From: Alphaproteobacteria bacterium | Lineage (GTDB): Bacteria; Pseudomonadota; Alphaproteobacteria; Rs-D84 | DNA: 44,288 nucleotides | Assembly (NCBI GenBank): GCA_017616785.1 | Contig: JAFZXK010000014.1 | Coordinates: forward strand, 1 to 44,288 | Reading direction: 5' to 3' | Shown here: piece after piece, positions 1 through 44,288 of the stretch | How positions within the stretch are numbered: the stretch's first letter is position 1 | Layout of the letters: every line of letters starts with the position of its first letter | Made by a program: the position numbers and the translations under genes | Notes under the pieces: generated by a model | The model's database searches: none | The model's input: the letters and a program-made list of their open reading frames with translations, nothing else | Told to the model about the DNA's origin: nothing

Positions 1-172
<172 letters not shown>

Positions 173-283
173 GACTTTTTATCTTTCGTTTGACTTGTTC
201 GGACGAAATGCTTGAAGAGAACGTTGATGTTGATTCATACGATGTTCCCGCCTTCGCTTTGCTATGGCGAGGCAGGCGCTGGA

Positions 284-407
284 TTTATTCTGGTGATTAT
301 AGAGCGGGAGTCACCCTCTGTTCCATTCCGAACCAGACAGGGAAACCCCGTATCGCCGATGGTACTTTGGCTTAAGCCACGGAAGAGTAGGTCGTCGCCA
401 GAATAAA
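284..407 (+). rRNA. rrf: 5S ribosomal RNA
   Basis: About 120 bases with the conserved 5S core (CCATTCCGAACCAG and the CGCCGATGGTACT segment). The ends are complementary: CTGGATTTATTCTGG at 279-293 pairs with CCAGAATAAATCCAG at 398-412. This is longer than the mature helix I, so it probably also forms the processing stem. The mature ends are approximate. Confidence 0.95.
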
Positions 408-465
408 TCCAGTTTATGACCCGTCGGTGCATTGTGCACCGCCGCGGCAGGCATAAAAACCGTTT

Positions 466-523
466 AAACCGCCCATCCGCTTCGCTGGCGCATACAGCGA
501 GACAGTTGTGGCGGTTTTTGTTT
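466..523 (+). terminator. rRNA operon terminator candidate
   Basis: AAACCGCC (466-473) pairs with GGCGGTTT (510-517), and the second arm runs into a T-rich tract. A smaller hairpin sits in the loop. It lies about 60 bases after 5S, where the rRNA transcript should end. Confidence 0.6.
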
Positions 524-560
524 CCGCATAAATGCGCAAGAAACAAAAAGGTTAAAAGAT

Positions 561-725
561 ATGAAGAAAATTCTTTTTATTCGTTTAATGCTGAATTGGC
601 CGTCATTATACCGTTCGCAATCTGATAAGAAAACAAAGATTTCTGCGTTAGAGAAACAACGCAAGATTGTTGAGGCGATGATACAACATAATGCATTGGT
701 CCTTACAGACCCTGTTCGTCGTTAA
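561..725 (+). CDS. small hypothetical protein, 54 aa
   Basis: An open frame from ATG 561 to TAA 725 gives a basic 54-residue protein with a hydrophobic start (MKKILFIRLMLNW) and a Lys/Glu-rich middle. The upstream AAAAAGGTTAAAAG is at best a weak ribosome-binding site. I do not recognise a family. It sits just after the rRNA terminator. It could be a real small protein or chance; the start and composition favour a real gene slightly. Confidence 0.4.
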   Translation: MKKILFIRLMLNWPSLYRSQSDKKTKISALEKQRKIVEAMIQHNALVLTDPVRR

Positions 726-746
726 CATGTGATAATGGTGTAAAAT

Positions 747-950
747 ATGTCAAAATCACATACTATATTCGTTGCTTATCATATTATGGGGCGCAACCCT
801 GTTGCCGTAATCAAATACGATAGCGGCAAGTTCACAACAAAAACCTATAAAAGTGTATTTGATATGCCGGATGACTTACGCCATCAGTATTTCTGTCAAC
901 GGGTTGCTCATCATATGTCCCGGTTCCGGTTTGGCAATAAATATAAATAA
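747..950 (+). CDS. small hypothetical protein, 67 aa
   Basis: Soluble basic protein of 67 residues with many His, Tyr and Phe (for example YFCQRVAHHMSRFRFGNKYK at the end). No signal peptide or membrane segment. The extended -10-like TGTGATAAT at 728-736 lies so close to ATG 747 that the message would be nearly leaderless, and no ribosome-binding site is visible. A good intrinsic terminator follows directly, which supports a real transcription unit. Family not recognised. Confidence 0.5.
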   Translation: MSKSHTIFVAYHIMGRNPVAVIKYDSGKFTTKTYKSVFDMPDDLRHQYFCQRVAHHMSRFRFGNKYK

Positions 951-957
951 CCCAAAT

Positions 958-984
958 TCCCCGCCCGCGTGGCGGGTTGTTTTT
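958..984 (+). terminator. intrinsic terminator
   Basis: CCCGCC and GGCGGG form a compact hairpin around GCGT, followed by TTGTTTTTTG. It ends the 67-aa gene. Confidence 0.7.
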
Positions 985-998
985 TGTTGCGTTTATGC

Positions 999-1026
999 TT
1001 GACAATGTGTTTAGTTGTGTTATTCT
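999..1026 (+). promoter_or_regulatory. sigma70-type promoter
   Basis: TTGACA at 999-1004, 16-base spacer, TATTCT at 1021-1026. It lies inside the open frame upstream of ATG 1056 and so argues for the shorter start of that gene. Confidence 0.7.
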
Positions 1027-1055
1027 TCGCGCAATGGAATATAAAGGAACGTAAA

Positions 1056-1592
1056 ATGCGTAAAGAATTCCCATCTGATTGGTCGAAACTGCACCATACA
1101 CAAGTAAAGGCCAATATCGAGTATTTATTAAATAATTATAAAAAATACGGTGTCCCTCGTCTGCCCTATGAGAATAATGTTCGGATTGGCGACGAAATTA
1201 ATATAGATTGGTACAATGAATTTGGTTGGTACACAATAAACGGTCGTTTGGTCACAGGTTTAACCAAGAGTTTGTATGGCCCGCTTGATGAATTATTCAA
1301 GGCCTGTGTGAGTTATAGATTCGTTGAGCGCAGTACCAAGAAAAAATGGAATAATGCTAAACCATATGTGTTATTTTTTGATGGGCTGGCTGTGTTCATT
1401 GCGTGTGTTGTCATGTATGCGACAATAACTTGGAACTATCAAGACACCGTTGAAGAAAAAGTTAAAGAAAAACTTCAACAAGAATACCCGGACTATTCGG
1501 GATATGAAGAAAGAAAGCAACAAATTACGGATAGTATTAAAGATTGCACCAATAAATTTAGTGCGTGGCGCAATCGCGAAAAAGGTAATTAA
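1056..1592 (+). CDS. hypothetical single-pass membrane protein, 178 aa
   Basis: The frame is open from 969, but the promoter at 999-1026 and the AAAGGAAC ribosome-binding site before ATG 1056 set the start there. Residues 1 to about 105 are soluble, with many Trp, Tyr and Asn. A hydrophobic stretch (about 110-130, VLFFDGLAVFIACVVMYA) is a likely membrane helix, followed by a charged, probably coiled-coil tail rich in Lys, Glu and Gln. No family recognised. The topology suggests a membrane-anchored protein with two soluble faces. Confidence 0.65.
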   Translation: MRKEFPSDWSKLHHTQVKANIEYLLNNYKKYGVPRLPYENNVRIGDEINIDWYNEFGWYTINGRLVTGLTKSLYGPLDELFKACVSYRFVERSTKKKWNNAKPYVLFFDGLAVFIACVVMYATITWNYQDTVEEKVKEKLQQEYPDYSGYEERKQQITDSIKDCTNKFSAWRNREKGN

Positions 1593-1654
1593 ACTCCCCC
1601 CCCGCCGGTTATCACCCACAAGATTTTTCAAATTTTGCGTGGCTCGATTTTGGC

Positions 1655-1682
1655 TTGACAACAGATGTTTTTGTGCTATATT
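1655..1682 (+). promoter_or_regulatory. sigma70-type promoter
   Basis: TTGACA at 1655-1660, 16 bases, TATATT at 1677-1682. The start codon at 1715 follows after a short leader with AAAAGGAAT. Confidence 0.75.
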
Positions 1683-1714
1683 ACCGCTGTAAAAGAAAAC
1701 CAAAAGGAATAAAA

Positions 1715-2026
1715 ATGAAAAAATTAGTTTTTGCTTTGATTGCGATGGCAACCGTTCCGGCGATGGCGGATTATTATCGGACACGCACAAATAATTGTGA
1801 CCCGGCGGCGATGCGTGCAACATTGGAACGCGCGGCGCGCGAACATCGTGCGGTTATCACCGAAGTCAACTGTGAATCCGTTCGTGTTGAACCAGTTACA
1901 GTTGCGCAACCCGCGCCGGTTTATGCACCCGTATATGCGGCACCGGCAGTGGATTACAGCAATATTCCACTTGTTGATTGTGTTCCACATCCGACGCGTG
2001 ATGAATATTGTGGCGGTTGCCGTTAA
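1715..2026 (+). CDS. small exported protein, 103 aa
   Basis: A clear signal peptide (MKKLVFALIAMATVPAMA, cleavage after AMA at residue 18) is followed by about 85 residues with four or five Cys. The middle is rich in Pro, Ala, Val and Tyr (VAPVYAPVYAAPAV-like) and the C-terminus is DEYCGGCR. Probably periplasmic or surface-exposed. The start follows AAAAGGAATAAAA at good spacing. It has its own promoter and terminator and so is monocistronic. No known domain recognised. Confidence 0.75.
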   Translation: MKKLVFALIAMATVPAMADYYRTRTNNCDPAAMRATLERAAREHRAVITEVNCESVRVEPVTVAQPAPVYAPVYAAPAVDYSNIPLVDCVPHPTRDEYCGGCR

Positions 2027-2043
2027 GAATATAAACCAAAAGG

Positions 2044-2075
2044 AAAAAGTCGCAAAATGCGGCTTTTTCTTTTTT
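2044..2075 (+). terminator. intrinsic terminator
   Basis: AAAAAGTCGC (2044-2053) pairs over 10 bp, with one G-U, with GCGGCTTTTT (2059-2068). A further T tract follows. Confidence 0.85.
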
Positions 2076-2083
2076 GTGTCCAC

Positions 2084-2111
2084 TTGCAAATTAAAAAAGT
2101 AATGTTATGAT
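2084..2111 (+). promoter_or_regulatory. sigma70-type promoter
   Basis: TTGCAA at 2084-2089, 16 bases, TATGAT at 2106-2111. The -10 box covers the ATG at 2107, so that codon cannot be the start of this transcript's gene. Confidence 0.55.
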
Positions 2112-2130
2112 AGTGGCGGGTTTTAATATT

Positions 2131-2799
2131 ATGCAAATTTACAACAGCAAAGTTCTTTATCTTATTGCGGGGGCCAATGGGTCGGGAAAAACCACGCTTG
2201 CGCGGGAAATTGTTGCAGAAAATCCGGATATAGAATTTCTTAACCCTGATGATATTCAACGTGAAAATAATGTTGATGCTAAAAAGGCCGGTCGCATGGT
2301 CTTGCAAAGAATGAAACATCTTTTTTCGACGCATGACTCTTTTATTTATGAAACGACACTTTCAGGCAATAATAATTATATAAAGCAAGCGCGCGAAATC
2401 GGATACAAAATTATTTTTGTTTACGTTGTCCTTGCAAGTGTGGAACAAAATGTCGCGCGCGTGAAACAACGTTTTGCGCTTGGCGGACACGATGTTCCCG
2501 AAGATGTAATTCGTCGTCGTTATTATCGCAGTTTATCAAATGTCGATTCCGTATGCAAGAATTCTGATGAATGGAAAATTTATGATAACAGTAACGATAA
2601 ATATGAACTTATTGTTCAGGGTATTGGCGATAAAATAAATGTTATAAACAATCCACGATATAGGGAATTTATTGAAAATCGCGGGAAAATTTTGTCGGAA
2701 CATCTTTTGGAACTTGGGCGGTGTGCGGCAAAGAAGGCGCGCCTTGCGGCGATAAATGCGGGTGTCCCAATTGCAGATGTTCAAAACACCGGACGATAA
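2131..2799 (+). CDS. zeta-toxin-like P-loop kinase
   Basis: A 222-aa protein of the zeta toxin/UDP-N-acetylglucosamine kinase type. Seen: Walker A GANGSGKTT (residues 14-22), the NPDDI acidic motif (about 39-43), the ETTLSG substrate-binding motif, and an Arg-rich lid (RVKQRF...RRRYYRSL). Family members phosphorylate a small substrate, in toxins UDP-GlcNAc, which blocks cell-wall synthesis. The start was put at 2131 because the promoter -10 overlaps the in-frame ATG at 2107. No epsilon-type antitoxin gene is adjacent: the flanks are a terminator upstream and an unrelated exported protein downstream. It may be a solitary housekeeping-type kinase rather than a toxin. Confidence 0.85.
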   Translation: MQIYNSKVLYLIAGANGSGKTTLAREIVAENPDIEFLNPDDIQRENNVDAKKAGRMVLQRMKHLFSTHDSFIYETTLSGNNNYIKQAREIGYKIIFVYVVLASVEQNVARVKQRFALGGHDVPEDVIRRRYYRSLSNVDSVCKNSDEWKIYDNSNDKYELIVQGIGDKINVINNPRYREFIENRGKILSEHLLELGRCAAKKARLAAINAGVPIADVQNTGR

Positions 2800-2865
2800 T
2801 CTTTTAATAAAATTACTAACGACTAACACTAGTCACCAACACTTTTCACTAATTTCAAAAAACAC

Positions 2866-2895
2866 TTGCGCCGAATTTGCGATTTGTTCTATGAT
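2866..2895 (+). promoter_or_regulatory. promoter candidate
   Basis: TTGCGC at 2866-2871, 18 bases, TATGAT at 2890-2895, just before the AAGGAAGGAAAGGAAC ribosome-binding region of the next gene. The -35 is weak. Confidence 0.5.
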
Positions 2896-2916
2896 GAAAC
2901 AAGGAAGGAAAGGAAC

Positions 2917-4281
2917 ATGAAATACATAACGGTTTCTGGGTTGGGATTTTTGTTGGTTTTTCCGGCGTTTGCGGGTGCGCGTTTGCCGGCGGTTAATGTG
3001 TCGGCGGGGACTGTATCCGCGCGTGAGCAATACGGTTTAACATCAACCACATCATCAAAAACACAGGGCGGACGCCCGGTATCTGTTGTCGCGGCGCGTG
3101 TTGCGGATTCTGTGCATCCGGTAACGGATAAAAAGCGAGTTGTTGCGCGTGGTGGAAATACGCCAGTTGTCGCAAACGGTGTGGATGCGCGGGCCGCGGC
3201 GATTTCTGATTATTTGGTTCCGAATCGCCCAAGTTCTGATTTATGGGCGCGTGTTGATACGCCACTGCGTATGCCGCATGCGGATGAATTTTCGGTCCTG
3301 ACATCAAATGATATTTTACCCGAAGAAGACCTGGGCCCCGTTTCGAATTTTGCGCGTAATGATGACCGCAACAGTGAAATTGCGGAATTGTCCGCGCGGA
3401 CATCGGCGCTTGATTCGCAACTTGCGCGGTTGATTGATATGCAGCGCCGTGCCGAAGAATCTGTTGTTGCGCGGCCGCAGGCGAATTTACCAAGTGTGGA
3501 AACGGAAATAACATCAACCGCGCCAATCGCGATAAACCCAACACGTGAAATTGCGACGGTTGCGGAAAAGGTGCCGACACGCACGATTGCAAATAATTTG
3601 GAAAATCTGGATGACGGGGTAAAACTTTCGCGTCTTGTGGTGCCGCGTGACGAATCGGGCGAAGATGTTATTGTACGCGCCACACGCAAAAATACTTCTG
3701 CGAAAATCAAGGAAGTGCGCAACGATATGAAAAATATGACGCCGTCTGAATTGCGCCGCGCGTTTAGAAAAACATTTTTGTCGGAAAACAAACATCTTTC
3801 GACATACCCGGTTGACGATAGATTCGATGCTGTAAGTGATATTGATACTTCTATCGAAGGTTTCACATCTGCGCGTGATTTGTCCGAAGATGTCGAAAGA
3901 ATTCGGCCACTCGAAATCAAAATAAAATTCCGTGATACTGATTCGGCACTGTCGCGCGAAAACTATAATTTGCTGTCGGAATATGCCGGCATAGTGGTCA
4001 GCAACCCAAAGCGCGCAATTCAAATCGCCATCCCAGAGGTTGCAACCGAAACAACCGATTCGCGTAAACTTGCCGCGCGGCGTCTTGCGATTGTTGAACA
4101 GGTTTTGCGTGACACCGGTGTTTCGGAAAATCGTATCGTTCCGATTTTATCGCAACGCGACGAGGAAGGTTTCGTCTTGCGCGTGATTTCAAACGAACAA
4201 TATGAAACACTGACCAAGCAAGCGCGCAATAAATACGGTCGCGATAGTGGCACGAAAAAGTATAAAAGTTTAAGTTGGTAA
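2917..4281 (+). CDS. exported protein with OmpA-like C-terminal region
   Basis: 454 aa from ATG 2917, chosen because it follows AAGGAAGGAAAGGAAC and opens a signal peptide (MKYITVSGLGFLLVFPAFAG). Residues 20 to about 330 look disordered and low in complexity, with many Arg, Asp, Ser, Ala and Thr. The last 120 residues resemble an OmpA/MotB-type peptidoglycan-binding fold: a beta strand IKIKFRDTDSALS, a segment with YAGIVVSNP, IQIAIPE, then the helix SRKLAARRLAIVEQVLRDTGV and NRIVPI. The classic NxxL..R motif is degenerate, so binding is inferred. It is followed after 3 bases by comF and may be cotranscribed. Confidence 0.65.
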   Translation: MKYITVSGLGFLLVFPAFAGARLPAVNVSAGTVSAREQYGLTSTTSSKTQGGRPVSVVAARVADSVHPVTDKKRVVARGGNTPVVANGVDARAAAISDYLVPNRPSSDLWARVDTPLRMPHADEFSVLTSNDILPEEDLGPVSNFARNDDRNSEIAELSARTSALDSQLARLIDMQRRAEESVVARPQANLPSVETEITSTAPIAINPTREIATVAEKVPTRTIANNLENLDDGVKLSRLVVPRDESGEDVIVRATRKNTSAKIKEVRNDMKNMTPSELRRAFRKTFLSENKHLSTYPVDDRFDAVSDIDTSIEGFTSARDLSEDVERIRPLEIKIKFRDTDSALSRENYNLLSEYAGIVVSNPKRAIQIAIPEVATETTDSRKLAARRLAIVEQVLRDTGVSENRIVPILSQRDEEGFVLRVISNEQYETLTKQARNKYGRDSGTKKYKSLSW

Positions 4282-4284
4282 TTT

Positions 4285-5019
4285 GTGGTGTCCTGGGTTC
4301 ATAGGTGTTTTAATTCCATAGTTGATTTTTTATTCCCGCCATCGTGTCCGATATGTTCCGCGCGCGTGAAAACGCATGGCGAATTATGCGACGATTGCTT
4401 TGGATACTTTGATTGGATTGATGGACCCCATTGTGCGTGCTGTGGTTACCCGTTTCCCGATGATTATGAATCAAACAAAAAATCACTGTGTCCGGTGTGC
4501 GCGGCGGGTAAAAATGAACTGGAATTTGTTCGTGCGGCGTGTGTCTATGACGATATGTCGCGTTCGGTGATGTTACCGTTCAAGCATGGCGGCCGCATAA
4601 AGTTCGCGCGATTTATGTCGCATGCAATGATATGGGCAATGCGTGATGTTGATATTAAACCGGATTTGGTTATGCCCGTACCACTTGCAAATCGGCGTCT
4701 GTTTCAACGCGGTTATAACCAGGCGACATTACTTGCACGCGAAATCGCGCGGGCATATGGCGCCCCGATTGACTTTGACAGTGTTCGCCGCAAATATCGT
4801 CCGAATATGGGGCACAAAACGCACGCGCAAAGGGCGGCACATATTCGCGGCGTGTTCAGTGTTACAAATAGCACAGCGGTGCGTGGGAAAAAGATTTTAC
4901 TGGTCGATGATGTTATGACATCGGGTGCAACATTTAACGAACTGTCGCGGGTTTTGCGTCGTGCGGGGGCGGCGGAAATCTATGGCGTGGTATTTTGTCG
5001 CGTTGTGCGTGCGGAATGA
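4285..5019 (+). CDS. comF: ComF family phosphoribosyltransferase-like protein
   Basis: 244 aa. The N-terminus carries a double zinc ribbon (CPIC, CDDC, CACC, CPVC) and the C-terminus a type I phosphoribosyltransferase fold with the PRPP-binding loop ILLVDDVMTSGAT. This is the ComFC/GntX layout; members take part in DNA uptake or related DNA metabolism, but the reaction is not settled. The start is GTG 4285 or GTG 4288, three to six bases after the previous stop. No strong ribosome-binding site is visible, so translation may be coupled to the upstream gene. Confidence 0.9.
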   Translation: MVSWVHRCFNSIVDFLFPPSCPICSARVKTHGELCDDCFGYFDWIDGPHCACCGYPFPDDYESNKKSLCPVCAAGKNELEFVRAACVYDDMSRSVMLPFKHGGRIKFARFMSHAMIWAMRDVDIKPDLVMPVPLANRRLFQRGYNQATLLAREIARAYGAPIDFDSVRRKYRPNMGHKTHAQRAAHIRGVFSVTNSTAVRGKKILLVDDVMTSGATFNELSRVLRRAGAAEIYGVVFCRVVRAE

Positions 5020-5028
5020 TTTAGATGC

Positions 5029-5056
5029 TTGAAATTCATTTTCTATTTGATAGAAT
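5029..5056 (+). promoter_or_regulatory. valS promoter candidate
   Basis: TTGAAA at 5029-5034, 16 bases, TAGAAT at 5051-5056. The leader to ATG 5084 carries AAGGGTAAAG. Confidence 0.6.
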
Positions 5057-5083
5057 TCCATAAAAATAACCAAGGGTAAAGAT

Positions 5084-7483
5084 ATGAAAATAGATTTGGG
5101 TAAAAACATAGCAACGCGCGATATCGAAACGCGTATTCAGCGGTTTTGGGATGAAAATAATTTCTGGGATAACGATGTAAATTCGAAACAAACACCATTT
5201 TGCGTTATGATGCCACCACCAAATGTAACCGGAAATCTGCATATGGGGCACGCGCTGGACAATGTTATGACGGATATTATTTGTCGTTATAAACGTATGT
5301 GCGGGTTTGATGTGTTGTGGCAACCGGGAACGGACCACGCGTCTATTGCAACACAACTTTTGGTCGAACGCGATTTATCAAAGCGCGGCATAAATCCGCA
5401 TGCGTTATCTTTACAGGAAAAGTTAGATTACGCATGGAAATGGAAGGAAGAAAAAGGCGGCCAAATACTAAATCAATTGCATGTTTTGGGTGTGACGCCG
5501 GTTTGGAAACGCGAAAGATTCACAATGGATAATGGGCTGTCGCGCGCGGTAACGGGTCTGTTTGTGAAAATGTATCGCGAAGGTTTGATATATCGTGAAA
5601 AGCGTCTTGTGAATTGGTGCCCGCGTCAGCAAACTTCGGTTTCGGATTTGGAGGTTGAAACCCGCGAAGAACATGGCAAGTTTTATTACTTTAATTATCC
5701 ACTTGCGGACGGTGGCTTTATCGAAATCGCAACAACGCGACCGGAAACTTTGTTCGGGGACCAGGCGATTGCGATTCACCCCGAAAATGAAAAGTTAAAA
5801 CATTTAATCGGAAAGCGGGCTATTATACCACTTACCAATATTGAAATTCCGATTGTCGCCGATGTTCACGCGGACCCGGAAAAGGGAACGGGTGCGGTGA
5901 AAATTACGCCAGCGCACGACTTTGATGACTGGGAAGTTGGTGTTCGTCATAACCTGACACCGGTTTGCATATTGACACCCGACGCAAAGTTGATAAGTGC
6001 CGACCCGGTGCCTGAAAAATATCGTGGTATGGACCGCTATGCGGCGCGCAAGGCGGTTATCGAAGATTTGGAATCCGCGGGTTTAATTACAAAAATCGAA
6101 GATAAAATTATTCCAACACCGTATTCGCAACGCGGCGGCGTGCCGGTTGAACCAATGCTGACCACGCAATGGTTTGTTGATGCCGAAAAATTGGCGGCAC
6201 CCGTTATTGCGGCGGTGGAATCGGGGCGGGTTCAATTTTTGCCGGAACACAGGTACAATTTGTTTATGTCTTGGATGAAAAATATTCGTCCATGGACAAT
6301 TTCACGGCAACTTTGGTGGGGACATCATATCCCGGCATGGTATGACGCGGATGGCAATGTCTATGTCGCCGAAACCGAAGAAGACGCGATAAAGCAATCG
6401 GGCGGTAAAACACTTACACGCGACCCAGATGTGCTTGATACGTGGTTTTCGTCGGGCCTGTGGCCGTTTTCAACGCTTGGGTGGCCGGACGATACACCCG
6501 AATTAAAACGCTATTATCCAACAGATTTGCTTTATACTGCGGCGGACATCATATTCTTTTGGGTTGCGCGTATGATGATGATGGGAATTTATGTTATGGG
6601 TGATATTCCAATTAAAACGCTGAATTTCCATGGCTTGGTGCGTGATGCGAAGGGGCAAAAAATGTCAAAAACCAAGGGCAACGGTGTTGACCCATTGGAT
6701 ACCGTTGAAAAATTCGGCGCGGACGCATTGCGCTATTTCGTGTCGACTGCACCGATTGGAACCGATATTCGGTATAGTGATGAAGAGGTTAAACGCGGTT
6801 CAAAGTTACTTACCAAACTTTGGAATGTTGCGAAATTTGTTCTTGGGAATCTGGAAAGTTTTGAACCAACGGGAAGCGCGCCGTCTGTGGATTCGCGTCC
6901 AATCGAAGACCGTTGGATTTTGTCTGAATTGAATAAAACCGTTGCGGATGTTCGTCGTAACCTTGATAAATACGACAGTTTCAATGCGCGCAGTGCAATC
7001 GATACATTTTTCTATGATGTGTTCTGCGACCAATATGTCGAATTTATCAAGGACCGTTTTTGGTCGCCGGAAAAATATGGCGCGGAATCGGTTGCGTCGG
7101 CACAGTGGACATTGTGGACGGTGTTGCGCGCGATAATCGGCATGTATGCGCCGTTTATTCCGTTCCTGACCGAAGAATTATGGCAAAAGATATATATGCC
7201 GTACGAAGGTGGCAAAACGCTTCATTTGACCGAATATCCGCGTGTGCATTCGGAATATGATACGGACGTTTCCGATATGCAATATGCAATCAATACGATA
7301 AAGGCCGTTCGTGGCCTGCGTACGGAACGCAAGATTGGAAACGGTGCGAAACTTGAAACACTAACGGTGCCACAAAATGTGCCGGTAGCGTTGTATGGGC
7401 TCATAAAGTCCGGTGCGCGCGCTAATAATATTGTTGCGGGCGATGCGGTTGACTTTGTTGTGGCGGATGCGGGGGCAAAATAA
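5084..7483 (+). CDS. valS: valyl-tRNA synthetase
   Basis: 799 aa class I synthetase that charges tRNA-Val. Seen: the HIGH-type motif HMGH at residues 53-56 after PPPNVTGNL, CP1 editing-domain segments (ATTRPETLFGD, GTGAVKITPAHDFDDWEVG), the tryptophan-rich zone RPWTISRQLWWGHHIPAW, DTWFSSGLWPF, and KMSKT at residues 526-530. The anticodon-binding domain follows. The protein stops soon after it, so the C-terminal coiled-coil arm of E. coli ValRS (951 aa) appears missing. It has its own promoter and is followed after one base by the thioesterase gene, probably one operon. Confidence 0.98.
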   Translation: MKIDLGKNIATRDIETRIQRFWDENNFWDNDVNSKQTPFCVMMPPPNVTGNLHMGHALDNVMTDIICRYKRMCGFDVLWQPGTDHASIATQLLVERDLSKRGINPHALSLQEKLDYAWKWKEEKGGQILNQLHVLGVTPVWKRERFTMDNGLSRAVTGLFVKMYREGLIYREKRLVNWCPRQQTSVSDLEVETREEHGKFYYFNYPLADGGFIEIATTRPETLFGDQAIAIHPENEKLKHLIGKRAIIPLTNIEIPIVADVHADPEKGTGAVKITPAHDFDDWEVGVRHNLTPVCILTPDAKLISADPVPEKYRGMDRYAARKAVIEDLESAGLITKIEDKIIPTPYSQRGGVPVEPMLTTQWFVDAEKLAAPVIAAVESGRVQFLPEHRYNLFMSWMKNIRPWTISRQLWWGHHIPAWYDADGNVYVAETEEDAIKQSGGKTLTRDPDVLDTWFSSGLWPFSTLGWPDDTPELKRYYPTDLLYTAADIIFFWVARMMMMGIYVMGDIPIKTLNFHGLVRDAKGQKMSKTKGNGVDPLDTVEKFGADALRYFVSTAPIGTDIRYSDEEVKRGSKLLTKLWNVAKFVLGNLESFEPTGSAPSVDSRPIEDRWILSELNKTVADVRRNLDKYDSFNARSAIDTFFYDVFCDQYVEFIKDRFWSPEKYGAESVASAQWTLWTVLRAIIGMYAPFIPFLTEELWQKIYMPYEGGKTLHLTEYPRVHSEYDTDVSDMQYAINTIKAVRGLRTERKIGNGAKLETLTVPQNVPVALYGLIKSGARANNIVAGDAVDFVVADAGAK

Positions 7484-7484
7484 A

Positions 7485-8222
7485 ATGTCCGATGCAAAAC
7501 TTATAAAAACACGCGAATTGTTGGCGTATCAATGTGACCGCTATGGCAATATGCGCCCCGGAATTTTGATGAATGAGCTTCAGGGTATGGGCGACACGCA
7601 TGCGGAAATGCTTGGGTGCGGGCGGACCTTTATTCACGAAAACAATATTGCGTGGGTTGTCACGCATTACCTTGTTGATATTGTCGATATGCCACGGAAC
7701 GGGGAAATATTGACCTATTCATCATGGCCAGCGGTCCAAGATAACCTGCGTGCGACACGTGATTTTGAAATTCGCGACGAAAGTGGAAAACTGCGCGTGC
7801 GTGCAACGTCGCAATGGATTTTAATAGATTTGGAACGTCGCCGTCCGCTGCGTTTGGACGAATGGCTGAAACGCGAATGGCCGGACGATGTTATTCGCGC
7901 ATACGACCGAAAATTCGAACGTTTCCCGGATTTCGAAGCAACCAAGACGCATGTCTTGAAATGTCGTTTCGATGATATCGATGAAAATCAGCATATAAAT
8001 AACGCGGTTTATGCGGTGTGGGCGACGGAAAGTGTTGGGTATGAATATCGCAACACACATAAATTACGCGGCATAGAATTGAACTATAAACACGAAATAA
8101 GCCCCACAACACCGGAAGTTTATATCGATGTAAAAATAGATGGTCTTACCACACAACATCGCATAAGGACGGCGGAAACCCTCGAAAATGCACAGATTGT
8201 CTGTTATTGGGAAAAGTTATAA
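7485..8222 (+). CDS. acyl-ACP thioesterase (FatA/FatB-like)
   Basis: 245 aa from ATG 7485, one base after the valS stop. It is made of two hot-dog-like halves. The second half has FDDIDENQHINNAVYAVWATE, which matches the catalytic Asp/Asn-x-His region (D-x-N-x-H-x-x-N) of the PF01643 acyl-ACP thioesterases. Such enzymes release fatty acids from acyl carrier protein in the cytoplasm and set chain length. It probably shares the valS transcript, and a terminator follows immediately. Substrate chain length cannot be read from the sequence. Confidence 0.85.
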   Translation: MSDAKLIKTRELLAYQCDRYGNMRPGILMNELQGMGDTHAEMLGCGRTFIHENNIAWVVTHYLVDIVDMPRNGEILTYSSWPAVQDNLRATRDFEIRDESGKLRVRATSQWILIDLERRRPLRLDEWLKREWPDDVIRAYDRKFERFPDFEATKTHVLKCRFDDIDENQHINNAVYAVWATESVGYEYRNTHKLRGIELNYKHEISPTTPEVYIDVKIDGLTTQHRIRTAETLENAQIVCYWEKL

Positions 8223-8226
8223 AAAA

Positions 8227-8249
8227 ATTCGGCGTCATGCCGATTTTTT
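8227..8249. terminator. bidirectional terminator
   Basis: TCGGC and GCCGA around GTCAT, with A7 before and T6 after. It ends the thioesterase transcript on the plus strand and the convergent minus-strand gene. Confidence 0.8.
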
Positions 8250-8790
8250 ACTGCAACCAAATCGACGCGGTATTACTTACCGTTGTTCCATTGGCGGTTG
8301 GATCACCGTTTGCCATTGGAATCTTGATATACTGTGCCGTTGGACGACTATTTGCATTCGCCCCGGTACCATATGTTAATACCTGACCTTCGGCGGCCGA
8401 CGCAGGTTTTTGTATTGCATACTGCGTTACCGCGGCGGCTGAAGTATATTTCGTAGTATCGTTCGAATTATCCGCAATTGTATTACCGGTGTCACCGTCC
8501 AATTTATTATCTTTATCTTCGGCGTAATCAACAACCGCGCCCTTGGTAGTCAAATTGTTATCATCAGTCGATACCGCTGTATTAATCGTCGCGACGGGCG
8601 CCCTGCGTTCCACATAACCGTTCGAATTTATCTGCATAACTTCGTTTGCATGGTTGTCCCCATTTTCGGCCTGATACCTTTTTACAACATATTCTGATGT
8701 TGGGAAATTTTCGTTCGCAGATACAACAAACGGTGCCGCGACAAGCATTGCCGCCAGAGAAAAAACGCAATTTCTATAAAAATAACGCAT
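8248..8790 (-). CDS. exported low-complexity protein, 180 aa
   Basis: The start at 8790 gives a signal peptide (MRYFYRNCVFSLAAMLVAAPFVVSA). The mature part is rich in Asn, Thr, Ala, Asp and Gly and contains short phrases such as NLTTKGAVVDYAED, YVVKRYQAE and EGQVLTYGTG. These recall the SKAYVDTKQDK / NNSVVTYD phrases of the protein at 18986-19912, so the two may belong to one family of surface or fibre-like proteins. The frame is open further upstream, but that part lacks the signal peptide and contains a promoter. Function unknown. Confidence 0.7.
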   Translation of the reverse strand: MRYFYRNCVFSLAAMLVAAPFVVSANENFPTSEYVVKRYQAENGDNHANEVMQINSNGYVERRAPVATINTAVSTDDNNLTTKGAVVDYAEDKDNKLDGDTGNTIADNSNDTTKYTSAAAVTQYAIQKPASAAEGQVLTYGTGANANSRPTAQYIKIPMANGDPTANGTTVSNTASIWLQ

Positions 8791-8825
8791 AATTCCCGCC
8801 TTTCTAAAACCCAACCTTGTAAATG

Positions 8826-8854
8826 ATGATACCAATTTTACGAATTTTTGTAAA
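8826..8854 (-). promoter_or_regulatory. promoter with dyad 18-mer
   Basis: On the minus strand: TTTACA (8849-8854), 17 bases, TATCAT (8826-8831). The -35 lies in the 18-mer TTTACGAATTTTTGTAAA (plus strand, 8837-8854), which recurs exactly at 18577-18594. A second candidate, TTGTGA-16-TATAAT, lies farther up with its -10 at 8976-8981. Confidence 0.6.
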
Positions 8855-9080
8855 GCACAAAATGAGCGATGAATATAAAAAAATCTGCTCTGACACATCC
8901 GACAAATTCAACCCATTGAAAAGCCGGACATATTGAACACAGATTTCTTGTTTGTTGTTGTTTTGTTACGTAACAATTATACCACAAAAAAATGCAATCA
9001 CAAAATCTTTTTCGTTGCAATCATGAAATTTTTTGTGAAAAATATTCGCGCGAAAATAACAACAATAAAAAGGAGACACC

Positions 9081-11738
9081 ATGAGTAATAAATGGGTTTA
9101 CACATTTGGCAATGGTCATGCCGAAGGTCGCGCCGACATGCGTAATTTGCTTGGCGGCAAGGGCGCAAATTTGGCGGAAATGAATTTGGTTGGGTTACCG
9201 GTTCCGGCGGGCTTTACCGTCACGACCGAGGTTTGTACATATTACTATGAAAACAACCAAACATATCCGTCTGATTTGATGGACCAAGTTCGCGCCGGCA
9301 TCGCACATATTGAAAATATTATGGGCAAAAAGTTTGCGGATATGGAAAACCCACTTTTGGTGTCTGTGCGTTCAGGCGCGCGCGTTTCTATGCCGGGTAT
9401 GATGGATACGGTTTTGAATTTGGGTTTGAACGATGAAACGGTCCGGGCGTTGGCCAAAATTTCTGGAAATGAAAGATTCGCGTACGATTCTTATCGCCGC
9501 TTTATTATGATGTTTAGTGATGTCGTGCTTGGTGCGGATATTGATTTGTTCGAACATACTTTGGAACGCATGAAGGAAGAAAAGGGCTACAAGGTTGATA
9601 CAGAACTTACCGCCGACGATTTGAAGCAATTGGTTGAACAATTCAAAGAAATCGGTGTCAAAATCGGTAAAGTATTTCCCCAAGACCCGTGGGAACAATT
9701 GAAATTGGGTATCGGCGCAGTGTTTGGTTCGTGGATGAGCAAAAAGGCCATCACATACCGCAAATTGAATAATATTCCGGGCGATTGGGGCACCGCGGTA
9801 AATGTTCAGGCAATGGTGTTCGGAAATTCCGGCGATGACAGTGCGACCGGCGTGTGTTTCAGCCGTGACCCCGCAACCGGTGAAAATAAATACTATGGTG
9901 AATACCTTATCAATGCCCAAGGTGAAGATGTTGTCGCCGGTATTCGTACCCCGCAACCAATGAGCAAGGACGATTCCGGTCGGGTATCACTTGAAGAAGC
10001 GATGCCAAATGTTTATCGTGAACTTTGCGATGTGCGTGAAAAATTGGAAAAGCATTACAAAGATATGCAAGATATGGAATTTACCATCGAACACGGAAAA
10101 CTTTGGATGTTACAGTGCCGTAATGGTAAACGTACTGCGGCGGCGGCGGTTCGTATGGCGGTTGAAATGGTGAACGAAGGATTGCTGACCAAGGAAGAGG
10201 CGATTTTGCGTGTTGGTGCGGACCAATTGAATCATTTGCTGCACCCGATGTTGGACCCCAAGGCGGAAAAGAAGGTTATTGCAACGGGACTTCCGGCGTC
10301 GCCGGGCGCCGCGGTGGGTATGGCGGTGTTCAATGCCGAAGATGCCGAAAAATGGGCGTCCGCGGGCAAGAAAGTAATGCTTATTCGTGTTGAAACATCA
10401 CCCGAAGATATCGCGGGAATGAACGCGGCCCAAGGTGTGATTACCGCACGCGGTGGTATGACATCGCACGCGGCGGTGGTTGCGCGCGGTATGGGAACGC
10501 CATGTGTTTCGGGGTCGCCGGATATCAAAATCGATTATGAAACAAAAACGATGAAAACGACATCGGGCGCGGTTATCCACGAAGGCGATTGGGTTTCCAT
10601 CGATGGTGCCAAGGGGCAAATTATCGAAGGTGCGGTTCCAACGGTGTCTGTGGAATTGACGGGCAATTTCGGAACACTTATGCAGTGGGTTGATGAAATT
10701 AAATCGCTTACGGTCAAGGCAAACGCCGAAACGCCCAAGGACGCAAAACAGGCGCGCGATTTTGGGGCCGAAGGTATCGGACTTGCGCGGACGGAACATA
10801 TGTTCTTTGACCCGGCGCGTATCCAAGACATGCGCGAAATGATTTTGGCCGAAGACGAAGATGGCCGTCGTGCGGCACTTGCAAAACTGTTGCCGTATCA
10901 AAAGGCCGACTTTATCGAATTGTTCAAGATTATGGACGGTCTGCCGGTCACTATTCGTTTGATTGACCCGCCATTACACGAATTCTTGCCACATACCGAT
11001 GCGGATATCGCCGAACTTGCGGCACATATCGGTAAACCGGTGGAATTTGTCCGGGCGCGCGCGGACGCGTTACACGAACAAAACCCAATGTTGGGTCATC
11101 GTGGTTGCCGTTTGGCCATCACATATCCGGAAATTTGCGAAATGCAAACGCGCGCAATATTGTCGGCGGCGTTGGAATGCAAAAAATCCGGTGTTTCGGT
11201 GCATCCGGAAATCGAAGTGCCACTTGTCGGGTCAAAGAAAGAAGTCGATATCGTCAAATCTGTAATTGATGCGACGGCAAAATCACTCTTCGCGGAAACC
11301 GGTGAAACAATCGAATATACGGTTGGTTCAATGATTGAATTGCCGCGTGCGGCGGTATTGGCGAACGAAATTGCGGAAAGTTGCGAATTCTTTGAATTTG
11401 GAACAAACGATTTAACGCAAACAACATTGGGTATGTCACGTGATGATACCGGTAAAATTTTGGACGAATATCGTGCGCGCGGAATCTATGTTGCCGACCC
11501 ATTTGCATCGGTTGACCAATTGGGCGTTGGACTTCTGATAAAAGATGCGGTGCAAAAGGCGCGCGCGACCAAGGGCGACAAAATTCACCTTGGCGTATGC
11601 GGCGAACATGGTGGTGATCCAGAATCAATTGAATTCTTCCATAAATGCGGATTCAATTCTGTTTCGTGCAGTCCGTTCCGCGTGCCGATTGCACGCCTCG
11701 CTGCGGCCCAAGCGGCGGTCAAATTCCCATGGAAATAG
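9081..11738 (+). CDS. ppdK: pyruvate, phosphate dikinase
   Basis: 885 aa. The enzyme interconverts pyruvate, ATP and Pi with PEP, AMP and PPi; in bacteria with an incomplete glycolysis it often replaces pyruvate kinase or feeds gluconeogenesis. Seen: the N-terminal nucleotide-binding domain (GGKGANLAEM, SVRSGARVSMPGMMDTVLNLG), the phosphohistidine motif TARGGMTSHAAVVARGMG with His463, and the C-terminal PEP/pyruvate TIM barrel with EGIGLARTEHMFF, the ELPRAA region and the catalytic GVCGEHGGDPES (Cys840). The start follows AAAAAGGAGACACC. It is monocistronic, with a terminator behind it. Confidence 0.98.
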   Translation: MSNKWVYTFGNGHAEGRADMRNLLGGKGANLAEMNLVGLPVPAGFTVTTEVCTYYYENNQTYPSDLMDQVRAGIAHIENIMGKKFADMENPLLVSVRSGARVSMPGMMDTVLNLGLNDETVRALAKISGNERFAYDSYRRFIMMFSDVVLGADIDLFEHTLERMKEEKGYKVDTELTADDLKQLVEQFKEIGVKIGKVFPQDPWEQLKLGIGAVFGSWMSKKAITYRKLNNIPGDWGTAVNVQAMVFGNSGDDSATGVCFSRDPATGENKYYGEYLINAQGEDVVAGIRTPQPMSKDDSGRVSLEEAMPNVYRELCDVREKLEKHYKDMQDMEFTIEHGKLWMLQCRNGKRTAAAAVRMAVEMVNEGLLTKEEAILRVGADQLNHLLHPMLDPKAEKKVIATGLPASPGAAVGMAVFNAEDAEKWASAGKKVMLIRVETSPEDIAGMNAAQGVITARGGMTSHAAVVARGMGTPCVSGSPDIKIDYETKTMKTTSGAVIHEGDWVSIDGAKGQIIEGAVPTVSVELTGNFGTLMQWVDEIKSLTVKANAETPKDAKQARDFGAEGIGLARTEHMFFDPARIQDMREMILAEDEDGRRAALAKLLPYQKADFIELFKIMDGLPVTIRLIDPPLHEFLPHTDADIAELAAHIGKPVEFVRARADALHEQNPMLGHRGCRLAITYPEICEMQTRAILSAALECKKSGVSVHPEIEVPLVGSKKEVDIVKSVIDATAKSLFAETGETIEYTVGSMIELPRAAVLANEIAESCEFFEFGTNDLTQTTLGMSRDDTGKILDEYRARGIYVADPFASVDQLGVGLLIKDAVQKARATKGDKIHLGVCGEHGGDPESIEFFHKCGFNSVSCSPFRVPIARLAAAQAAVKFPWK

Positions 11739-11742
11739 CATA

Positions 11743-11770
11743 AAGTGTTAGTGGAAGTGGTAAGTGTAAC
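11743..11770. repeat. GTTAGTG-type dispersed repeat
   Basis: A short run of GTGTTAGTGGAAGTGGTAAG. Related runs occur at 2813-2852 (inverted), 12791-12815, 15410-15439, 15544-15585 (inverted), 16298-16326 and 29337-29358 (inverted), always between genes and often beside a terminator. Confidence 0.6.
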
Positions 11771-11796
11771 AAACCCGCGTCATCCGGCGCGGGTTT
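11771..11796 (+). terminator. ppdK terminator
   Basis: AAACCCGCG and CGCGGGTTT around TCATCCGG. A copy identical over all 26 bases follows the next gene at 12815-12840. Confidence 0.75.
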
Positions 11797-11799
11797 AAC

Positions 11800-11852
11800 T
11801 TGACTTTTTGTACTTTGTACTTTATAGTTGTAAAACACACAAACTATAAAGT
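11800..11852 (+). promoter_or_regulatory. promoter with palindromic operator candidate
   Basis: TTGACT at 11800-11805, 17 bases, TATAGT at 11823-11828. A perfect 11-bp inverted repeat, ACTTTATAGTT (11819-11829) and AACTATAAAGT (11842-11852), covers the -10 and the likely start of transcription. A protein bound there would block transcription. The gene downstream ends in a predicted DNA-binding domain. Confidence 0.7.
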
Positions 11853-11864
11853 AAGAGGTCGACA

Positions 11865-12752
11865 ATGACAAATTTTTTGGACGATATTCTAAAGAACAAA
11901 GCGACTTTATCCAAACTGTTAAAAAACAAAGATAATCGTGACGTTTTGTATAACTGGTTAAAAACAGAACTGGCATACACATCAAACGCTATTGAAGGTA
12001 ATACATTGACCCGGCGCGAAACCACCATGGCCATCGAAGAAAACATAACTGGTGGTTCAAAACCGATTTCGCATTATGTCGAAGCAATAAATCATGCGCG
12101 GGCGTTTGAACTGGTTGTGGATTTGGCGAAAAAAAAACATCGCATAGATGTCAAAGATATTTTGCAAATTCATAAAATTATCTTGTCTGGCATCGATGAC
12201 GCCAATGCGGGATATTACAGGACTGTGCCTGTGCGAATTTCCGGTTCGCGAACGGTATTGCCTAACCCGTTAAAGGTTCCTGACCTTATGGAGCAATTTA
12301 ACCAATGGCTGATGACCACGGATGAAGATGTTGTTCACATGGCGATACAGGCGCATTACCGTTTGGTGACAATTCACCCATTCAAAGACGGTAATGGTCG
12401 CACTGCGAGATTATTAATGAACCTAATACTAATGCAATCTGGATTTACGCCGACAATTATTCGCAAGATTGACCGTAAACGATACCTTGATGCATTGGAA
12501 AAATATCAAACCACGGGAAATGACGAAACATATAATAATTTTATGTTGTCCGCATTAAACCGGTCGTTGAAAACCGCAATAAATATGCTTGATACAGCTC
12601 ATGCGGATATGGACGAATTGGTCACAATATCAAAATATGCGAAAATCAGGGGTGTTCCGGTATCGACAATTCGATATTGGGTGCAAATCGGTAAAATAAA
12701 ACCCGCAACCTATACCGATGCGGGATATATGATGTTTGACCCGAATAAATAA
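11865..12752 (+). CDS. Fic family protein with C-terminal helix-turn-helix
   Basis: 295 aa. The Fic motif HPFKDGNGRTAR (residues 171-182) has all catalytic and nucleotide-binding residues for transfer of AMP to a protein hydroxyl. An N-terminal inhibitory motif of the S-x-x-x-E-G type (Ser40 to Gly45, SNAIEG) marks it as self-inhibited. Residues about 245-295 (VTISKYAKIRGVPVSTIRYWVQIGKI) resemble a MerR/excisionase-type helix-turn-helix. The start has AGAGG 8 bases upstream. The gene stands alone between two identical terminators and follows a palindrome over its promoter, so self-repression is likely but inferred. Confidence 0.93.
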   Translation: MTNFLDDILKNKATLSKLLKNKDNRDVLYNWLKTELAYTSNAIEGNTLTRRETTMAIEENITGGSKPISHYVEAINHARAFELVVDLAKKKHRIDVKDILQIHKIILSGIDDANAGYYRTVPVRISGSRTVLPNPLKVPDLMEQFNQWLMTTDEDVVHMAIQAHYRLVTIHPFKDGNGRTARLLMNLILMQSGFTPTIIRKIDRKRYLDALEKYQTTGNDETYNNFMLSALNRSLKTAINMLDTAHADMDELVTISKYAKIRGVPVSTIRYWVQIGKIKPATYTDAGYMMFDPNK

Positions 12753-12814
12753 TTACTGCGACCACATTTGGCGTGCCACGATGGGTACACAAGTGTAAGT
12801 GGACAGTGAAAAGT

Positions 12815-12842
12815 AAACCCGCGTCATCCGGCGCGGGTTTTT
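12815..12842 (+). terminator. terminator of the Fic gene
   Basis: Same 26-base hairpin as at 11771-11796, here followed by a longer T run. It separates the Fic gene from the convergent minus-strand gene. Confidence 0.8.
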
Positions 12843-12844
12843 AG

Positions 12845-15352
12845 TTAATTAGTGAGGTTTGTTGTTTGTTCTACTGCGATTACTTGGTCACCAATAACCT
12901 GACATTGCCAAAGGTTGTTTTCACAGCATAACCCACTTGCGTTAGCATTAAAACCGCTGTAGCATTTGCATTGCCCGTGAAACAAATCACCTTGCCCAGT
13001 TTCATCATATTCGGAATGTTGTGGACACGAACGACATTTGTTTTTATAAAAATACTTGCCGGTTGCACACGCACACCGCCCACCCCAGAACAGTGAATCA
13101 TTTGCATCTGAACCTATTGCAGAATGGGCGAACTGGATTGTTGTGCAATCGACACCTTCGGAACACACACCCGACGATGTGTACAATCCGCCATTATCAC
13201 ATGCTGGCAAACATGAACCATTAAATGTAACAAAACCATCCAAACAACGACATTTTTTATTTACCCAACCGCCATCTTCATTATTTGCCGAAATGGTGTT
13301 ATTACCACTAGAATCATAAGTCGAATTATCCGGGCACAGCAACGATTGATAGAATATTTCTGAAATATTTTCGATACATGTATTATCATCAGAACAACCG
13401 GAATCGGTTGTATCCGCCGAAAACACCGCATAGCCACAGGTTAGTGCGACATTGCGACATGCGCCGCGCATAATGTTATACACACTGGACGCCGCCGCGG
13501 TTGCCGACCAAGAATTGATTTGTGAAACCTGGTTATTATAACATGTCGCAATATCGTTCAAACATGTTGACGCATAGTCCGCAACGATTTGGTGTTGTGC
13601 GGCCTTGATATTGACCATCGCGCGCTGTATATAGTTCACAACAATATCGTTAAACTTTATATATTTCCCATTGTCATCATATGTGTATGCGCGACATTTG
13701 TCCAAAACCGGCCGGCACAGGCCTTCGGCGGTCGCATCTTGCTGTGTTCCGATTTTGCTTAACAGATATTTTACGATACAGCGGCCATCGTTTGCGGGTC
13801 TTATATCGCACCGTTCTTCACTTATTGTTGTGCCGTATGCGGTGTTTAGTTCGCTGCTGTCTATTGCCGCATTGCTGTATTCCGCCATAAACTTTTGAAT
13901 ATAATTTATGTTTTGACCCAAAACAACATTGCCGTTTTCGTCGATATATTTCTTGGTTGGGTCAAGGCATTTTGTATAACTTTCGCCGCACACCATATCG
14001 TCCTTCATACAGGTTTCAAGTGCGCTTATGCATCCAATCGCGTCATATGTGTTTTGATTTTGTAACACGGCAAGTCGCGCCTTTTGCAGCATACGCGTCG
14101 CACTGCGCACATTGGACACCAATGTTTCGTTCATTTTGGTTAAACCCTGTTCATACGCAATGCAATCTTTATCAATCGCCAAATCATAGTTGCCGGTAAT
14201 TTGTTCACTTGTTGCGCCAACATCTTTGCATTGTTTGATAACCGTTTCACAGCGTCTTTTTGCGGCCTTGTAAAGTTCCGACCCACGCAGGTTTGAAAAA
14301 CTGTTATTCGAACCGGATATAAAATCCAAACTGAACAAGTCCGATAAATCTTCCGAAGAAAAATCTAAATCTATATCCAAAAGCCCATATGAATCAACCG
14401 CATACGAAGAAGTCGATGTTGTTTTCGGGTCCTTTATCATCTGTTCGATTTTCGACAACAGCATGCGATTTTCGGTCGTATCGGTGACATCGGTCATGGC
14501 TTCTTCGGCCTCGGTCGCGGACATAATCGCGGTAATTTCATCGGCGGACAACCCGACATAGCGTATATTTTGCGCAATTTCGTTTAACTTCGTGTTTGCC
14601 TCTTTGACGGCTTCTTCGACCGCGACATATTTCGACAAATTCGCCGAACAAGAACAACGTTTCTGGTTTGCGTCAATCACCGAACAGAACTGGTCCATAC
14701 AGTCATTGTATTGGTCTTGGCAAGATTTGTTGAGTGCCGCTTTTTGTTCCAATTGTTCTTTGGCCTCTGCGATGGACGCAGGGTCTAACTTTTCTTCGGT
14801 ACGCGTTTGACGAATTGTCGCGACGCGTGACCCAAGGTTGCTTATTTCCGACGATATGTTCGAACCGGTCTGTGCGCCGGATTCCAATATCGCGCGGCCA
14901 CCAACCTCTGCGGTGGACGGACGCAAAGTCACGCCCATGCGACGCACCGCCGGATTTGCATTTATGCTTGCGGCATCGGTGCGCTGGGACCGGCCGACAT
15001 TGCGAACGGCGGATTCTAATTTGCTGCGTGTGGAATCTTGCGTTGCCTGGGACCGGGTCAGTGAAACGGCGCGACCCGCCGAACGCGTAGTGGCCTCAGG
15101 TGTCTTGGTCGTATCGGTCGGTATGGTGCGAACAATACTGCGCGTGATTGCGGTTCGGTCAGTGGTTTCGTTGCTGGTTGTTGCACGCGTGGCGCGTGGC
15201 GAAGCGGTTGCATTACCATCCGTGGCAATCGTTTCGGTTTCGCCGCCCATGGTCGTGTTTGTGCCCGGAATAATACGCGAAGGCACCGCCGCCACGCAAA
15301 CCGTGGTCGGCGCATACAGCGCAATTAAAAATCCAAGTGTAAAACCCCTCAT
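12845..15352 (-). CDS. large Cys-rich exported protein, 835 aa
   Basis: ATG 15352 opens a signal peptide (MRGFTLGFLIALYAPTTVCVAA). Residues about 25-200 are low complexity (Thr, Arg, Ala, Ser). The rest has many Cys and helical stretches, including QYNDCMDQFCSVIDANQKRC, which matches a segment of the protein at 16372-18477. The C-terminus carries EGF-like Cys spacing (CRCLDGFVTFNGSCLPAC, CACATGKYFYKNKCRSC, CKCYSGFNANASGLCC). Probably a surface or periplasmic disulfide-rich protein. An extended -10 (TGATATAAT on the minus strand, TATAAT at 15364-15369) gives a leader of only about 5 bases. Function unknown. Confidence 0.75.
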   Translation of the reverse strand: MRGFTLGFLIALYAPTTVCVAAVPSRIIPGTNTTMGGETETIATDGNATASPRATRATTSNETTDRTAITRSIVRTIPTDTTKTPEATTRSAGRAVSLTRSQATQDSTRSKLESAVRNVGRSQRTDAASINANPAVRRMGVTLRPSTAEVGGRAILESGAQTGSNISSEISNLGSRVATIRQTRTEEKLDPASIAEAKEQLEQKAALNKSCQDQYNDCMDQFCSVIDANQKRCSCSANLSKYVAVEEAVKEANTKLNEIAQNIRYVGLSADEITAIMSATEAEEAMTDVTDTTENRMLLSKIEQMIKDPKTTSTSSYAVDSYGLLDIDLDFSSEDLSDLFSLDFISGSNNSFSNLRGSELYKAAKRRCETVIKQCKDVGATSEQITGNYDLAIDKDCIAYEQGLTKMNETLVSNVRSATRMLQKARLAVLQNQNTYDAIGCISALETCMKDDMVCGESYTKCLDPTKKYIDENGNVVLGQNINYIQKFMAEYSNAAIDSSELNTAYGTTISEERCDIRPANDGRCIVKYLLSKIGTQQDATAEGLCRPVLDKCRAYTYDDNGKYIKFNDIVVNYIQRAMVNIKAAQHQIVADYASTCLNDIATCYNNQVSQINSWSATAAASSVYNIMRGACRNVALTCGYAVFSADTTDSGCSDDNTCIENISEIFYQSLLCPDNSTYDSSGNNTISANNEDGGWVNKKCRCLDGFVTFNGSCLPACDNGGLYTSSGVCSEGVDCTTIQFAHSAIGSDANDSLFWGGRCACATGKYFYKNKCRSCPQHSEYDETGQGDLFHGQCKCYSGFNANASGLCCENNLWQCQVIGDQVIAVEQTTNLTN

Positions 15353-15409
15353 ACTTACCAACAATTATATCACAAAAAATGGTGGGAAAAAAGGTAAAAA
15401 GTGGGGGGG

Positions 15410-15573
15410 AGTGTTAGTGTAAGTGGTTAGTGGTTAGTAGATTCTGGAATCAGTTCGTAATTACGCGATTATTCTAGAATGCGAAGTTCCCCTCTAGAGA
15501 GGGGTGCCGCGGCACCGCTTGCGGTGACGGGCGGGGTGTGATTTACTAACCACTAGCCACTTACACTAACACT
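15410..15573. repeat. MITE-like element with 30-bp inverted ends
   Basis: The ends 15410-15439 and 15544-15573 are inverted repeats matching at 29 of 30 positions and built of GTTAGTG-type units. The interior has further hairpins: ATTCTGGAAT, ATTCTAGAAT, CCCCTCTAGAGAGGGG and GCGGCACCGCTTGCGGTG. There is no coding frame. It lies between the 835-aa protein gene and rpmA. Confidence 0.6.
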
Positions 15574-15585
15574 AACACTAACACT

Positions 15586-15616
15586 AAAAAAAGACCGCCA
15601 AACGGCGGTCTTTTTT
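15586..15616. terminator. rpmA terminator (bidirectional)
   Basis: GACCGCC and GGCGGTC around AAAC, with A7 before and T6 after. On the minus strand it overlaps the rpmA stop codon. Confidence 0.85.
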
Positions 15617-15881
15617 ATTCTGCGCTTTCGTCGGGGATAACCGAAACAGTTTTGCGGTCACGGAATCCACGTTTGAACGAAACCTTGCCAGGAACCTTGG
15701 CAAAAATAGTGTGGTCTTTGCCCATGCCGACATTTTCACCCGGATGAACGGCGGTTCCGCGTTGGCGAATAATGATATTGCCCGGAATCACATGCGCGCC
15801 ACCGGATTTTTTGATACCTAATCTCTGTCCCGCTGAATCGCGTCCGTTTTGACTGCTCCCGACGCCTTTCTTATGTGCCAT
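15615..15881 (-). CDS. rpmA: 50S ribosomal protein L27
   Basis: 88 aa, full length. It begins [16 protein letters not shown] with no cleavable N-terminal extension and has the conserved [15 protein letters not shown] and GKDHTIFA blocks. The protein reaches toward the peptidyl transferase centre of the large subunit. It follows rplU after 18 bases, the near-universal rplU-rpmA order; obg does not follow. Confidence 0.98.
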
Positions 15882-15899
15882 AATTAAACTCCTTTAATT

Positions 15900-16199
15900 T
15901 TAGCCCTTGATTTCTTTGATTTTCAACACGGTTATAAACTGGCGATGACCGCGTGTGCGACGATAGTTTTGACGACGTTTTTTCTTGAACACCAAAACCT
16001 TTGTGTCGCGTTTTTGTTCAACGACGGTTGCCACCACTTTTGCGCCATCGATGGTTGGGGTTCCAACTTTGTCGCCCAACATCAAAACGTGGTCAAAAGT
16101 AACATCGCCGGTCGCGTCCAATTTTTCAACCTTGATAACATCACCGACCTTTACGCGATATTGCTTTCCGCCGGTTTGAAAGATTGCAAAGTCACTCAT
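15900..16199 (-). CDS. rplU: 50S ribosomal protein L21
   Basis: 99 aa, typical length, with [22 protein letters not shown] at the start and [21 protein letters not shown] near the end, which binds 23S rRNA. The start has AAGGAAAAAAT upstream. The leader holds the small palindrome ACTTTTGTTCAAAAGT (16219-16234), which could be a regulatory hairpin; that role is inferred. Confidence 0.97.
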
Positions 16200-16242
16200 A
16201 TTTTTTCCTTTTATTTTAACTTTTGTTCAAAAGTTTATGCAA

Positions 16243-16270
16243 ATGATATGCCTTTTATACCAAAAGTCAA
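16243..16270 (-). promoter_or_regulatory. rplU-rpmA promoter
   Basis: On the minus strand: TTGACT (16265-16270), 16 bases, TATCAT (16243-16248). The leader to the rplU start is about 40 bases. Confidence 0.7.
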
Positions 16271-16325
16271 GCATTTTGTAGAAATTTTTATGCAAAAGTG
16301 GTTAGTGCAAGTGTTAGTGGTTAGT

Positions 16326-16351
16326 AAAAACGGCGCATTCGCGCCGTTTTT
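16326..16351 (-). terminator. terminator of the 701-aa protein gene
   Basis: AAAACGGCGC and GCGCCGTTTT around ATTC form a symmetrical hairpin 20 bases after the stop at 16372. It stops read-through into rplU, which has its own promoter. Confidence 0.75.
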
Positions 16352-16371
16352 GAAAATAATACCCTAAACCA

Positions 16372-18477
16372 TTAATCGCCACTTCTATCCCATGACGGGT
16401 CCCAATCGCGGATACATTCCTGACTGTCATGTCCGGCGCCACAACCCAAAGCATCGCGTAAGCATTGTTCGCGGAATTCCGCAGAATTGCCGGTTCCTGT
16501 TGGCATTGGTGGGTTGTTTGCGGTCGTAGATGCCTGATTCAATATTTCGTTCAATGTTACGACATTGCGGCAAGTGTTCTTGGTATAATCGCTGGCGTTC
16601 CAAGTGCAACTGGTGCTGTCTGCTTTGTCGATAATTGCGCGGAATTGCGCGTATGACGGATTGCAAATCATATCTTGATAGCAATGCGGAACATTGGCAA
16701 TTTGCGCACAGTATGTTTTGATACGCGCCTTTGGCCAATTTTCGTTTGATTGCGCCTGGGTTTCATAGCAATCCCAAAGTTCACTTATGCATTCATCAAA
16801 ATTCGTGCCTGCGGCGGTTGCATCGGCCAAAACTTGGTCGCGTTCTTCGTTATAGAATTCCAAACGCTTTTGTTGTAATGCCTGTTGTGCGGCAACCTTT
16901 TGATATGTGATTTTTTGCGCGGTTGTCTTTAACTGTTCGCCATACAAATCACAGTCCGCGTTCGCGTCCAACAAGTATTTCTGCATCACACTGCGACGCG
17001 CATCCGCAACCGGACCGCGCAGGTTTTCATACGGGTCGTTCGAAGAACTGTAACCAAAGCAAGCCGCGGTCGAATTTGTTCCGATATTGCTGCGTTCGTT
17101 CAACTTTACATCGCCCGATGATGTAATTGTAACCTTGCTGTTGTAATTAAATGGACACGATGATGTTGCACCGTTCGCACAACGACCACCCGACGGCGGG
17201 GTACCGCAGCCCTCGTATATCCCGTTAAAGCAAGAATCCAATACGCGTGCGCAAACATTGTTATGTGCATAGCGGAACAAATCATAACCCCATGTTTCCG
17301 CCAATGTGTCAGTTACCTCACCTTCGACGATTGAAGACGCGGAACCATAAATTCCGTTTAACAAACCGTTCATAGTGGTAATCGTATCACCCAAAATACC
17401 ATCATTATTCGCCAAAATAGTATTAGTATTGTCTTTCACTTGGTCTGCCCATGATGCAAGTGACGCCAATATATCGGACCCCGCGCCATCAAGGTTATTG
17501 ACATTAAACCCATAAACACTTTCGTTTATGCAATACGACGGTGCCACAGAATAAGAACAAGACCCAGCTGTATAAAGCCCATGTTCGGCGCACCAATCAC
17601 CAAAATCGGTTTGACTGGTTCCATTATGACTTGCCTCTCTCCAAGAAACACAGTTCATAACCCGTTCTGCGTCGGTCAGTTCGAATGCCGCGCTAACTTC
17701 CTTGCCTTTGTTTGCAATCAACAATGCCAATTGACCGGAAATTTTAATCAATTCTTCGTTCGCGGAATTAAGTGCATCTTCGGCCTCGGCAAATGCCTTT
17801 ACACGACCCGCACAAGCACAGCGGCGTTGCGCTTCGTTACGTGCGGTACAGATTTCGTCCATACAGGTATAGTAAGATTCCAAACAGTTGCTATACGCAT
17901 CCGCCGAAATAAGTCCCGTCGAAGAATCAATAATGTTAGAATAACTGCCGGTATAAAGTTTGCTGTTCAGATATGTGTAATATGTTCCGTTCGTTATGGT
18001 TTTTGTTCCACGCATCGCGTCACCCTGCAAAGAAACGCGTGCACTATTTGCACCGTTCGCAACTGTGCTGGTTGTTGTCACGGTGCGCGGTTTAACATTG
18101 CGCGCTTTGACCCCGCGTGAAGAACGTCGCGCCAATTGACGTGTGATAACCCCGCGTTCGGTCGTACTGCGTGCAGTATCGGTTGTTGGACGTTGAACTA
18201 CACTGCGTGTCGCGGTTGTTGCGGTTGTTGCCGCCGCACCAGTCGTTGGACGCGCCGCTGTCGCACGAACATTGCGATTTGCGTCATTACGCGGACTGGT
18301 TCGGGACAATGTCAAGCCATCCGCCTCAACCTGAGTGTTTTCGAATATGGGCCCAATCGGGTCGGCGAAAACAACACGCATAGATAAAAATGTTGAACAA
18401 ACCAAAAACGCGCCCACCAACAAAAAAACAGTTCCTAACGCATTTTTACAGAAATTTTTCAAAGAATTGTTTTTCAT
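16372..18477 (-). CDS. large Cys-rich exported protein, 701 aa
   Basis: ATG 18477 follows AGGAGAG at good spacing and opens a signal peptide or N-terminal anchor (GTVFLLVGAFLVCSTFL). Next comes a Thr/Arg/Ala-rich low-complexity segment (to about 170), then a Cys-rich helical part. YTCMDEICTARNEAQRRCAC and the EDALNSANEELIKISGQ helix match the layout of the 835-aa protein across the rplU-rpmA pair (CMDQFCSVIDANQKRCSC, then VEEAVKEANTKLNEIAQ), so the two are diverged paralogues. No enzyme motif seen. A cell-envelope role is likely; it is otherwise unknown. Confidence 0.75.
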   Translation of the reverse strand: MKNNSLKNFCKNALGTVFLLVGAFLVCSTFLSMRVVFADPIGPIFENTQVEADGLTLSRTSPRNDANRNVRATAARPTTGAAATTATTATRSVVQRPTTDTARSTTERGVITRQLARRSSRGVKARNVKPRTVTTTSTVANGANSARVSLQGDAMRGTKTITNGTYYTYLNSKLYTGSYSNIIDSSTGLISADAYSNCLESYYTCMDEICTARNEAQRRCACAGRVKAFAEAEDALNSANEELIKISGQLALLIANKGKEVSAAFELTDAERVMNCVSWREASHNGTSQTDFGDWCAEHGLYTAGSCSYSVAPSYCINESVYGFNVNNLDGAGSDILASLASWADQVKDNTNTILANNDGILGDTITTMNGLLNGIYGSASSIVEGEVTDTLAETWGYDLFRYAHNNVCARVLDSCFNGIYEGCGTPPSGGRCANGATSSCPFNYNSKVTITSSGDVKLNERSNIGTNSTAACFGYSSSNDPYENLRGPVADARRSVMQKYLLDANADCDLYGEQLKTTAQKITYQKVAAQQALQQKRLEFYNEERDQVLADATAAGTNFDECISELWDCYETQAQSNENWPKARIKTYCAQIANVPHCYQDMICNPSYAQFRAIIDKADSTSCTWNASDYTKNTCRNVVTLNEILNQASTTANNPPMPTGTGNSAEFREQCLRDALGCGAGHDSQECIRDWDPSWDRSGD

Positions 18478-18565
18478 AAATGCTCTCCTAACTATCCCAG
18501 ATTTCCCCGAAATTCCAACCTTTTCACCGCATAATCCAACGCGGACTATACTATTATCACCCATC

Positions 18566-18594
18566 ATTATAACATATTTACGAATTTTTGTAAA
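18566..18594 (-). promoter_or_regulatory. promoter with dyad 18-mer
   Basis: On the minus strand: TTTACA (18589-18594), 17 bases, TATAAT (18566-18571). The -35 is inside TTTACGAATTTTTGTAAA (18577-18594), the same 18-mer and the same layout as at 8837-8854. Confidence 0.7.
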
Positions 18595-18595
18595 T

Positions 18596-18622
18596 GAAAA
18601 AACCCGCCACGCGGCGGGTAAA
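18596..18622 (-). terminator. intrinsic terminator
   Basis: On the minus strand ACCCGCC GCGT GGCGGGT is followed by TTTTT. It closes the 89-aa gene and insulates the promoter just downstream. Confidence 0.85.
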
Positions 18623-18637
18623 ATTTATATATTTTTT

Positions 18638-18907
18638 TTAGTCCGGAATAATTTCGGTTGGCACCGGATATTCCTCGATAGGCATTTCCGGTTCTTCATC
18701 TTCTGGGACAACCTCTACATCGTCTTCCACAACTTCTTCAATTTGCGGTTCTTCCACAACCGGCGCGGCCACAGGTTCCACAGCATTCACAGGTTCAACC
18801 ACGGTCGTTTCGGCCTCTGTAACCACGGCGTTTTCAACAAGTTCTGCGTTCGCCGCCGATACAGCCGCGATTCCAACAAACAACCCAAGTATAAATATTT
18901 TTTTCAT
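18638..18907 (-). CDS. small acidic exported protein, 89 aa
   Basis: A signal peptide (MKKIFILGLFVGIAAVSAANA) is followed by about 68 residues that are almost only Glu, Val, Pro, Ala and Thr (EVVPEDEEPEMPIEEYPVP). The mature part is strongly acidic and probably disordered. The start follows AAAAAAGGAGAAAAA. It has its own promoter and terminator. It could be a periplasmic spacer, metal-binding or surface protein; there is no recognised family. Confidence 0.75.
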   Translation of the reverse strand: MKKIFILGLFVGIAAVSAANAELVENAVVTEAETTVVEPVNAVEPVAAPVVEEPQIEEVVEDDVEVVPEDEEPEMPIEEYPVPTEIIPD

Positions 18908-18934
18908 TTTTTCTCCTTTTTTCTTGTGCGATTT

Positions 18935-18964
18935 ATGATAATTCCTTTTCTATTTCAAAGTCAA
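18935..18964 (-). promoter_or_regulatory. promoter of the acidic exported protein
   Basis: On the minus strand: TTGACT (18959-18964), 18 bases, TATCAT (18935-18940). It lies right after the stop of the upstream gene. Confidence 0.65.
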
Positions 18965-18985
18965 TAGGTTTGTTTTTTAACTCAA

Positions 18986-19912
18986 TCAATTTGGCAAAGT
19001 CCATAACCAACAATGTTCATCGGTGTGGGTTTCGCTGTCCCATCCGGCGCATACATACTTTACCGACGCCATCGTGGCAAGTTTGCCCGCATCGGTTGAT
19101 GCATCATATGCATTCGTTGGGTCATAGACGGCGGTTTCGGTGAATTCTTGGACGCCGGTGGTTGCGTTTGTTCCATTGTATGTCACAACCGTTCCCGTTG
19201 TCCCGGTTGGCAGTGCGTTATTTGTAATTTTCGTATTTAATTCACTATACACATCCTTTAACAGTTCCAATGATACCAATGCGTTTTTGATGTAGTCCTG
19301 ATTGGTGGCATTATCGGAACCAAATGTACCGCTGGTAAATGTGGACATATCCGCGCTTGTTGCAACGGTCCCATTGACATAATTAATGACCGCCGGCGCA
19401 TTAGCTGTCGTAGTAAGACCTAACGACCCACCTGCGGTAATATATGCCAGAGAGTTGCCGCTGCCGTCTATGATACCTCGCGTAATTGCTTGGGCGTGAG
19501 CATCTGAACTCTTAGCCGGAAGCAGGTTCTGTTTACCACTTAAAGCCGCAGCCACATATTTTACGGGGGCAATACTGTTTTCCATATCACTTAGGGTCAT
19601 TTCTTCAAACTCATCCTCGTCTTGAAAAGAGGGAAGCAACCATGATAGATGATTTTCTTTTAGAGCCTCGACCAAAAAATAATCGGGTACTACACCATAA
19701 GTATCAAGTATCCACCGTTCTTGAACGTCACCGGTGGTGGAATCGTATGTGACGACACTGTTGTTTGCGCCGTACGTTCCCGCCGGAATTTTATCTTGTT
19801 TTGTATCAACATATGCCTTACTTGCGACGGTTTTTTGTGCAGTGGGATCCGGGTCGGTTGCGAATGCCGGAATAGTGATGATCAGCGACAAAAGAACAAG
19901 TACCTTTGTCAT
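18986..19912 (-). CDS. exported repeat-containing protein, 308 aa, 5' end embedded in repeats
   Basis: From ATG 19912 there is a signal peptide (MTKVLVLLSLIITIPAFA), then phrases such as TVASKAYVDTKQDK, AGTYGANNSVVTYDSTTGDVQ, VKYVAAALSGKQN and NYVNGTVATSADMSTFTSG, typical of the stalk or adhesin-like proteins in this window. The C-terminus has CAGWDSETHTDEHCWLW. The start codon lies within a GTCATGGCGG-type palindromic repeat and has no ribosome-binding site. The frame stays open through the whole repeat cluster up to about 20296, so the true start, or whether the gene is still expressed, is unclear. Confidence 0.65.
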   Translation of the reverse strand: MTKVLVLLSLIITIPAFATDPDPTAQKTVASKAYVDTKQDKIPAGTYGANNSVVTYDSTTGDVQERWILDTYGVVPDYFLVEALKENHLSWLLPSFQDEDEFEEMTLSDMENSIAPVKYVAAALSGKQNLLPAKSSDAHAQAITRGIIDGSGNSLAYITAGGSLGLTTTANAPAVINYVNGTVATSADMSTFTSGTFGSDNATNQDYIKNALVSLELLKDVYSELNTKITNNALPTGTTGTVVTYNGTNATTGVQEFTETAVYDPTNAYDASTDAGKLATMASVKYVCAGWDSETHTDEHCWLWTLPN

Positions 19913-20260
19913 GGCGGGCTTGGTCCGCCATAGGGTTGTTTTTATTGTCATTCCGGGCTTGGTCCGGAACCCTATTGCGGCTCGGGGGCCGCAATGACAA
20001 AAAGATTGTTGTTCGTTGCGTAATCCCCGCGTATCGGTTTGTAATTCCCCTTCTTGTCTGGCCCCGCAAAATTTGAAAAATTTTGTGGGCGATTCTGGTC
20101 CACCATGACAAAAAGATTGGTGTCCGTTGCTGGGTCTCCGCGTATCGGTTTGTAATTCCCCTTCTTTCCAAGAAGGGGTGCGGCATAGCATGCCGCGGGG
20201 TAGTTTTCCCCATACCCCCCGGCGGTTCCGCCGGACCCCTTTCCCCAGGAAAGGGGAATT
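19908..20260. repeat. cluster of palindromic and direct intergenic repeats
   Basis: Contains the palindrome GTCATGGCGGGCTTGGTCCG at 19909 on, a GTCATTCCGGGCTTGGTCCG palindrome (about 19946-19975), the hairpin TTGCGGCTCGGGGGCCGCAA (about 19975-19994), and two roughly 60-bp direct repeats (19997-20057 and 20108-20167, about 85-90% alike). It also holds a CCCCGCAAAATTT...TTTTGTGGG palindrome (20062-20089) and an AAGGGG-type inverted repeat up to 20260. Related palindromes recur around 27304-27393 and 27811-27975. Confidence 0.75.
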
Positions 20261-20319
20261 CATTTGACGATTGAATAATTTGAAAAGTGTTGTCATTTTG
20301 TTCCCTCTTTTTTATCAAC

Positions 20320-20501
20320 AAAAAACCACCGAATACGCTTCAAGTGGTTGGAGGTTAACGACTATAATGTTCGGAAAATAGTGGGCTTATTCGATATATT
20401 CACCGCCCTCCAACCGCACAGGGTTGGAGGTGTTTTATGTCCCCACGGACACCGAACATTACCAAGGGTCGTTACACCCCATCGATGGAATACCCACCGA
20501 C
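20320..20501 (-). ncRNA. ssrS: structured small RNA, 6S-like candidate
   Basis: About 180 nt with its own promoter and a hairpin followed by T6. The fold is a rod. Outer helix: TAACGAC/GTCGTTA (20468-20474 with 20356-20362). Second helix: AATGTTCGG/CCGAACATT (20452-20460 with 20366-20374). Then comes a wide bubble and an apical stem CCTCCAACC/GGTTGGAGG (20422-20430 with 20407-20415). Length, closing stem, central bubble and apical hairpin are those of 6S RNA, which binds RNA polymerase. A third CCTCCAACC next to the terminator can compete for pairing. The 6S identity is inference; the RNA itself is better supported. Confidence 0.55.
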
Positions 20502-20507
20502 ACATAA

Positions 20508-20537
20508 ATTATATCAAAAGTCATCGAATCGGGTCAA
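20508..20537 (-). promoter_or_regulatory. promoter of the small RNA
   Basis: On the minus strand: TTGACC (20532-20537), 18 bases, TATAAT (20508-20513). Predicted start near 20501. Confidence 0.7.
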
Positions 20538-20589
20538 GATAAAAAACCGGCGGTATTCCGGCGAAAATCTATTTTTGTTCGCAATAATT

Positions 20590-21636
20590 TTACTTGCATA
20601 CCGTATCTGCGATGGTTTGGACCGCGGTGTTTTTTACAAGTGATTTTTTTGCCATTTTTTCCAAACGCGATGGATTTTCAAACAATTCGCCAAGTGTCGC
20701 GGAAAGCCACTTTTCGGTGAACTTGGTTTGCGGAATTGCGAATCCGCCGCCCAACTTTTCATAGTTTGCTGCATTTGCCGCCTGGTCCGGGTTGATGGCA
20801 AGTGGCACCAATATCGCCGGCCGACCAATGGTCATAAGTTCGACAACGGTGCTTGCGCCGCTGCGCCCGATAACAAGGTCCGCATCGACAATCGCGGTCG
20901 CCATATCGCGTATGAACGACAATACATTTGCGTGAATTTTATGGTCGGCATAGAACCTTTGCAACCGCGCCACATTTTCCGGACGCGTTTGATGTGTAAC
21001 AAAGATTTTCTTGTTGCCCATTGCCACAACGGCGCGCGGCACAACATCGTCCAAGATTTGCGCGCCCAATGACCCGCCGGTAACAAGCAAGTGCATCTTG
21101 GCCGGTAACGGTGCACCCGCATTTTCAATGAATTCGTGTCGCACTGGCAGACCCGTATAAACCACGCGCGCATCGGTGTTCTTTGGAATTCCGGAAACAT
21201 CATGGAAACTGGTCATCAATGTTTTAACCCAACGCATAGTAAAACGATTTGCGCGCCCGATTGCACCATTTTGTTCGTGCAAGAAAGTCGGAATATGCCA
21301 CATATGCGCCGCAAAAACCGCCGGCACAGATGCGTATCCACCGAACGCAACAACGCGGTCCGGCCGTGTGAAAATAAAACGCAAAACAAGTGCCGTCGCC
21401 GAAACACAAATCTTGAACAGCGCCCACATTTGATGCACGCGACTTTTTGCGCCAACGCCCGCCGCCCAAATATGAACTTTTTTTGAACCCTTTGGTGCGC
21501 CATCCGCAACCATTTTGCGCACGCGCCCATCACAAGAAATTATTATTTTATGCCCGCGGGCCGAAAGTTCATCCGCCACCGCCAGTGCCGGAAAAACATG
21601 CCCGCCGGTGCCACCTGTTGCAATCCAAATTTTCAT
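20590..21636 (-). CDS. murG: UDP-GlcNAc:undecaprenyl-PP-MurNAc-pentapeptide GlcNAc transferase
   Basis: 348 aa, standard length. MurG adds GlcNAc to lipid I to make lipid II on the inner face of the membrane. Seen: the glycine-rich GGTGGH at residues 8-13, FGGYASVPAVFAA, HEQNGAIGRANR, LVTGGSLGAQ and the donor-binding VIGRSGASTVVELMTIGRPAILVPL. ATG 21636 follows AAGGGGG; the in-frame TTG- or GTG-type codons before it lack support. It is the last gene of the mraY-ftsW-murG set, 23 bases after ftsW. Confidence 0.97.
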   Translation of the reverse strand: MKIWIATGGTGGHVFPALAVADELSARGHKIIISCDGRVRKMVADGAPKGSKKVHIWAAGVGAKSRVHQMWALFKICVSATALVLRFIFTRPDRVVAFGGYASVPAVFAAHMWHIPTFLHEQNGAIGRANRFTMRWVKTLMTSFHDVSGIPKNTDARVVYTGLPVRHEFIENAGAPLPAKMHLLVTGGSLGAQILDDVVPRAVVAMGNKKIFVTHQTRPENVARLQRFYADHKIHANVLSFIRDMATAIVDADLVIGRSGASTVVELMTIGRPAILVPLAINPDQAANAANYEKLGGGFAIPQTKFTEKWLSATLGELFENPSRLEKMAKKSLVKNTAVQTIADTVCK

Positions 21637-21659
21637 ATCGTTACCCCCTTTGTCTAATT

Positions 21660-22811
21660 TTATCCGCGCCATTTATCTTCGCGAACAATTGCCAACACCA
21701 TACCAAACAGGAAACAGAATCCGACAAGTGAACTGCCGCCATATGATATAAACGGCAAAGTCATACCCTTTGGCGCAAACAGCCCAAGTGTCGATACAAG
21801 GTTTATACAACACTGAATTCCAAACAGCGCCGCCGTTCCGCCAACCGCATAGAACACAAACCTATCACGCGCATGAATCGCGTCGGTTACCAATAACTTT
21901 AACACATACACCAGCAAGCACAGCATAACAACCGCCATTATTGCGCCCAAATCTTCGACAATCGCGGCATAGATAAAGTCAGTATGCGCGTCCGGCAAAC
22001 CTTCCTTGATAAACGCATTATCGCCACTGCCAAAGAAACCGCCATGTTGAATTGATTGCACTGATTGTGTTACCTGATACTTATCACCCGTCCCCGTAAG
22101 CAATGTTGATATACGATTATGCACATGGTCCATCGTATAGTATGCAATTGTCAAAATGCCCCCGCCCGCGGCAACCATACCACCAAATGCCCACCAAGAA
22201 AGCCCGGCAATCAACAGCATACAAATCAATACCCCAAGGTAAAGAAGCGAACTGCCGACATCGGGGTGTGTAAAAATCACAATCAACGCGGGAACAAACA
22301 GTGCGATATACATCCACCAATTTGGTGCGCGCAATTTCCACGCGTCGCGCGCGACAAAAAGTTTTTCGCCAAACTTTTTATGCATTTCCGATAAAAACCA
22401 TGCGGTAAGTATAATAAATCCGGGCTTCATAATATCGGCCGGCAAAATATGAAAAGACCCGATTTCAATAAAACGTGCGGAACCTTTGATTGTATTTGGT
22501 GCAACAATTGTTACCGCAAGCAAAACGAACCCAACAATAATATCCAAAACTGATAATTTTAATATAATTTTCTTATTCAAAAAACTTGTTACAAACAAAG
22601 TTATAAGCCCAAGTGCATAAAACTTTAAACCCTTTTGTAAAAAGTAATACCATGGCTGCGGCTTTGGCCTAAGGTGTTCGGCAACGACGCTGCCGGCGGA
22701 AACGGCAAAAAACATCCCGATTACCATCAACAACAAGACCATGTAAAGCAATCGTCTGTCGATTTCAAAAAACCAACTGGTAAGTCCGCTTTCTTCCGTC
22801 CGCTTAAACAT
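21660..22811 (-). CDS. ftsW: lipid II polymerase / divisome protein FtsW
   Basis: 383 aa SEDS protein with about ten membrane helices. Seen: the family motif QSVQSIQHGGFFGSG, the loop GLPDAHTDFIYAAIVEDLG, and the C-terminal FISYGGSSLVGF. FtsW polymerises lipid II at the septum with its cognate PBP3. ATG 22811 is preferred over an upstream TTG because it follows AAAGGAAA. It starts 13 bases after mraY; murD, usually in this gap, is not there. Confidence 0.96.
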   Translation of the reverse strand: MFKRTEESGLTSWFFEIDRRLLYMVLLLMVIGMFFAVSAGSVVAEHLRPKPQPWYYFLQKGLKFYALGLITLFVTSFLNKKIILKLSVLDIIVGFVLLAVTIVAPNTIKGSARFIEIGSFHILPADIMKPGFIILTAWFLSEMHKKFGEKLFVARDAWKLRAPNWWMYIALFVPALIVIFTHPDVGSSLLYLGVLICMLLIAGLSWWAFGGMVAAGGGILTIAYYTMDHVHNRISTLLTGTGDKYQVTQSVQSIQHGGFFGSGDNAFIKEGLPDAHTDFIYAAIVEDLGAIMAVVMLCLLVYVLKLLVTDAIHARDRFVFYAVGGTAALFGIQCCINLVSTLGLFAPKGMTLPFISYGGSSLVGFCFLFGMVLAIVREDKWRG

Positions 22812-22824
22812 CTGTGTGTTTCCT

Positions 22825-23913
22825 TTATGCAAATTTCAAAAGCATCAATGCCAGGCCTGAAAACAAAACCGAGATTACGAAAAACCTGTCCACAATCTTT
22901 GTTTCCGGCCATCCAAGTTCTTCAAAATGATGGTGCAGTGGTGCACGCAAGAAAATCCGCCGACCTGTGCCGGTTGTGCGCCGCGTGATTTTGAAAAACA
23001 TCGTTTGAACAAAAGACGAAAGCAATATCAAAACCATCATCATCGCCGCAATACCCATAATGACTTCGGATTTCAACAACATTGCGACCGTTCCCATAAA
23101 TCCGCCAAGTGCGAGTGACCCAACATCGCCCATGAATATCGACGCCGGTTTTGCGTTAAACCACAAAAATCCAAGGATCGCACCAAACACCGCGCCAAGG
23201 ACGGGATACAAACCACTTGTCGCCGGCATAAACAAAACCGTGTCCATAAACCCTATGCGCGTCGCACCGTAAAGCGCGACAACCAAAACAATCAAAACCG
23301 GAATATAAAGTTTCACCAACATTCCGTCAAGCCCATCGGTAATATTTGTCGCGTTCGCGCCGCCACAGATAACAAAATACGCAAACACATAGTAAAATAT
23401 CCCAAGCGGAAAGATTATTCCAAACGGCAACGCCAACGAATTGTCCGGAATATATGAAGGCATCGTCAAATTGATAAGATACGCCAACACAACAACACAC
23501 ACGCCTTCGACAATCAAACGCAGTGCGGGCGAAAGGCCATTTGACGCCTTTTTCGATTGGCTTGTAACCTTTTTGTAATCATCAACGAACCCGATAATCG
23601 AAAACAGCACCAAAGACAGCAACGCAATCCACCCTGTTACACTGTCCACCGGCATAAACAAAATCGCACCAATCAGCGACGCAATGATAATCAGTATTCC
23701 GCCCATCGTCGGCGTGCCGGCCTTTTGCCGATGCGATTCCGGAACATTTTCACTAATGGGTTGACCCTTTTTTTGCCACGCATGCATCGCGCGAATAAAC
23801 GGCCGCCCAAACAGCATCATAATAATAAACGCCGTTCCAAACGCCGCGCCAAACTGCGTCCACCCGCCAAAGAACAATCCAAATCCATTTGATAGCAAAT
23901 AATCTGTCAGCAT
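22825..23913 (-). CDS. mraY: phospho-MurNAc-pentapeptide transferase
   Basis: 362 aa, ten predicted membrane helices. The enzyme transfers phospho-MurNAc-pentapeptide to undecaprenyl phosphate, giving lipid I. Seen: PTMGGILI, the catalytic Asp pair in GFVDDYKK, NATNITDGLDGM, FMGDVGSLALGG and the C-terminal RAPLHHHFEELGWPE. ATG 23913 follows AAAAAGGAGAATTTT. First gene of the mraY-ftsW-murG set; murE and murF are not upstream in this window. Confidence 0.98.
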   Translation of the reverse strand: MLTDYLLSNGFGLFFGGWTQFGAAFGTAFIIMMLFGRPFIRAMHAWQKKGQPISENVPESHRQKAGTPTMGGILIIIASLIGAILFMPVDSVTGWIALLSLVLFSIIGFVDDYKKVTSQSKKASNGLSPALRLIVEGVCVVVLAYLINLTMPSYIPDNSLALPFGIIFPLGIFYYVFAYFVICGGANATNITDGLDGMLVKLYIPVLIVLVVALYGATRIGFMDTVLFMPATSGLYPVLGAVFGAILGFLWFNAKPASIFMGDVGSLALGGFMGTVAMLLKSEVIMGIAAMMMVLILLSSFVQTMFFKITRRTTGTGRRIFLRAPLHHHFEELGWPETKIVDRFFVISVLFSGLALMLLKFA

Positions 23914-24089
23914 AAAATTCTCCTTTTTATGCCTATATTTTATCACAATAGTTTGAATAGTGAAACTTTATTTCAAAAAAAATTTGTTAAGGACTAATTG
24001 GAATCTAGCGCCTGTGTGGCGGGTTTGATTTTTTTTTGTGTTTTATTGCTGTAAACGGATAATTCTTTAGAAAATTTACATTTTTATAC

Positions 24090-24118
24090 TTGACAATATA
24101 CTTCTTTTGTATTATTTA
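24090..24118 (+). promoter_or_regulatory. promoter of the ART-like cassette
   Basis: TTGACA at 24090-24095 with TATTTA (24113-24118) at 17 bases, or TATTAT (24110-24115) at 14. The region is much more AT-rich than the cell-wall genes next to it. Confidence 0.55.
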
Positions 24119-24147
24119 TTGGTGTGAACATAAAAAAGGTCACATCA

Positions 24148-24660
24148 ATGCATAAATACTTATACCATGGGTCCGATAGAAAATTGAACATTGGCGACAA
24201 GTTGTTATGCCATACAAGCTATAACAAATATTCAACAGAGAAAGTACACGCATGTTTTGCAACATCATCAATAGCCAAAGCTAAATATTTTGGAATTATA
24301 AATTGCATTCGCCCACGAATTCTTGGTGCCAGGAGTTGCATGGATAATAATAAATTGTATATCACTGATGTCGCCCCTGTTATAAAACCGAAATTTTATG
24401 TATATATGGTGGATTTCGATGATTTTGTGTTGGACGCAAAGAATGAATATATGTCTGACCATGATGTCTTGGTGCGTGATATTGTAGAATTTGATCTTGT
24501 TGATACGTTGAATCGGGACGGTTTGGAAGTTTATCAAGTTCCGCATACCGATAAATCCCTGCCAGTTTCCGAACAGATAGAACAGCTTCAGAATTTTATA
24601 TATTCTGGGCAAGCATATCGTCTTGACATTGCTGAATTAATAAAGAATCATCAGAAATAA
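24148..24660 (+). CDS. ADP-ribosyltransferase-like protein (Arr-like fold)
   Basis: 170 aa from ATG 24148, preceded by AAAAAAGG. The start YLYHGSDRKLNIGDKLL closely follows the opening of rifampin ADP-ribosyltransferase Arr and other ART-fold enzymes (F/Y-x-HG-T/S-...-L-x-x-GD-x-L). VHACFATSSIAKAKYFG fits the next ART block, and KFYVYMVDF plus a later VRDIVEFDLVD fit the Arr-type strand and end. The His of YHGS and the middle Tyr would line the NAD pocket. No experimental relative is claimed; it could modify a protein, nucleic acid or small molecule. It heads a tight three-gene cassette. Confidence 0.55.
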   Translation: MHKYLYHGSDRKLNIGDKLLCHTSYNKYSTEKVHACFATSSIAKAKYFGIINCIRPRILGARSCMDNNKLYITDVAPVIKPKFYVYMVDFDDFVLDAKNEYMSDHDVLVRDIVEFDLVDTLNRDGLEVYQVPHTDKSLPVSEQIEQLQNFIYSGQAYRLDIAELIKNHQK

Positions 24661-24675
24661 TTGAAAGGATACAAA

Positions 24676-25023
24676 ATGACAGAAAATAGAAAACGAACAT
24701 TTGCACAACAAGCGATTGTGAATCGTATAGCTCAGAAAACTGCGATGGAACCCAAAAAAGGATTTCAGGATTACACCGAACATACAGATTATGAGGCATA
24801 TACAGATTACTCCGAGGCGTGGCATCAATTTATTAACGCGAATGGTGAACCAGAGGGCGACTATTGTGAATCACATGGTGATTATTGTGATTTTGCAGTG
24901 GAGAATGATGATGGTGGTCATTCTTATTTTACAGGTGCCACACCGTCTAATGTAAACATTATTACTGTTTCCCAGAAACCAAATCTTTTACAACGTATAT
25001 TTTGTACGAAAAAGCAAAAATAA
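24676..25023 (+). CDS. hypothetical acidic protein, 115 aa
   Basis: Starts 15 bases after the ART-like gene, with GAAAGGAT as ribosome-binding site. The N-terminus is basic and helical (ENRKRTFAQQAIVNRIAQ); the middle is acidic and Tyr-rich (DYTEHTDYEAYTDYSEAWHQF), followed by GDYCESHGDYCDF. The basic end KPNLLQRIFCTKKQK closes it. No family recognised. Its size, acidity and position would suit an antitoxin or accessory protein of the ART-like enzyme, but that is inference. Confidence 0.6.
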   Translation: MTENRKRTFAQQAIVNRIAQKTAMEPKKGFQDYTEHTDYEAYTDYSEAWHQFINANGEPEGDYCESHGDYCDFAVENDDGGHSYFTGATPSNVNIITVSQKPNLLQRIFCTKKQK

Positions 25024-25167
25024 ATGCAGAAAAAGAATTATGAATTATCAGCAAAATTGTTGCGGCTCGCAAATCGTGGTGCACACCGTGCCCAGGAACG
25101 CGCCCGTCGTGCTGGTGTTCCGGTAACCTATGCCATCGGCGGAAAATTGATAAAGGTTAAATTGTAA
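25024..25167 (+). CDS. small hypothetical protein, 47 aa
   Basis: ATG 25024 follows directly on the previous TAA (25021-25023), so translation is probably coupled. The sequence is helical and basic (ELSAKLLRLANRGAHRAQER), then ARRAGVPVTYAIGGKLIKVK. The pattern 'A..A...A...GVPV.Y...G.L' resembles small proteins often seen beside toxin genes, a recollection rather than a checked match. Third gene of the cassette; a minus-strand gene converges 40 bases later. Confidence 0.6.
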   Translation: MQKKNYELSAKLLRLANRGAHRAQERARRAGVPVTYAIGGKLIKVKL

Positions 25168-25208
25168 TTAGCATTGCGTATTAAAAATTTGAAAAACTTT
25201 TATGGTGT

Positions 25209-27248
25209 TTAGAAAATTCCACCGACAACCGCATTAGATTGTTCCGGGTTGTTCACTTTTACCGGGTTCGGGCCTTGGCCGGGCTTAAATGCCTCGGTAA
25301 TAATGGTCCCCGACGGGTCTTCGGCGGCGGAAATACCGGTTGCCCGGTTCACACGCACAAAGTTTAATCCATCCGGCACCGCAAAAGGTTGGTTCTTTTC
25401 GTTCGCCAACGCAACGGTCATAAAGTCCGCAAACGCCCGTGCGGCCATATGACTGCCCGCACCTTTGCCAAGTGGTTTTGGCGTATCATAACCCAAATAT
25501 ACACCTGCAATAAGGTTTTTTGTAAATCCAACGAACCAAACATCCTTTACATCGTTCGTTGTTCCGGTTTTTCCCGCAATTGTATGTCCGGCAACCGCCG
25601 CCTGGCGGCCCGTGCCGCGTTCAACCGCACCCTGGAGAATCGAAACCAATTGATACAAACTCTGCGGGTCCGAAAGCGGTTCGGAATCAGACACATCCGC
25701 GACGGGTTCCATACCATCGACCCAATCAATAATTTTGGTCTTATTCCCACCAATTACATTTCCATATCGGTCTTCGATATAGTCAACCATTTGCGGTTGA
25801 ATCCGATGTCCACCGTTTACGAACGCGGAATATCCCAACACCAAATTTTGAAGTGTCGTTTCGCCCGACCCCAACGCCATCGACAGATTAAGGTTATCCA
25901 TATCTTCGGGGTAAACGCCAAAGCGTTTTGCAACCTCTACCGCATTTTCAACGCCAATCTTGTCAACCATGCGAACACTCGGCACATTACGCGAAGTTTC
26001 AAGTGCCAATCGCAACGGCACATCGCCAAGGAATTTTTTATCGTAATTTTCCGGTTTCCATTCCATATTATTTTCGCGCCACCCAACAATCGGCGTATCC
26101 GAAATTAAACCTTCGGGTGAAAAGTCGCGTTCCAACGCCGCCAAATACACGAACGGCTTTATCGTACTGCCAATTTGGCGCATCGCCTGGGTCGCGCGAT
26201 TGAACGAACTTTGCGCAAACGAACGCCCGCCCGCCATGGCAAGTATTCGCCCAGTATGTGGATTCATCACGATAATTGCGCCCTGTAACTTTTCGGTGCG
26301 ACCTTCGTTATACGCGTCCAATGCCTTGTTCAGTGCGGCGGACGCGGCGCGTTGATATTCCGGAATAATCGTTGTTTTAATATATAACCCTTGGTTATAC
26401 AATGTTTCACGCCCAAGTTGATTAAGCAATTGCCGGCGCACATCTTCGGCAAAGTATTGAAAGTCATCTTCCATTTGCGCGGTAAACCCGCTGTTGATAT
26501 TAAGTGGTTCGGCCGCGGCGGCATCGGCCTGGTCACGGGTAATGTAACCTTCGGCCGCCATGCGGCGCAATACATAGTTCCGCCGTTCTTCGGCGCGCGC
26601 GCGGTCGTTTGGCGCCTTTGGCAAAGAAGCAAGGAAAGCGCACTCTGATAAAGTCAAATCTTTTACGGGTTTATTAAAATACATCAGCGCCGCCGAACCA
26701 ACACCATACGCGCGCGCGCCCAAAAATATCTGATTCAGATAAAGCGTCATAATATGCTTTTTCGAAAATGCCCGTTCAAGACGCAACGCCAAAATCGCCT
26801 CTTTAATCTTTCGCGAAATCGTGCGGTCGGACGAAAGGAAAAAATTCTTTGCAACCTGTTGCGTGATGGTTGACGCACCGGTAAAGGTCGTGTTGAACCC
26901 AAGCGTCCGCATGAAATTATTTATCGATGCACGCAAAATTCCCTGAACATCAATGCCCGGATGTGTCCAGAAATTTTGATCTTCGGCGGCAACAAACGCA
27001 TTTACCAGTTGTGGCGGCATATCTTCAAAGTCAATAAACACACGGCGTTCTTCGGCATATTCAATCAGCAACGAACCGTCCGCCGCATAAAGTCGTGTCG
27101 CAACCGGCGGCGCGTATGTGGCCAATTTTCGATAGTCCGGCAAATTTCCACCATATATCAAAAACAGTGCGGCCACCGCGGCAATTCCCGCCACCACACA
27201 CCAAAAAATCACATGCAGAAAAAAACGAAAAACTTTTTTCAATTTCAT
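25209..27248 (-). CDS. mrcA: penicillin-binding protein 1A
   Basis: 679 aa class A PBP: a membrane anchor (residues about 7-30), a glycosyltransferase domain of family 51 (AAEDQNFWTHPGIDVQGILRA, STITQQVAKNFFLSSDRT) and a transpeptidase domain with catalytic SxxK (GSTIKPF), SxN (SRN) and KTG (AGKTGTTND). It makes and crosslinks peptidoglycan in the periplasm. ATG 27248 starts the anchor. The only strong promoter leaves no leader, so translation is probably leaderless. At 679 aa it is somewhat shorter than E. coli PBP1A (about 850). Confidence 0.96.
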   Translation of the reverse strand: MKLKKVFRFFLHVIFWCVVAGIAAVAALFLIYGGNLPDYRKLATYAPPVATRLYAADGSLLIEYAEERRVFIDFEDMPPQLVNAFVAAEDQNFWTHPGIDVQGILRASINNFMRTLGFNTTFTGASTITQQVAKNFFLSSDRTISRKIKEAILALRLERAFSKKHIMTLYLNQIFLGARAYGVGSAALMYFNKPVKDLTLSECAFLASLPKAPNDRARAEERRNYVLRRMAAEGYITRDQADAAAAEPLNINSGFTAQMEDDFQYFAEDVRRQLLNQLGRETLYNQGLYIKTTIIPEYQRAASAALNKALDAYNEGRTEKLQGAIIVMNPHTGRILAMAGGRSFAQSSFNRATQAMRQIGSTIKPFVYLAALERDFSPEGLISDTPIVGWRENNMEWKPENYDKKFLGDVPLRLALETSRNVPSVRMVDKIGVENAVEVAKRFGVYPEDMDNLNLSMALGSGETTLQNLVLGYSAFVNGGHRIQPQMVDYIEDRYGNVIGGNKTKIIDWVDGMEPVADVSDSEPLSDPQSLYQLVSILQGAVERGTGRQAAVAGHTIAGKTGTTNDVKDVWFVGFTKNLIAGVYLGYDTPKPLGKGAGSHMAARAFADFMTVALANEKNQPFAVPDGLNFVRVNRATGISAAEDPSGTIITEAFKPGQGPNPVKVNNPEQSNAVVGGIF

Positions 27249-27255
27249 AGAATTA

Positions 27256-27284
27256 ATTGTAAAATAAAAAAAAATTGTTGTCAA
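27256..27284 (-). promoter_or_regulatory. mrcA promoter giving a leaderless message
   Basis: On the minus strand: TTGACA (27279-27284), 17 bases, TACAAT (27256-27261). Only seven bases separate the -10 box from the ATG (27248-27246), so transcription should start at or next to the A of ATG. No ribosome-binding site is present. Confidence 0.75.
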
Positions 27285-27303
27285 CGCACAATTAGGATTC
27301 AGC

Positions 27304-27393
27304 GTTTTTATTCTTTTTGTCACGGCACCCCGAAACAAGTTCAGGATAACAATTATTTTTTGTCATGGCGGGCTTGGTCCGCCATAGGGACCA
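27304..27393. repeat. palindromic intergenic repeats
   Basis: A GTCACGGCACCCCGAAACAA unit with TTCAGGATAACAA, then GTCATGGCGGGCTTGGTCCG followed by CCATAGGG. The second unit is nearly the same as at 19909 on. Confidence 0.65.
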
Positions 27394-27437
27394 TAAAAAA
27401 ACTTGCGTTTTAATCAAATTGTAATAATGTTCACATC

Positions 27438-27803
27438 ATGAAAGATTACAGTTTTTGGGTTTATATACTGTTTGATGAACGCGCCAAGGGAACATATATT
27501 GGTGTCACAAATAATTTAGCTCGTCGTGTATACGAACATAAAAAAGGTCTTGTGCCGGGATTTGCGCACGATCATGGCATAGATAAACTTGGTTATTTTG
27601 AATACTACAAATATATAAACAATGCAATTGCGCGTGAAAAGAATCTTAAAAATTGGCATCGTGCTTGGAAGTATCGATTGATTGAAACAATGAATCCAGA
27701 TTGGAAAGACCTTGCTTCTTACTTAGATAATATTGATATTTATCACAAACCATCCAAGGAAGATTTGGTTGATCCAAGAACTGGAAAGAAAGTTTTTGAA
27801 TAA
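27438..27803 (+). CDS. GIY-YIG nuclease domain protein
   Basis: 121 aa single-domain protein of the UvrC/YhbQ type. Seen: WVYILF (GIY strand), GTYIGVTNNLARRVYEHKKG (YIG with the catalytic Arg), LGYFEYYKYINNAIAREKNLKNW with the catalytic Glu, and WKDL. Bacterial members are small presumptive nucleases, often in many copies with unclear targets. It is flanked on both sides by the GTCATGGCGG-type palindromic repeats, which is notable for a possible DNA-cutting protein, though no link is shown. Transcribed divergently from mrcA. Confidence 0.92.
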   Translation: MKDYSFWVYILFDERAKGTYIGVTNNLARRVYEHKKGLVPGFAHDHGIDKLGYFEYYKYINNAIAREKNLKNWHRAWKYRLIETMNPDWKDLASYLDNIDIYHKPSKEDLVDPRTGKKVFE

Positions 27804-27810
27804 TTTTATT

Positions 27811-27975
27811 AAACCCTATTGCGGCTCGGGGGCCGCAATGACAAAAGAGGACCGCGATAAGTCCTTTCTTTTTTTGTCATGGCGGTTCTGAAACAAGTTC
27901 AGAATGACAATTTTTTTGTCATGGCGGACTTGATCCGCCATAGGGTTCTGTGTCAAAGCCCAGAATGACAAAAAG
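27811..27975. repeat. palindromic intergenic repeats
   Basis: CCCTATTGCGGCTCGGGGGC followed by CGCAATGACAAAA (also at 19970-20000), GTCATGGCGGTTCTGAAACA followed by AGTTCAGAATGACAA, GTCATGGCGGACTTGATCCG followed by CCATAGGG, and a shorter GTCAAAGCCCAGAATGACAA. No coding potential seen. Confidence 0.7.
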
Positions 27976-28017
27976 AACAAAGAGAAACGACAAACCCTAT
28001 TATGTAAAAAAATTCAT

Positions 28018-28046
28018 TTGCAAGTGCGATATGAAATTGCTATGCT
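28018..28046 (+). promoter_or_regulatory. sigma70-type promoter
   Basis: TTGCAA at 28018-28023, 17 bases, TATGCT at 28041-28046. AAGGGAG precedes the start at 28083. Confidence 0.65.
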
Positions 28047-28082
28047 AAATCCGAAAGGAAATTATACGAAGGGAGATTCCCA

Positions 28083-29264
28083 ATGAAAAAAATAATTGTT
28101 GCAATTTGTGGAATAATCTTGTCCGGCGGGGCGATGGCGGCCGCACAAGATGTGGCACAACTTAGTCAGTATCCTAATGATTGGAAACTTACTGGACCTT
28201 ATAACAAATTGCCAAATCCCACCAATGAATATGTTTTTTATGATAGAAACTATTCGCAATTCGGTAAAAATGAAATCAAAGGTACATACGGTAATGATGA
28301 AGGGGCGATGGTGGCTTTGATGGCCCAAGAAATATATAAAAATGGTGCTAAAATCTGTGCAACCCAAATTCAAGCCGCAAATGCTGATTTTACCGCATCG
28401 ATATGGATAGATTATCACTTTGATAAAGAAAAACACACATGCATAACATTGTGTAAATCTGGCTGGAGTGGTAGCAAATGTGAAACGCACGAGATTTCTA
28501 CCAGCTCTTGTGATTCAGCTCCAACTTTTGGGACAGAAACTGGAACATACTTTGCAGGTCAATTAACCAAGTTACTAACATCTGGCAAGGATAATTACAA
28601 AATTACAAAAGAAGTTCAGGTTTTTGATCAAGATAATCATTTTAATACATCTGATTCGCGTGAAGCGTATGCAGTTGTATTGGGTGTTGTTAGAAATTTA
28701 ACACATGGTCTTAAAGTTGCACCTGTAAGAATCGATGTTGAACGTAGTAGAACTTGGAACGGAACTGTTACTTCTTGGATAACATCTGCCAAAACGAATG
28801 GTCTTACAACTATTTTATGTGCCGCTGGATATGTCGAACAGAATGATAATTGCGTTTTGGCGGAAGAATGTCAACCTGGATACAAAAGAACTTGTAGCGG
28901 GTATGAAACAGGTTTTGATGAAGATCAACATACTTGGGATATTGATGTAGAGAATGATTGTAAATATTTTATTTGCAAGGAAGGTAGTGATTATGCGTTC
29001 AAACCGGGAACAACAAAAGAATGCAAAAAATGTGAAAGAACAGCGCATCAAGGCATCGTAAAAGGTGTGTGTAAGGATTGTGAAGATCGGATTTTAGTGG
29101 GCGAGCAATGTAAAGGTTATACCCCAATCAGTCCAAAGGAATTGTTGGATGGAATGTTCGATATTGGAAAATGCTGGATGAAATCAAGTTTGTCTGAATA
29201 CAAGAGTTGTGTTCGTTGTTCCAATGGACAAAAATGGAATGACTCAACAAAACGGTGTGAATAA
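28083..29264 (+). CDS. Cys-rich exported protein with EGF-like segments, 393 aa
   Basis: Signal peptide MKKIIVAICGIILSGGAMAA. The N-terminal half has few Cys up to CITLCKSGWSGSKCE (about residues 120-134), an EGF-like module. The second half has many Cys pairs (CAAGYVEQNDNCVLAEEC, CKKCERTAHQGIVKGVCKDC, CVRCSNGQKWNDSTKRC). The C-terminal Cys spacing resembles that of the 835-aa protein. Less rich in CG codons than the housekeeping genes. Probably surface-exposed and disulfide-bonded; function unknown. Confidence 0.7.
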   Translation: MKKIIVAICGIILSGGAMAAAQDVAQLSQYPNDWKLTGPYNKLPNPTNEYVFYDRNYSQFGKNEIKGTYGNDEGAMVALMAQEIYKNGAKICATQIQAANADFTASIWIDYHFDKEKHTCITLCKSGWSGSKCETHEISTSSCDSAPTFGTETGTYFAGQLTKLLTSGKDNYKITKEVQVFDQDNHFNTSDSREAYAVVLGVVRNLTHGLKVAPVRIDVERSRTWNGTVTSWITSAKTNGLTTILCAAGYVEQNDNCVLAEECQPGYKRTCSGYETGFDEDQHTWDIDVENDCKYFICKEGSDYAFKPGTTKECKKCERTAHQGIVKGVCKDCEDRILVGEQCKGYTPISPKELLDGMFDIGKCWMKSSLSEYKSCVRCSNGQKWNDSTKRCE

Positions 29265-29444
29265 TTTATATACCACGAACTAAAACCCCATTTATAATCA
29301 TACTGTGGAACAACACCCCCTCCTTGCGGCGGGGCCCACTAACCACTAATACTAACCCCTGTCCACCGTAGCCCAAAGGGCGAAGGCGGAACTAACACCG
29401 AAGTCGCGGCTCCGCTCTGCGGAGACGGACTCATCATTTACCAC

Positions 29445-29472
29445 TTGATTTTTATTCAATATGTTATATAAT
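29445..29472 (+). promoter_or_regulatory. tRNA promoter
   Basis: TTGATT at 29445-29450, 16 bases, TATAAT at 29467-29472, about 20 bases before tRNA-Gly. It probably drives both tRNAs. Confidence 0.75.
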
Positions 29473-29492
29473 GCACACACTGTGAACTCGTT

Positions 29493-29567
29493 GCGGGCAT
29501 AGTACAAGGGCTAGTACGCAAGCCTTCCAAGCTTGATATGCGGGTTCGAGTCCCGCTGCCCGCACCA
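29493..29567 (+). tRNA. tRNA-Gly(TCC)
   Basis: A complete cloverleaf: acceptor GCGGGCA/TGCCCGC, D stem GTAC/GTAC, anticodon stem CAAGC/GCTTG with loop CTTCCAA (anticodon TCC), T arm GCGGGTTCGAGTCCCGC, and encoded ACCA. All helices pair fully. Confidence 0.96.
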
Positions 29568-29660
29568 CGGATTTTCGTTATTGCGCGCAGCGCGCACAAT
29601 TAAGAAAATCCAGTGTCCCGCCGTAGCCTTGGCGAAGGCGGACAGGTAGAAAAAAGTTCT

Positions 29661-29747
29661 GGGCGTGCGCCGGAGTTGGAGAGCCGGGGCAGACTGTAAA
29701 TCTGTTGGCTTAAGCCTGAGGTGGTTCGAATCCACCCACTCCCACCA
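29661..29747 (+). tRNA. tRNA-Tyr(GTA), with unusual acceptor
   Basis: A type II tRNA of 87 nt: D stem CCGG/CCGG, anticodon GTA (29696-29698) in CTGTAAA, variable arm TGGCTTAAGCCTGA, T arm GGTGGTTCGAATCCACC, and encoded CCA. The acceptor is GGGCGTG/CACTCCC, with a C-U mismatch at the fourth pair, and position 8 is C instead of the near-universal U. Its 3' end is the left junction of the integrated element. Confidence 0.85.
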
Positions 29748-29748
29748 A
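29733..29748 (+). repeat. left attachment-site repeat
   Basis: CACCCACTCCCACCAA, the end of tRNA-Tyr (T-stem part, acceptor strand, CCA) plus one A. Identical to 44034-44049. Confidence 0.75.
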
Positions 29749-29754
29749 GAAATG

Positions 29755-29778
29755 CCGACCAAGTATGGTCGGTTTTTT
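29755..29778 (+). terminator. terminator after tRNA-Tyr
   Basis: CCGACC and GGTCGG around AAGTAT, then T6. A different hairpin with the same position and style follows the right repeat at 44058-44081. Confidence 0.85.
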
Positions 29779-29923
29779 CTTTGTCCAAATAGGGCTGATT
29801 TCCGGCATGTTTTCAGGGTGTTTTGTGGTGAAAATATCTTGTATGTATATAGGGTACGCCAAAATCCGTTATTTTTCCAAAATTACATACAATGCCGATT
29901 TTTTAACTGGAGATTCATCGCAT

Positions 29924-30349
29924 TCATAAATGTACGATTTCAATATCTGGAATTTGGCTTGCAATATATTCTGCCGCTAACCGTCTGTGACACATATCTG
30001 CTGTCTTTTCGGTGCACAGCAAACATATTCTGTTTAATTTATCAATATCGCAACTTTGCAGCGGGTTGCGCGCGTTTAACAATTCGCGATATTTCTGCTC
30101 GAACTCTGCCCAAGCAAGTTTTTTATCTTTATAATCGGCCAGAAAATCACTGCTTGGTGCAAATTCTGGATGATATTCATAACGATTCCCAAGCGCCGCC
30201 GCCAAATTATCGCCATTATAATATGGCACATAAGTACTGGTCCGCCAAAGCCGAATGTCCCACACACAACTTATGCGTGCTGCTGACATCACTTCCAGAA
30301 AAACTTCTGGTTTTTTGCCACTAAAACCAATCGTAAATATCTTTGTCAT
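29924..30349 (-). CDS. DUF488 family protein
   Basis: 141 aa. Seen: the DUF488 opening IFTIGFSGKKPEVFLEVM, VWDIRLWRTS (usually V-D-x-R), and the C-terminal signature ICLLCTEKTADMCHRRLAAEYI. The conserved Cys, Glu and CHR residues are present. The family is a common passenger of mobile elements and defence loci, and its reaction is unknown. ATG 30349 begins one base after the stop of the upstream dual-OB-like gene (TGA-T-ATG), so the two are translationally coupled and probably work together. Confidence 0.88.
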   Translation of the reverse strand: MTKIFTIGFSGKKPEVFLEVMSAARISCVWDIRLWRTSTYVPYYNGDNLAAALGNRYEYHPEFAPSSDFLADYKDKKLAWAEFEQKYRELLNARNPLQSCDIDKLNRICLLCTEKTADMCHRRLAAEYIASQIPDIEIVHL

Positions 30350-30350
30350 A

Positions 30351-31001
30351 TCAGTATAAAAATAGCCCATTTAGCATCAAATAGCAATGATTTTCCTGAA
30401 TCAAAAATTTACGCGCCAGACCAATTCTGCAATGCGCATATTGTGACTGAGAAACCATATAGTTTAATTTATCGACATCTTTGGTTCTTTCAAAAATATC
30501 ACGCAAGTATTTGCAACTGACTTTCATATCATATTTTTGTTTGGAAAAATCAGTTATGCTTGCGCGCAATTTACCGTCCTCTGTAAAGAATTCTATATCT
30601 TGTGCAGAAATTACTATCGCGCCAAGCGATGGACATTTAGTATTTTGTAAAACATAAGATTTTTCTTTGACATGATGATTGAATATGGATTGGATATCTT
30701 TTGATACAGTGTCTTTCAAACAATCCGCCAATTCTTTGTCAGGTTCAAAATATCTTTCAATTTCTATAGATTCGTAGTTTATGTTAACATCTTCTGTTCT
30801 GTGCGGGTAATCGCGCGGTTCATCAAAGGGTTCATTTTCAACCATTATCTGACAATACGTCCGCGGTATTTGATTTTCATCCCAATAACCACCATCAATC
30901 ATAAGTCGTTTCATACGTTTTTCATAAGTATCAAAACCAGCAATACAAAATTTTTCTTTCATACAGGTTATATCAGAAATTATAATATTTGATGTTTTCA
31001 T
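30351..31001 (-). CDS. dual-OB-like protein paired with DUF488
   Basis: 216 aa from ATG 31001, which follows AAAGGAGCAAAA. The opening NIIISDITCMKEKFCIAGFD fits the pattern of 'dual OB domain' proteins (I-x-D-x-T...C-I-A-G-x-D), a family I recall as a regular neighbour of DUF488; this was not checked by search. The rest is mixed alpha/beta with SLGAIVISAQDIEFF, KQKYDMKVSCKYLRDIF and a Cys-poor core. It is transcribed from its own promoter through a leader with two terminator-like hairpins. Its likely role is nucleic-acid or nucleotide sensing in a two-gene conflict module. Confidence 0.55.
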   Translation of the reverse strand: MKTSNIIISDITCMKEKFCIAGFDTYEKRMKRLMIDGGYWDENQIPRTYCQIMVENEPFDEPRDYPHRTEDVNINYESIEIERYFEPDKELADCLKDTVSKDIQSIFNHHVKEKSYVLQNTKCPSLGAIVISAQDIEFFTEDGKLRASITDFSKQKYDMKVSCKYLRDIFERTKDVDKLNYMVSQSQYAHCRIGLARKFLIQENHCYLMLNGLFLY

Positions 31002-31004
31002 TTT

Positions 31005-31154
31005 TGCTCCTTTGTTAAATAAAAAAGCCCGCATATCGGGCCCCGAGAAACTGCAAAATTTCGTGGGATGATTTAGCGGGCAATAAAAAAAAACGGCGCA
31101 ACAATGCACCTTTGGTTATTAAATCATTGTATCATAAAACGACATAAAAATCAA
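31005..31154 (-). promoter_or_regulatory. promoter plus leader with two terminator-like hairpins
   Basis: On the minus strand: TTGATT (31149-31154), 17 bases, TACAAT (31126-31131). In the roughly 118-nt leader, GGTGCATTGTTGCGCC followed by T9 (about 31088-31112) and GCCCGATATGCGGGC followed by T6 (about 31021-31040) are both intrinsic-terminator shaped and lie before the ribosome-binding site. A larger GCCCGC...GCGGGC pairing (31026-31081) is also possible. This suggests attenuation or antitermination control of the dual-OB/DUF488 pair. Confidence 0.6.
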
Positions 31155-31157
31155 GAA

Positions 31158-32747
31158 TTAAAGCATGTTTGGCAGATTAAACAACTTATCAACACTACAT
31201 CGCAACTTGCCAGACATGATGTCATTGATGGTATGCGGGTTCATATATGCAAGTTTCAGATGACGATATACACTACTTTCCGAAACATTTTCTGTTTTTG
31301 CGATTGATTTATAATCCCCATTGTGTTCGTATAATTCACGATACTTAAATGCACGTGCAAATGCCCGCACAATCAAATGGTTATTGTCGCTTATACTGAT
31401 TGCGCCAGATTTACCACAATTATATTCATTGCATTTATTATACTTGCTAAGGATAAACGGACGTTCAATTATCACCGCGTCTTTATTGATAATATATGCC
31501 ATGTCATCAGCATTTTCATTTATGAAACTTTCACTAATAAATCGCTTTAATTCGTTATTAAGCACCAGATAAAAAGTTAATTTATTTTCGGAATATACAA
31601 TTTTTGTAATAATTGTTTTTATAAAATCACGCTTTTGATTATAGGATATATTTTGCATATCTATGCGTTTTAATAATAACGCTGTATCTGGAGGAATGTC
31701 ACGCATAGACGAATTTAGAAACTCACTAATCGTATTCATTGCGATTTCATCAATACTAAGCGATGGGATATAAAATCCAGATTTAGCGTAATAGTATTTT
31801 ACCGGTTGCCCTGGTTTTCGTGTTTGTTGGTTTGTAAACTTTATGCCATCTATATCGAACAATTTTCCAGTTAGTAAATTTGGTGAACCTGTATAACGAT
31901 TACCCTTGTTGTTACCATTTCTGGCGAGCACCATTTGAACGCGATTGAATAAATCTTTATCAATGATTGCTTCGTGTTCACCAGGCACCGATGTTCCACC
32001 AGATTTACAAACCATGTTCCCAATATATACTTCATCACGCAACAAATTGTGCATAGTTTGTTGATAAAATTCTGCACCGCCGCGTATTGTTCCTTTTTTA
32101 GTTGTCCTTTGTTTGTTACGAATGTTTTGTGCGCGTGCAAAGCGAACCAATTCAACCACAGATTGTAATTCAATGTATTTTTCAAATAGTGTTTTTACTT
32201 GTTCTGACTCGGTCAGATTTACTACGAGTTTCTTATTTATTATGTCATAACCAAGTCGCGGATTGCCACCAACCCAAATGCCTTTGGCTTTCGAGGCACG
32301 AATTTTGTCTCGCACACGTTCGCTGGAAACTTCTCGTTCAAACTGAGCAAACGACAACAACATATTTAATGTCAATTTGCCCATAGAATTTGATGTGTCA
32401 AATGACTGTGTGATTGATACAAAATTCGCGTTATATTTTTCAAAGTATTTCATCATATTATGAAAATCCAGAATTGAACGCGATAATCGGTCAACTTTAT
32501 AGACCACCACTGTATTAACCAAGCCATGTGCCATATCATCCAACATTTGCTTTAATGCTGGACGTTCCATCGTTCCACCAGAAATTGCTGCATCACTATA
32601 TGTTTTATAATATTGCCAACCATTAAACGATTGTGACGCAATATATGCCTTGCACGACTCTTCTTGATTTTGTAGGGAATTAAATTCCATGTCCAATCCG
32701 TGTTCTGTTGATTTGCGAACGTATATTGCGCATCTATTTACTGTCAT
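31158..32747 (-). CDS. large serine recombinase (site-specific integrase)
   Basis: 529 aa. The N-terminal resolvase domain has CAIYVRKSTEHG with the catalytic Ser in the RKS motif, QNQEESCKAYI, DAAISGGTMERPALKQML and VYKVDRLSRSILDF. The recombinase domain follows (KAKGIWVGGNPRLGYDI), then a zinc-ribbon-like or coiled-coil part. The C-terminal segment KYRELYEHNGDYKSIAKTENVSESSVYRHLKLAYMNPHTINDIMSGK is a helix-turn-helix typical of this class. It should integrate and excise the element. ATG 32747 follows AAAAGGAC. The gene overlaps the DUF2924 gene by 14 bases. Confidence 0.93.
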   Translation of the reverse strand: MTVNRCAIYVRKSTEHGLDMEFNSLQNQEESCKAYIASQSFNGWQYYKTYSDAAISGGTMERPALKQMLDDMAHGLVNTVVVYKVDRLSRSILDFHNMMKYFEKYNANFVSITQSFDTSNSMGKLTLNMLLSFAQFEREVSSERVRDKIRASKAKGIWVGGNPRLGYDIINKKLVVNLTESEQVKTLFEKYIELQSVVELVRFARAQNIRNKQRTTKKGTIRGGAEFYQQTMHNLLRDEVYIGNMVCKSGGTSVPGEHEAIIDKDLFNRVQMVLARNGNNKGNRYTGSPNLLTGKLFDIDGIKFTNQQTRKPGQPVKYYYAKSGFYIPSLSIDEIAMNTISEFLNSSMRDIPPDTALLLKRIDMQNISYNQKRDFIKTIITKIVYSENKLTFYLVLNNELKRFISESFINENADDMAYIINKDAVIIERPFILSKYNKCNEYNCGKSGAISISDNNHLIVRAFARAFKYRELYEHNGDYKSIAKTENVSESSVYRHLKLAYMNPHTINDIMSGKLRCSVDKLFNLPNML

Positions 32748-33174
32748 GTTTTGTCCTTTTGGCGATTCCAAAGAAGTCCGGACCGGACACCTTTATACCC
32801 GTAATATCCAGCGCAATCGCAGATAACGTTTTATATGTTTTATCGTTATACGCGAACCCGTCGTCTGTAACGATAACATTGTGTTTAATGCCACGAAATA
32901 TCTTGGTTATGGTGCTACCAATGGTCAAATTGTATTTGTTTTTGTGCACCTTATCCAAACAAGCATCGGGGTTATCTTTATATTTACGAATTTTTACCAT
33001 ATATTTTGGTTCTATTCGCAGTTTTAATCGATCACATTGTATGTAGTACCACAAGGCAAAATTCTGCCGTTTGAACGGATATGGACAGTATTTTGCCCAC
33101 AATTGCCCACGTTCTGCAAACGGCAAGCGTTTCAGTTCATCAAATCTTTGCGGTATATCAATTTCGCACGACAT
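32734..33174 (-). CDS. DUF2924 family protein, recombinase partner
   Basis: 146 aa. N-terminal half: RFDELKRLPFAERGQLWAKYCP. C-terminal half: a RAMA-like region with GSTITKIFRGIKHNVIVTDDGFAYNDKTYKTLSAIALDITG, then SGPDFFGI, which is the DUF2924 signature. The family usually lies directly upstream of serine recombinases in alphaproteobacterial elements, as here; a DNA-binding or directionality role is plausible but unproven. ATG 33174 follows AAAGGAG. Confidence 0.88.
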   Translation of the reverse strand: MSCEIDIPQRFDELKRLPFAERGQLWAKYCPYPFKRQNFALWYYIQCDRLKLRIEPKYMVKIRKYKDNPDACLDKVHKNKYNLTIGSTITKIFRGIKHNVIVTDDGFAYNDKTYKTLSAIALDITGIKVSGPDFFGIAKRTKHDSK

Positions 33175-33199
33175 ATCGACTCCTTTATAACATCGTCCA

Positions 33200-33228
33200 A
33201 TTACCGCTCTAAAATAGCTAGAAGTCAA
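33200..33228 (-). promoter_or_regulatory. shared-type promoter (copy 1)
   Basis: On the minus strand: TTGACT (33223-33228), 17 bases, GGTAAT (33200-33205). The flanking AACTTGACTTCT and AGAGCGGTAAT blocks are the same as at 34445-34473. It drives DUF2924 and the recombinase. Confidence 0.7.
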
Positions 33229-33299
33229 GTTAATAAAATTATAGGGAAATATGTCGAAATTTGTGTTATAATTCTTGGGTAATATTAAGGGAGATTTTT

Positions 33300-34220
33300 A
33301 TGTTTTTGTACAACAAGGATAAAAAAGGTCATTTGAAACAAGTAAAACAGGTGCCTTTCAAATTAGAGAAAAATGTGCAGGAGATATTCGAGAATAACCT
33401 TAACGAGATTATGGGGTTGCAGTTCGTAGATACAGAATACGCTGTAAAAGACAAGAGATTTGATACAGTGGCTTTTGACGAACAAAATAAATCTTTTGTT
33501 ATTATCGAATATAAAAGGGATAAAAGCACCAGTGTTGTAGATCAGGGCATGACTTATCTCTATTTAATGTTGCAAAACAAATCTCAATTCGTTCTTGATT
33601 ATAATAACAAGTTTGGTAAACAGTTGACCGTCAATAGTGTAGACTGGACACAATCCAGAATTGTTTTTGTTGCATCATCGTTTAATGATTTTCAACAAAC
33701 ATCGTCCCTGTTTGATAATTTGGCCATTGAGTTATGGGAAGCAAAACAATTTGAAGATGGTCATCTATTAATAGGACCGTTGCCTAAAAAAGATACCATT
33801 TCTATGCCAATTCCAAAAACATCAAACACAAAATCTGCCTCTGTATTTGCCGCGGTCTCCTCTGTTGTGAAACCTGTAACAGAAGACGATTTGCTACAAG
33901 TGGCAAGCGAACCTATTAAAGAACTGTATACTAATTATAAACGTTCTATTTTAGCCCTAGATGACAGTTTGGAGATAAAACCAAATAAATTGTATATTGT
34001 GTTTAAACAACAGGGTAAAAACAAGGTGGATATAGAAATTCATAAAAATTATCTATTGTTATATATCAATGCAAAACATGGTCAACTTGATGACTCGAAA
34101 TCGCTGTTTGAAAATTGTTCCAACATCGGACATTGGGGAAATGGTGACTATCGCATCAAACTTACAGACGATAAATACTTACAGTATATTTTGAGTGTTA
34201 TCAAACAAGTCCTTAAATAA
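33300..34220 (+). CDS. PD-(D/E)XK nuclease-like protein with DUF5655 C-terminus
   Basis: 306 aa. ATG 33300 follows AAGGGAG. N-terminal half: NucS/PD-(D/E)XK-like fold with RFDTVAFDEQNKSFVIIEYKRD, whose D...E-x-K residues fit a nuclease centre. C-terminal half: DUF5655-like with KELYTNYKRSILALDDSLEIKPNKLYIVFK, VDIEIHKNYLLLYINAK and WGNGDYRIKL. Such fusions occur as lone genes in defence-rich loci; the family name is from recollection. It lies alone between two minus-strand genes that share one promoter type. A restriction-like role is inferred. Confidence 0.75.
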   Translation: MFLYNKDKKGHLKQVKQVPFKLEKNVQEIFENNLNEIMGLQFVDTEYAVKDKRFDTVAFDEQNKSFVIIEYKRDKSTSVVDQGMTYLYLMLQNKSQFVLDYNNKFGKQLTVNSVDWTQSRIVFVASSFNDFQQTSSLFDNLAIELWEAKQFEDGHLLIGPLPKKDTISMPIPKTSNTKSASVFAAVSSVVKPVTEDDLLQVASEPIKELYTNYKRSILALDDSLEIKPNKLYIVFKQQGKNKVDIEIHKNYLLLYINAKHGQLDDSKSLFENCSNIGHWGNGDYRIKLTDDKYLQYILSVIKQVLK

Positions 34221-34224
34221 CACA

Positions 34225-34419
34225 TTATTCAACTGTAAACCATTTTGAAATAATATCCCATATTTCCTTATTAGATTTATGGGATATTTCTTTTAATAAG
34301 CATTCGATTTCTTCTTGCTTGCCTATCCGGCATAAACCTTTAAAACACAACACTATTAGAAATACAATATCGTGTTTATATTTGCTAATTGGTATAGTAA
34401 TTTGTTGATATTTTGTCAT
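34225..34419 (-). CDS. small hypothetical protein, 64 aa
   Basis: ATG 34419 follows AAAGGATAAAAC and a promoter with the same sequence blocks and the same 18-19 base leader as the DUF2924 gene. The protein is KYKHDIVFLIVLCFKGLCRIGKQEEIECLLKEI, then a Trp- and Lys-rich tail. No family recognised. The shared promoter suggests it acts in the same programme as the recombinase, perhaps as an excision or control factor. It ends 4 bases from the convergent nuclease-like gene. Confidence 0.7.
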   Translation of the reverse strand: MTKYQQITIPISKYKHDIVFLIVLCFKGLCRIGKQEEIECLLKEISHKSNKEIWDIISKWFTVE

Positions 34420-34444
34420 GTTTTATCCTTTGTCTATGTTTCAC

Positions 34445-34473
34445 ATTACCGCTCTGAAAGCCACAGAAGTCAA
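34445..34473 (-). promoter_or_regulatory. shared-type promoter (copy 2)
   Basis: On the minus strand: TTGACT (34468-34473), 17 bases, GGTAAT (34445-34450), with AACTTGACTTCT before and AGAGCGGTAAT at the -10. Confidence 0.7.
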
Positions 34474-34548
34474 GTTAATAAAGATAATAAAACGACTGGA
34501 CTTTCGGTTAAAAGTAATGACAAATGCGACAACATAAAAGGAGTCGCC

Positions 34549-34761
34549 ATGAAATATAAACATTTTGATGACATTGAGCCAAATCACCGTATGGATTTTA
34601 TAATGCTCTATTTTGCAGCTTGCCGTTCGTTACGCGAACTTGAAGCCGCAATTCGTAGAACAAACAATGGATACTTGACCTGTCGTCAAGCATGGTTGCT
34701 CCGTCGTATTCAACACAAACTTACCCAAATGGTGGCATTATGGAAAAAGCAATCTTTATAA
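34549..34761 (+). CDS. small hypothetical protein, 70 aa
   Basis: ATG 34549 has AAAAGGAG upstream. A helical protein: MKYKHFDDIEPNHRMDFIML, then AACRSLRELEAAIRRTNN, with TCRQAWLLRRIQHKLTQM near the end. The two Arg/Leu helices could form a helix-turn-helix or a small dimer, but no family is recognised. Transcribed away from the 64-aa gene; a GAGCG/CGCTC hairpin follows at about 34774-34791. Confidence 0.65.
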   Translation: MKYKHFDDIEPNHRMDFIMLYFAACRSLRELEAAIRRTNNGYLTCRQAWLLRRIQHKLTQMVALWKKQSL

Positions 34762-34811
34762 ATTTGTAAAAAAAGAGCGTCCGGAGCCGCTCACTCAAAA
34801 ACACTAAGCCG

Positions 34812-35045
34812 TTATAAACAACACGGGTATCCTCTCGTGCATTCGCACTGATTTCCTGCGCGTTTTAACGCCTTGTGTTTTATATCATCACTAAATGCTG
34901 GTGGGCTTTTGTGATTTGTATCGCCATATGATGCTGTTTCTGCATGACATTTTTGACACAACACTTTTGCGTTGTCTAAGCCATTTCCACCGTCGATTCT
35001 GATGTGATGAACTTCAAGATTTGTCGTTCTGCGACATCTAACCAT
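34812..35045 (-). CDS. small HNH-type protein
   Basis: 77 aa. NLEVHHIRIDGGNGLDNAKVLCQKCHAET carries the HNH core (HH, the Asn of GLDNAKVLC, and CxxCH). FSDDIKHKALKRAGNQCECTRGYPCC follows with further Cys, possibly a zinc site. Much shorter than phage packaging HNH nucleases, so a minimal nuclease or a DNA-binding relative. ATG 35045 is chosen because AAAGGAGGTGAGCAAT is an ideal ribosome-binding site; GTG 35054 lies inside that site. It has a 200-nt structured leader. Confidence 0.8.
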   Translation of the reverse strand: MVRCRRTTNLEVHHIRIDGGNGLDNAKVLCQKCHAETASYGDTNHKSPPAFSDDIKHKALKRAGNQCECTRGYPCCL

Positions 35046-35283
35046 ATTGCTCACCTCCTTTATTGCCTGTACTCTGGTTGGCTCTCAGTTCGTAAAATAG
35101 AAACCACTTTACAACCGAAAACGGAAGTGATAAACTCAGAGACAGGTAAGGGTCACTGTTTTTATAGTGATTTCTAAAATGCACTCTCTATTTTCATCCG
35201 GAATTTAGAGAGTTTTTTGTTCTTGTGATTATTGTCCCAAGAACAAGTATCATTATATATTATGTTATGTAAAAAATCAAGAA
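35046..35283 (-). promoter_or_regulatory. promoter and long structured leader of the HNH gene
   Basis: On the minus strand: TTGATT (35275-35280), 17 bases, TATAAT (35252-35257). The roughly 200-nt leader holds a chain of helices: TTGTTCTTG/CAAGAACAA (35217-35246), ACTCTCTA/TAGAGAGT (35183-35213), TCACTG...TAGTGA (35153-35170), and a 13-bp imperfect outer helix (35063-35076 with 35137-35149) enclosing CACTT/AAGTG and CCG/CGG stems. On the plus strand the TAGAGAGT arm is followed by T5, so a terminator for rightward transcription is also possible. No known RNA class recognised. Confidence 0.6.
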
Positions 35284-35353
35284 CTTTTTGTCAAAAATAA
35301 TAAGTTTTCGTATTATTTTTTATAAAAATACAATATTTTTATAAAATACTGCT

Positions 35354-35381
35354 TTTGTTTTTAATAAATTAATGTTATAAT
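35354..35381 (+). promoter_or_regulatory. promoter of the repressor operon
   Basis: TATAAT at 35376-35381 with a weak TTTGTT at 35354-35359. ATACATAACGTAT (35380-35392) is an imperfect dyad; a related TGTTATGTAA lies at 35263-35272, next to the opposite promoter. These are candidate operator sites for the S24 repressor. Confidence 0.55.
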
Positions 35382-35407
35382 ACATAACGTATAAACGAGG
35401 GATGAAA

Positions 35408-36004
35408 ATGAAAAACGAGATTATCGCGCTTTTGCGAACCGAAGGTGAGCTAACACTTACCGGGATACAAGACAAGTTAGAAAAAAAACACAAACCTGTC
35501 GTAGCGTACCATCTGCGTGGATTAATAGATAGAGGGCTTGTTCATAAAACTCAAAACAAAACTTATAAACTGGTCGATTGTGACGGGTTGCAAGTCAATG
35601 GTGTTGAAACAATAATTGTACCACGAATTATTGCAAAAGCAGGTCCTAATGATGTGTTTTTATCCGAAAATGTTTCCACATGTGAATTGAATAAAAAAGA
35701 TACGTCTTATAAGCCAGAAGATTTGATAATAGTGCAAGTGTCAGGCACATCCATGGAACCAACATTTTCCGATGGAGACATGCTATTATTTCGCAAAACA
35801 TTTGAAAAACCAGAAAATAATTCAATTGTTTTATGGCGAGTTGACGATGGTGCAAAAATAAAACGAATAAAATGGGTTGACTCACCAGAGGAATCTTATG
35901 GATTGTTATTATCGGACAATGTTAGCGACCCAGACAACACACCTATTCACGTTGATGATAATAATTCCGAATTTATAGGCAAATTTGTATCTCGTATCAG
36001 TTAG
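35408..36004 (+). CDS. LexA/CI-like S24 repressor
   Basis: 198 aa. N-terminal winged helix (EIIALLRTEGELTLTGIQDKLEKKHKPVVAYHLRGLIDRGLV), C-terminal S24 peptidase with the catalytic Ser in VSGTSMEPTFSDGDMLLF and the Lys in GAKIKRIKW. An Ala-Gly pair in IIAKAGPND would be the self-cleavage site. Such repressors cleave themselves with RecA on DNA damage. ATG 35408 has GAGG 8 bases upstream; ATG 35402 is too close to it. First gene of an operon with tcmP and the Cys-motif protein, so those genes may be induced by DNA damage. Confidence 0.85.
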   Translation: MKNEIIALLRTEGELTLTGIQDKLEKKHKPVVAYHLRGLIDRGLVHKTQNKTYKLVDCDGLQVNGVETIIVPRIIAKAGPNDVFLSENVSTCELNKKDTSYKPEDLIIVQVSGTSMEPTFSDGDMLLFRKTFEKPENNSIVLWRVDDGAKIKRIKWVDSPEESYGLLLSDNVSDPDNTPIHVDDNNSEFIGKFVSRIS

Positions 36005-36035
36005 TGTTAAAAAAAAGAGAAACGGAGATAATAAT

Positions 36036-37097
36036 ATGGATACTAGAAATATAATTACAGAACACAGTAAAATCAAATTAGAAATTTACAAAAAATATTT
36101 GAAAGCATATTTGTCTATAATGGCTTTACCCAATGTCCCATATCAGCATATATCTGTTATAGATCCTTTTGCGGGTATGGGAAAAGATGACAAAGGCACA
36201 GAAGGCAGCGCATCTATTGCCAAAAGTGTTTTTGATGAATTGTATCCTGTTTTTATTAGTAATGGAAAGATTCCACATTTGTTTTTAAATGAATTGGATA
36301 TTAACCGTTTTGCAAAATTAAAAGAAAACGTACCATCGGCAGAATACATTAATTTTTCTAGTGATGATGCTAATAAATTTATATCGAATACCGCTAATGG
36401 CTTGATGGGGCACGCGCTTTATTTTATAGACCCTTTTGGATATACACAACTTGATAAAACCACATACGATTCATATTTATTCGGCAAAAACAATACAGAT
36501 ATTTTAATTTTTATTCCTGTTTATCATATTTATAGATTTTTACGCAAAGAAGAAAATTCTGAACAATTAAAACCCATCGCGGAATTTTTAAAAGATATCG
36601 ACATATCCGAAAGCAGCGTAAAAAATCTTAAAACATATAGGGAGTTCACCAATGTTGTTGCTGACGCATTAAAAGAAAAATCTAATACTCATTTTGTTTA
36701 TTATAAAATATTAGATAACGAAACAAGCAATTCTCATTATGCATTATTCTATATTTCAAAAAATGTACTAGGCGCACAAAAATTTCTTGAGATCATGGAT
36801 CAAATGAAACAACCAAGTTTATTTTATAATATCATATCTGAACCAGAACACTTCAGATTTGAAAATGGCTTAAAACAAAATCAAGTTTTAAATAATCGTC
36901 AAATATATTTGGGCGGAATTGTATGTGGATTATTACCAAAAGACATACGAAAAATATTGAAGTCTTTAGAAGAAGAAGGTAAAATATCCGTAAAGTCGTT
37001 AACCGGGTACGAACGTAAAAGGAAGGCGTTTCCTGTAGATTACAGCGATTATATAAATAAACAACCTAAAATAGAAGTTTTTTGGGTGGGAAAATGA
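36036..37097 (+). CDS. tcmP: three-Cys-motif partner protein TcmP
   Basis: 353 aa. The opening TEHSKIKLEIYKKYLKAYLSI, then ISVIDPFAGMGKDDKGTEGSASIA and ALYFIDPFGYTQLDKTTYDS, match the TcmP layout: a methyltransferase-like Rossmann fold with DPFAGMG and DPFGY in place of the SAM and substrate loops. The C-terminal part looks like a winged helix (DIRKILKSLEEEGKISVKSLTG). Family members lie next to a protein with a three-Cys motif, as here. ATG 36036 follows ACGGAGATAATAAT. Its stop overlaps the next start (ATGA). Confidence 0.85.
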   Translation: MDTRNIITEHSKIKLEIYKKYLKAYLSIMALPNVPYQHISVIDPFAGMGKDDKGTEGSASIAKSVFDELYPVFISNGKIPHLFLNELDINRFAKLKENVPSAEYINFSSDDANKFISNTANGLMGHALYFIDPFGYTQLDKTTYDSYLFGKNNTDILIFIPVYHIYRFLRKEENSEQLKPIAEFLKDIDISESSVKNLKTYREFTNVVADALKEKSNTHFVYYKILDNETSNSHYALFYISKNVLGAQKFLEIMDQMKQPSLFYNIISEPEHFRFENGLKQNQVLNNRQIYLGGIVCGLLPKDIRKILKSLEEEGKISVKSLTGYERKRKAFPVDYSDYINKQPKIEVFWVGK

Positions 37098-37870
37098 AAA
37101 AAGTTGTAGGATATATTGAAAGAAAATCTATGCTCTACAAAACAGGCGTAGAGTATGGTGATTATACGATGAACCATGTTGTTGGTTGTTCTCATGGTTG
37201 TTTGTATCCCTGTTATGCTTTTCTTATGGCTAAACGTTTTGGGACAGTTAAAGATTATCAGGAATGGATTCGTCCAAAATTGGTGTCTAATACACTTGAA
37301 CTACTTGATGCAGAAATCCCCAAATTAAAGTCAAAAATAAAGTCTGTTCAGTTGTGTTTTACGACAGACCCATTTATGTACGGTTACGATGAAATAAAAA
37401 AGATGAGCTTAGCATCGGTGAAAAAATTGAATGATGCAGGCATAAAATGCACTGTCTTAACTAAGGGCACATTACCGAAGGAACTTGCGGAGTTATCCAA
37501 AGAAAACGAATATGGTATAACATTGGTTTCTTTGGATGAAAATTATCGCAAAAAAATAGAACCAGGTTCTGCACCATATAAAAAAAGAATTGAAGCTTTG
37601 AAATATTTACATGATAAGGGGTTTAAAACCTGGGTTAGCATAGAACCATATCCAACACCAAATCTTATTGAACAGAATTTAGATGAGATTTTGGAAGTAT
37701 TAAAATTTACAGACAAAATTATATTTGGCAGAACCAATTATAATAAAGAAATATCTGCATTTAAAACTCATAAACTGTTTTATAATGAACAGGCCGCCAA
37801 AGTTATTAAATTTTGTAAAAAACACAAAAAATTATGGCATATTAAAAATGGTACCATTACAGAATTATAG
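37094..37870 (+). CDS. Cys-motif (radical-SAM-like) partner of TcmP
   Basis: 258 aa. NHVVGCSHGCLYPCYAFLMAKRFG has the three Cys (C-x3-C-x3-C), near but not equal to the C-x3-C-x2-C of radical SAM enzymes; it recalls spore-photolyase-like and Gp37/Gp68 proteins. A TIM-barrel-like order follows: VQLCFTTDPFMYGYDE, KCTVLTKGT, YGITLVSLDE, FKTWVSIEPYPTPN, DKIIFGRTNYN. It probably binds an iron-sulfur cluster and acts on nucleic acid with TcmP. ATG 37094 overlaps the tcmP stop. Last gene of the repressor operon. Confidence 0.8.
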   Translation: MKKVVGYIERKSMLYKTGVEYGDYTMNHVVGCSHGCLYPCYAFLMAKRFGTVKDYQEWIRPKLVSNTLELLDAEIPKLKSKIKSVQLCFTTDPFMYGYDEIKKMSLASVKKLNDAGIKCTVLTKGTLPKELAELSKENEYGITLVSLDENYRKKIEPGSAPYKKRIEALKYLHDKGFKTWVSIEPYPTPNLIEQNLDEILEVLKFTDKIIFGRTNYNKEISAFKTHKLFYNEQAAKVIKFCKKHKKLWHIKNGTITEL

Positions 37871-37923
37871 CAATTACGTTTCACTATCGCTGCGACGATG
37901 GCGTTAAGGTGATATCTTATATT

Positions 37924-38148
37924 CTAAATTTCATCATCATCAACGTATGTTGAATTACTAGACTTATTATTTGTTGTATTAGCACCAAGTACGAATAATA
38001 TCCCAGAAAAACCTAATGCACATATCATGCCTAACATCAATGTTGTGTTTAAAACCGTTAACATATTTGTTACTACAATATTTTCAATTCCGTAAGCGCC
38101 GGCTGCTATTGCCAAACCAAGCATTACCAATCCAAAAAAATAAGCCAT
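37924..38148 (-). CDS. small membrane protein, 74 aa
   Basis: Two membrane helices (YFFGLVMLGLAIAAGAYGI and LMLGMICALGFSGILFVLGA) and a polar Asn/Ser tail ending YVDDDEI. ATG 38148 follows AAAAAGGAAAACAAA. Third gene of the minus-strand envelope operon (beta-barrel, lipoprotein, this). Family not recognised. Possible roles are an inner-membrane partner, a holin-like protein or a superinfection-exclusion protein; none is shown. Confidence 0.65.
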   Translation of the reverse strand: MAYFFGLVMLGLAIAAGAYGIENIVVTNMLTVLNTTLMLGMICALGFSGILFVLGANTTNNKSSNSTYVDDDEI

Positions 38149-38187
38149 TTTGTTTTCCTTTTTGTTTAGAACCGAACTCGTTTGCCC

Positions 38188-38604
38188 CTACATTGAATCA
38201 CGTATACCGGCGAGTCCAACTTCTGGTGTGACAGAATGAATGCTTACACCATTCATGCCAACGTATAATTCCATAAATTTTCGTTTTCCACGAGAAATGA
38301 CCGTTTCTGCACCGGCTCTTTGCCAAGAACCACCTGTGGAAATTATATATTCCCCAGGTTCAAGATTTATACAAAAATAAGTATCATTGGGTAATCTACC
38401 AATATATTCTTCATCTGCATATATTTCATAGGTCATTGCCGCACCGACAAAGTTTGAAGAACGAAACATACACAATTGCCCGCCACGCGGATCAATGTTT
38501 GGTAGTCGTCTAGCCGTAACCGCAGCTTCTTCCGAAGTTATTTGTGATACTCCGCCACAAGCGGATAATGTGATTGTAAGTAGAAATAATAAAATCTTTT
38601 TCAT
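38188..38604 (-). CDS. DUF2846-like lipoprotein
   Basis: 138 aa. ATG 38604 follows CAGGAGG. A lipoprotein signal (MKKILLFLLTITLSACGG) has its lipid Cys at residue 16. The mature part, GGQLCMFRSSNFVGAAMTYEIYADEEYIGRLPNDTYFCINLEPGEYIIST, resembles the beta-sandwich DUF2846 domain. Probably anchored in the outer membrane; 14 bases after the beta-barrel gene, so cotranscribed. Confidence 0.8.
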   Translation of the reverse strand: MKKILLFLLTITLSACGGVSQITSEEAAVTARRLPNIDPRGGQLCMFRSSNFVGAAMTYEIYADEEYIGRLPNDTYFCINLEPGEYIISTGGSWQRAGAETVISRGKRKFMELYVGMNGVSIHSVTPEVGLAGIRDSM

Positions 38605-38618
38605 ATATACCTCCTGTA

Positions 38619-39371
38619 TCAAAACGTGTACTTTGCACCTAGCATAAATTGACAATTATGCATAACAAATGTTTTTTCCTCTGATTCCACATAACCGATA
38701 TAAATATTTGCTAAACCATATTTCACTGTTGTTACAAGTAAGTTATACTGAACTTCGGGCAAGATAGAAAAGTTGTCCGTTAACGGTATATCAAACCCAA
38801 GACCAAATTTTGCTGCAAAAGCGGTTTTACCGGATTGCAGGTACAAATAGTCGTCGTGATCTGTATCTGTAAAATCTAGACTTGCCGCTCCCAGACCAAG
38901 AATTATATTAATGGTCGTATTATCTGTAACTTTGAAATACGGAATAAAATTTAACATGTAACTTGTATAACCAACATCCGCATGCAACTTTGAATCCCAA
39001 CCGTCGTTAAACTTTGCCTCAGATGTAGCGACATTTGCTATTTCTAATTCTACACGCAAAGACGGGTCGCGATTAAAATCAAGCCCCAAAGCACCAGAGA
39101 AAACAGGTTTATCCGCAGAAAAACTAAATCCTTTATTGTCATATTCATCAACATACATTGAGCCATACATTAAATTGTAACCGCCTTTTGCGCTTATATA
39201 AAATCTGGTGGGGTGACCGTTATCGTTTCGCTTGCTGTAGCTTTGTGTATTTGATTTATAATTGTAAGTACTGGCATTGCGATAATAACTACCCATAGGC
39301 GTTGTTAATGTTGCCGCCTTCACGATATTCGTACTAAAAACTATTATCAGGAAAAATATTATCTTTTTCAT
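38619..39371 (-). CDS. outer-membrane beta-barrel protein
   Basis: 250 aa with a signal peptide (MKKIIFFLIIVFSTNIVKA) and alternating strands: RFYISAKGGYNLMYGSMY, FSGALGLDFN, LRVELEIAN, SYMLNFIPYFKV, INIILGLGAAS, FAAKFGLGFDIPL, FSILPEVQYNLL, and a terminal strand CQFMLGAKYTF ending in Phe, as outer-membrane barrels do. An eight-stranded OmpA/Opa-like barrel is likely. ATG 39371 follows AAAGGATGGCGAG. It sits in the element between repressor-operon and packaging genes, like a lysogenic conversion gene, and has a long folded leader. Confidence 0.82.
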   Translation of the reverse strand: MKKIIFFLIIVFSTNIVKAATLTTPMGSYYRNASTYNYKSNTQSYSKRNDNGHPTRFYISAKGGYNLMYGSMYVDEYDNKGFSFSADKPVFSGALGLDFNRDPSLRVELEIANVATSEAKFNDGWDSKLHADVGYTSYMLNFIPYFKVTDNTTINIILGLGAASLDFTDTDHDDYLYLQSGKTAFAAKFGLGFDIPLTDNFSILPEVQYNLLVTTVKYGLANIYIGYVESEEKTFVMHNCQFMLGAKYTF

Positions 39372-39394
39372 CTCGCCATCCTTTGGTTTCGCAA

Positions 39395-39594
39395 AAGATG
39401 GCGCGGGGAGGTTGAAAAATCATTGCGTAGAATGACCTGCGGTTTTTGGCTATGCCTTATGTTCCACAGCTCCCCGCATTAGCGGGGGATATCTTTAAGG
39501 TGCTATTCCGGCACCCTACGCAACGAAGTTTTCAACTCTTCGGCATCCTTCGCGGATACATTCCTATAATACATTAAAAACACCTAAAAGACAA
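39395..39594 (-). promoter_or_regulatory. promoter and switch-like folded leader of the envelope operon
   Basis: On the minus strand: TTGTCT (39589-39594), 17 bases, TATTAT (39566-39571). The roughly 188-nt leader has nested helices: TTTTCAAC/GTTGAAAA (39529-39536 with 39411-39418), then CTACGCAA/TTGCGTAG (39516-39523 with 39423-39430). Inside are GGTGC/GCACC (39499-39515) and CCCCGC/GCGGGG (39472-39487). GCGGGGAG at 39470-39477 (minus sense) can instead pair with CTCCCCGC at 39403-39410, just before the ribosome-binding site. The competing pairings look like a regulatory switch. It may also be a copy of a dispersed repeat. Confidence 0.6.
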
Positions 39595-39615
39595 CAAAAA
39601 TGTCTTTTTTCAAGT

Positions 39616-41064
39616 TCATAGAACTAATAAGTGCGGTGTTGGTTTGGCGATGATTTCAGCACAATATAGTACACCTTGGGCGAAGGCATCGCATTGGTCT
39701 TTGAAAGCGGAATTTGGAAACAGTAATAATTCTTTTTCAAAATCATCCCAAAAATGGTTGTGGATTGATGGAAACAATACCGTTCCACAATAAACATAAC
39801 CAGATGCACCATTCATGCGTGCAACTTTGTCTTCGTATGGGTGAATTGCGTGAATGTATGTGCTACGAACACCTTTTTGGGGCAAAAATTGAATTAACGA
39901 CGTTCCAGATGATGCATCTTCAATAGCGATTTTATGTTGCGACCGCGGATGTTTTTTCGTTAATGCAACAAAGGTATTTTTTACTTGGTCAGCCAAATGC
40001 GGAAAATCTAATCTGGCACGATATATGTCCAATAGATAAATATGTTTATCGGCAGAAATTCCAAACGTTATGCACGCAGAATAAGCGTTGGTTGGCCCCG
40101 TTTTTGATGCGGTATCCCAAGATGTAATTATATGTGTAAAACTTTCTGGCATTGCCATATAATATTGCATCCATTCAGATTTGATTATGCAACCCTCCTG
40201 TGGTGCCGGCAATTGTTGATACTGACCGGAAAACACTAATTCACCGACACTATCTTTGATATGCATAACGGTTTCGATTGATTCACGTTCTGGATGCAGT
40301 GGCGTTCCAATTGCTCGCCTAAAAACACGTTTTGATTGAGTAAATGATATTGCTTCATCAGTGTCTGCAATAATTGGTAATCGCAACAGTTTAAAATCAT
40401 CGCTATTTTCCAACAGATGGCCAGTTAAATCATCTTGGTGCAACCGTTGCATAATCAATAAAATACGACCAGTGTTTTTATCGTTTAATCTTGAAAACAG
40501 TGTTGTATGGTACCAATCGTTTACACGGTTACGCATAATTTCTGAATTGGCATCAGCAGGTTTAATTGGGTCGTCAATAATTATCCATTCTGCGCCACGA
40601 CCAGTTAAAACGCCACCAACTGATGTCGCAAAACGTCCGCCATGAACGGTGGTTTCAAAATCATCTTTGGCAAATTGATGTTTGGAAATACGCGTCATTG
40701 GAAATGTTCGCATATACCAATCAGATGTCATAACATTGCGCGTATCATTGGCGAATTTGGTTGCCAGATCGTCAGAATAACTGACACATATAATGTGGGC
40801 ATGTGGATTGTGCCCCAATATAAATGCTGGCAATGCAACCGAACAAATAATTGATTTCATATAACGTGGTGGAATGTTGATTATCAGTCGAGTTTGATTT
40901 CCGTTGATGACATTTACGATGTAATCGCAAATCAGGTCAATATATTCGCCATCTATGTATCCGCCACCGCCGGATATTTCATTAAATACCTTTATCACGA
41001 ACGATTTAAAATCTGTTCGTAACAACGAATAAAAAATATCTAATTCCGAAACACTATTGTTCAT
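39616..41064 (-). CDS. terL: phage terminase large subunit
   Basis: 482 aa DNA-packaging motor. ATPase: LIINIPPRYMKSIICSVALP (Walker A variant PPRYMKS), CVSYSDDLATKFANDTRN, and WIIIDDP (Walker B). Nuclease: ITSWDTASKTG, HKIAIEDASSG, and KDQCDAFAQGV with metal-binding Asp residues. The protein looks whole and intact. It overlaps the DUF5681 gene by 11 bases, the usual terminase layout in alphaproteobacterial phages. No portal or head gene follows; the next genes downstream are the envelope operon. Confidence 0.95.
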   Translation of the reverse strand: MNNSVSELDIFYSLLRTDFKSFVIKVFNEISGGGGYIDGEYIDLICDYIVNVINGNQTRLIINIPPRYMKSIICSVALPAFILGHNPHAHIICVSYSDDLATKFANDTRNVMTSDWYMRTFPMTRISKHQFAKDDFETTVHGGRFATSVGGVLTGRGAEWIIIDDPIKPADANSEIMRNRVNDWYHTTLFSRLNDKNTGRILLIMQRLHQDDLTGHLLENSDDFKLLRLPIIADTDEAISFTQSKRVFRRAIGTPLHPERESIETVMHIKDSVGELVFSGQYQQLPAPQEGCIIKSEWMQYYMAMPESFTHIITSWDTASKTGPTNAYSACITFGISADKHIYLLDIYRARLDFPHLADQVKNTFVALTKKHPRSQHKIAIEDASSGTSLIQFLPQKGVRSTYIHAIHPYEDKVARMNGASGYVYCGTVLFPSIHNHFWDDFEKELLLFPNSAFKDQCDAFAQGVLYCAEIIAKPTPHLLVL

Positions 41065-41428
41065 GATGTTGTTTGATATATTGTTGCAGTATTAGTTTAT
41101 CGTCGTGATTCAGTTGTTCGCGTGTCGCAGACATTGCTTCGTATTCTGCATCTGCGACATCGCTTAATTCCATTATCCACTTTGCAGACTTCAGGTCACC
41201 TTGTAGAGCTTTGTTGGTTTGTTTTGCAATAATACCTTCTTTGGTGCTAATACGACGACTGTTACCGTTCGGGCCTGTCAAAGTTATTTTGCGGTTCATT
41301 TGTTCACGAACAATAGTATTACGATTGCGGACACCACGTGGTCGCCCACTTGGATTGCCCGATTGACCTTTTTGATATTGATGTTCCTTTGGGGGAACAC
41401 AAAAACCGCATTTTTGTTCATCAGGCAT
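41054..41428 (-). CDS. DUF5681 protein, likely small terminase or packaging partner
   Basis: 124 aa with the family opening YQKGQSGNPSGRPRGVRNRN and a helical basic remainder (REQMNRKITLTGPNGNSRRI, ALQGDLKSAKWIMELSD). The family is usually just upstream of terL and takes the place of the small terminase, so DNA recognition for packaging is likely. ATG 41428 follows GGAGGTGCAAA. It overlaps the methyltransferase end by 8 bases and terL start by 11. Confidence 0.88.
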   Translation of the reverse strand: MPDEQKCGFCVPPKEHQYQKGQSGNPSGRPRGVRNRNTIVREQMNRKITLTGPNGNSRRISTKEGIIAKQTNKALQGDLKSAKWIMELSDVADAEYEAMSATREQLNHDDKLILQQYIKQHHEQ

Positions 41429-42749
41429 TTTGCACCTCCAAGCTTGCGCGTTTTTCCGCCAGTAATTCTGTGTAAGTTTTACCAGTACGCAGATTTATCG
41501 CATCAATGTGAAACGCTTCGTAAAATCGTTTGACACACGTATCCACATATTTTGGTTCGTATTCAATACCGTAACAGATACGTCTATGTCGTTGCGCTGC
41601 AACCAATGTGCTGCCTGAACCCAAGAAACAATCAAGAACAGTATCGCCAACACTGGTCACATCTAACATAATGTCAGACAACATCTCAAAACTTTTGACG
41701 GTTGGGTGCATTTTTAAGTCGTTTCTATGCGGACCATATGAATTGCATCCATAATAATTCCAAACATTACTGCGATTACGTCCATATTTACCCAATTTAA
41801 TATGGTCTGGCACTTTCCCATCTTTGTTCAAAAACACTGTACATAGTTCATGTTGACTGCGATATGGTGTACCCATGCCAGCTTTCTTTTTAACCCACAC
41901 GCACAGATTTACATATTTTGCAAAATGTTGCTTACACGCGGTCAACATAGGCATAATATTCCGCCAATCTATGAAATTAAAAATCATAGCATTGTCAGTT
42001 GCGTATTCTGAACAAAGTGCAAAGTTTTTACCCAGAAACTCCACGAATTCATTATCTGACATTTCCCCAGCGGCCATGGCAAAGTCGGGATGTTTTACAC
42101 TACCGTTGCCAGAAACGAACCCTTTAATTTTTATATTAAATGGTGGATCTTGCAAAACCAGATTTACCCGCTTATCACCCATCAGGTTTTCGAAAGTTTC
42201 GTGTTTTGTGCTGTCGCCACATATAATTCTGTGACCACCCTCAAAATCCCAAATGTCTCCTGGTATAGATATTATTTCGTCATCTGCAACATATGGAACA
42301 ACATCTGATTTTTGAACTTCTGCTTTGGTTCGTGGTTCTGCCAAGATTTGATCGATTTCAATATCGTTAAAGCCAATAATAGTTATGTCTGAAACATCTT
42401 CCAGTTCGCATAATTCACTGATTTCTATATTCAAGATATCAGCATTCCATCCGCCACCATTTTCAGAGATACGATTATCCGCAATTCGTAGTTTGCGTTT
42501 TTGAACGTCGGTTAAATGCCCGATACGTATTACGGGAACCTGCAGTAAATTCAGTGTTTTTGCCGCTTCAAACCGCCCATGCCCAGCGATGATTTCGCCG
42601 TTTTCATCAATCAAGATTGGATTCACAAATCCAAATTGGTGAATAGAACTCGCAATCTGACTCACTTGTTCGGGCTTATGAATCTTGGCGTTGTTTTTAT
42701 ACGGTTTTATTTGGTCAATATTTACATGCTCAATCTTTAATTCGTTCAT
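41421..42749 (-). CDS. ParB-domain DNA methyltransferase fusion
   Basis: 442 aa. N-terminal ParB/sulfiredoxin-like domain: IKPYKNNAKIHKPEQVSQIASSI, then VNPILIDENGEIIAGHGRFEAAKTL. C-terminal beta-class adenine or cytosine methyltransferase: LVLQDPPFNI (catalytic DPPF), and DCFLGSGSTLVAAQRHRRICYGIEYEPKYVD (SAM motif I at the end, as in the beta class). These fusions are common next to terL in alphaproteobacterial phages and may mark or protect the packaged DNA. ATG 42749 follows GAGGTAAAAAT. Confidence 0.93.
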   Translation of the reverse strand: MNELKIEHVNIDQIKPYKNNAKIHKPEQVSQIASSIHQFGFVNPILIDENGEIIAGHGRFEAAKTLNLLQVPVIRIGHLTDVQKRKLRIADNRISENGGGWNADILNIEISELCELEDVSDITIIGFNDIEIDQILAEPRTKAEVQKSDVVPYVADDEIISIPGDIWDFEGGHRIICGDSTKHETFENLMGDKRVNLVLQDPPFNIKIKGFVSGNGSVKHPDFAMAAGEMSDNEFVEFLGKNFALCSEYATDNAMIFNFIDWRNIMPMLTACKQHFAKYVNLCVWVKKKAGMGTPYRSQHELCTVFLNKDGKVPDHIKLGKYGRNRSNVWNYYGCNSYGPHRNDLKMHPTVKSFEMLSDIMLDVTSVGDTVLDCFLGSGSTLVAAQRHRRICYGIEYEPKYVDTCVKRFYEAFHIDAINLRTGKTYTELLAEKRASLEVQNA

Positions 42750-42820
42750 ATTTTTACCTCTTGTTTGTTTTTCAAAACCAATATATGCAGGTAAAAATAT
42801 GTTTTCAAATGGTGTTTTCT

Positions 42821-43546
42821 CTAAGCGCGCTTACCGGGTAAATGATTTATGGAAAATTCATAAATCCAGTTCGTAATTGTTTTATCAGACGGGCTGATAT
42901 CACCTTTTTTATTTGGTTTTTGCAACGGTTCTTTATATATATCAAAGTATATATCTTTAATTTTTTGGATTGTGTCTGCCAAATACACCCTGGCATCACT
43001 TGGTCTGATATTATATTCTGGCATTTGAATTATTGCTTTGCAACGGTCACGTGTCGGATTTGTTTTTTTACCACCAGATTTAGCACTTTTCCCATTAACG
43101 CATACAGTTGATAAATCGTCAACCATTCCGCGCAATGTATCGGTACGCATAAAAAATAAGTTTTTATCTTTTGACAATTCTAATTTATGTTTGTCTGACA
43201 TTTGTTGCCATATTTGGTCAACTAGGATAAAAACTTCACCAATAAGGAACAGTTTGTTTTCTTCGCTTGATTGGACGCCGGCTTTTCCCCATAACTCATT
43301 ATCAAAACCAGATTGTATCAGCATTTTTTGATTAGGGTTTGTCATAAAACCGACCAATACATCACCATATTTTTTAGCGGTCAATGTCATCAAATTTTGT
43401 ATACCTTGTGCTAAAACTTCGTATTGTTCGGCTTCGAATTTTTCGGCAATATCTGGGCATACCATCCCCCATGCAGTGAACGCAATGTTTAAATGATTTT
43501 GAAACAGTGATCTAAATTTAAAATCATCAGTAAAAAAATCAGTCAT
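42821..43546 (-). CDS. hypothetical phage-type protein, 241 aa
   Basis: ATG 43546 follows AAGGAGATTTAG. An all-soluble, mostly helical protein with many Lys, Asp and Asn. Phrases: FQNHLNIAFTAWGMVCPDIAEKFEAEQYEV, LVGFMTNPNQKMLIQSGFDNELWGK, and GGKKTNPTRDRCKAIIQMPEYNIRPSDARVYLADTI. First gene of the operon with the methyltransferase, DUF5681 protein and terL, 72 bases before the methyltransferase start. Family not recognised. It could be a packaging-control or helper-interaction factor. Confidence 0.7.
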   Translation of the reverse strand: MTDFFTDDFKFRSLFQNHLNIAFTAWGMVCPDIAEKFEAEQYEVLAQGIQNLMTLTAKKYGDVLVGFMTNPNQKMLIQSGFDNELWGKAGVQSSEENKLFLIGEVFILVDQIWQQMSDKHKLELSKDKNLFFMRTDTLRGMVDDLSTVCVNGKSAKSGGKKTNPTRDRCKAIIQMPEYNIRPSDARVYLADTIQKIKDIYFDIYKEPLQKPNKKGDISPSDKTITNWIYEFSINHLPGKRA

Positions 43547-43559
43547 CTAAATCTCCTTA

Positions 43560-44033
43560 ATTTCAGGCTAGATTGTACCATTGTTATCCAGGAAATACAG
43601 AAAAAATGACAATCATGTAAAATCAAATGGTTGTTTATCAAAAATCGCTGATATTTAAAATAAATTCCCTGTTATTTTTGCAAACACTCCCAGATAACAC
43701 ACCTAAAAACTGGTGTTTTTGCAAAAATCACCTAAAAATTACGATAATAAAATCCCTGTTATTCCCTGTATTTTGTATGTGAAATACCGTACTAATTTAC
43801 AACTCCACCAAAAATAACAACGACCTTTATGGTCGTTTTTATTTTTGGCGGGTGATGAGATGAGAACCACTGGTTCGACAACAAGCAGATTCCAGAAGCA
43901 TAAGCGCACTGGAATCGTTGCGGTTGCCGCGCAGGCACGCAGTACCGAGCGAATACGCAGATAAACAATTAGAAAAATTTTAAAAATTTATTAGAAATAA
44001 ATTTTTTAATTTTGATTATTGTGTATCGAGGCG
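43560..44033. other. noncoding right end of the element
   Basis: No convincing gene. TACAAT at about 43575-43580 (minus) may be the -10 of the packaging operon. CCCTGTTATT occurs at about 43667 and 43752, with CCCTGTATT directly after the second copy, and related TTTGCAAA-type words lie between. ACGACC/GGTCGT followed by T5 (43819-43842) is a terminator-like hairpin, and GATTCCAG/CTGGAATC (43888-43916) another. A 34-codon frame at 43860-43964 is rejected as unsupported. The CCCTGTTATT repeats may be recombinase or replication sites. Confidence 0.5.
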
Positions 44034-44049
44034 CACCCACTCCCACCAA
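44034..44049 (+). repeat. right attachment-site repeat
   Basis: CACCCACTCCCACCAA, identical to 29733-29748, without the rest of a tRNA. It marks the right end of the element. Confidence 0.75.
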
Positions 44050-44057
44050 AAGATACA

Positions 44058-44081
44058 CCGCACTGTAAAAGTGCGGTTTTT
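44058..44081 (+). terminator. former terminator of tRNA-Tyr
   Basis: CCGCAC and GTGCGG around TGTAAAA, then T5. Placed relative to the right repeat as the other hairpin is to the tRNA, so probably the chromosomal terminator displaced by the insertion. Confidence 0.75.
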
Positions 44082-44147
44082 CTTTGGTTTTTATACTGTT
44101 TGGGCGGTTCGAAAATATCGTATCTACAAAACACTAATTTTTACTAC

Positions 44148-44176
44148 TTGTCGAATCATTATATTTATACTATTAT
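44148..44176 (+). promoter_or_regulatory. promoter candidate
   Basis: TTGTCG at 44148-44153, 17 bases, TATTAT at 44171-44176, before the partial gene at 44201. Confidence 0.5.
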
Positions 44177-44200
44177 AACGTTGTGCATAAAAGGTATCAT

Positions 44201-44288
44201 ATGAAAAGAACAATGTCTCAAGAAATGTACGACAATCTTGCTGATGCTTACAGGCTATATTCTTCTTATAGAAAAAAGTATTTAAATA
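44201..44288 (+). CDS. start of a hypothetical gene (runs off the window)
   Basis: ATG 44201 with AAAAGG upstream and a promoter before it. The 29 residues visible are basic and helical (MKRTMSQEMYDNLADAYRLY...). It is open at the window end. Too short to assign. Confidence 0.5.
   Translation, partial: MKRTMSQEMYDNLADAYRLYSSYRKKYLN

Follow-up and report, generated by a model that had tools for sequence, protein, structure and literature searches.

A double-terminator leader links a DuOB–DUF488 cassette to a putative dispersed regulon of a podovirus-derived element in gut Alphaproteobacteria

Results

The DuOB–DUF488 cassette and its leader

The window, which is the whole 44,288-nt stretch of DNA analysed here, comes from a host of the order Rs-D84 in GTDB terms (PMC12306168), and all the genomes used in this work are metagenome-assembled. 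Two coupled genes are read from the minus strand of the window behind a short leader (Table 1). An earlier note on this DNA had described a promoter, two terminator hairpins, a ribosome-binding site and a coupled gene pair, and every one of these elements was found again on the minus strand. A serine recombinase gene ends just upstream, with its stop codon 3 nt before the promoter, and about 20 nt separate hairpin 2 from the start codon of the first gene.

Table 1. Features of the cassette and its neighbour, with positions in the window.
Feature	Position	Strand	Remarks
Serine recombinase	31158–32771	−	Cassette neighbour, part of a mobile island; PF00239 E 1e-38, PF07508 E 2.1e-14
Promoter	31126–31154	−	−35 TTGATT 31154–31149, 17-nt spacer, extended −10 TG-A-TACAAT ending at 31126
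Terminator hairpin 1 (GGTGCA/TGCGCC)	31095–31110	−	T-run at about 31094–31085
Terminator hairpin 2 (GCCCGC/GCGGGC)	31027–31081	−	Arms 31081–31076 and 31032–31027, then T6 at 31026–31021
Ribosome-binding site GGAG	31007–31010	−	ATG 5 nt downstream
216-aa dual-OB-like (DuOB) gene	30351–31001	−	Start codon ATG at 31001; PF22557 in homologs, OB fold in residues 1–99
141-aa DUF488 gene (N3a, active subclade)	29924–30349	−	Start overlaps DuOB stop: TGA-T-ATG

Both hairpins described earlier are present, but their anatomy had to be corrected, because the loop of hairpin 2 carries an insert of ~37 nt, whereas the loop is 3–9 nt long in most relatives. An alternative inner hairpin is also found at 31044–31024. 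The same 37-nt loop insert occurs in the leaders of some phage genes in sister species (L085, L090 and L091), and the window leader is therefore homologous to these leaders, beyond mere similarity. When the window leader RNA was folded, both hairpins formed with a z-score of just −1.67 against shuffles, so the fold energy by itself is unconvincing. No Rfam family was found in the window leader at the gathering score, and a sub-threshold match to GcvB (E 0.0036) was rejected as a chance terminator-like match.

The 216-aa protein had been called dual-OB-like, and this assignment is supported. The Pfam family DuOB (PF22557) was matched by 9 of 14 aligned homologs with a best E of 2.3e-7; the window protein itself gave no match to PF22557 at E 10 and is 58–93% identical to the homologs. 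In the predicted structure (mean pLDDT 73.6), the N-terminal half forms an OB barrel and the second half is beta-rich. Residues 1–99 resemble the OB folds of RecO (Z 7.0), the SSB Rim1 (6.6) and AspRS (6.5), all modest at Z below 8. The top Foldseek matches are the HIN-200 dual-OB domains for DNA binding and DNA sensing, at a weak E of 0.003. The dN/dS of DuOB is 0.053. Against the PADLOC models, DuOB (homolog L026) gave no match.

The second protein keeps the DUF488 signature, as claimed before: C-TEK-TADM-CHR is read in the sequence, and PF04343 is matched at E 1.1e-18. It scores 44.5 bits against PF22751, the 'active' N3a subclade (cut-off 27), and matches the PADLOC candidate defence protein PDC-M45C at E 2e-31. 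The neighbouring DuOB does not supply a further protein of the PDC-M45 system, as its homolog L026 matches no PADLOC model. A DUF488 gene follows DuOB in 27 of 27 loci. At L048, L049 and L120, two cassettes lie ~9.6 kb apart with intact leaders and an identical large internal deletion of DuOB; DUF488 remains in both of them, one copy intact and the other apparently frameshifted.

Other genes of the island lie on the plus strand (33261–37870). The PADLOC candidates PDC-S18 (E 2.6e-110) and PDC-M30A (E 4.6e-50; TcmP-like partner) are matched there, and a radical-SAM-like protein is encoded after them.

The leader is conserved at DuOB loci

DuOB homologs were gathered by protein search, which gave matches in 18 of 96 genomes of the genus and at 31 genome loci. 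Upstream of these relatives, the promoter, two elements of hairpin plus T-run and the ribosome-binding site are kept, and the genes further upstream vary. Two terminator-like hairpins were found in the 100–120 nt upstream of 22 of 26 protein-selected DuOB relatives, versus 2 of 1300 dinucleotide shuffles, and chance does not explain the pair. The four leaders failing this strict test are L024 (promoter deleted), L036 (a narrow miss), and L038 and L042, which are distant and leaderless. At L024 (4796–5000), in a sister genome, the recombinase directly adjoins a truncated leader lacking the −10 and half of hairpin 1, and this cassette may depend on recombinase transcription.

Between subgroups, the stems are replaced wholesale (GGCGAT/ATCGCC, GGCACA/TGTGCC, GGTGGC/GCCGCC, GCGACC/GGTCGC) with a constant layout. 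Formal pair covariation within one close subgroup was no better than shuffles, so the support for the leader comes from the replacement of stems between subgroups together with the counts. Covariance on MAFFT alignments was discarded as uninformative, since the stems of the subgroups are misaligned and the sequences closely related.

An alignment of 106 leaders gave the promoter motif TTGATTTTT-n7-TTTnTGATATAAT, and in 104 of them the distance to the −35 is constant; the TG and the −10 anchored this alignment, and their own conservation is partly by construction. The leaders are short, with a median of about 88 nt from the −10 to the ATG. Among the termite-gut outgroups, the leader-bearing L039 and L040 have the podoviral capsid gene described below and the leaderless L038 and L042 do not, in a tiny but concordant sample that includes an incomplete genome (L038, 0.5 Mb).

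The same leader precedes phage-type genes throughout the genus

Leader covariance models matched 107/141 and 82/96 genomes of the genus ("Candidatus Enterousia"), typically with 1–5 matches per genome, and none of 90 other alphaproteobacterial genomes. The next gene was phage-type cargo at 94 of 100 leader matches outside DuOB loci; the six unclassified genes are three fibre-like and three truncated ones, and no housekeeping gene was seen after any of the 100. The cargo includes GH24 and GH108 endolysins, MuF-like fusions, DNA methyltransferases of EcoRI-like or Dcm-like type, and tail fibres. In the MuF-like proteins, the fusion partners recognised by Pfam are GH108, GH24 or YkuD/Tlde1 domains, and a small secreted or membrane protein is encoded after many of the effectors, with which it would form a toxin–immunity pair. 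In one genome (L166:17931–18223), two leaders placed back to back drive divergent effector genes.

The link was also examined by a count free of homology. It covered 618 genes of 100 aa or more in 42 fetched 20-kb regions, and a pair of terminator-like hairpins stood in the 100 nt upstream of 20 of these. Each of the 20 is a regulon gene (core endolysin, MuF or peptidoglycan effectors, tail fibre, DuOB) and the other 598 lacked the pair; the regions had been picked for genes of the regulon or the core cluster, so that the informative figure is zero unrelated genes among the 20.

A second leader unit of the window genome (G000:C18 94.9–96.8 kb, 94971–96788; L115:7972–9786) encodes a MuF-GH108 effector, a secreted protein and then a DUF488 protein. 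This DUF488 is 89% identical to that of the window, compared with 79–80% for the DuOB-linked DUF488 of sister species, which suggests exchange between leader units.

A single-copy podoviral cluster carries a leader of the same layout

A cluster of podoviral genes was found through IMG/VR relatives of a tail-fibre cassette. These relatives were not accepted as viral contigs, and are actually chromosomal pieces of the cluster. In the window genome it lies at G000:C10 28.5–40.7 kb. It starts with an endolysin, a small membrane protein, a T7-type scaffold (PF05396), a basic protein and the major capsid protein (PF19821), and continues with tail tubular proteins, a T7-type fibre N-domain and the N-half of the terminase. 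After a stretch on the opposite strand that encodes a 226-aa helical protein, a two-HTH protein and dnaB, the C-half of the terminase comes next, together with a head-tail connector (PF12236) and a spanin-like gene. An HK97-type portal was absent in 11 genomes.

The capsid gene is carried by 84 of 92 genus genomes and, across the order, by 109 of 114, with few exceptions as a single copy. Its identity falls with kinship, from 79–100% within the genus to about 64–72% between families. Median dN/dS is 0.06 for the capsid, which is under strong purifying selection, and 0.07 for the connector. An order-wide single-copy cluster of this kind fits a domesticated particle that is passed on by vertical descent, as judged from its genes. 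The core operon has the double-terminator layout in 12 of 12 genomes, compared with 1 of 600 shuffles: its first gene follows a promoter (CTTGACTT...TATTATA) and two hairpins that each lead into a T-run; the sequence of this leader is largely unlike that of the cassette leaders.

In the genomes read (L222–L235), the core terminase is split, with the ATPase half after the tail genes and the nuclease half before the connector; dnaB, the two-HTH protein and the 226-aa protein on the opposite strand separate the halves. Because the terminase is split into two genes, the particle is possibly defective.

The window also holds, in the neighbourhood of the serine recombinase and of a DUF2924 gene, a minus-strand module (39616–42749) of a ParB-methyltransferase, a TerS-like protein and a full-length TerL, also found in the genus genomes L163, L166, L169 and L171. 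A window prophage represented by this module was rejected as owner of the leader: no portal or capsid lies nearby, and TerL occurs in 21 of 59 genomes, several copies being fragmentary. The module could be a satellite that packages itself into the resident podoviral capsids.

Discussion

Antitermination of a dispersed regulon

The leader is best read as the putative mark of scattered genes that form the regulon of a domesticated podovirus, with the DuOB–DUF488 pair as one cargo unit. The earlier note had proposed that the genes stay off unless termination is overcome, and this is kept as a prediction from the leader anatomy, which is strongly conserved. Its candidate conflict system with attenuation control is not supported as a stand-alone system, since the leader is common to endolysins, MuF proteins, fibres, methyltransferases and the podoviral core; the PDC-M45C match leaves room for a conflict role.

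We therefore favour, with a probability of roughly 0.7, the reading that the cassette is a unit of a dispersed regulon belonging to a domesticated, gene-transfer-agent-like podovirus, and that the regulon is opened by a predicted antiterminator of the lambda Q, AlpA or GafZ type. This reading starts from the leader anatomy, its conservation, its exclusive link to regulon genes and the order-wide single-copy podoviral cluster. RNA polymerase would start at a good sigma70-type promoter and would normally halt at the intrinsic terminators about 30 and 95 nt downstream, leaving the genes off. A putative trans-acting antiterminator, loaded at the promoter, would then allow read-through of both terminators. 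This would switch on all units at once, namely the lysis enzymes, the tail fibres, the MuF peptidoglycan effectors, the DNA methyltransferases, DuOB–DUF488 and the capsid-tail operon. Termination in vivo, the antiterminator and the production of particles are thus predicted steps.

A processive antiterminator is proposed because the order of promoter, terminators and first gene is that of the AlpA targets, and because the system resembles the antitermination-controlled gene transfer agent of Caulobacter. Conserved bases were seen between −35 and −10 in the 106 leaders, mostly T-rich, which may be plain promoter sequence; this is the region bound by AlpA and GafZ (PMC7969949, PMC11150451), and by analogy, the conserved spacer leaves room for a putative antiterminator site. 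The antiterminator itself was not found, and two candidates resident in the cluster are without support: the 226-aa protein has an all-helical predicted fold with no informative fold match, and the 335-aa two-HTH protein is repressor-like.

A role of DuOB–DUF488 in nucleic-acid modification or sensing is plausible; a full-text literature search for the mechanism of DUF488 returned nothing. The pair may serve the particle, the producing cell or phage defence; within the particle programme it would perhaps modify or handle nucleic acid as its methyltransferase regulon mates would.

Relation to known systems

At lambda pR'-tR', a short terminated RNA is made until the phage protein Q modifies the polymerase. 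Unlike lambda with its single late promoter, the present system is a dispersed set of promoter-terminator units. In Pseudomonas aeruginosa, alpB and PA0807 stand behind one or two intrinsic terminators, which are bypassed when AlpA is loaded between −10 and −35 (PMC7969949). The leaders described here resemble these loci (alpBCDE and PA0807) in having a promoter and terminators right before the first gene, and in standing at lysis or prophage-derived genes (PMC7969949). In contrast to AlpA, which acts at two loci in one species, there are many units per genome in the genus and its relatives, with two terminators abutting the ribosome-binding site. No AlpA-like protein was identified here.

The Caulobacter gene transfer agent is controlled by GafY/GafZ antitermination, in which GafZ acts at a single promoter and the terminator lies after the first gene (PMC11150451). 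Like that agent (PMC11150451), the present element would be an alphaproteobacterial domesticated phage particle under antitermination control, with peripheral genes elsewhere on the chromosome. It differs from the GafZ case in that a terminator pair stands before the first gene of each unit, and in that the particle genes are of the T7 podoviral type. A podovirus-like, gene-transfer-agent-like element with more than one locus, FpGTA, has been described in Faecalibacterium, a gut Firmicute, with DNA packaging demonstrated (PMC12946183). Unlike FpGTA, the element of this study has an alphaproteobacterial host (order Rs-D84) and is known from its genes.

The cargo of several units shares the build of the MuF polymorphic toxins of temperate phages, which have a MuF-like N-terminal domain, a variable toxic C-terminus and a small second gene (PMC5576092). 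Unlike the toxins of PMC5576092, those found here are dispersed under a double-terminator leader, and their C-termini are peptidoglycan-active (GH108, GH24, YkuD/Tlde1).

Alternative explanations

The regulon may have no dedicated switch, with two leaky terminators simply holding potentially harmful genes at a low constant level. This is unlikely in our judgement, despite the missing antiterminator and the many lytic or toxin-like cargo genes for which low expression alone would be selectable. The capsid operon has the same leader and yet must be strongly expressed at some stage, and placing two terminators behind a strong extended −10 promoter is a costly route to low expression. Moreover, where known layouts of this kind control genes for lysis or particles (lambda pR'-tR', alpB, gtaT), it is an antiterminator that opens them.

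Somewhat less likely still, DuOB–DUF488 could be an anti-phage tripwire with a borrowed leader, such that the antiterminator of an incoming phage opens the pair and infection is stopped. The resident podoviral cluster speaks against this, because its leader matches and the cluster would fire the tripwire too. Furthermore, no leader-carrying phage was found (a pattern scan of IMG/VR gave two matches, neither supported by the leader models), the sole viral-labelled DuOB contig resembles a chromosomal island, and DuOB itself matches no PADLOC model. In favour of a tripwire are the PDC-M45C match of DUF488, the weak HIN-200 matches of DuOB, and the patchy occurrence of the cassette (18/96 genomes) in islands with recombinases and methyltransferases.

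Classical attenuation, in which a ligand, translation or a small RNA switches the leader between terminator and antiterminator folds, would account for two terminators in a window leader that folds stably, but it is very improbable. No Rfam family reached the gathering score and no alternative conserved pairing was seen; the stems are exchanged wholesale between units, and a leader this short showed no conserved leader peptide.

That the hairpins simply end transcription of the upstream recombinase, whose stop codon lies 48 nt before hairpin 1, and have nothing to do with the downstream genes is hardly credible, since a constant distance separates the hairpins from the promoter upstream of them, the order of promoter, hairpins and ribosome-binding site is constant in relatives with many different upstream genes, and the hairpin pair never occurs at ordinary genes of the same regions.

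Significance

The principle of control is already known; novelty lies in a podoviral element that spans the order and in the putative regulon of dispersed double-terminator units. In a wider picture, for which we see the chances as evenly balanced, a gut alphaproteobacterial order with reduced genomes keeps a podovirus-derived gene transfer agent with its genes scattered as independent units, any gene can join it through a ~100-bp leader of promoter and double terminator, and one antiterminator opens all units. DuOB–DUF488 would then be a plug-in that gives the particle, or the cell producing it, an activity directed at nucleic acid.

If the regulon reading is true, a ~100-bp leader that can be read by eye would tag all genes of a domesticated-phage regulon within an order that is uncultured, and would define the cargo of the particle as lysis enzymes, anti-bacterial effectors, DNA modification and DuOB–DUF488. 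Antitermination in gene transfer agents would extend from one operon to a dispersed regulon, and a podoviral lineage would join a field built on few siphovirus-like examples. DUF488 and DuOB, so far merely a candidate defence pair, would gain a concrete physiological setting.
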